DNA from: a virus
Direction: 5' to 3' (one strand)
DNA: 21,880 nucleotides
IMG/VR virus record: IMGVR_UViG_3300021378_003361
Coordinates: 1-21,880 of that record
Program-made: the position numbers and the translations under genes
Shown here: in pieces, positions 1 through 21,880 of the stretch
How the letters are laid out: each line of letters starts with the position of its first letter
How positions within the stretch are numbered: position 1 is the first letter of the stretch
Notes under the pieces: model-generated
Databases searched by the model: none
Told to the model about the DNA's origin: nothing
The model's input: only the letters and a program-made list of their open reading frames with translations

Positions 1-438
1 CAAGTAAATCCTGCAGACTACAGTATATCGGGAACTACCTTAACATTTGCAACTGCACCAACTGGTGCGGTTACTGTAAACTTTAATAGTGAAATCAGTA
101 TTGAACGCCATGAAACATATCCAAGTAGTATTGAGTTACCAGCAAACGGCAACAATGCCGCAACTGGCTTTAGTGTAGACACTGCACTATACAATATTGT
201 AATTATTGATTACACACTAGAAAGTACAAATGGTGTACGTGTTGGTCAGATTAGAATGGCAACAGATACTAGTGCTTCAACAAGTGCAATTGATGATAAC
301 TATACCGAAACCGCAGCAGTAGATATAACCTTTAGTGCAGATATTAGTGTAGCCAATACACTAAGACTAATGTACACTGATGGTGCTAATGCTATAACGA
401 AATTTAAATATACATATCAACTTTGGAACAGCAATTAA
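1..438 (+). CDS. C-terminal part of a virion structural protein (5' end outside window)
   Basis: The frame is open from base 1 to a TAA at 436-438 and gives 145 residues with no start in view, so the gene begins left of the window. The composition is typical of phage tail or fibre proteins: rich in Thr, Ser, Ala, Asn and Gly, predicted beta-strand throughout, no charged helices. The opening stretch (NPADYSISGTTLTF followed by APTGAVTVNF) resembles beta modules common in myovirus adhesin and baseplate-associated proteins. I cannot say which structural protein it is. Its stop codon overlaps the proposed TTG start of the next gene, so the two are probably co-transcribed and translationally coupled. 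Confidence 0.7.
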   Translation, partial: QVNPADYSISGTTLTFATAPTGAVTVNFNSEISIERHETYPSSIELPANGNNAATGFSVDTALYNIVIIDYTLESTNGVRVGQIRMATDTSASTSAIDDNYTETAAVDITFSADISVANTLRLMYTDGANAITKFKYTYQLWNSN

Positions 439-875
439 ACCATAGAGCCTGGTACGAGTCGCCCAGTAAGCGTTTAAGCATGTGGCGTGACTTTCGCAAT
501 GGCTTGGATAAAACAAATACACTAGATGTATGTAACACTGTAGTACAGTGGTGGAGAAGTGCACCACTTGTTAATATAGCCATTGATCCGGTAACTCCAG
601 ATCAGTGGCCAACACCATGGGAAATGTTACATCAAGGAGACTTTTGTGATAACAGTTTAGCATTAGGTATGGCATACACTATCTATTATGCCAATCCAGA
701 CATTAAAAATGAACTACTATATGTAACATGCATTGGTAAAAGTTTTCAGAGACTTTGCACGTTGATTGATAATAAACACTTGCTTAACTTTGATCACGGA
801 TGTATAAGTACATTACCCGATGATAAAACATGTTTTGTAAATTACAGAACAGATATTAAAAGCATAATAAAATAA
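423..875 (+). CDS. Conserved phage protein of unknown function
   Basis: The 150-residue frame starts at a TTG overlapping the end of the upstream structural gene by 16 nt. The next in-frame ATG is at 480 (residue 20). I prefer TTG because the skipped part (HRAWYESPSKRLSMW) looks like folded protein, but no clear Shine-Dalgarno sequence supports either start. The sequence is rich in Trp and Cys (WRDFRNGL, VVQWWRSAP, WPTPWEMLHQGDFCDN), suggesting a compact globular fold. There is no signal peptide and no membrane segment. It sits between a structural gene and nrdA. I recognise the general type as a recurrent hypothetical protein of marine myoviruses but cannot assign a function. Confidence 0.7.
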   Translation: MEQQLNHRAWYESPSKRLSMWRDFRNGLDKTNTLDVCNTVVQWWRSAPLVNIAIDPVTPDQWPTPWEMLHQGDFCDNSLALGMAYTIYYANPDIKNELLYVTCIGKSFQRLCTLIDNKHLLNFDHGCISTLPDDKTCFVNYRTDIKSIIK

Positions 876-884
876 TAATAAAAA

Positions 885-905
885 ACCGAACTAGGAAGAT
901 TCGGT
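885..905 (+). other. Hairpin in the nrdA upstream region
   Basis: ACCGAA (885-890) pairs perfectly with TTCGGT (900-905) around a 9-nt loop. No T-run follows, so it is more likely an mRNA processing or protective stem-loop than a rho-independent terminator. A weak sigma70-like promoter can be drawn just after it (TTCGGT, 17 bp, TATAAG at 923-928), but the -35 match is poor and I do not list it separately. Confidence 0.45.
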
Positions 906-940
906 AACGAATTGGTATACACTATAAGGACGTAGACATA

Positions 941-3241
941 ATGAGCAACATTCAAGTAACAAAAAGAGATGGAAGTAAAGAGGAAATAAACCTCGAAAAA
1001 CTGCACAAGGTAGTATTTTATGCATGTGAAGGCATTAATGGCGTTAGCCCTAGTCAAGTTGAAATGAAAAGTAATTTACATTTTTACAATGGCATTACTA
1101 CTGATGACATCCAAGAAACACTTATTAAAAGTGCTTCAGAGTTAATTGAAGAAGATGCTCCTAATTACCAATGGGTTGCTGGCAGATTAATTGTATACCA
1201 TCTGCGCAAGCAAGTTTATGATAGTTTTGAGCCTTGGCACATCCTAAAACTGATTACCCGTAATGTAGATGAAGGATGGTATGATCCAGCGTTGCTCAAT
1301 GATTATACTGAACAAGAGTGGGATGAACTTAACGATTATATTAAACACGATCGTGATCAAGACTTTACATATGCCGCCATGGAACAATGGCGTGGAAAAT
1401 ATCTTGTACAAAACCGTGTTACAGGACAAAAACTAGAAACACCGCAAATGGCGTACATGCTTATTGCAGCAACATTATTTGCAAGCTATGATAAAGAAAC
1501 AAGATTAAGATGGGTTAAAGATTATTACGATGCAATTAGTAACTTTGATATTAGTTTACCTACTCCTGTTATGGCTGGCGTTCGTACTCCACAACGTCAA
1601 TTCAGTTCGTGCGTTCTTATTGAGACTGGTGATAGCCTTGATAGTATTAATGCTACTACTAGCAGTATTGTCAAATACGTATCACAAAAAGCAGGCATTG
1701 GTATCGGAGCAGGAAGTATACGAGCTCTCGGATCCCCTATACGTCGAGGTGACGCCTATCACACCGGAGTAGTACCGTTTTATAAGATGTTCCAATCGGC
1801 AACACGTTCGTGTTCACAAGGCGGTGTACGTAATGGTGCGGCAACACTGTACTATCCTATCTGGCACTTGGAAGTTGAGGATTTGTTAGTACTTAAAAAT
1901 AACAAAGGTGTAGAAGATAACCGTGTGCGTCACATGGATTATGGTGTGCAGTTTAACAAATTGATGTATGAGCGCCTTATCCAGGGTGGCGATATTACAC
2001 TGTTCTCACCTAGTGATGTGCCAGGACTATACGAAGCGTTCTTTGCTGACCAAGACGAGTTTAAACGTCTATACGAAACAGCAGAGCGTAATACACGACT
2101 ACGTAAAAAGACAGTCAAGGCAATTGAATTGTTTAGTCACTTTATGGGAGAGCGGAAAGACACTGGGCGCATTTACTTACAGAATGTAGACCACAGTAAT
2201 GAGCATGGTAGCTTTAAGCCACAGCATGCACCTATTAGACAAAGTAACTTGTGTTGTGAGATTAACTTACCAACAAAACCACTGAACGACTTTAATGATC
2301 CAGATGGCGAAATTGCATTATGCACACTGAGTGCTGTTAATTGGGGTAATGTACGTAAGCCAAGTGACTTTATTCGTATTGGTAAACTAGCAGTACGTGG
2401 ACTTGATGCTCTACTCAGTTATCAGAACTATCCAGTAATTGCAGCAGAAATGGCAACCATGGGCAGACGTCCATTAGGTGTTGGTATTATTAACTTAGCA
2501 TACTGGATGGCACGTAACAATATGACATACAGTCAACCCAACTTGGCGTTAATTGATGAGTATGCGGAAGCCTGGAGTTACAGTTTAATTCAAGCAAGTG
2601 CTGATTTAGCCGCAGAGCAAGGTGCATGTTTATGGAATGAACAAACAAAATATAGTGACGGTATTTTACCTATTGATACATACAAACGTGATGTAGATGA
2701 ATTAGTAGCACCCCAAGAGCGTATGCCATGGAATGAACTACGTCAACAATTACGTGAAACAGGTATTCGTAATAGTACACTAATGGCTCTTATGCCTGCT
2801 GAAACATCAGCACAAATTAGTAATGCTACAAACGGCATTGAGCCTCCACGTAGTTTGGTGAGTGTTAAGCAAAGTAAACATGGTGTTCTAAAACAAGTTG
2901 TGCCTGGCATTCACCATCTTAAAAACAAGTATGAACTATTATGGGATCAAGAATCACCAGAAGGTTACTTACAAATCATGGCTGTGCTACAAAAGTATAT
3001 TGACCAAGGCATTAGTGTAAACACAAGTTACAATCCACAACACTTCCCAGATGAAAAGATTCCAATGAGTAGTATGCTGCAACATTTAATGATGTTCTAC
3101 AAATATGGCGGCAAACAATTGTATTATTTTAACACATTTGATGGTGCTGGTGAAATAGATATTGACAAAATGGAACAAACCACTATAGTGGAAGATAATA
3201 TAACAATTGAAGACGATGCATGCGAAAGCTGTGTAATATAA
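941..3241 (+). CDS. nrdA: Ribonucleoside-diphosphate reductase, class Ia large (alpha) subunit
   Basis: It reduces NDPs to dNDPs in the cytoplasm as an alpha2beta2 complex with NrdB, supplying dNTPs for phage replication. The 766 residues match the family length. An ATP-cone domain spans roughly residues 4-95, followed by the ten-stranded barrel. Catalytic residues are all in place: C224 and C461 form the redox pair, N436, C438 and E440 form the radical site (NLCCE), Y728-Y729 relay the radical, and the C-terminal CESC (C761, C764) accepts electrons from glutaredoxin or thioredoxin. No intein or intron interrupts it. AAGGA lies upstream of the ATG. nrdB follows after 12 nt and a glutaredoxin after that, so the set is one operon. 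Confidence 0.97.
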   Translation: MSNIQVTKRDGSKEEINLEKLHKVVFYACEGINGVSPSQVEMKSNLHFYNGITTDDIQETLIKSASELIEEDAPNYQWVAGRLIVYHLRKQVYDSFEPWHILKLITRNVDEGWYDPALLNDYTEQEWDELNDYIKHDRDQDFTYAAMEQWRGKYLVQNRVTGQKLETPQMAYMLIAATLFASYDKETRLRWVKDYYDAISNFDISLPTPVMAGVRTPQRQFSSCVLIETGDSLDSINATTSSIVKYVSQKAGIGIGAGSIRALGSPIRRGDAYHTGVVPFYKMFQSATRSCSQGGVRNGAATLYYPIWHLEVEDLLVLKNNKGVEDNRVRHMDYGVQFNKLMYERLIQGGDITLFSPSDVPGLYEAFFADQDEFKRLYETAERNTRLRKKTVKAIELFSHFMGERKDTGRIYLQNVDHSNEHGSFKPQHAPIRQSNLCCEINLPTKPLNDFNDPDGEIALCTLSAVNWGNVRKPSDFIRIGKLAVRGLDALLSYQNYPVIAAEMATMGRRPLGVGIINLAYWMARNNMTYSQPNLALIDEYAEAWSYSLIQASADLAAEQGACLWNEQTKYSDGILPIDTYKRDVDELVAPQERMPWNELRQQLRETGIRNSTLMALMPAETSAQISNATNGIEPPRSLVSVKQSKHGVLKQVVPGIHHLKNKYELLWDQESPEGYLQIMAVLQKYIDQGISVNTSYNPQHFPDEKIPMSSMLQHLMMFYKYGGKQLYYFNTFDGAGEIDIDKMEQTTIVEDNITIEDDACESCVI

Positions 3242-3253
3242 AGAGAGACAGAG

Positions 3254-4381
3254 ATGAGTGTATTTAATACAGAAAATAAAGGTAGTCAAGTAAACAACTT
3301 GGCGTTTCTTGACCCCTCAGGGGGAGTAACAATTCAACGTTATGATACAATGAAGTATCCTAGCTTTGATAAGTTTACAGACAAACAATTAGGATTCTTT
3401 TGGCGTCCAGAAGAAGTTGATACATATCGTGACGGTAAAGACTTTAAACTATTAACGGATCATGAACAGCATATTTTTACAAGTAATCTTAAAAGACAAA
3501 TCTTGTTGGATAGTGTTCAAGGACGTGGTCCAGTAGAATCATTTGGTAGCATTGTAAGTTTACCAGAATTAGAAAACTGGATTATTACTTGGACATTTAG
3601 TGAAACAATTCACAGTCGTAGTTACACACATATTATTCGTAACGTATATAATGATCCAAGTGTCATTTTTGACGAGCTAATGGAAATTCCAGAAATATTG
3701 GAATGCGCAGGTGACATTTCCAAGTACTATGACGATTTAATTGAAGGTGCTGGGTACTACAATCTACTAGGCGAAGGAATACATACAGTTAACGGCAAAA
3801 AAGTTAAAGTTGACATGTATGAACTTAAAAAGAAACTATGGTTGGCACTGATGAGTGTTAATATTCTTGAAGGTGTTCGCTTTTATGTGAGCTTTGCATG
3901 TAGTTGGGCATTTGCTGAACTTAAAAAGATGGAAGGCAATGCTAAGATTATCAAGTTTATTGCACGTGACGAAAACCTACACTTGGGGTCAACACAGCTA
4001 CTACTTAAAACATTGAAAAAAGATGATCCAGTGTTTGAGCAGATTGCAAGAGAAACTGAAGAAGAAAGCATCAAGATGTTTACAGATGCAGTTGAACAAG
4101 AAAAGGCCTGGGCAGACTATTTGTTTAAGGACGGTAGTATGCTTGGACTAAACAAGGAACTACTAAGTCAGTATATTGAACATATTGCAATGAAGCGTAT
4201 GAACAATGTAGGACTTCCTAAAATTTATAATCAAACTAGTAACCCATTGCCTTGGACAAAGAAATGGATTGCAGGAGGCGATGTACAAGTTGCACCGCAA
4301 GAAACAGAGATTACTAGTTATATTAACGGTGGTACAAAACAAGATGTGAACGAAAACACATTCAAAGGATTTAGTTTATGA
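3254..4381 (+). CDS. nrdB: Ribonucleoside-diphosphate reductase, class Ia small (beta) subunit
   Basis: This is the radical-generating partner of NrdA. The 375 residues match the R2 ferritin-like family. The diiron ligands of a tyrosyl-radical R2 are all visible: D86, E117, H120, E206, E240 and H243, with the radical Tyr at Y124 in SRSYTHI. It is therefore a conventional class Ia subunit, not a radical-free variant. The acidic C-terminus ends in a short Phe-rich tail that would dock on NrdA. The start is preceded by a purine-rich AGAGAGA stretch. The stop overlaps the glutaredoxin start (ATGA), indicating translational coupling in the nrdA-nrdB-grx operon. Confidence 0.97.
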   Translation: MSVFNTENKGSQVNNLAFLDPSGGVTIQRYDTMKYPSFDKFTDKQLGFFWRPEEVDTYRDGKDFKLLTDHEQHIFTSNLKRQILLDSVQGRGPVESFGSIVSLPELENWIITWTFSETIHSRSYTHIIRNVYNDPSVIFDELMEIPEILECAGDISKYYDDLIEGAGYYNLLGEGIHTVNGKKVKVDMYELKKKLWLALMSVNILEGVRFYVSFACSWAFAELKKMEGNAKIIKFIARDENLHLGSTQLLLKTLKKDDPVFEQIARETEEESIKMFTDAVEQEKAWADYLFKDGSMLGLNKELLSQYIEHIAMKRMNNVGLPKIYNQTSNPLPWTKKWIAGGDVQVAPQETEITSYINGGTKQDVNENTFKGFSL

Positions 4382-4656
4382 TCACAGTATACAGTAAAAA
4401 TTTATGTGGCTATTGCGATATGGCTAAGGATTACCTCAAAAAGAACGGGTTTGAGTTTGAGGAAATTAATGTAGATTCAAACCCAGAAGCACGTGAGTTT
4501 CTAATTAGCGAAGGTCACAGAACAATGCCACAGATTTATCATGATGGCAAACTATTAGTAGAAGGCGGAGGTATGGCGTTAATAAGACTACAACCCAATA
4601 CTGTACGTGAACTTATTGGAGAAGTAAAACTAGATGTTAGTAATTTCAAACTTTAA
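4378..4656 (+). CDS. Glutaredoxin, probable electron donor to ribonucleotide reductase
   Basis: This is a 92-residue thioredoxin-fold protein of normal glutaredoxin size. The dithiol active site is C10-G-Y-C13. The TMPQIY motif (cis-Pro) and the VEGGG segment form the glutathione-binding groove. It should re-reduce the C-terminal cysteines of NrdA. The ATG overlaps the nrdB stop as ATGA, so its dosage is tied to the reductase. The active site differs from the CPYC of many cellular glutaredoxins. Phage glutaredoxins of this kind are sometimes annotated NrdH or GrxC; the sequence alone does not decide whether it accepts electrons from glutathione or thioredoxin reductase. Confidence 0.92.
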   Translation: MITVYSKNLCGYCDMAKDYLKKNGFEFEEINVDSNPEAREFLISEGHRTMPQIYHDGKLLVEGGGMALIRLQPNTVRELIGEVKLDVSNFKL

Positions 4657-4669
4657 AAAAGGCGATGTA

Positions 4670-4957
4670 ATGACTATCAAATGCAGTACTGGCGAAGAAG
4701 TCGTTGCTAGATTTGATGCAGATACAGGAAGCGAATTAAAAGTAGTAAAACCAACTGTACTTACAATTAATCCACAAGACGGCAAAGCAATGCTTATTCC
4801 TTGGCTTATGAGTATTGATACAACAAATAGTGATCCTGTTATTATTGGTAAAGGCCAGATTGTAGCAGTCACTAAAACACAAAAGAAACTTGCAGATGGC
4901 TATATGCAATCTACAACAGGAATTGCAACTGCTACAGAAAGCAGTCTGCTTATCTAA
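4670..4957 (+). CDS. Small Sm-like (Hfq-fold candidate) phage protein
   Basis: The frame is open from 4634, but the ATG at 4670 has an AAGG 8 nt upstream and begins right at the domain (MTIKCSTGEEVVARF), so I start there; that gives 95 residues. The pattern of a short strand, TGEE-V-A-F, a turn, then KPTVLTI and MLIPWLMS resembles the Sm-like beta-barrel proteins known from marine T4-like phages, including one solved from a putative cyanophage. Such proteins may bind RNA, but a role is unproven. The gene follows the nrd operon closely and precedes a late-type promoter. The family assignment is from memory of the pattern and is moderate. Confidence 0.6.
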   Translation: MTIKCSTGEEVVARFDADTGSELKVVKPTVLTINPQDGKAMLIPWLMSIDTTNSDPVIIGKGQIVAVTKTQKKLADGYMQSTTGIATATESSLLI

Positions 4958-4963
4958 TAAATA
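4956..4963 (+). promoter_or_regulatory. T4-like late promoter box, PAAR gene
   Basis: AATAAATA differs from the T4 late consensus TATAAATA only in the first base. It lies 5 nt before the ATG of the PAAR gene, so transcription would begin at or within a base or two of the start codon. The same spacing and the same TGT before ATG recur at 10846 and 17470. Confidence 0.6.
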
Positions 4964-4968
4964 CGTGT

Positions 4969-5268
4969 ATGAACTTTGTACACAGGAATAATGACAAGAG
5001 ACTATGTGGAGCATCAACTAGAGCCACAGTTAATAATGTCAGAGTAAATAATCAATTTATTAGCACAGAGGGCGACCCCAATACTCATGGTGGTGGCTCT
5101 CTTCGTGCCACTGCAACCAGTGGAAGAACTCGTGCTGGCGGAAAACCTATCATTATCCTAAATGATCCTGCTCAACGTGATAGCTATTGTGGCAGACCAG
5201 GTTATGGTCCTGAACATTGTGGTCCATCAGCAACTAGTGCAAGCGGCGATGTAAGAGCCGGAGGTTAA
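4969..5268 (+). CDS. PAAR-like protein, tip of the tail-tube spike
   Basis: These 99 residues fit the PAAR fold, the conical metal-binding cap on the central spike of contractile tails (T4 gp5.4 type). Visible features are VNNVRVNNQFISTEGDPNTHGGG, then a repeat of short beta segments (SGRTRAGGKPIIILNDPAQ) and a second His/Cys cluster (GYGPEHCGP). The His in THGGG and the His and Cys in EHC are plausible metal ligands. The sequence is rich in Gly and Ser with no helix. It would sit at the tail tip and help pierce the host envelope. Transcription probably starts at the ATG itself (late box at 4956). The next gene starts 1 nt after its stop. Confidence 0.75.
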   Translation: MNFVHRNNDKRLCGASTRATVNNVRVNNQFISTEGDPNTHGGGSLRATATSGRTRAGGKPIIILNDPAQRDSYCGRPGYGPEHCGPSATSASGDVRAGG

Positions 5269-5269
5269 T

Positions 5270-7813
5270 ATGGTAGATTACACAGATTTTAAAAGTGGCT
5301 TACAAAATGCCAACGAGTACTTAGACACTCGACATCATTTAAGTGGAACATCTGCACTAGGTAATAGTAATCTACGAGCAGTTGCACAAGCTGAATATAG
5401 TTTTACACTTCGTGAACTACTATGTGGTGTACTAGGTGGTAATGGTATAAAACTACCAAACATTCAAATTTGTTTAAGTGCTAATATTAATGCGCTATTG
5501 CAAATACCTGCATTACAAGGTGAACTTTATGATGCACTAACGCAACTTGAAGGTGCAATGAATGACTTCATGGATCATACTAAATTGGACAGTGTGCTAG
5601 GCAGACTTAACGGTGTACTAGCAGAAGCACAAAACGTTGCAAATATGATTAACTTTTGTAGCGCACCAGTTGATCCAATTGCCATCCCAAATATGCTAGA
5701 ACGTGCTATGGGAAGTTTTCTTGGTGCAGGTAAGCAGTTAATTGATGATATTGGACAAATAGCACCTGGCAATGTATGTGCTTGTATTGGTACAGGTGGA
5801 TTTAACGGCAACGTATTTAATGGCGGAATACTTGGCACTATTGCAAATAACATTAGTGCTATTAATGCAGGAAATCTTGGACAAAGTGTTATTGATAGTA
5901 TACGTGGTGATATTTCAAATGTTAGTAATAGTATATCAAATCTAATCAGTTTTGAGAATAATATCAATGGCGCATATGCGTTAGGTGGTAGCCAATTTGC
6001 TACACCTGATCCAAACTGTCATACTGGTATTGGTGTTATGCACAATCCACAAAACGGTAGTATTGCTGCTAATGCAAGACTTGCAAGTAGTATGAAAGGG
6101 TTATATGATAGACTTGCTGGATATCCAGTAACATATAGACCAGGAACAGTGTTAGGTGGATCAACTGGATCTACACCAATCAGTGCAAGCAACTTAACAC
6201 CAGAAGAATCTACACCAATTGAATATGAAAATATTTTTAAATTATTATTTGATGATGAGTTTATTGCATTATTAGATGCTGCGGATGATCCACAAAGTAA
6301 TGTGGATAACCAGATACCAGTATATGATTATTGCGGTACAATTATTGGTTACACTACAAATGCAGTACAAAAAGAAGGTGAGAAAAGTTTAGGAAGTGAT
6401 CCAACAGTACCGGATAGCCCTGGTTATTTGGCTGGTGGGTTAAACACAAGTGACGGCAACAATGCAACTAATACAGAAACAGTTTCAGAAGGTACTATTA
6501 CTGTAAATCAAGGCGGCGGTGCTAATGTCTATTTGGTTGCTAGTGAAGAAGCACAACTAGCACTACAAACAAATACTCATGATTTAGTAGTAAGAACTGA
6601 CATTTTAACTATATTTGCAAGACTAGATACTGCCGTATATAACTTTGGCACAATGTCAGACTATCAGCAAAGTAGTGTAACCTTTACTGCATTTGGTAAA
6701 AACGTTAATGAACTAACTGGCGCAGGATTTGTTGCTAAAGATGGAACTGTTGCTGTTGCAAGATTAATTACAGGAGTTAATAATCAAATAACTGTTATTA
6801 ATGGCAACGGTGCAGGAGGTAATCCTGTAATTGGATTAGCTGATAACCCAGTTGTACCAGGACAGGGATCAATTACTATTCCAGTTGGCAACAATAGTCA
6901 AAGATCATCGCCACCCAATAGCGGAATGTTACGCTATAATAATGGAACAAATGAAGTAGAAGCATATTATGTTGATACAAATAGTTGGAGAGATTTGGCA
7001 ACTATCGATGACGTCAATGCACAAAGCAACATTTTTGTTAATATCGGTACTGGTGCAGAAGTTTACAAACAAAAAAATACCAGCAACGAACAAGAATTTA
7101 GAAAAGTTAATGTTACTGGTGCCCTTAACATTGTACAAAATGCAAACGATATTACTATTAGTGATACACTAACTGCTAGTAATTTAGGCACTGGCGTAGA
7201 ACTATTTAAATCACGAGTAACAAATGACCTACAATTCAGAAAACTAAAATCCTCTAACACCAGTATAACAATTACTGAAGATCCAAATGAAGTTGACTTA
7301 ACTATACCGGGTGTAGCAAATACAACATTAACAACTACTGACGCAACATCAACACCAGTATTGTTTAACGCAGTACCATTATCACCAAATACTAACAAAA
7401 GTTGGTTTTTTAAAATATATGTATTAGCAGGACGTGGAACAACAAAACGTGCATGGCAACTTCAGGGTGTAGTACAAGATAACGCTAATATTGATAGTTT
7501 TGTTGGCGCAGTTGGCCGTATAGATTATCAGCGTAATACTGGAGAAGCATCAGTAAATCCTTGGAGTGCAGGCAGTGCATATGCCACTGCAACACAAGTA
7601 GAACACGATATGATTATCTACGAATCAAACACTAATATTAGTGGAGGTAGCACAAGTAGCTATACAAGTCCAGATACTAACAGTGATTGGACTGTAGTAG
7701 ATGCTGGCTGGAATGCCAGTGTAACAATTATCAGTAATCAGATGTCAATAAGAGTACGTGGCGACACAAGCACTGTAAACTGGAGTGTTAAACTTGAATA
7801 CGTTGAATTATAA
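5270..7813 (+). CDS. Large virion structural protein with fibre-like C-terminal repeats
   Basis: This 847-residue protein has a strong start (GGAGG 6 nt before ATG). Residues 1-300 are mostly helical with Cys clusters (CLSANIN, NFCSAPVDP, NVCACIGTGG), unlike a simple fibre. The middle is acidic. The C-terminal half is beta-rich and contains fibre-type modules: GMLRYNNGTNEVEAYYVDTNSWRDL near residue 550, and two tandem copies of a module starting (I/L)GTGxE(V/L)(Y/F)K and containing (E/Q)FRK at about 590-632 and 638-680. The last 150 residues look like a beta-sandwich head. It follows the PAAR gene directly, so a baseplate or tail-fibre position is likely. I cannot name its T4 counterpart. Confidence 0.75.
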   Translation: MVDYTDFKSGLQNANEYLDTRHHLSGTSALGNSNLRAVAQAEYSFTLRELLCGVLGGNGIKLPNIQICLSANINALLQIPALQGELYDALTQLEGAMNDFMDHTKLDSVLGRLNGVLAEAQNVANMINFCSAPVDPIAIPNMLERAMGSFLGAGKQLIDDIGQIAPGNVCACIGTGGFNGNVFNGGILGTIANNISAINAGNLGQSVIDSIRGDISNVSNSISNLISFENNINGAYALGGSQFATPDPNCHTGIGVMHNPQNGSIAANARLASSMKGLYDRLAGYPVTYRPGTVLGGSTGSTPISASNLTPEESTPIEYENIFKLLFDDEFIALLDAADDPQSNVDNQIPVYDYCGTIIGYTTNAVQKEGEKSLGSDPTVPDSPGYLAGGLNTSDGNNATNTETVSEGTITVNQGGGANVYLVASEEAQLALQTNTHDLVVRTDILTIFARLDTAVYNFGTMSDYQQSSVTFTAFGKNVNELTGAGFVAKDGTVAVARLITGVNNQITVINGNGAGGNPVIGLADNPVVPGQGSITIPVGNNSQRSSPPNSGMLRYNNGTNEVEAYYVDTNSWRDLATIDDVNAQSNIFVNIGTGAEVYKQKNTSNEQEFRKVNVTGALNIVQNANDITISDTLTASNLGTGVELFKSRVTNDLQFRKLKSSNTSITITEDPNEVDLTIPGVANTTLTTTDATSTPVLFNAVPLSPNTNKSWFFKIYVLAGRGTTKRAWQLQGVVQDNANIDSFVGAVGRIDYQRNTGEASVNPWSAGSAYATATQVEHDMIIYESNTNISGGSTSSYTSPDTNSDWTVVDAGWNASVTIISNQMSIRVRGDTSTVNWSVKLEYVEL

Positions 7814-7816
7814 ATA
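7809..7816 (+). promoter_or_regulatory. T4-like late promoter box
   Basis: An exact TATAAATA overlaps the TAA stop of the fibre-like gene. It could drive the genes from 7925 late in infection, next to a separate early-type promoter at 7833. Confidence 0.55.
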
Positions 7817-7832
7817 ATATTGAAGAAAATAC

Positions 7833-7861
7833 TTGACAAGTAAGTCGTTTTGCCGTATATT
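7833..7861 (+). promoter_or_regulatory. Sigma70-type promoter (early)
   Basis: A perfect TTGACA (7833-7838), a 17-bp spacer and TATATT (7856-7861) precede the gene at 7925. The spacer contains AAGTCGTTTTGC, which resembles the spacer of the promoter at 9339. The predicted leader is about 55 nt. Confidence 0.8.
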
Positions 7862-7924
7862 ATGAAAGTAATAGGTTATGGTAAGACGTCATGGCATAAA
7901 GAACTGTAACTTAACCTTAGGCAA

Positions 7925-8233
7925 ATGAAAGGCAAATTTAAAATGAGATCTAAAGACACTGGCAACGGGCGCAAAATTATGGCAAAAGTCGAAGTCCCCT
8001 TAGGGGTGGAAGACATAACATTATATGCATTACGATATCTTGATGAAATTGGCGATAACGATCCAAGAGAAACAATATTATCTAGCAATAAACGAGAAAT
8101 ATTTGGCTTCGCAAAACGGGCATTGTTTTTGCATGGAGCAAATGAACCAAAAAATTATGTAACACAAAAACTTAACGGACATGTAAAAACTATTCGTAAA
8201 ATTGTAGAATACAAATTTCCAGAGTGCGACTAA
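7925..8233 (+). CDS. Small basic hypothetical protein
   Basis: The 102-residue frame has no family I recognise. The ATG at 7943 (residue 7) is an alternative start: it has AAAGG 10 nt upstream, whereas the ATG at 7925 has only AGG at a short distance. The protein is lysine- and arginine-rich with a helical centre (ETILSSNKREIFGFAKRALFLHG) and a basic C-terminus (HVKTIRKIVEYKFPECD). It is preceded by a strong early promoter and overlaps the next gene by one base (TAATG), so it leads a two-gene early unit. A nucleic-acid-binding role would fit the charge but is a guess. Confidence 0.7.
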   Translation: MKGKFKMRSKDTGNGRKIMAKVEVPLGVEDITLYALRYLDEIGDNDPRETILSSNKREIFGFAKRALFLHGANEPKNYVTQKLNGHVKTIRKIVEYKFPECD

Positions 8234-8466
8234 TGAGTAATGTAATAGACTTCAATCTTGAGAGAGCAGTTCGTAAAAGCGGATTGCATCGAGCAGTATG
8301 TAAAGAAATGATTGAAGACGGATTTGATCCAATGGATCCGGATGATATTCAATATCATGGTGATTGGTTTAGTATTGACGCAACATTAGAAATGACAGAT
8401 AGTTGGACAGAAGAAGCATTAGACAGACTCTGGGCTGATATTAAAGCACTGGACATTGAAGAATAA
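8233..8466 (+). CDS. Small acidic hypothetical protein
   Basis: I start at ATG 8233, which overlaps the previous stop (TAATG), giving 77 residues; a GTG at 8224 would add three. The N-terminus is basic and helical (MSNVIDFNLERAVRKSG), the rest acidic with many Asp and Glu (EDGFDPMDPDDIQYHGDWFSI) and an amphipathic C-terminal helix (WTEEALDRLWADIKALDIEE). There are no motifs I recognise. Translation is probably coupled to the upstream gene, so the two may work together. Confidence 0.65.
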   Translation: MSNVIDFNLERAVRKSGLHRAVCKEMIEDGFDPMDPDDIQYHGDWFSIDATLEMTDSWTEEALDRLWADIKALDIEE

Positions 8467-8469
8467 ATA
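8462..8469 (+). promoter_or_regulatory. T4-like late promoter box, HNH gene
   Basis: AATAAATA overlaps the stop of the upstream gene and lies 25 nt before the proposed GTG start of the HNH endonuclease. It suggests late expression of that gene with a leader of about 20 nt. Confidence 0.45.
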
Positions 8470-8494
8470 TCCAAAAACGAAGTGGAAACTTAAC

Positions 8495-9028
8495 GTGAGC
8501 GATACACTAGTGCTAAATGCGGACGCACAGCCCGTTAGCTTCTTGCCATTAAGTGTGGTACAATGGAAAGAAGCAGTAATGTATATGTACCACGATAAAT
8601 GCACAGTACTCGACTGGTATGACGATTGGATTGTTCGATCTCCCAGTTGGGAAACAAAAGTGCCAGCAGTTATTATGCTAAAAGACTTTATGCATAAAAC
8701 ACGTAAGCCACGATTCAGCAAAAGCAATTTATATTTACGAGATTTATATCAATGTGGATACTGTGGTGAAAGACATCTGAAAAGTGAACTTACTACAGAC
8801 CACGTTCAGCCTTTAAGTAAAGGCGGAACAACTGGATGGACTAATTGTATTACAGCCTGCAAGCCATGCAACTGGCGTAAGAGTGATAAGACTGGACCAG
8901 AGTGGCGTCCACGTTACAAACCATATGCTCCTGGATATTATGAATTAGTACGCAAGCGCAAGCAACTTGATTTTACCATACGGCATCCTAGCTGGTATCA
9001 ATGGCTTGATTTAGAAAAAAAATTATAA
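8495..9028 (+). CDS. HNH endonuclease
   Basis: I choose GTG at 8495 (177 residues) because homologues of this type begin close to the segment SDTLVLNADAQPVSFLPLS; a TTG at 8456 is possible. The zinc-stabilised HNH core is complete: C87-GY-C90, D102-H103, N117, and C122-KP-C125-N126, with the HV and GG(T) spacing of McrA-type nucleases. It is a free-standing enzyme rather than an intron-borne one, since no interrupted gene flanks it. Possible roles are homing, DNA packaging or host DNA degradation. The late-type box upstream argues against a purely early role. Confidence 0.88.
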   Translation: MSDTLVLNADAQPVSFLPLSVVQWKEAVMYMYHDKCTVLDWYDDWIVRSPSWETKVPAVIMLKDFMHKTRKPRFSKSNLYLRDLYQCGYCGERHLKSELTTDHVQPLSKGGTTGWTNCITACKPCNWRKSDKTGPEWRPRYKPYAPGYYELVRKRKQLDFTIRHPSWYQWLDLEKKL

Positions 9029-9066
9029 CTCCTTGATTTTCAACAATATCTTTGTTCTGTTTTTTG

Positions 9067-9095
9067 TTGACTACCAATACGTCTTACTTTATAGT
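9067..9095 (+). promoter_or_regulatory. Sigma70-type promoter (early)
   Basis: TTGACT (9067-9072), 17 bp, TATAGT (9090-9095). The spacer is identical to that of the next promoter (9339-9367) at 15 of 17 positions. A strong Shine-Dalgarno AAGGAG precedes the ATG at 9121. Confidence 0.75.
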
Positions 9096-9120
9096 GATGG
9101 TATAAGTTAAGGAGAACACA

Positions 9121-9324
9121 ATGCATACCAAACAAAATTATGAATTTGTACATGAAGCAACTGCAATTGAGTTTGCAGAACAGCAACGTGTTCCCAATGA
9201 TCCAAGTGCAGATGTTTATGTAAGCGGTCCATTTCTAGTAGATGAAAAAGAAACATTTAAAGATATGCAATGGGTTACGCCACGTGAACCTTATTGGTCA
9301 GTAACAGTAGAAATATACAAATAA
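9121..9324 (+). CDS. Small hypothetical protein, early
   Basis: This 67-residue protein is preceded by its own promoter and by AAGGAG 6 nt before the ATG, so expression is well supported although the family is unknown to me. The sequence has a helical start (VHEATAIEFAEQQRVP) and a beta-like end (PYWSVTVEIYK), consistent with a small alpha-beta domain. It is alone in its transcription unit, followed by another promoter. No catalytic motif, signal peptide or membrane segment is visible. Confidence 0.7.
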   Translation: MHTKQNYEFVHEATAIEFAEQQRVPNDPSADVYVSGPFLVDEKETFKDMQWVTPREPYWSVTVEIYK

Positions 9325-9338
9325 TTGCCTTTTCTGGC

Positions 9339-9367
9339 TTGACAACCAAGACGTTTTACTTCATAAT
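9339..9367 (+). promoter_or_regulatory. Sigma70-type promoter (early)
   Basis: TTGACA (9339-9344), 17 bp, CATAAT (9362-9367). It drives the genes at 9392 and 9741; AAGGAG lies between it and the ATG. Spacer near-identity with 9067-9095 suggests that the promoter cassette was duplicated. Confidence 0.78.
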
Positions 9368-9391
9368 AGTAGTGTAACAAGGAGTTATAAT

Positions 9392-9739
9392 ATGAAATAT
9401 ACAGTTTATCAAATCAACTACACAAATGATGAAATCGAAGGTATCAATTCAGGTATGAAAAGCATGAAGCGTGATATCAAGTCAGATATGGCTTTTGATT
9501 TTCGAGGTGAGAAGATTGTAGACCTTGCTGAAAAGGCTCTGTATGAAAATCTTTACAATGCAGTTTCATACATTGAAGCTGATAGCTTGAACGAAGTTTT
9601 CCAAGTCGGCAACATTGGTCCTGAGTCTCAGATTACTCGTCTTGATCGTATGGCTTCTGTATCAGTTGGTGATCTTATCGAAGACGAAGATGGTAACCGT
9701 CATGTTGTAGCAAACTTTGGATTTAAAGAGGTAGCATAA
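9392..9739 (+). CDS. Conserved small phage protein (YodL-like C-terminal motif)
   Basis: These 115 residues begin with a beta strand (MKYTVYQINYT), pass through a helical middle (VDLAEKALYENLYNAVSYIEA), and end with RMASVSVGDLIEDEDGNRHVVANFGFKEV. That last segment resembles the (R)SxSVGDVI...G.....V..FGF pattern found in small phage and plasmid proteins with YodL-type domains, so I mention that similarity without claiming a function. Shine-Dalgarno AAGGAG is 7 nt upstream. The next gene begins one nucleotide after the stop codon, so the two are co-expressed early. Confidence 0.75.
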   Translation: MKYTVYQINYTNDEIEGINSGMKSMKRDIKSDMAFDFRGEKIVDLAEKALYENLYNAVSYIEADSLNEVFQVGNIGPESQITRLDRMASVSVGDLIEDEDGNRHVVANFGFKEVA

Positions 9740-9740
9740 A

Positions 9741-9995
9741 ATGGATCTTGAATCTGAATTGCCCATTGATGTTTTAAATAAAGTAAGTTCTGAAAATGAC
9801 GAAGTACATGGTGGTCCTTATGATAGAGGTGGTGCTGACTCGTATTACCGTAGAGGATATGATCCGCATTATTGGCCACAAGGAACAGGTACAGGGCAGC
9901 GTGTCGAAATGAAAGATATGACCCCTGGTGAAATTGCAGCCTATACTCGAGGCTATAATGATAATGAAAATGATGGTTACCATAAAGAATGGTAA
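9741..9995 (+). CDS. Conserved small protein, HGGPYDRGGADSYYRR family
   Basis: The 84 residues carry a hallmark HGGPYDRGGADSYYRRGYDPHYWP, then MTPGEIAAYTRGYNDNENDG. I recognise this as a widespread unknown family in phages and proteobacteria. The C-terminal GY-x-x-N-E segment is reminiscent of ribosome modulation factor, but that similarity is short and I do not assign the function. The protein is rich in Tyr and Gly. It lies 1 nt after the upstream gene in the same early operon, and another early promoter follows at 10003. Confidence 0.75.
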   Translation: MDLESELPIDVLNKVSSENDEVHGGPYDRGGADSYYRRGYDPHYWPQGTGTGQRVEMKDMTPGEIAAYTRGYNDNENDGYHKEW

Positions 9996-10002
9996 TTATC
10001 AC

Positions 10003-10031
10003 TTGACAAGTGTAGCTTAAAACGTTATATT
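10003..10031 (+). promoter_or_regulatory. Sigma70-type promoter (early)
   Basis: A perfect TTGACA (10003-10008), 17 bp and TATATT (10026-10031). AAGGAG follows, then the ATG at 10053. Confidence 0.82.
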
Positions 10032-10052
10032 ACAATTAAGGAGTGTTTAATT

Positions 10053-10277
10053 ATGGCTACATTTGAAATAGAAACCATTGAGTATATTAACAATGGAAAC
10101 GTTAAAAAACAATTTGAATTGTTTGGTAGTAAGAAAGATGCTATCAATCATATGAAGAAAAAACTAAAAGATCGTCAAGGCCTTTCACAAGTTGGTAAAG
10201 TTAAAGACGGCGAAGTTAAACTTCTTGACGATCGTGGAACAATACGTCAAGAAATAAAATTCGGACAGTTAATCTAA
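10053..10277 (+). CDS. Small basic hypothetical protein, early
   Basis: This 74-residue, lysine-rich protein has a beta start (ATFEIETIEYI), a basic helix (KKDAINHMKKKLKDRQG) and beta-like ends (GEVKLLDDRGTIRQEIKFGQLI). AAGGAG lies 10 nt upstream of the ATG, with a strong early promoter before it. I know no family for it. Small size, high charge and early expression are typical of phage host-takeover proteins, which is inference only. The lytic hydrolase gene starts 21 nt later and may share its transcript. Confidence 0.68.
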   Translation: MATFEIETIEYINNGNVKKQFELFGSKKDAINHMKKKLKDRQGLSQVGKVKDGEVKLLDDRGTIRQEIKFGQLI

Positions 10278-10298
10278 ACAGTAAAAAACGAGGCAGAA

Positions 10299-10832
10299 AT
10301 GAAAAACTTTCTAATTGATACACTGAGCAGTGTGTACAATATCTTTGTGGTGATTGCGGTTGTATTGTTTGCAACCCCTGTGTTTGCAGGACCAACTTTT
10401 GCAGGATGGGAAGAACAAGTATTTCCTGAAGAATATTGTATGGCACTTAACATTTACTACGAAGCACGTGGTAGCAGCATGGCAGATCAGATTGCAGTAA
10501 GTGATGTTGTACTAAACCGTGTACGTGATTCTCGCTACCCTGACACAGTATGTGATGTAGTTAAGCAAGGTTACCAAGATAAAAATGGCAATATGATTCG
10601 TAATCGTTGTCAGTTTAGTTGGTACTGTGATGGAAAAGCAGATGTACCTAAAGACCAAGACGCATGGATTGCTGCACAAACACTTTCTTGGCGTATTATG
10701 AAATTTCAAGAGTTTCGTGGACTAACAGAAGGCGCAACTCATTATCATGCACATTATGTGAATCCACGTTGGGCTCGTGATATGACACTTATTGGTAGTA
10801 TTGGAGTTCATAAGTTCTATCGTTGGGATTAG
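10299..10832 (+). CDS. SleB-type cell wall hydrolase with signal peptide
   Basis: A signal peptide or signal-anchor spans residues 12-30 (hydrophobic core IFVVIAVVLFATPVFA, likely cut after A30), sending the enzyme to the periplasm. The remainder is a SleB/hydrolase_2 domain: YYEARG with catalytic Glu at E55, VVLNRVRDSRYPDTVCDVV, RCQFSWYCDG and the THYHAHYVNPRW segment. It should cleave peptidoglycan glycan strands and is the best candidate for the phage endolysin, export being via Sec rather than a holin alone. Length 177 is normal. GAGG lies just upstream of the ATG. It is followed directly by the late box of the kinase gene. Confidence 0.88.
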   Translation: MKNFLIDTLSSVYNIFVVIAVVLFATPVFAGPTFAGWEEQVFPEEYCMALNIYYEARGSSMADQIAVSDVVLNRVRDSRYPDTVCDVVKQGYQDKNGNMIRNRCQFSWYCDGKADVPKDQDAWIAAQTLSWRIMKFQEFRGLTEGATHYHAHYVNPRWARDMTLIGSIGVHKFYRWD

Positions 10833-10840
10833 CATAAATA
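10833..10840 (+). promoter_or_regulatory. T4-like late promoter box, kinase gene
   Basis: CATAAATA begins one base after the hydrolase stop codon and lies exactly 5 nt before the ATG at 10846. The initiation site predicted from the T4 geometry falls on the start codon, giving a leaderless message. Confidence 0.6.
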
Positions 10841-10845
10841 TATGT

Positions 10846-11535
10846 ATGAGAGCAAATGAATTAATAAAACCATTAGAAGAAGGTCCTAACGACCCTCACA
10901 TTTTTAAAGCAGTATTCATGGCTGGTGGCCCTGGTTCTGGAAAGTCCTATGTGGCTGGAAAGATGCTAGGTGGCACTGGCCTTAAAACTATTAATAGTGA
11001 TGAAATTTATGAATACTTGATGCATAAGAAAAATATGGATATGGGTGACCCTGCAACTATCGCAAGTCCACAAGGTCAAGAGGTACGTGGTAGAGCTAAA
11101 GATCTTACACAAAAAAGACGTGGAAACTACTTAGATGGACGCTTAGGTGTTATAATTGATGGTACAGGCAAAGACGTCGATAAAGTATCAAAAGATTCAG
11201 CAGCACTAAAATCATTAGGTTACGATACTATGATGATTATGGTAAACACTAGCCTTGAACAAGCAACAAGATTAAACAAACAAAGAGCTCGCAGAATACC
11301 AGATGAAATGGTAAAAAAAATGTGGCATACAGTTCAGCAAAACTTAATGCAATTCCAGCAAGTTTTTGGCGCCGCTAACTTCCATGTTGTAGATAATACA
11401 ATGGGACAGGAAAATAAAGAACGAGAAGAAAATTTTAGACAAGTATATAGAAATGTACAGAAGTTTTTAAATTCACCGCCACGTGATCGCCGTGCAACAG
11501 AATGGTTGGCTGCCCAAAAGCCCAATCAGGATTAA
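10846..11535 (+). CDS. P-loop kinase (zeta-toxin/AAA_33-like) with MRANEL N-terminal tag
   Basis: I start at ATG 10846 (229 residues) because it follows the late box at the same 5-nt distance as two other genes and because MRANEL is repeated at the start of the gene at 17470; the frame stays open further upstream. Walker A is G28-PGSGKS (residues 28-34), followed by TINSDEIYEYLM, VIIDGTGKD and an Arg-rich lid (RLNKQRARRIPDEMV), the arrangement of zeta-toxin and polynucleotide-kinase-type phosphotransferases. The substrate is unknown. The N-terminal tag MRANELIKPLEEG precedes the domain and contains LEE-G, like the LxE cleavage sites of T4 prohead protease. It could therefore be an internal, injected protein. 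Confidence 0.85.
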   Translation: MRANELIKPLEEGPNDPHIFKAVFMAGGPGSGKSYVAGKMLGGTGLKTINSDEIYEYLMHKKNMDMGDPATIASPQGQEVRGRAKDLTQKRRGNYLDGRLGVIIDGTGKDVDKVSKDSAALKSLGYDTMMIMVNTSLEQATRLNKQRARRIPDEMVKKMWHTVQQNLMQFQQVFGAANFHVVDNTMGQENKEREENFRQVYRNVQKFLNSPPRDRRATEWLAAQKPNQD

Positions 11536-11539
11536 TACT

Positions 11540-11887
11540 ATGTACGAGTACAAGTGCTTTACACTGCGTGTTGTGGATGGAAATACTATCGATGCAGAAG
11601 TCGATTTAGGATTTAACGTACTAGTACGTCAACGAATAAAACTACATGGTGTTAACTGTCCAGACATTAGAAGCCATGATCAAGATGAAAAAAAACGTGC
11701 AAACGATGCTCGTAACCGATTAGCAGAGCTAGTTGGAAAACAGTTTTACTGTACCACTATTATGAATAAACGTGGCAAGGCTGGTAGAACACTTGGACAT
11801 GTCCACATCCTGGATATGAATGAAAACCGTATCGACGTAAATCAAACACTTATAAGTGAAGGCCTAGCCACACGATACGGAGATTAA
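11540..11887 (+). CDS. Staphylococcal-nuclease-like protein with altered active site
   Basis: The ATG at 11540 gives 115 residues and a complete SNase OB-fold: TLRVVDGNTIDAEVDLG, then RQRIKLHGVNCPD, an AxxxxxL helix, KAGRTLGHVHI and VNQTLISEGLA. Aligned by eye to S. aureus nuclease, D19 is kept (D13) but D21 becomes N15, R35 becomes K34, D40 becomes N39 and E43 becomes D42; only the R87 equivalent remains. Calcium binding and catalysis are thus likely weakened or lost. It may bind nucleic acid or other partners instead. It follows the kinase gene by 4 nt, so both are probably late proteins. Confidence 0.82.
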   Translation: MYEYKCFTLRVVDGNTIDAEVDLGFNVLVRQRIKLHGVNCPDIRSHDQDEKKRANDARNRLAELVGKQFYCTTIMNKRGKAGRTLGHVHILDMNENRIDVNQTLISEGLATRYGD

Positions 11888-11891
11888 AGAA

Positions 11892-14087
11892 ATGTTTTTT
11901 GGTATTTTAACGTTATTAGTAGCCCTGACCATCAGTGGCGTTGCAATATATTATAGTGTTGCAGGACTAGTTGCTATTTTTGCAGCCGCCAGTATACCTA
12001 TTATTATTATGGGTGGCGCACTTGAGATAGGCAAATTAGTAGCCGCAGTGTGGTTGCATCGTTATTGGAGTCGTGCTGCCTGGTGGTTACGCTTATATTT
12101 AAGTGTAGCTGTATTGGTACTAATGTTTATTACAAGTATGGGTATCTTTGGCTTTCTATCAAAAGCACATATTGAACAAACTGCCGCAGCCAGTGAACAA
12201 GTAGCAACACTAGCAAGGTTTGATGAAGAAATTCTAAGAGAACGAGAAGTTATCGAAAGAGCAGAAGCACGTATTGCTAAGGGCGAAGAAGATGCTAACA
12301 AAGAAGATGTTGGTATACAAGAAAAGATAGATAAAGAACAAGAACGTATTGACGGTGCATATACAAGACGTCAACCTAGTATACAAGAACAACTGGACAT
12401 TATTGAAGCACAGGAACTAGCACTTGATACAAGGGTTGCTGTGTTTGAAGATGAGATTGCTAGTTTAGATACTGAAATTGTTCGACTGAATGGCCTAGTA
12501 TCTGAATATAGAACTGAACTTGCTAATACCAATGTTGCTAGTGTTGAGGAACAAGTACAACCTTATCGTGATCAAATTATACAACTTGATGATGATTTAG
12601 TAAAACTTAATAACCAAGCAGCAGACTATGAAGCACGTATTGCTGAATTACTACCAGACTTGAGTGCTATACCTACACTTAGAGAACAGATTGCTGTTTT
12701 AGAAAATCGTATTGCAGAACTAAAGCCAGATTACAGTGCTGTAGACACCTTACAAGAACAAATTAGTGCAGTAGAAGAACAAATAGTATTAGTTACAAAC
12801 AAATTACAAAGTCGTGAGCGTGATAAAATTAAAGAAGGCCAAGCAGTTATTGGTGTTACTAGTGATGGATTATTTGGTGGTAACACAACAAGAGCATACA
12901 ACTCGTGGTTAGAAGCTCAACGTGCTCGTATTGCTGAACTACAAGGACAAGAGACAACTCTTAAAGCACAAGCACAAACAGTAGTATCAACTGAGCGTGA
13001 ACGTTTAAGTGGACTTATTAAAAACTTACAAGATCAATCAAGTGAGATACGTAATACTGCGCAAGCAACTGTTACTGCTGAACGTGAACGTTTAACTGGA
13101 TTGGTAACCAATATACGTGGTGCACAAACCGAAGCAGTACAAGAACGTAAACAAGGATTGCTAGATACAATTGATCGTATTCGTAGAGATGCAGAAAGTA
13201 GTTTACAATCACAGCGTGATAACATACAAGCAAAAATTACTACAGTACTAGATATAGACATTCCTGCTGTTAGAGAACAACGTAAATTAGCACAGGATAG
13301 TATTACTGATTTACGCAATTCACCAGACATAAAAATTGAAAATGCGCAAGTGGAAATAGCTAGACTACGTGAACTAGCAGAAGCAGAAATTGCACAGTCT
13401 CAGAGTGTTATTGAAAGACTACGTGCTGAAATTCAGATAGGTGAAAATGTAGACCTAGATGAATTAACTGATGCACAGTTAGCCAGAATTAAAACAGCAA
13501 ACGATAACATTGATCGTATTACAAATGAAAAGTTTGCATTGCAAAGTGAAGCTAGAAAACTAGAAGCAGAAGTAGGACCTGTTAAGTACTTGGCAGAGTT
13601 TATATACGAGGATGCAGATCGTACAACACTTGAAGATGCTGTACGTTGGGTAATACTTATTATTATATTTGTGTTTGATCCATTAGCAGTTGCATTATTA
13701 ATTGGTGCACAGTATATATTTGAATGGCGTAGAGCAGATAGAGGACTACCACCAAGAGTACCTCCCCCACCAATAAAAAAGCCTAAACCTGTAATTGAAC
13801 CCAAAGAGGAAGAAGTACAGGAAAGCATATTACCAGAGTTACAAGAAGTTGCAGATAAATGGAAGGATACAGCCGCCGCAGCCGCAGGAATAAAAAATCC
13901 TGGGCCAATGCATAATACCATTAAGCCAAAACCTGACAACAAAAAGGTTGACAAAGACAAATATGACCCGTATACTGATACAAGACCAACAGAAGAACTA
14001 ACAAAAGAAGAACGTGCTAAACGAGAAGTCATATGGCCAGACGGGTATGATGGCAAATTAGCACCACCAAAACCATTTCAAGAATAA
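11892..14087 (+). CDS. Large membrane protein with long coiled coil
   Basis: The 731 residues have two hydrophobic segments in about 1-55, a third at 65-90 and one at 583-612 (WVILIIIFVFDPLAVALLIGAQYIF). Between them lies a nearly continuous heptad-rich coiled coil of some 480 residues. Around 312-335 a short insert (IGVTSDGLFGGNTTRAYNSW) resembles the DGxFGxxT-A signature of peptidoglycan-binding repeats. The C-terminal tail is Pro/Lys/Glu-rich. It is probably anchored at both ends in the inner membrane with the coil on one side. I do not recognise the family; comparable coil-containing membrane proteins occur in marine myoviruses. It starts 4 nt after the SNase gene. AAAG is the only ribosome-binding hint. 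Confidence 0.8.
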   Translation: MFFGILTLLVALTISGVAIYYSVAGLVAIFAAASIPIIIMGGALEIGKLVAAVWLHRYWSRAAWWLRLYLSVAVLVLMFITSMGIFGFLSKAHIEQTAAASEQVATLARFDEEILREREVIERAEARIAKGEEDANKEDVGIQEKIDKEQERIDGAYTRRQPSIQEQLDIIEAQELALDTRVAVFEDEIASLDTEIVRLNGLVSEYRTELANTNVASVEEQVQPYRDQIIQLDDDLVKLNNQAADYEARIAELLPDLSAIPTLREQIAVLENRIAELKPDYSAVDTLQEQISAVEEQIVLVTNKLQSRERDKIKEGQAVIGVTSDGLFGGNTTRAYNSWLEAQRARIAELQGQETTLKAQAQTVVSTERERLSGLIKNLQDQSSEIRNTAQATVTAERERLTGLVTNIRGAQTEAVQERKQGLLDTIDRIRRDAESSLQSQRDNIQAKITTVLDIDIPAVREQRKLAQDSITDLRNSPDIKIENAQVEIARLRELAEAEIAQSQSVIERLRAEIQIGENVDLDELTDAQLARIKTANDNIDRITNEKFALQSEARKLEAEVGPVKYLAEFIYEDADRTTLEDAVRWVILIIIFVFDPLAVALLIGAQYIFEWRRADRGLPPRVPPPPIKKPKPVIEPKEEEVQESILPELQEVADKWKDTAAAAAGIKNPGPMHNTIKPKPDNKKVDKDKYDPYTDTRPTEELTKEERAKREVIWPDGYDGKLAPPKPFQE

Positions 14088-14096
14088 GAGCAAAAT

Positions 14097-14516
14097 TTGG
14101 AAAACAATAGCATATACACTATCACAGCACCGGATTTAATGGCAACAGCCACTGGACCTAGCATTTCAGTTTTAAGTACAAGCGATGATTTTTTAAGGGA
14201 AATTGAACGATTACATGAAAACTTATTTAAAAGTGTGCCAGTAACTATATACCATTGGCCAAATGACTTAAATAATTTAGCTTGGTTAATTGCTGTGATG
14301 CATTTAAGTAATAATATTTTTGTACACATGGACACCGTCAACACAGCTGGATTAGTTTCTAGTTTATTAACTGAATCCAATGTAGTGTACATCAATGAAA
14401 ACCAATCTAATAGACAAGACATTGTTAAATTGTTTAATACAATGTCAGACGAACATTTTGTGTACCATTCAGCAGATGAGTACATGACATCAATTATGTC
14501 AGATATGGCAAATTAA
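14097..14516 (+). CDS. Hypothetical protein, conserved type in marine myoviruses
   Basis: The start is probably TTG at 14097 (139 residues), with AAGAG 6 nt upstream; the first ATG is at 14139. I keep the TTG because the segment IYTITAPDLMATATGPSISVLS reads as the beta strand of an alpha-beta fold. The rest alternates strands and helices (VPVTIYHWP, NLAWLIAVMHLSNNIFVHMD, SNVVYINEN), suggesting a Rossmann-like small domain without visible nucleotide-binding motifs. It lies between the membrane protein and the IF3 gene. The function is unknown. Confidence 0.68.
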   Translation: MENNSIYTITAPDLMATATGPSISVLSTSDDFLREIERLHENLFKSVPVTIYHWPNDLNNLAWLIAVMHLSNNIFVHMDTVNTAGLVSSLLTESNVVYINENQSNRQDIVKLFNTMSDEHFVYHSADEYMTSIMSDMAN

Positions 14517-14529
14517 CATAGGAGAAATA

Positions 14530-14574
14530 ATGATTACCAATATGATATTTACGGAATGTTATGAGAAAATTTAA
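14530..14574 (+). CDS. Putative 14-codon leader ORF overlapping infC
   Basis: ATG at 14530 has the best Shine-Dalgarno of the region (AGGAGA, about 5 nt upstream) and encodes MITNMIFTECYEKI before TAA. It ends inside the first five codons of infC, which itself has only a weak GGA near its ATG. Ribosomes loaded on this ORF could re-initiate on infC, so the short ORF probably controls IF3 synthesis by translational coupling. It may simply be a remnant of a former start. Confidence 0.45.
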   Translation: MITNMIFTECYEKI

Positions 14575-15094
14575 CAAACCGGAACCACGTACACCTATTA
14601 ACTCACAAATAAGATTCAATGAGTTAAGAGTGGTTGACGATCAAGGACAATTAGGTGTTATGAATAAAGCACAGGCAATTAATATTGCTGAAAGTCGTGG
14701 ATTAGATTTAGTAGTAATTACTGAGTCAGCAAAACCACCGGTAGCTAAAATTTTAGATGCTAATAAATACCTCTACGAACAAAAACGGCGTGAAAAAGAA
14801 CAAGCAAAACGTCAGCGTGAAAGTCGTATTGAGGTTAAAGAGATACAATTTCGTCCTGGAATTGGTGATCATGACTTTGAAACAAAATTAAAAAATATCG
14901 ATAAGTTTCTTACCAAAGGCAACAAAGTTAAACTCATGGTGCGTTTTAAAGGTCGAGAAAACGCAAATAAACAAATAGGTTTTGAAATACTTGAACGAGT
15001 ACATGAGTCTTTTACTAATGTTGAATGGGATGCAAAACCTAGCCTAAACGGAAACAGATTGATTGGGATATTGAAAAGAGGTAAGAATGGCTAG
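14561..15094 (+). CDS. infC: Translation initiation factor IF3
   Basis: The 177 residues cover a whole IF3. The N-domain is at 10-80 (INSQIRFNELRVVDDQGQLGVM, ESRGLDLVVI, KPPVAKILDANKYLYEQ), the lysine-rich linker helix follows (KRREKEQAKRQRESRIEVKEIQFRPGIGDHDF), and the C-domain is at 95-175 (FLTKGNKVKLMVRFKGRENANKQIG). IF3 binds the 30S platform, prevents 70S re-association and proofreads start codons. Both domains seem intact, so it could replace or compete with host IF3. The start is ATG 14561, since an in-frame stop lies at 14543. It overlaps the bS21 gene by 8 nt. IF3 is uncommon in phages of ordinary size. Confidence 0.95.
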   Translation: MRKFNKPEPRTPINSQIRFNELRVVDDQGQLGVMNKAQAINIAESRGLDLVVITESAKPPVAKILDANKYLYEQKRREKEQAKRQRESRIEVKEIQFRPGIGDHDFETKLKNIDKFLTKGNKVKLMVRFKGRENANKQIGFEILERVHESFTNVEWDAKPSLNGNRLIGILKRGKNG

Positions 15095-15314
15095 AAGACC
15101 AGAAAAGGTAAACCAAGGCCTTTATGTAGAAGTACACAACAATGATGTTGGTAGAGCTCTACGTAAATTAAAAAAGATGGTGAACAATGAAGGTATCTTA
15201 AAAGATCTTCGTGATAAAGAATACTATGAGAAGCCAAGTCTAAAGCGCAAGAAAGCAAAAGCAGCCGCCCGTAAACGGTGGTTAAAACAACAAGAAAAAA
15301 ATAACAATAGATAG
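15087..15314 (+). CDS. rpsU: Small ribosomal subunit protein bS21
   Basis: These 75 residues match bS21 in length and pattern: VEVHNNDVGRALRKLKKMVNNEGILKDLRDKEYYEKPSLKRKKAKAAARKRW. bS21 sits on the 30S platform beside the anti-Shine-Dalgarno end of 16S rRNA. It is the ribosomal protein most often found in viruses, and viral copies are thought to enter host ribosomes. Here the gene overlaps infC by 8 nt (ATG within the last codons), so both initiation proteins are made together. The Shine-Dalgarno is weak, in keeping with coupling. A strong early promoter follows the stop codon immediately. Confidence 0.95.
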   Translation: MARRPEKVNQGLYVEVHNNDVGRALRKLKKMVNNEGILKDLRDKEYYEKPSLKRKKAKAAARKRWLKQQEKNNNR

Positions 15315-15315
15315 C

Positions 15316-15344
15316 TTGACAATCAGTACCAGATGTATTATATT
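15316..15344 (+). promoter_or_regulatory. Sigma70-type promoter (early)
   Basis: TTGACA (15316-15321), 17 bp, TATATT (15339-15344). It lies just after the bS21 stop and about 190 nt before the Hsp20 ATG, leaving an unusually long leader. Confidence 0.8.
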
Positions 15345-15349
15345 ATGAA

Positions 15350-15536
15350 TATAACAAGAAACGGCACTCAATGCGCTCGGACGTAAAGGCGCCATGATAA
15401 GACATATACAACTATAGACTACGGGTTGCAGCGTAATAAGCACGTGAAGTGCCACGGTAAGCACTTCAACTAATAAATAAATGTGGATGCCAATTATGGG
15501 TCCTCAAATTACATCTTGCTTAAAAGGAGATAAAAG
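15350..15536 (+). other. Long structured leader or small RNA upstream of hsp20
   Basis: This stretch between the early promoter and the Hsp20 ATG holds no ORF I can support. It contains a perfect 7-bp hairpin, GAAGTGC/GCACTTC (15446-15467, 8-nt loop), a GGCGCC palindrome near 15388, and a late box at 15472. AAAAGGAG precedes the hsp20 ATG. It could be a regulatory leader (for example an RNA thermometer for a heat-shock gene) or an independent small RNA; I see no match to a named riboswitch. Confidence 0.4.
15472..15479 (+). promoter_or_regulatory. T4-like late promoter box, hsp20
   Basis: AATAAATA followed by AATGT fits the extended ATAAATA-NN-TGT pattern seen at the three leaderless genes, but here the gene starts 57 nt downstream behind a normal Shine-Dalgarno. 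It gives hsp20 a second, late promoter. Confidence 0.5.
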
Positions 15537-15974
15537 ATGAATAGACTAACTACAATCGACTTGAATAAACTCACCCCTCACAGTGTTGGACTAGAAAGAA
15601 TGTTTAACGACATGTTTAGATATGTTGAACATCCGCAAAACGCTGGATACCCACCATATAATATTGTGCAGGAAGAAGAGCGTTTCCAAATTGAAATGGC
15701 ACTTGCCGGAGTATCTATGGAAGACGTAGATATTGAAGTCGCAGAAGGTGTTTTAACAGTCACGCATGATCCACAATTAGTGGAACACCCAGACACAGTG
15801 CGTTGGGTGCATAAGGGAATAGCACAACGTAAATTTACTCGTAGCTTTACCTTAGCTGATGACGTTATAGTACAAGGTGCAAGAATGGAAAATGGTATGC
15901 TTTATATTGAACTAGAGCGTATTATTCCAGAAGAAAAGAAACCACGTAAAATTAAAATTACGCAAGCAGCTTAA
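15537..15974 (+). CDS. Small heat-shock protein Hsp20 (IbpA-like)
   Basis: The 145-residue protein has a short N-terminal arm typical of phage Hsp20 (RLTTIDLNKLTPHSVGLERMFNDMF), an alpha-crystallin domain at about 40-135 (YNIVQEEERFQIEMALAGVSMEDVDIEV...GVLTVTHD...RKFTRSFTLADDV...GMLYIELERIIP) and a C-terminal tail with KIKI in place of the IxI motif. It is an ATP-independent holdase that keeps unfolding proteins soluble; Hsp20 is common in T4-like cyanophages. GGAG lies 8 nt before the ATG. Both an early and a late promoter lie upstream, suggesting use throughout infection. A strong GC hairpin follows the stop. Confidence 0.93.
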   Translation: MNRLTTIDLNKLTPHSVGLERMFNDMFRYVEHPQNAGYPPYNIVQEEERFQIEMALAGVSMEDVDIEVAEGVLTVTHDPQLVEHPDTVRWVHKGIAQRKFTRSFTLADDVIVQGARMENGMLYIELERIIPEEKKPRKIKITQAA

Positions 15975-15979
15975 CACTT

Positions 15980-16002
15980 GGGGGGCGGTACTGCCGCCCC
16001 TC
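15980..16002 (+). other. GC-rich hairpin between hsp20 and clpS
   Basis: GGGGCGG (15982-15988) and CCGCCCC (15994-16000) form a perfect 7-bp stem with a 5-nt loop, extendable by two pairs at the base. No T-run follows, so it may stabilise the hsp20 mRNA 3' end or attenuate rather than terminate. It is the most GC-rich spot in the window. Confidence 0.6.
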
Positions 16003-16020
16003 TGATCAACAGGATATTAA

Positions 16021-16320
16021 ATGAGTACACAATTAGCAACAGACGAAGTCTTGGATATTGGCTTTGACCTACCAAGGAAGTATAAAGTCATCCTGTATAA
16101 TGATGACCACACTCCTGTTGAATTTGTAATACAATTATTAATTAATTTATTTCATAAAAGTAATAGTGAGGCTGAGGCAATCACTGTTTCTGTACATAAC
16201 GAAGGACAGGGAGTTGCTGGAATTTATCAGTACGAAATTGCTGAACAGAAAGTTTATGAAGCAACTAATATTAGTCGTTCAAACGGCTTCCCGCTTACAT
16301 TAAAGGTAGAAGAAGAATAA
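16021..16320 (+). CDS. clpS: ClpS, N-degron adaptor for the ClpAP protease
   Basis: The 99 residues match ClpS. The N-end substrate pocket motif is present as [11 protein letters not shown] (N27, D28, D29, T31), with H59 in [12 protein letters not shown] equivalent to the E. coli pocket His, and the C-terminal PLTLKVEEE. ClpS delivers proteins with Leu, Phe, Tyr or Trp at the N-terminus to host ClpA and can inhibit other ClpAP substrates. A phage copy could redirect host proteolysis. The N-terminal extension (about 17 residues) that acts on ClpA is present. AGGA precedes the ATG; GMP reductase starts 1 nt after the stop. Confidence 0.93.
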
Positions 16321-16321
16321 T

Positions 16322-17458
16322 ATGAGAATTGAAAATGAAATTTTGTTGGACTACAGTGATGTTCTGATTCGTCCAAAGCGTAGTACTCTTGGGTCACGTA
16401 AAGAAGTTGACCTGGAGCGACAGTTTACATTCTGTCATGGAGGTTTTAAAAACCAAGGCGTCTTACTTGATGATTATGATTGGTCAGGTGTACCAATTAT
16501 TGCAAGTAATATGGACGGTGTTGGTACCATGGAAATGGCAGACCAGTTAGCTACTGGCAAAATAATGACTTGCTTGGTTAAAACTTATAGTGCACAAGAG
16601 CTTATCAGTTATTTTAATGAAGGAATGACTGAACGTACTGAGTATGTTGCTATGAGCATTGGTATTAGAAGTCATGATGAAGCAAAGTTTACTGAAGTAT
16701 ATAATGCAGTTGGTAAAAACTTACAATACGTTTGTATTGATGTTGCTAACGGATACAGTCAACGTTTTGTAGAATTTGTTGCTGATTTTAGAATGCGTTT
16801 TCCACGTGTGGTAATCATTGCAGGTAATGTTGTTACCGCAGATCAAACACAGGAGTTAATCTTAAATGGAGCAGATATTGTTAAAGTTGGTATTGGGCCT
16901 GGCAGTGTTTGTACTACTCGTATACAAACTGGCGTTGGTTACCCTCAGCTTTCTGCTGTTATCGAATGTGCAGACGCCGCTCACGGTCTTGGCGGTCATA
17001 TCATTGCTGATGGTGGCTGTACTTGTCCTGGTGATGTGGCTAAAGCATTTGCTGGTGGTGCTGATTTCGTAATGCTTGGTGGCATGCTTGCTGGGCACGA
17101 TGAAGGCGGCGGCGAAGTGATTGAAAAATTTTATGAAACTAACCAGTTAGAAGATTTACATGGCGAACGTGTAATTGAAAGAAAACAGTTTGTACAGTTT
17201 TACGGTATGAGTAGTGACGCAGCAAACACAAAACATTTTGGTGGTTTAAAAGACTATCGTAGTAGCGAAGGACGTGAAGTACTTGTACCATATCGTGGTG
17301 CTGTTGGTCACACTGTGCAAAATATCTTAGGCGGTGTGCGTAGTACATGTACATACGTTGGTGCAAACACACTAAAGCAACTTAGTAAGTGCACAACATT
17401 CATTCGTGTAAACAACCAGTTTAATCGAACATACGAGTCAACGACAACTAAGATGTAA
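16322..17458 (+). CDS. guaC: GMP reductase
   Basis: This (beta/alpha)8-barrel enzyme of the IMPDH/GMPR family should convert GMP to IMP with NADPH, releasing ammonia. The active-site loop is [11 protein letters not shown] with catalytic C197, followed by [22 protein letters not shown] and [33 protein letters not shown], which match GuaC rather than IMP dehydrogenase; there is no CBS insert. At 378 residues it is slightly longer than E. coli GuaC (about 347). It would let the phage recycle guanine nucleotides from host RNA into the adenine pool, in keeping with an AT-rich genome. It is coupled to clpS. Confidence 0.93.
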
Positions 17459-17464
17459 TAAATA
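17457..17464 (+). promoter_or_regulatory. T4-like late promoter box, PD-(D/E)XK gene
   Basis: AATAAATA overlaps the guaC stop codon by one or two bases and lies 5 nt before the ATG at 17470, the same geometry as at 4956 and 10833. Confidence 0.6.
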
Positions 17465-17469
17465 GTTGT

Positions 17470-18264
17470 ATGAGAGCAAATGAATTATTAACAACTGAAG
17501 GTCGTAACGACGGCGGGCTTGCATACGAAGCCGCTGTACTTAGTGCTATGACTCAAGCAAATGTCGCTGGGTTAGAATGGCAAGCTGATACCAGTGCAGG
17601 TTTTAGTAACCAAGGCGCAGGAGACATTGAAGCAGTATACAACGGTAGAGCATTTAACATCGAAGTAAAAAGCGGTGCAAAAGATCAAATGGGCGGAACA
17701 AGTGTTCGTGCTGATTTTGATAGAAACATCTTCGAGATTGTAAATTCAGAAGCAGTTGACCCTGCCGCTGTTCCTTACTACAAGGCGGCTGTTGAATCCA
17801 AGAGAGATGCTTTCATGAAGTGGAAGGCATTTGTGCAACAACAAGAACCTGTAGAATTACATGCAACCATGCCTAATGCTATACCACCAGGTCCAGTAGA
17901 AAAAAATGCATGGACAGCGGCACAACAACAAGGACTTCTCATACCATTTAATGCGAGAGAAAAATTTGACAACGTAGGTGCTATTGTACAACACTATAAT
18001 AAAAAAGGTGTTTACTATATACAACTAGGTGGTGCAGGACTATTTTATTTAGGTAAAGATGATATTGGTTTAGGTGTACCTCCACTAGAAGCACAAATGC
18101 AAATCGAGTTTGGTTTTAGACCAAGTGGTAGTAAACCAAACAAGCGTTATGACGTAAGAACAGTTGGCGCTGGATATCGTTGCCAAGGACGTTTAATGTC
18201 CAAAATTAAATCCCCATATACATTAGATAACGCTGAAAGTATTCGTACATTATTTAATCAGTAA
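17470..18264 (+). CDS. Putative PD-(D/E)XK nuclease with MRANEL N-terminal tag
   Basis: The 264 residues start MRANELLTTEGRNDGG; the first six match the kinase gene at 10846, and EG-x-ND recurs as well. A helix with E20 (YEAAVLSAM) is followed by GAGDIEAVYNGRAFNIEVKSGAKD: D52 and E65-V-K67 form the D...ExK pattern of restriction-like nucleases, with strand spacing that fits. The C-terminal half (residues 150-250) is a second, beta-rich domain (GVYYIQLGGAGLFYLGKDDIG) that I do not recognise. The putative leaderless late start and shared tag suggest a protein packed in the virion. Nuclease activity is inferred from motifs only. Confidence 0.72.
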   Translation: MRANELLTTEGRNDGGLAYEAAVLSAMTQANVAGLEWQADTSAGFSNQGAGDIEAVYNGRAFNIEVKSGAKDQMGGTSVRADFDRNIFEIVNSEAVDPAAVPYYKAAVESKRDAFMKWKAFVQQQEPVELHATMPNAIPPGPVEKNAWTAAQQQGLLIPFNAREKFDNVGAIVQHYNKKGVYYIQLGGAGLFYLGKDDIGLGVPPLEAQMQIEFGFRPSGSKPNKRYDVRTVGAGYRCQGRLMSKIKSPYTLDNAESIRTLFNQ

Positions 18265-18273
18265 TGCAGTAAT

Positions 18274-18310
18274 TGCATATCGTCTATTTGACGAATGCAT
18301 TGGTTTTCTG
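18274..18310 (+). terminator. Probable terminator after the PD-(D/E)XK gene
   Basis: TGCAT and TCGTC (18274-18284, one bulged A) pair with GACGA and ATGCA (18290-18299) around a 5-nt loop. TTGGTTTTCTG follows. It is 10 nt past the stop codon. The T-tract is interrupted, so strength is uncertain. Confidence 0.5.
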
Positions 18311-18321
18311 CGATATTTTAT

Positions 18322-18329
18322 TATAAATA
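18322..18329 (+). promoter_or_regulatory. T4-like late promoter box
   Basis: An exact TATAAATA lies about 100 nt before the ATG at 18430. The leader between them has no ORF I can support. Confidence 0.55.
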
Positions 18330-18429
18330 AAACGGCCAGAAAAGAGAAGTTATTCACACCTTCGACCTGACACGTTGAAAAGACAACGGGCGCACGCCAT
18401 AAAATGCATCATTACATTTGGAGAAAACA

Positions 18430-18606
18430 ATGACAAACTTAGCAAACATGCTTGGTAGTGTAATGACTGCGGTCAGACTACCTAGAGAAATGAGACAAAA
18501 AAATCTCGAAACTTATGTGAAAACAGAATTTCAAGAACATGACAGAGCATACGTAATGGATTGTATGCTACGTGGCGACCCTATTGATAGACGCAATCTA
18601 GTATAA
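18430..18606 (+). CDS. Small hypothetical protein
   Basis: I start at ATG 18430 (58 residues), with GGAG 7 nt upstream; an in-frame TTG at 18418 is less likely because the Shine-Dalgarno lies inside that extension. The N-terminus is weakly hydrophobic (LANMLGSVMTAV), the rest charged and helical (REMRQKNLETYVKTEFQEHDRAYVMDCMLRGDPIDRR). No known family. It sits on its own behind a long leader with a late box, ahead of a cluster of similar small helical proteins. Confidence 0.65.
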   Translation: MTNLANMLGSVMTAVRLPREMRQKNLETYVKTEFQEHDRAYVMDCMLRGDPIDRRNLV

Positions 18607-18700
18607 GAAAACATCTGCGCATATACGCACAGTTGCACTAGACGCATATCGTGTTTAACTAGAACACAGTAGTAATTCACAAGAAAACATGTTAAATAAA

Positions 18701-18725
18701 AGTGTGAGCGCAAACAGCTCACACT
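18701..18725 (+). other. Perfect 9-bp hairpin upstream of the DUF1127 gene
   Basis: AGTGTGAGC (18701-18709) and GCTCACACT (18717-18725) form a flawless stem with the loop GCAAACA. It lies 35 nt before the ATG, with CATATA-type repeats in between and no T-run, so a leader element or operator-like palindrome is more likely than a terminator. The 18607-18700 stretch holds no other structure or gene that I can support. Confidence 0.55.
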
Positions 18726-18760
18726 ATACACATATACATATACATAGGAAATATAAAAAA

Positions 18761-19021
18761 ATGACAGCTTTAGTAGCAAATACATTCGAAATAGTTGGAC
18801 TAACCGGCATCGCCAACTTTTTCAAAAGACTAGGCGCCGAACTTAAAAGACGTAGAAACATTCGTCATACAATCAACGAACTATCAAGACTAACAACATA
18901 TGAACTAAATGACATTGGCCTTTCAAGAGGTGATATCAAGTTCATTGCACATCAATCATATCCAAAAGCAGCACTTGGTGAGCTTGTAGAAGTTAACCGC
19001 AACTTGAGAGGTTGGGTATAA
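18761..19021 (+). CDS. DUF1127-domain small basic protein
   Basis: The proposed start is ATG 18761 (86 residues), with TAGGAA about 10 nt upstream; the frame is open to ATG 18689, but that would translate the hairpin region. Residues 32-65 (RRRNIRHTINELSRLTTYELNDIGLSRGDIKFIA) match the DUF1127 core, whose hallmark is L...LNDIGLxRxDI. DUF1127 proteins are small, Arg-rich and common in Alphaproteobacteria, where some affect RNA maturation and stress physiology. The N-terminal half is an amphipathic helix. A phage copy might act on host RNA turnover; that is inference. The next gene overlaps its stop (TAATG). Confidence 0.8.
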   Translation: MTALVANTFEIVGLTGIANFFKRLGAELKRRRNIRHTINELSRLTTYELNDIGLSRGDIKFIAHQSYPKAALGELVEVNRNLRGWV

Positions 19022-19212
19022 TGGAAGCAGTAGGTAACTCATATTTTAAATTCAATCCAATTAAAACAACAGGTAAAGTATTAGTTGCTGTTGCAATGGC
19101 AGTATGGGCTTTTGGTGAATCAGCAGGCAGAGCAAGAGCAGCAGCTGAACTATCACGTCAAGGCTACCATGAAGAAGCAAGACGTTTGATGCTAGGAGAT
19201 AAAGATGTTTAA
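19021..19212 (+). CDS. Small protein with one hydrophobic segment
   Basis: ATG 19021 overlaps the stop of the DUF1127 gene and gives 63 residues. A hydrophobic stretch (VLVAVAMAVWAF, residues 20-31) may be a membrane segment, and the C-terminal helix reads ELSRQGYHEEARRLM. A very similar helix (ELRNKGMFKEAQRIS) occurs in the next gene. Alanine- and arginine-rich composition follows that of its neighbour. No known family. The three genes 18761-19339 overlap one another and form one operon ended by a strong terminator. Confidence 0.65.
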   Translation: MEAVGNSYFKFNPIKTTGKVLVAVAMAVWAFGESAGRARAAAELSRQGYHEEARRLMLGDKDV

Positions 19213-19339
19213 GAGATTTTTGAAAGCGATGGAATATCGTTCATACTGCATGGCAATTCGTGAATTGCGTAACAAAGGTATGTTTAAAGAAGCACAACGT
19301 ATTTCAGAATACAAACATAATATGTATCCAACACATTAA
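19205..19339 (+). CDS. 44-residue basic protein
   Basis: ATG 19205 has an ideal AGGAG 6 nt upstream and overlaps the previous gene by 8 nt. It encodes MFKRFLKAMEYRSYCMAIRE and continues LRNKGMFKEAQRISEYKHNMYPTH, highly basic and helical. The helix ELRNKGMFKEAQRI resembles the C-terminal helix of the preceding protein, so the two may be related or interact. It ends 8 nt before a strong terminator, which supports it as the last gene of the operon. Confidence 0.7.
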   Translation: MFKRFLKAMEYRSYCMAIRELRNKGMFKEAQRISEYKHNMYPTH

Positions 19340-19347
19340 TAAGAAGT

Positions 19348-19376
19348 AAGCGTCTATATTCTTTAGGCGCTTTTTT
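19348..19376 (+). terminator. Rho-independent terminator
   Basis: AAGCGTCTA pairs over nine positions (one G-U) with TAGGCGCTT around a 7-nt loop, running directly into a six-T tract. It closes the DUF1127 operon. Confidence 0.9.
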
Positions 19377-19377
19377 C

Positions 19378-19407
19378 TTGACTAATCATTCAACAGTGCT
19401 ATAAATA
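19378..19407 (+). promoter_or_regulatory. Overlapping early and late promoter
   Basis: TTGACT (19378-19383) is followed after 16 bp by TATAAA, which is also the start of an exact late box TATAAATA (19400-19407). Both would start transcription about 20 nt before AGGAG and the ATG at 19431. Confidence 0.6.
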
Positions 19408-19430
19408 TATATTATAGTACAGGAGTTTAC

Positions 19431-19649
19431 ATGCAGCACAGTATTGAAGATTTAATTAGACGTATAAATGTTATGAAAGATAAAGCAGTTCTGCTGCACA
19501 GAGTACGTAACCAATATAGTAACTTAATTGAAGAACAGTATGACAAAGAAGCATGCAATATATTAATAGAAGATATCCAATCATTAGCATTGGGGATTGC
19601 ATATGATCGTGAAGGTAGCGATATCAAAACTGAAATGGAATATAAATGA
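19431..19649 (+). CDS. Small helical hypothetical protein
   Basis: The 72-residue protein has a clear AGGAG 5 nt before the ATG. It is predicted to be all-helical with heptad-like spacing (IEDLIRRINVMKDKAVLLHRVRNQYSNLIEEQ), so a helical hairpin or small coiled coil is likely. No known family. Its stop overlaps the start of the YqgE-like gene (ATGA), which couples the two. Confidence 0.7.
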   Translation: MQHSIEDLIRRINVMKDKAVLLHRVRNQYSNLIEEQYDKEACNILIEDIQSLALGIAYDREGSDIKTEMEYK

Positions 19650-20200
19650 ATCTAGCAGGAGAGTTTTTAGTTAGCCTACCTACAATTAACACAGGCAGTT
19701 TTAATCGAAGTATAGTTCTAATGAAAGAACATACTGGAGATGGTGCTTTTGGCTGGATTGTAAACAAGCAGTTAGACGACAAAATTTCTCAGAGATTACG
19801 TAAAGGTATGCATCTAACTCGTGATATACCATTGTACTTTGGTGGGCCTGTAGACGTAAACAATGCTGTTGTTATACACAGTAATGACTTAACACTTCCT
19901 AGTACAAAAAAACTTAATGACACACTGAGCATTACAAAGGACAAAAGCATTGTGAATGTAATGAATATTGGTCAGTTTCCTGAATATTGGCGTGTAATTG
20001 TTGGAAGAAGTAGTTGGGGAGCAGGACAACTAGAAAGTGAAATACTTGGTAGTCGTACTAATGGAATCAGTACTTGGATGAATATTAACTATAGTGATGA
20101 TCTAATGTGGCAAACCATGCCAAGTAAACAATGGGAATATAGTATTGAACTAGCAGCCCAAGACATGACTAGTAATATTTTTAATACGCATAATACATAG
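19646..20200 (+). CDS. YqgE/AlgH family protein (UPF0301, DUF179)
   Basis: The 184 residues match the bacterial family in length and pattern: LAGEFLVSLPTINTGSFNRSIVLMKEHTGDGAFGWIVNKQL near the start, YFGGPVDVNNAVVIHS in the middle, and EYWRVIVGRSSWGAGQLESEI in the last third. The biochemical function of the family is not settled; AlgH was linked to alginate regulation in Pseudomonas. It is usually a host chromosomal gene, so its presence in a phage suggests a captured host function. Translation is coupled to the small gene upstream, and a terminator starts within its stop codon. Confidence 0.87.
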   Translation: MNLAGEFLVSLPTINTGSFNRSIVLMKEHTGDGAFGWIVNKQLDDKISQRLRKGMHLTRDIPLYFGGPVDVNNAVVIHSNDLTLPSTKKLNDTLSITKDKSIVNVMNIGQFPEYWRVIVGRSSWGAGQLESEILGSRTNGISTWMNINYSDDLMWQTMPSKQWEYSIELAAQDMTSNIFNTHNT

Positions 20201-20224
20201 ATGTTAGCGTCTAATATTTTTTTA
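20198..20224 (+). terminator. Rho-independent terminator
   Basis: TAGATG (which includes the stop codon) pairs with CGTCTA over six positions with one G-U, loop TTAG, followed by ATA and a seven-T tract. A short stem but a good tail. Confidence 0.65.
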
Positions 20225-20264
20225 AGGTGTAAATAAGACATTGCACAATAAAGGAGATCTCCAA

Positions 20265-20483
20265 ATGGTCGCAAGTAGAATAACAGATTTAACCGAAGAT
20301 GAACTAAAATTTATGGAAGATTTATTACTACAAGAGTTTAGCAAAGAAACTGAAAAAGCAAGAACTTGGCAAACAAAAAATCGTTATCAAAAACCATTTG
20401 GAAAACAAAACAAAATACTATCTTGTTTAAATGCAATACGTAGCCAAACACAACTTAAAAAGACATTAGCTACTAAGTGGTAA
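20265..20483 (+). CDS. Small hypothetical protein
   Basis: ATG 20265 has AAGGAG 8 nt upstream and gives 72 residues. The first half is an acidic helix (ITDLTEDELKFMEDLLLQEFSKETEKA), the second basic (WQTKNRYQKPFGKQNKILSCLNAIRSQTQLKKTLATKW), so it is a two-part charged helical protein. Unknown family. The last base of its stop codon abuts the 3' end of the tRNA-Pro gene on the other strand, marking the point where the two transcription directions converge. Confidence 0.68.
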   Translation: MVASRITDLTEDELKFMEDLLLQEFSKETEKARTWQTKNRYQKPFGKQNKILSCLNAIRSQTQLKKTLATKW

Positions 20484-20560
20484 TGGTCGGGGATGCAGGA
20501 TTCGAACCTGCGACCTCTCGCTCCCAAAGCGAGCGCACTACCAGACTGTGCTAATCCCCG
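20484..20560 (-). tRNA. tRNA-Pro (UGG), CCA encoded
   Basis: A canonical 77-nt cloverleaf. The acceptor CGGGGAT/ATCCCCG is perfect, the D-stem GCAC/GTGC, the anticodon stem CTCGC/GCGAG with loop TTTGGGA (anticodon TGG), and the T-stem GCAGG/CCTGC with TTCGAAT. C1-G72 and A73 agree with proline identity. CCA is encoded. Confidence 0.96.
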
Positions 20561-20561
20561 T

Positions 20562-20635
20562 TGGCAGGAGTGGAGGGAGTCGAACCCCCGCTTGCGGTTT
20601 TGGAGACCGCCGTGCTACCATAACACTTCACACCC
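20562..20635 (-). tRNA. tRNA-Trp (CCA), CCA encoded, slightly degenerate
   Basis: The anticodon loop CTCCAAA on stem GCGGT/ACCGC gives anticodon CCA, and the discriminator is G73, as in tryptophan tRNAs. The T-arm has TTCGACT. The acceptor GGGTGTG/CACTCCT has a U-U mismatch and a G-U pair, position 8 is A instead of the nearly universal U, and the variable loop is 4 nt. One base separates it from tRNA-Pro, so both come from one transcript. Confidence 0.88.
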
Positions 20636-20650
20636 ATATTTTTTTAAAAA

Positions 20651-20718
20651 CACACTAACTTCGATCCTTTCGGGATCTATGTTCTGCATAACTTCCCAAT
20701 GCAGTGGGACATAGTGTG
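20651..20718 (-). ncRNA. Candidate tRNA-sized structured RNA (three-way junction)
   Basis: Read on the minus strand, CACACTA and TAGTGTG close a 68-nt element. Inside are CTGCAT/ATGCAG (9-nt loop, prolonged by TATGT/ACATA as an alternative to part of the outer stem) and GATCC/GGATC with loop CGAAA. A T5 run follows. It is not a tRNA: no T-loop or anticodon loop. The complementary strand can fold equally well, so the strand is a guess from the neighbouring tRNAs. Confidence 0.4.
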
Positions 20719-20723
20719 CTTAT

Positions 20724-20758
20724 AAAAAAAGCCCCCAACAAACTAATGCTAGGGGCTT
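20724..20758 (-). terminator. Rho-independent terminator (minus strand)
   Basis: AAGCCCC and GGGGCTT pair perfectly across a 16-nt loop and continue into a T-tract on the minus strand. It ends the short unit begun at the promoter 20873-20901. On the plus strand the stem also forms but lacks a good T-tract. Confidence 0.82.
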
Positions 20759-20782
20759 CTTAAAATAACTTTTGTTAAAAAG

Positions 20783-20845
20783 TCACATCAAAACATTCCC
20801 CAAGCACGGAGGCCAACAAGTAATATATGTTGTAGTATTTGACAT
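20783..20845 (-). CDS. Putative 20-residue peptide
   Basis: Between a perfect promoter and a terminator lies ATG...TGA encoding MSNTTTYITCWPPCLGNVLM, with AGAGAGA 8 nt before the ATG. The peptide holds CWPPC. The same RNA contains CCTCC, complementary to Shine-Dalgarno sequences. It could be a real microprotein, or the transcript may be a small RNA for which the ORF is incidental. Confidence 0.35.
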   Translation of the reverse strand: MSNTTTYITCWPPCLGNVLM

Positions 20846-20872
20846 GGTAGTATCTCTCTTTGTTATACACTT

Positions 20873-20901
20873 AATATAGTACTTGTTGTACCGAATGTCA
20901 A
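20873..20901 (-). promoter_or_regulatory. Sigma70-type promoter (minus strand)
   Basis: On the minus strand TTGACA (20901-20896), 17 bp and TATATT (20878-20873). Transcription would start near 20866 and run left towards the peptide ORF, the terminator at 20724 and, on read-through, tRNA-Trp and tRNA-Pro. Confidence 0.82.
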
Positions 20902-20931
20902 GTGTTTTCTTAAAAATATTTATCTTTTATT

Positions 20932-21032
20932 TGGCTCCAGGGGGAGGATTCGAACCTCCACGGTAAATACTTTGCGAGTTATCTACCACACGATAAACAG
21001 TCGTGCGTGTCTACCAATTTCACCACCCTGGA
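20932..21032 (-). tRNA. Unusual tRNA-Asn (GUU) with long class II variable arm
   Basis: A 101-nt cloverleaf with perfect acceptor TCCAGGG/CCCTGGA, G73 and encoded CCA, D-stem GTG/CAC, anticodon stem CACGA/TCGTG, and T-stem GGAGG/CCTCC with TTCGAAT. The loop CTGTTTA gives anticodon GTT. U1-A72, G73 and GUU match known asparagine identity (E. coli tRNA-Asn also begins TCC and ends GGAGCCA). But the variable region is about 29 nt with an 8-bp stem (GGTAGATA/TATTTACC), as only Leu, Ser or Tyr tRNAs would have, the D-arm looks Leu-like, and position 37 is U rather than a purine. It begins 5 nt after the synthetase-like gene. Confidence 0.85.
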
Positions 21033-21037
21033 TAAGT

Positions 21038-21880
21038 CTATGCAGCTTGAGCAAAACTTCCTTGTTTGTCCAGTGCTGCAATCATTCTTGTCATACCAAT
21101 ACCGCCACCTACTCTTTGGAAGAAGTCAAACTTGAGGAACTCTTCTAGTTCTGCTTCTACACGTTCTTTACCAAATAGTTTGTATAGTAACTCTGCATAA
21201 TCTCCGTCTACAATACTGTGGAATGTATCACGCATCATATCAACATCACAACTACGTTCTGCTGATCCAATAGTTTCCATACCACCTAAGATAACGTCCA
21301 TCTTTTTAGCAGTATTGCCATCATCGTTACGTGCCATATTCCAGAAAGGCGATGTTAGTTCTGGGAAGTCTGTGATCAAACAACTACCAAAGTTTGCTTC
21401 CATTGCTAACTCATGTTGTGCATCCATTTCAGTATCTGCACTTACACCCCAATGCTGTTGCCATTCTCTGTATGTTTTTTCTGTTAGTGGATCAAATCCC
21501 AAGTATTCACATAATTCAATTTCCATTGCTTTAAGATCATCTACACTGCCTGGAAACTCAAACTCAAACATTGGAAAAATAATGTCGTGTCTACCTGGTA
21601 TAGCATTTGGTTCTTGTCTATAGGACGTTGAAACACAAAAAAAGCCCTTACTATCGGGCTTGCTTAATAATTCATGTTCTAACCACATCTGGCCTGTTTG
21701 GGGCAACGGCCAAACCTGGCCGGCATAATTGTACGTTGCTACATTAAATGGATCTTCACATGCGGCAAGTATGCTTAGTCTATTCTGAGTATGGACTTCT
21801 AAAAAGCCTTTGCTCAAAAAAAAGGACCTTAAAAGGCCCACAGTTTCAGTAAATTTTGTTGGATTTATTAGTTGTGTCAT
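21038..21880 (-). CDS. AsnRS-like class II aminoacyl-tRNA synthetase catalytic domain
   Basis: The 280 residues form a class IIb (AspRS/AsnRS) core. Motif 1 region is RSFFLSKGFLEVHTQ (18-32). TGQMWLEHEL (62-71) corresponds to the SGQL segment of AsnRS. Motif 2 is YRQEPN with R88 and E90, then R97-H98 and FPMFEFEF. GGMETIGSAERSCD matches the GGEI-GSxRE segment, and motif 3 is GGGIGMTR (258-265). The OB-fold anticodon-binding domain of AspRS/AsnRS is missing, unless the gene begins beyond the window edge; an ATG sits exactly at 21880, so the true start is open. It may charge the adjacent tRNA, make asparagine (AsnA-like) or modify another molecule (EpmA- or GluQRS-like). Confidence 0.85.
   Translation of the reverse strand: MTQLINPTKFTETVGLLRSFFLSKGFLEVHTQNRLSILAACEDPFNVATYNYAGQVWPLPQTGQMWLEHELLSKPDSKGFFCVSTSYRQEPNAIPGRHDIIFPMFEFEFPGSVDDLKAMEIELCEYLGFDPLTEKTYREWQQHWGVSADTEMDAQHELAMEANFGSCLITDFPELTSPFWNMARNDDGNTAKKMDVILGGMETIGSAERSCDVDMMRDTFHSIVDGDYAELLYKLFGKERVEAELEEFLKFDFFQRVGGGIGMTRMIAALDKQGSFAQAA

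Follow-up and report, generated by a model that had tools for sequence, protein, structure and literature searches.

Why would a phage make its own initiation factor and its own ribosomal protein from two overlapping genes? The window analysed here, a 21,880-base stretch that is a separate viral record from a marine phage, carries infC, encoding translation initiation factor IF3, directly followed by rpsU, encoding ribosomal protein bS21. On the 30S subunit, bS21 sits beside the anti-Shine-Dalgarno helix and IF3 on the platform. A preliminary description proposed that the two genes form a dedicated module for reprogramming ribosomes. No close cultured relatives of the window were found by DNA, and we assessed the proposal by comparison with viral and cellular loci.

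An intact infC–rpsU pair

Coordinates and Pfam domains confirmed that a full-length IF3 gene and a bS21 gene overlap (Table 1), by exactly 8 nt (15087–15094, ATGGCTAG). A Shine-Dalgarno-like AGAGG at 15077–15081 lies 5 nt upstream of the rpsU ATG. Gaps of −20 to +10 nt separate 32% of same-strand neighbour genes in these phages; because short overlaps are common in such compact genomes, the infC/rpsU overlap by itself says little, and an argument from chance overlap was dropped in favour of partner conservation. What stands above chance is the retention of rpsU as the partner of infC.

Table 1 Features in and around the infC–rpsU pair, by position in the window
Feature	Position	Strand	Description
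P1, sigma-70-type promoter-like site	13948–13976	+	TTGACA-17-TATACT, 11/12 consensus matches
139-aa gene	14097–14516	+	Putative protein; directly upstream of infC, clpX–infC or rpsU in this phage group
Leader ORF	14530–14574	+	14 codons, MITNMIFTECYEKI then stop; AGGAG at 14520–14524
infC	14561–15094	+	ATG at 14561, stop 15092–15094; 177 aa, full-length translation initiation factor IF3
rpsU	15087–15314	+	ATG at 15087, stop 15312–15314; 75 aa, ribosomal protein bS21
P2, sigma-70-type promoter-like site	15316–15344	+	TTGACA-17-TATATT, 11/12 consensus matches; starts 2 nt after rpsU stop
ROSE-like RNA thermometer candidate	15481–15542	+	Covers hsp20 ribosome-binding site; RF02523, E = 0.077
hsp20	15537–15974	+	Small heat-shock chaperone; PF00011, E = 1e-17
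clpS	16021–16320	+	Adaptor of ClpA protease, 99 aa; PF02617, E = 3e-29
IMP dehydrogenase/GMP reductase family gene	16322–17458	+	guaB-like, next in block; PF00478, E = 1e-67

Both IF3 domains are nearly full length (IF3_N, PF05198, E = 7e-26, residues 13–81; IF3_C, PF00707, E = 3e-26, residues 90–172), and the phage infC also matches phrog_9787 and PDB IF3 chains, with E values down to 8e-39. Fold comparison used the model of a relative, L088, whose IF3 is 59% identical, in place of the window protein; this model matches 30S-bound IF3 (5lmn_X, 9ss2_F3 and 8jsh_A; TM 0.73–0.84, E values to 1e-17). The linker between the IF3 domains is helical (helix 70–91 in the model of a relative).

In an alignment with E. 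coli IF3, the window protein keeps Y75, R99, K110, R129, R133 and R147, carries conservative changes to Lys at R112, R116 and R131, and has Asn at R168 with an Arg following. The 30S-binding residues of the E. coli factor we take to be R99, K110, R112, R116, R129, R131, R133, R147 and R168. The loss of rRNA-contact residues that the preliminary description had named as evidence against its proposal was not found: the protein retains the majority of residues with known 30S contacts. The bS21 of the window matches Ribosomal_S21 (PF01165, E = 3e-19) and PDB bS21 chains, is 40% identical to E. coli bS21 and contains the YEKPS-KRKKAK core. Median dN/dS was 0.08 for infC and 0.15 for rpsU (simple NG86 estimates, with some pairs saturated), indicating that both genes are under purifying selection; together with the kept residues, these values rule out decayed pseudogenes.

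Conservation and origin of the pair

Relatives were gathered by single-protein searches (37 and 76 viral loci) and by profiles (80 and 80 more). When viral IF3s were clustered at 90% identity, rpsU abutted or overlapped infC in 40 of 55 clusters, a count that is not an unbiased frequency because profile A3 was seeded with paired IF3s; the single-sequence scan also returned unpaired IF3s. In the paired clusters rpsU starts −86 to +7 nt from the infC stop, and start-codon choice may account for the largest overlaps. Among the remaining clusters, one has rpsU 2.1 kb off and 14 have none seen nearby. Clustering at 60% identity gave adjacency in 12 of 20 clusters, and the tight spacing holds down to about 38% IF3 identity. 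In viral records of 61–266 kb with both genes, the two are neighbours in 11 of 13 cases; the other two records have them separated by 2.1 and about 9 kb. Adjacency in phages, which the preliminary description had put forward for survey, is thus conserved.

No ready-made host operon was found that could have supplied the pair. In the flanking sequence covered, which reached up to 6 kb on either side, rpsU was absent from all 61 cellular infC loci; most of those inspected had the usual L35/L20 neighbours, and no infC–rpsU operon was present in E. coli, Legionella, Falsirhodobacter or Parabacteroides contexts. The bacterial operon (thrS–infC–rpmI–rplT) encodes a homologous IF3, but its partners are L35 and L20; E. 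coli infC starts with AUU, whereas the phage gene starts with ATG behind a leader ORF. IF3 scans returned two loci with a query from phage 121Q and none with a query from Vibrio phage 2.275.O. In some infC records labelled as phage (L351 and L352, CAKLQH020000014 and MK672802; Vibrio Va_90-11-286_p16 and Acinetobacter MD-2021a), the gene has the bacterial thrS–infC(–rpmI–rplT) context, which indicates contamination or host DNA adjoining a prophage; these were left uncounted as phage genes.

On a tree of 73 IF3s, all 29 of 29 paired rows fell together with six 121Q/GAP32-type jumbo-phage IF3s in one clade (support 96/91), and the paired state required 2 changes, against 22.9 in shuffles. Vibrio phage 2.275.O, which is paired, is sister to jumbo phages without rpsU, so the most parsimonious history has the pair gained once and rpsU lost once. 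Phage IF3s outside this clade are not paired. The tree suggests that IF3 entered phages more than once and that the pair probably arose once. Recent random acquisition of either gene, which would have spoken against the preliminary description, was not found and is ruled out by the single deep origin on the IF3 tree. A combined bS21, Hsp20 and ClpS tree, of which we use the broad message alone because of its long branches, gave 4 changes for the infC label versus 16.9 in shuffles.

Several traits are typical of the IF3s of the paired clade: an NGNR motif (R168 replaced by N, then R), and a linker with one additional Q, behind which stands an R-E motif. The N-terminal tails of the phage bS21s are basic and variable. 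Distance correlations were 0.83 for IF3 and bS21 and 0.80 for IF3 and ClpS; since the first is no stronger than the second, this comparison gave no sign of co-evolution specific to IF3 and bS21 beyond shared history.

The larger cassette and its putative expression signals

The pair belongs to a larger phage cassette, (clpX)–infC–rpsU–hsp20–clpS, and the idea of a dedicated two-gene module proved too narrow. The conserved order is a 731-aa membrane/coiled-coil gene, the 139-aa gene, clpX where present, infC, rpsU, hsp20, clpS and the IMP dehydrogenase/GMP reductase gene. In the window, infC, rpsU and clpS share one strand within 3 kb (offsets: infC +0, rpsU +526, hsp20 +976, clpS +1460). Among the 40 paired clusters, 39 have clpS at most 2.6 kb downstream of infC, the exception being a contig end; hsp20 follows infC–rpsU in most paired phages and clpX precedes infC in a subset. 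The ClpS pocket motif (NDD.TP, VH) is kept as YNDDHTP and SVHNEG, with YEIAEQK aligned to the ClpA-contacting segment. The 139-aa gene (family F4) occurs at 21 of 26 infC loci and many rpsU-only loci, and the IMP dehydrogenase/GMP reductase gene (family F10) at 15 of 26 infC loci and most rpsU-only loci. AlphaFold2 predicts an alpha/beta receiver-like fold for the 139-aa protein (pLDDT 91.6); its PDB matches were weak, with no convincing structural relative among them.

The members of the cassette also occur apart. In many relatives the block lacks infC and rpsU comes straight after the 139-aa gene; 121Q/GAP32-like relatives have no rpsU. Neither gene therefore needs the other. A single-sequence ClpS scan of viral contigs returned one locus, rpsU–hsp20–clpS without infC. 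Conversely, infC–clpS without adjacent rpsU is found in 121Q (L343), where a DnaJ-like gene lies next to it, GAP32 (L336), XaC1 (L344) and K64-1 (L346). Combinations with clpX include clpX–infC in Phosso and Atu_ph07, clpX–rpsU–clpS in SCTP-2 and clpX–rpsU–x–x–hsp20–clpS in PA5oct. This recurrence of gene subsets with differing flanks is the strongest argument for one shared programme; conserved order within one lineage is a weaker one.

Host-type promoter-like sites flank the pair. P1 falls within the 3'-terminal part of the 731-aa gene, with the 139-aa gene, the leader and infC all downstream of it, and its hexamers and 17-nt spacing are kept in 13 relatives at −560 to −628 from infC with a varying spacer sequence; as it lies within coding sequence, codon or protein constraint could account for part of this conservation. 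Like P1, P2 keeps its position across most of the clade to which the window belongs, again with a 17-nt spacer of variable sequence. Four relatives (L088, L064, L100 and L104) have a promoter-like site about 65 nt upstream of infC. From these sites, a host-type RNA polymerase would probably transcribe the 139-aa gene, leader, infC and rpsU from P1, with transcription of hsp20–clpS restarting from P2.

The leader ORF has a strong Shine-Dalgarno sequence, and the signal of infC itself is weak. The 3' end of the leader overlaps the start of infC by 14 nt in a different frame, and the same architecture (9–16 codons, a Shine-Dalgarno sequence and a stop 4–14 nt inside infC) occurs in at least 12 distinct relatives, with a poorly conserved peptide. 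We infer probable translational coupling at two points, between the Shine-Dalgarno-led leader and infC and, by way of the 8-nt overlap, between infC and rpsU; both proteins would then be produced together, probably early. This supports the earlier suggestion that an intact IF3 and bS21 come from one coupled unit.

The candidate thermometer ahead of hsp20 scored 26.8 bits against RF02523, and relatives scored at most 33.6, below the curated cut-off of 43; we call it ROSE-like only. Candidates in relatives had E values of 0.004–0.15 (L009 8911–8972, L046 8405–8468, L002 2923–2987), and a hairpin with a TCTTGCTT...AAGGAG motif is common to more than 12 phages, including some that lack infC.

Function of the pair

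The best explanation, to which we give a probability of about 60%, is that the pair supplies the initiation part of a conserved phage cassette that would take charge of protein synthesis and protein degradation in the host. The IF3 and bS21 of the window would be functional and join host 30S subunits; incorporation into E. coli ribosomes is on record for a pelagiphage bS21 (Mizuno 2019, PMC6375957). The likeliest benefit would be that the 30S subunits remain able to carry out Shine-Dalgarno/AUG initiation on phage mRNA once host expression has been shut down, with Hsp20 and ClpS then handling the folding and turnover of an altered proteome. A preference for phage mRNA is conceivable as a conjecture, and the sequence does not tell sustained initiation apart from such selection. 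Against this account, the 731-aa gene, the 139-aa gene, hsp20, clpS and the guaB-like gene are also conserved around the pair, so a gene order handed down in one T4-like lineage could explain part of the linkage. The similar distance correlations and the occurrence of each gene without the other count against it as well, as does the finding that pelagiphage bS21, once incorporated into E. coli ribosomes, cut translation to about 5% (PMC6375957).

Parts of the system have precedents. Huge phages likewise encode IF3 and bS21, for which a role in diverting host translation to phage mRNA was proposed (Al-Shayeb 2020, PMC7162821); the available portion of that paper lists IF1, IF3, S1, S4, S21 and L7/L12 across genomes and mentions no infC–rpsU adjacency, clpS/hsp20 linkage or leader and promoter structure. 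Hsp20 is a neighbour of phage bS21 genes in 127 of 900 genomes, as are Clp protease genes in 50 and 47 (Chen 2022, PMC9723584); IF3 goes unmentioned in the text of that study, and its bS21 genes lie among late structural genes, whereas that of the window follows infC and host-type early promoters. The jumbo phages 121Q, GAP32, Atu_ph07 and AP-J-162 carry an IF3 of the same or a related clade but have infC without an adjoining rpsU. IF3 and ClpS of jumbo phages have been noted separately (Iyer 2021, PMC7824862), and clpX adjoins IF-3 in phage AP-J-162, whose S21 is separate (PMC11242549, a 2024 paper).

The closest counterpart with a named host is Vibrio phage 2.275.O._10N.286.54.E11 (MG592671), an isolate from a Vibrio, in which infC (31702–32223) and rpsU (32234–32479) are followed by a ClpS-like gene. 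It differs from the window in having a 10-nt gap and no overlap, no hsp20 among the next genes, and other flanks in a 349-kb genome. The infC–rpsU–clpS order is visible in its GenBank record, as is infC–clpS in jumbo-phage records. We found no account of the infC–rpsU pair or the whole cassette in the full-text literature, a search that left subscription papers largely outside, so a report may exist. Phage IF3, bS21, ClpS and clpX–infC adjacency are thus already reported, and the infC–rpsU pair and joint cassette are apparently new. Phage IF3 and bS21 have so far been termed translation-hijack genes singly and seldom with tests. Their conservation as a coupled pair linked to clpS in one deep clade makes this a definite hypothesis, for which 2.275.O provides a sequenced isolate and the relatives without infC or rpsU provide natural variants for comparison. 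The linkage of initiation control with Clp proteolysis in phages has apparently not been discussed before as one system.

Another account, possible although less probable than the one we prefer, is supply only: the phage would encode two exchangeable initiation components whose dosage is limiting, since the host no longer makes them, and specificity would stay unchanged. Purifying selection, retention of most contact residues and the early-type promoters fit this account, as does the fact that bS21 is a loosely bound, exchangeable ribosomal protein (Mizuno 2019, PMC6375957). It leaves the linkage with clpX, hsp20 and clpS unexplained, and the clade-specific substitutions in the phage proteins also count against it.

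The preliminary description thought that the pair could tilt start-site selection in favour of phage mRNAs. Such selective reprogramming, in which the phage IF3 and bS21 replace the host factors and shift start selection by the 30S subunit towards phage mRNAs and off host mRNAs, seems unlikely. Both proteins have an established part in start selection, and the IF3 changes particular to the clade and the variable basic bS21 tails speak in its favour. Yet a rough Shine-Dalgarno count, made with automatic start choice, revealed no special start signals among genes near the pair: 51% of starts have a Shine-Dalgarno sequence in phages with infC versus 63% in relatives without it, and most are ATG. 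The distance correlations likewise set IF3 and bS21 no closer than IF3 and ClpS. A wider version, which we also hold to be improbable, makes the locus a portable takeover cassette with initiation control (IF3, bS21), turnover (ClpX, ClpS) and folding (Hsp20) in one co-ordinated programme; the phage would swap its own initiation parts into the host 30S subunit to favour phage mRNA and redirect Clp proteolysis, possibly onto displaced host factors.

It is similarly doubtful that the pair serves recycling, rescue or quality control, with IF3 acting as a subunit anti-association factor alongside phage tmRNA, ClpX and ClpS to clear ribosomes that have stalled or been damaged, whether in the course of infection or when a host defence attacks translation. 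We know of no rescue role for bS21, and tmRNA is present in only part of the relatives, the window stopping short of its expected place. In close relatives, permuted tmRNA genes with ALAA-ending tags do lie about 7 kb downstream, ClpX and ClpS are in the cassette, and such a role has been suggested for jumbo-phage IF3 (Iyer 2021, PMC7824862).

Neutral synteny, by which one lineage happened to hold infC by rpsU and preserved the order without joint function, agrees with the single origin and the equally ordered adjoining genes but is improbable, given that infC–rpsU–clpS or infC–clpS persists in jumbo phages with other flanks, that the spacing of the pair is maintained at IF3 identities below 40%, and that clpX combinations recur in other IF3 and bS21 lineages.

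The tmRNA genes of the relatives are of the permuted, alphaproteobacterial type (L002 9560–9890, L001 15586–15950, and L006, L008, L010, L011 and L018), with tags like ANNNYAPEMALAA, which suggests an alphaproteobacterial host. Two-piece tmRNA is already known in marine phages (PMC9004378).

Further genes were observed downstream of the cassette in the window. An AlgH/YqgE-like gene at 19646–20200 (PF02622, E = 1.5e-28), which had no PHROG match, is also present in several relatives. On the minus strand, an odd tRNA of about 100 nt, called as Asp with anticodon ATC (20932–21032), recurs in L001 and L008. Adjoining it, also on the minus strand (21038–21880), is a gene for a 280-aa protein resembling class II (D/K/N) tRNA synthetases (phrog_29758); Prochlorococcus phage P-SSM7 has a 'tRNA ligase' that is 67% identical to it.

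Follow-up and report, generated by a model that had tools for sequence, protein, structure and literature searches.

What would a synthetase-like catalytic core do with a tRNA of asparagine type, but of unusual shape, that is encoded directly behind its own gene? The question is raised by one end of a viral DNA of 21,880 nucleotides (IMG/VR record IMGVR_UViG_3300021378_003361); the whole stretch, here called the window, is the entire public record. An earlier note on this DNA described the enzyme as a catalytic domain resembling asparaginyl-tRNA synthetase (AsnRS) without an anticodon-binding domain, and suggested that the long variable arm of the tRNA could serve as the recognition handle. 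The features are as follows.

21038-21880, minus strand: free-standing AsnRS-like catalytic core of 280 amino acids, family phrog_29758
21033-21037, minus strand: spacer of 5 nt from the stop codon to tRNA nucleotide 1 (4-10 nt in relatives)
20932-21032, minus strand: tRNA of asparagine type and class II shape, CCA encoded (RF00005, cloverleaf, covariation)
20996-20998, minus strand: anticodon GUU (G34 U35 U36) in the loop CUGUUUA (20994-21000), with U37
20960-20988, minus strand: variable region of 29 nt; 8-bp stem of 20980-20987 with 20962-20969, and GCAA in the apical loop (20972-20975)
20932-20935, minus strand: discriminator G73 (20935), read from the sequence and conserved in relatives, and encoded CCA (20932-20934)

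Elsewhere in the window, positions 14561-17458 carry host-like genes for IF-3, ribosomal protein S21, Hsp20, ClpS and an IMP dehydrogenase/GMP reductase-type protein. Two ordinary tRNAs, Pro(UGG) and Trp(CCA), were found by ARAGORN on the same strand at 20484-20635, 300 nt past the odd tRNA.

A free-standing AsnRS-like core

Window ORF analysis gives a complete protein of 280 residues from 21880 to 21038 on the minus strand, with its 5' end coinciding with the window edge at 21880. A truncated reading frame with an OB domain past this edge was ruled out by the end-to-end match to phrog_29758 (residues 1-271 against profile positions 1-266 of 267, E 4e-130) and by the starts of the relatives. 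These begin at the same MTQLI and have in-frame stops a short way upstream, so no OB domain is hidden past 21880. The protein matches PF00152 at residues 13-273 (E 1e-15, 58.1 bits against a gathering score of 25), and the N-terminal OB anticodon-binding domain is absent from both the 280-residue protein and the 267-residue family profile. The description in the earlier note is thus borne out, and the intact upstream OB domain that would have spoken against it was not found.

The protein scores 29.4 bits with the AsnRS model TIGR00457, far under the curated cut-off of 342.6 bits, and 20.3 bits with the archaeal-type asparagine synthetase A model NF005055, below its cut-off of 389 bits. The scores with the aspartyl-tRNA synthetase (AspRS) models are likewise far under their cut-offs. 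With a score below the TIGR00457 cut-off and without an OB domain, the protein is by membership not an AsnRS, and its sequence likeness to AsnRS is remote (about 20% identity).

The fold was predicted with AlphaFold from 31 sequences (mean pLDDT 91.5). AsnRS structures take the top seven places among the PDB matches (Z 27.7-26.3, with 248-252 residues aligned at rmsd 2.2-2.7), ahead of AspRS (Z 26.0), archaeal asparagine synthetase A (23.9) and GenX (23.6); entries within 1 Z unit count as ties, and folds off this ranking are not thereby excluded. The preference for AsnRS over AspRS is therefore slight on fold alone. In the alignment, the pocket motif TGQMWLE corresponds to SGQL..E of AsnRS and not to SPQ.FKQ of AspRS. 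Retained residues include Arg88 and Glu90 of motif 2, the RH pair, Asp195, Glu202, Arg209 and Arg265 of motif 3. The family has traits of its own, namely a near-invariant RLSILAACEDP stretch, Gln in place of the motif 1 Pro, and Thr preceding the motif 3 Arg. From alignment and model, the protein is assigned as a class II D/K/N synthetase catalytic domain with a pocket motif of AsnRS type.

Compared with AsnRS (class IIb), the phage enzyme shares the catalytic fold (Z 27.7 with human AsnRS), the pocket motif, the catalytic residues and a tRNA partner of asparagine type, but it differs in its missing OB domain, remote identity, sub-cut-off score, RLSILAACEDP stretch, motif 1 substitution and class II-shaped tRNA. 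Archaeal asparagine synthetase A and E. coli EpmA/GenX are also class IIb proteins reduced to the core, with a related fold and the lower scores given above. They act on free aspartate and on EF-P, respectively, and are not known to have a linked tRNA.

A selected tRNA linked to the enzyme gene in both directions

The tRNA matches RF00005 at 21032-20935 with 49.4 bits (cut-off 29) and comprises 98 nt plus the encoded CCA. The cloverleaf, read directly, has the anticodon GUU, U1-A72, G73 and U37; its variable region of 29 nt contains an 8-bp stem. It begins 5 nt after the stop codon, and all of this is as previously described from the letters alone. The ARAGORN label Asp(atc) is an artefact of the misplaced long arm. 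The anticodon and G73 form the bacterial asparagine identity set (PMC9976931). The window tRNA has both, but it lacks A37 and the class I shape of a tRNA-Asn, whose variable loop has 4-5 nt. It resembles tRNA-Leu in its body, D arm and long arm, and differs from it by GUU in place of a leucine anticodon, G73 in place of A73, U1-A72 and a longer arm. With a covariance model built from the gene-linked phage tRNAs, the best other match was a tRNA-Leu for both huge phages and for all but one of the 11 cellular genomes.

Unique tRNAs downstream of the relatives' genes numbered 45. All have U1-A72 and G73, and all have GUU; the extraction pattern required GUU, yet no relative had another tRNA at this place. 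Of the 45, 38 carry U37 and the other 7 carry A37. Among 33 long-arm variants, pairing holds in 99.1% of the base-pair cells, and both sides have changed in 15 of the 28 pairs (shuffled mean 8.1; none of 500 shuffles reached 15). Pairing is complete (100%) in the acceptor, D, anticodon and T stems and reaches 97% in the variable-arm stem, with compensatory changes in every one of these stems, including the variable stem for which such a comparison had been suggested. This covariation rules out a spurious tRNA or pseudogene, and the tRNA structure is under selection.

The variable region ranges from 13 to 33 nt, mostly 28-31, and is always enlarged. Across 36 distinct arms the mean uninterrupted helix is 8.0 bp, compared with 3.2 bp after shuffling. 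GCAA occupies the loop in 28 of 28 long arms; in the window (20962-20975) and its relatives, the GCAA loop and a UAUUUA 3' strand are kept while the 5' strand varies. Two loci (L029 and L030; loci are numbered with an L) have identical tRNA bodies and proteins 95% identical, with arms of 28 and 15 nt. Since near-identical pairs exchange a 28-nt for a 15-nt arm, the arm is probably not read by sequence. The proposed handle therefore survives only in part: an enlarged arm is always present, whereas a sequence-specific handle is disfavoured by the range of lengths and by this swap. A constantly enlarged arm of free length and sequence fits better with an element of shape, or a block to host enzymes, than with a read-out motif.

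At least 599 relatives of the enzyme were found in IMG/VR, and linkage was scored on the best 80 of them. The tRNA follows the stop codon by 4-10 nt in 78 of these 80 viral loci; one of the 78 (L023) lies at a contig end where only the 5' half of the tRNA is visible. The sole exceptions among the 80, L028 and L043, have no tRNA after the gene, and they share a different hairpin-bearing sequence 3' of the stop codon. For the reverse direction, IMG/VR was scanned with D-loop and anticodon-arm bases only, in a pattern that demands U37 and covers the U37 forms. Among the at least 115 loci listed, 105 have the gene upstream, 8 have no more than 131 nt of upstream contig, and 2 are not tRNAs. The gene thus lies upstream in 105 of 105 listed tRNA loci with sufficient upstream sequence, and no tRNA without the gene appeared among the listed matches to the U37-requiring pattern. 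This reverse linkage rules out that the tRNA just happens to belong to a cluster of phage tRNAs. Both checks that could have counted against the reading of the earlier note turned out in its favour: no OB domain lies upstream, and the tRNA, with its arm enlarged in every case, stands beside the gene in 78 of the 80 viral loci. As the tRNA is almost always directly 3' of the gene, the enzyme and tRNA very likely function as one unit.

The same pair is present in the cultured Prochlorococcus phages P-SSM2, P-SSM5 and P-SSM7, where the genes are annotated as 'tRNA ligase' and 'tRNA-Asn'. The ligase belongs to phrog_29758 (cyanophage cluster T4-GC 194), is 65-68% identical to the window protein, and is followed by the same kind of tRNA. 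T4-GC 194 is listed as a sporadic cyanophage gene (PMC3037559, Table 3), and the passages found on it mention neither the pairing nor the odd tRNA shape. In the P-SSM2 record AY939844.2 (L083), the tRNA-Asn annotation at 164094-164179 is misplaced by about 2 kb; the true position is 162083-162168, right after the 'tRNA ligase', as correctly annotated in GU071092.1. At another locus (L092, 4859-4890), only both acceptor strands and GCCA are left after the gene (TCCGGGG-T-CCCCCGGAGCCA); the body of the tRNA may have been precisely lost, or the assembly may be at fault.

Relatives without the tRNA and the pyrimidine context

The core is also encoded by Patescibacteria, endosymbionts, Dependentiae, Chlamydia, Pasteurella atlantica and further organisms. 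In the cellular and huge-phage genomes searched, no tRNA of this kind was found next to the gene or elsewhere, and the best matches to the tRNA model were tRNA-Leu, tRNA-Ser or tRNA-Tyr. Two huge phages (L085, 735 kb; L086, 484 kb) carry the core at 43-48% identity without the special tRNA, like the cellular members. The enzyme fold can therefore do without the tRNA. The active-site residues and the RLSILAACEDP stretch are common to phage and cellular members. In a quick tree, 22 tRNA-linked members form one supported clade, with L096 and L131 placed apart and a long outgroup branch; the history of the pairing may involve one or two origins, or losses. Replacement of a housekeeping AsnRS in cells is inconsistent with the carriers, which include genomes with a full AsnRS and genomes with GatB. 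The distribution of AsnB, checked for a role of the family as asparagine synthetase in cells, is mixed among carriers.

Genes of pyrD, pyrE or pyrF type lie within 4 kb of the enzyme gene at about 18 of about 75 cellular loci; such loci include L094, L103, L111, L117, L119, L122, L128, L135, L136, L142, L150, L161, L162 and L164. Among 15 carrier genomes, carB scored above the cut-off in 1, pyrB in 1 and pyrF in 14, compared with all three genes in 14 of 14 control genomes. Incomplete MAGs weaken the single absences but not the trend. Two patescibacterial clusters (L101, 1008-4837; L119, 60-4807) combine the enzyme gene with pyrE and an ArgH-like lyase gene, L101 also with an amidohydrolase gene and L119 also with pyrD and pyrF; they possibly encode an unusual pyrimidine pathway. 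A missing pyrimidine step may be concealed near the cellular relatives.

On the phage side, two contigs that have the tRNA (L087 and L096) carry a gene resembling dihydroorotate dehydrogenase (PyrD) nearby, the L096 contig also a PyrF-like gene, and the phages of L017 and L018 have a PyrD-like gene together with a phosphoribosyltransferase gene. Neither a PyrD-like nor a PyrF-like match was found in the window, in P-SSM2 or P-SSM7, or in the majority of the phage contigs searched, which are mostly fragments.

Proposed charging of the tRNA and alternative readings

We lean towards the reading that the enzyme charges the adjacent tRNA, probably with asparagine; this explains most simply why an AsnRS-type core is followed by a tRNA of asparagine type. 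In this model, marine phages, T4-like cyanophages included, would carry a two-gene cassette whose small enzyme, an AsnRS-type class II core without an OB domain, would use ATP to activate an amino acid, most probably asparagine, and load it onto the 3' terminus of the dedicated tRNA encoded downstream. The tRNA would present the bacterial asparagine determinants (GUU and G73, plus U1-A72) on a class II body of leucine type. G73 is expected to work against leucylation, and the large arm to impede host class IIb enzymes, which would leave the phage with a private supply of asparaginyl-tRNA. Because G73 on a leucine body shifts identity toward serine (PMC9976931), serylation by the host is a risk that the pair would have to avoid. 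Use in ordinary decoding is the least certain step, since the common U37 excludes the t6A37 of ordinary tRNA-Asn. Against charging stand the active-site residues shared with tRNA-less relatives, the pyrimidine context, U37 in 38 of 45 tRNAs and the remote identity to AsnRS. The closest parallel in manner of working would be PylRS with tRNA-Pyl, where a synthetase is likewise dedicated to one tRNA of odd shape, and some PylRS lack the arm-binding domain (PMC7609411). That pair differs in belonging to another subclass, in its small variable arm, in reading UAG and in charging pyrrolysine.

The serious rival, which we consider unlikely overall, is a function linked to pyrimidines that may or may not involve the tRNA. 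The family would then activate asparagine or aspartate within pyrimidine synthesis, for example in a bypass to dihydroorotate upstream of PyrD, and the phage tRNA would be a cofactor, donor or regulator instead of a decoder. The pyrD, pyrE and pyrF-type neighbours, the carriers that mostly lack a recognisable carB and pyrB while keeping pyrF, the pyrimidine genes accompanying L087, L096 and L017/L018, and the family-specific active-site stretch common to phage and tRNA-less cellular members all argue for it. However, it offers no reason for a near-obligate asparagine-type tRNA, most phage contigs tested, the window among them, have no PyrD-like or PyrF-like match, and absence is weak evidence in carriers of which many are reduced genomes or incomplete MAGs. 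A more specific version, which we regard as rather doubtful, is that the family is an overlooked asparagine-activating enzyme that replaces CarAB-PyrB-PyrC in reduced bacteria, e.g., through adenylation of N-carboxy-asparagine, allowing the side-chain amide to close the dihydroorotate ring. In marine phages this active site would have become coupled to a private tRNA-Asn of class II shape, for a second, translational use or for a tRNA-coupled metabolic step. The ring chemistry is our proposal; the observations behind it are the genomic associations.

The remaining alternatives concern what is loaded on the tRNA, by which enzyme and for what end. Many marine bacteria use an indirect route in which aspartate is loaded and then amidated. 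An enzyme of non-discriminating type could likewise load aspartate, to be converted to asparagine on the tRNA by the host GatCAB. AspRS is indeed the next best fold, but the pocket motif is of AsnRS type (TGQMWLE and the RH pair), and we regard this route as improbable. Phages replace attacked tRNAs, and the pair might restore asparagine decoding after nuclease cleavage or shut-off of the normal tRNA-Asn, with the altered loop and arm evading the nuclease. The anticodon loop does depart from that of normal tRNA-Asn in most members, through U37, but a general look at the genome context gave nothing tying the pair to defence. As an explanation of its own we consider counter-defence very improbable; it may equally be the selective reason behind charging. 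Finally, the host SerRS, which reads a long arm together with G73, could charge the tRNA while the adjacent enzyme acts on something else, given that A73 to G73 can turn a leucine body to serine identity (PMC9976931; PMC7609411). This reading leaves unexplained the invariant GUU and U1-A72 beside an AsnRS-type enzyme and the linkage in both directions, and we give it the least credence of all.

The earlier note knew of no described phage system of this type. In the literature searched, which covers few subscription journals, we found neither the pair nor a class II-shaped tRNA-Asn described, and no pyrimidine link of the enzyme family. Thus the pair appears undescribed there, but its two genes had already been annotated separately in cyanophages. 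If charging of the tRNA is true, the pair would be a natural, very small class IIb synthetase without an anticodon-binding domain acting on a class II-shaped tRNA-Asn, and it would provide a direct test of how asparagine identity is read as well as a candidate orthogonal pair. Since hundreds of ocean virus contigs and cultured phages have the pair, this can be tested now. The pyrimidine association asks in turn whether AsnRS-like cores hide a missing step of nucleotide synthesis in Patescibacteria and endosymbionts.
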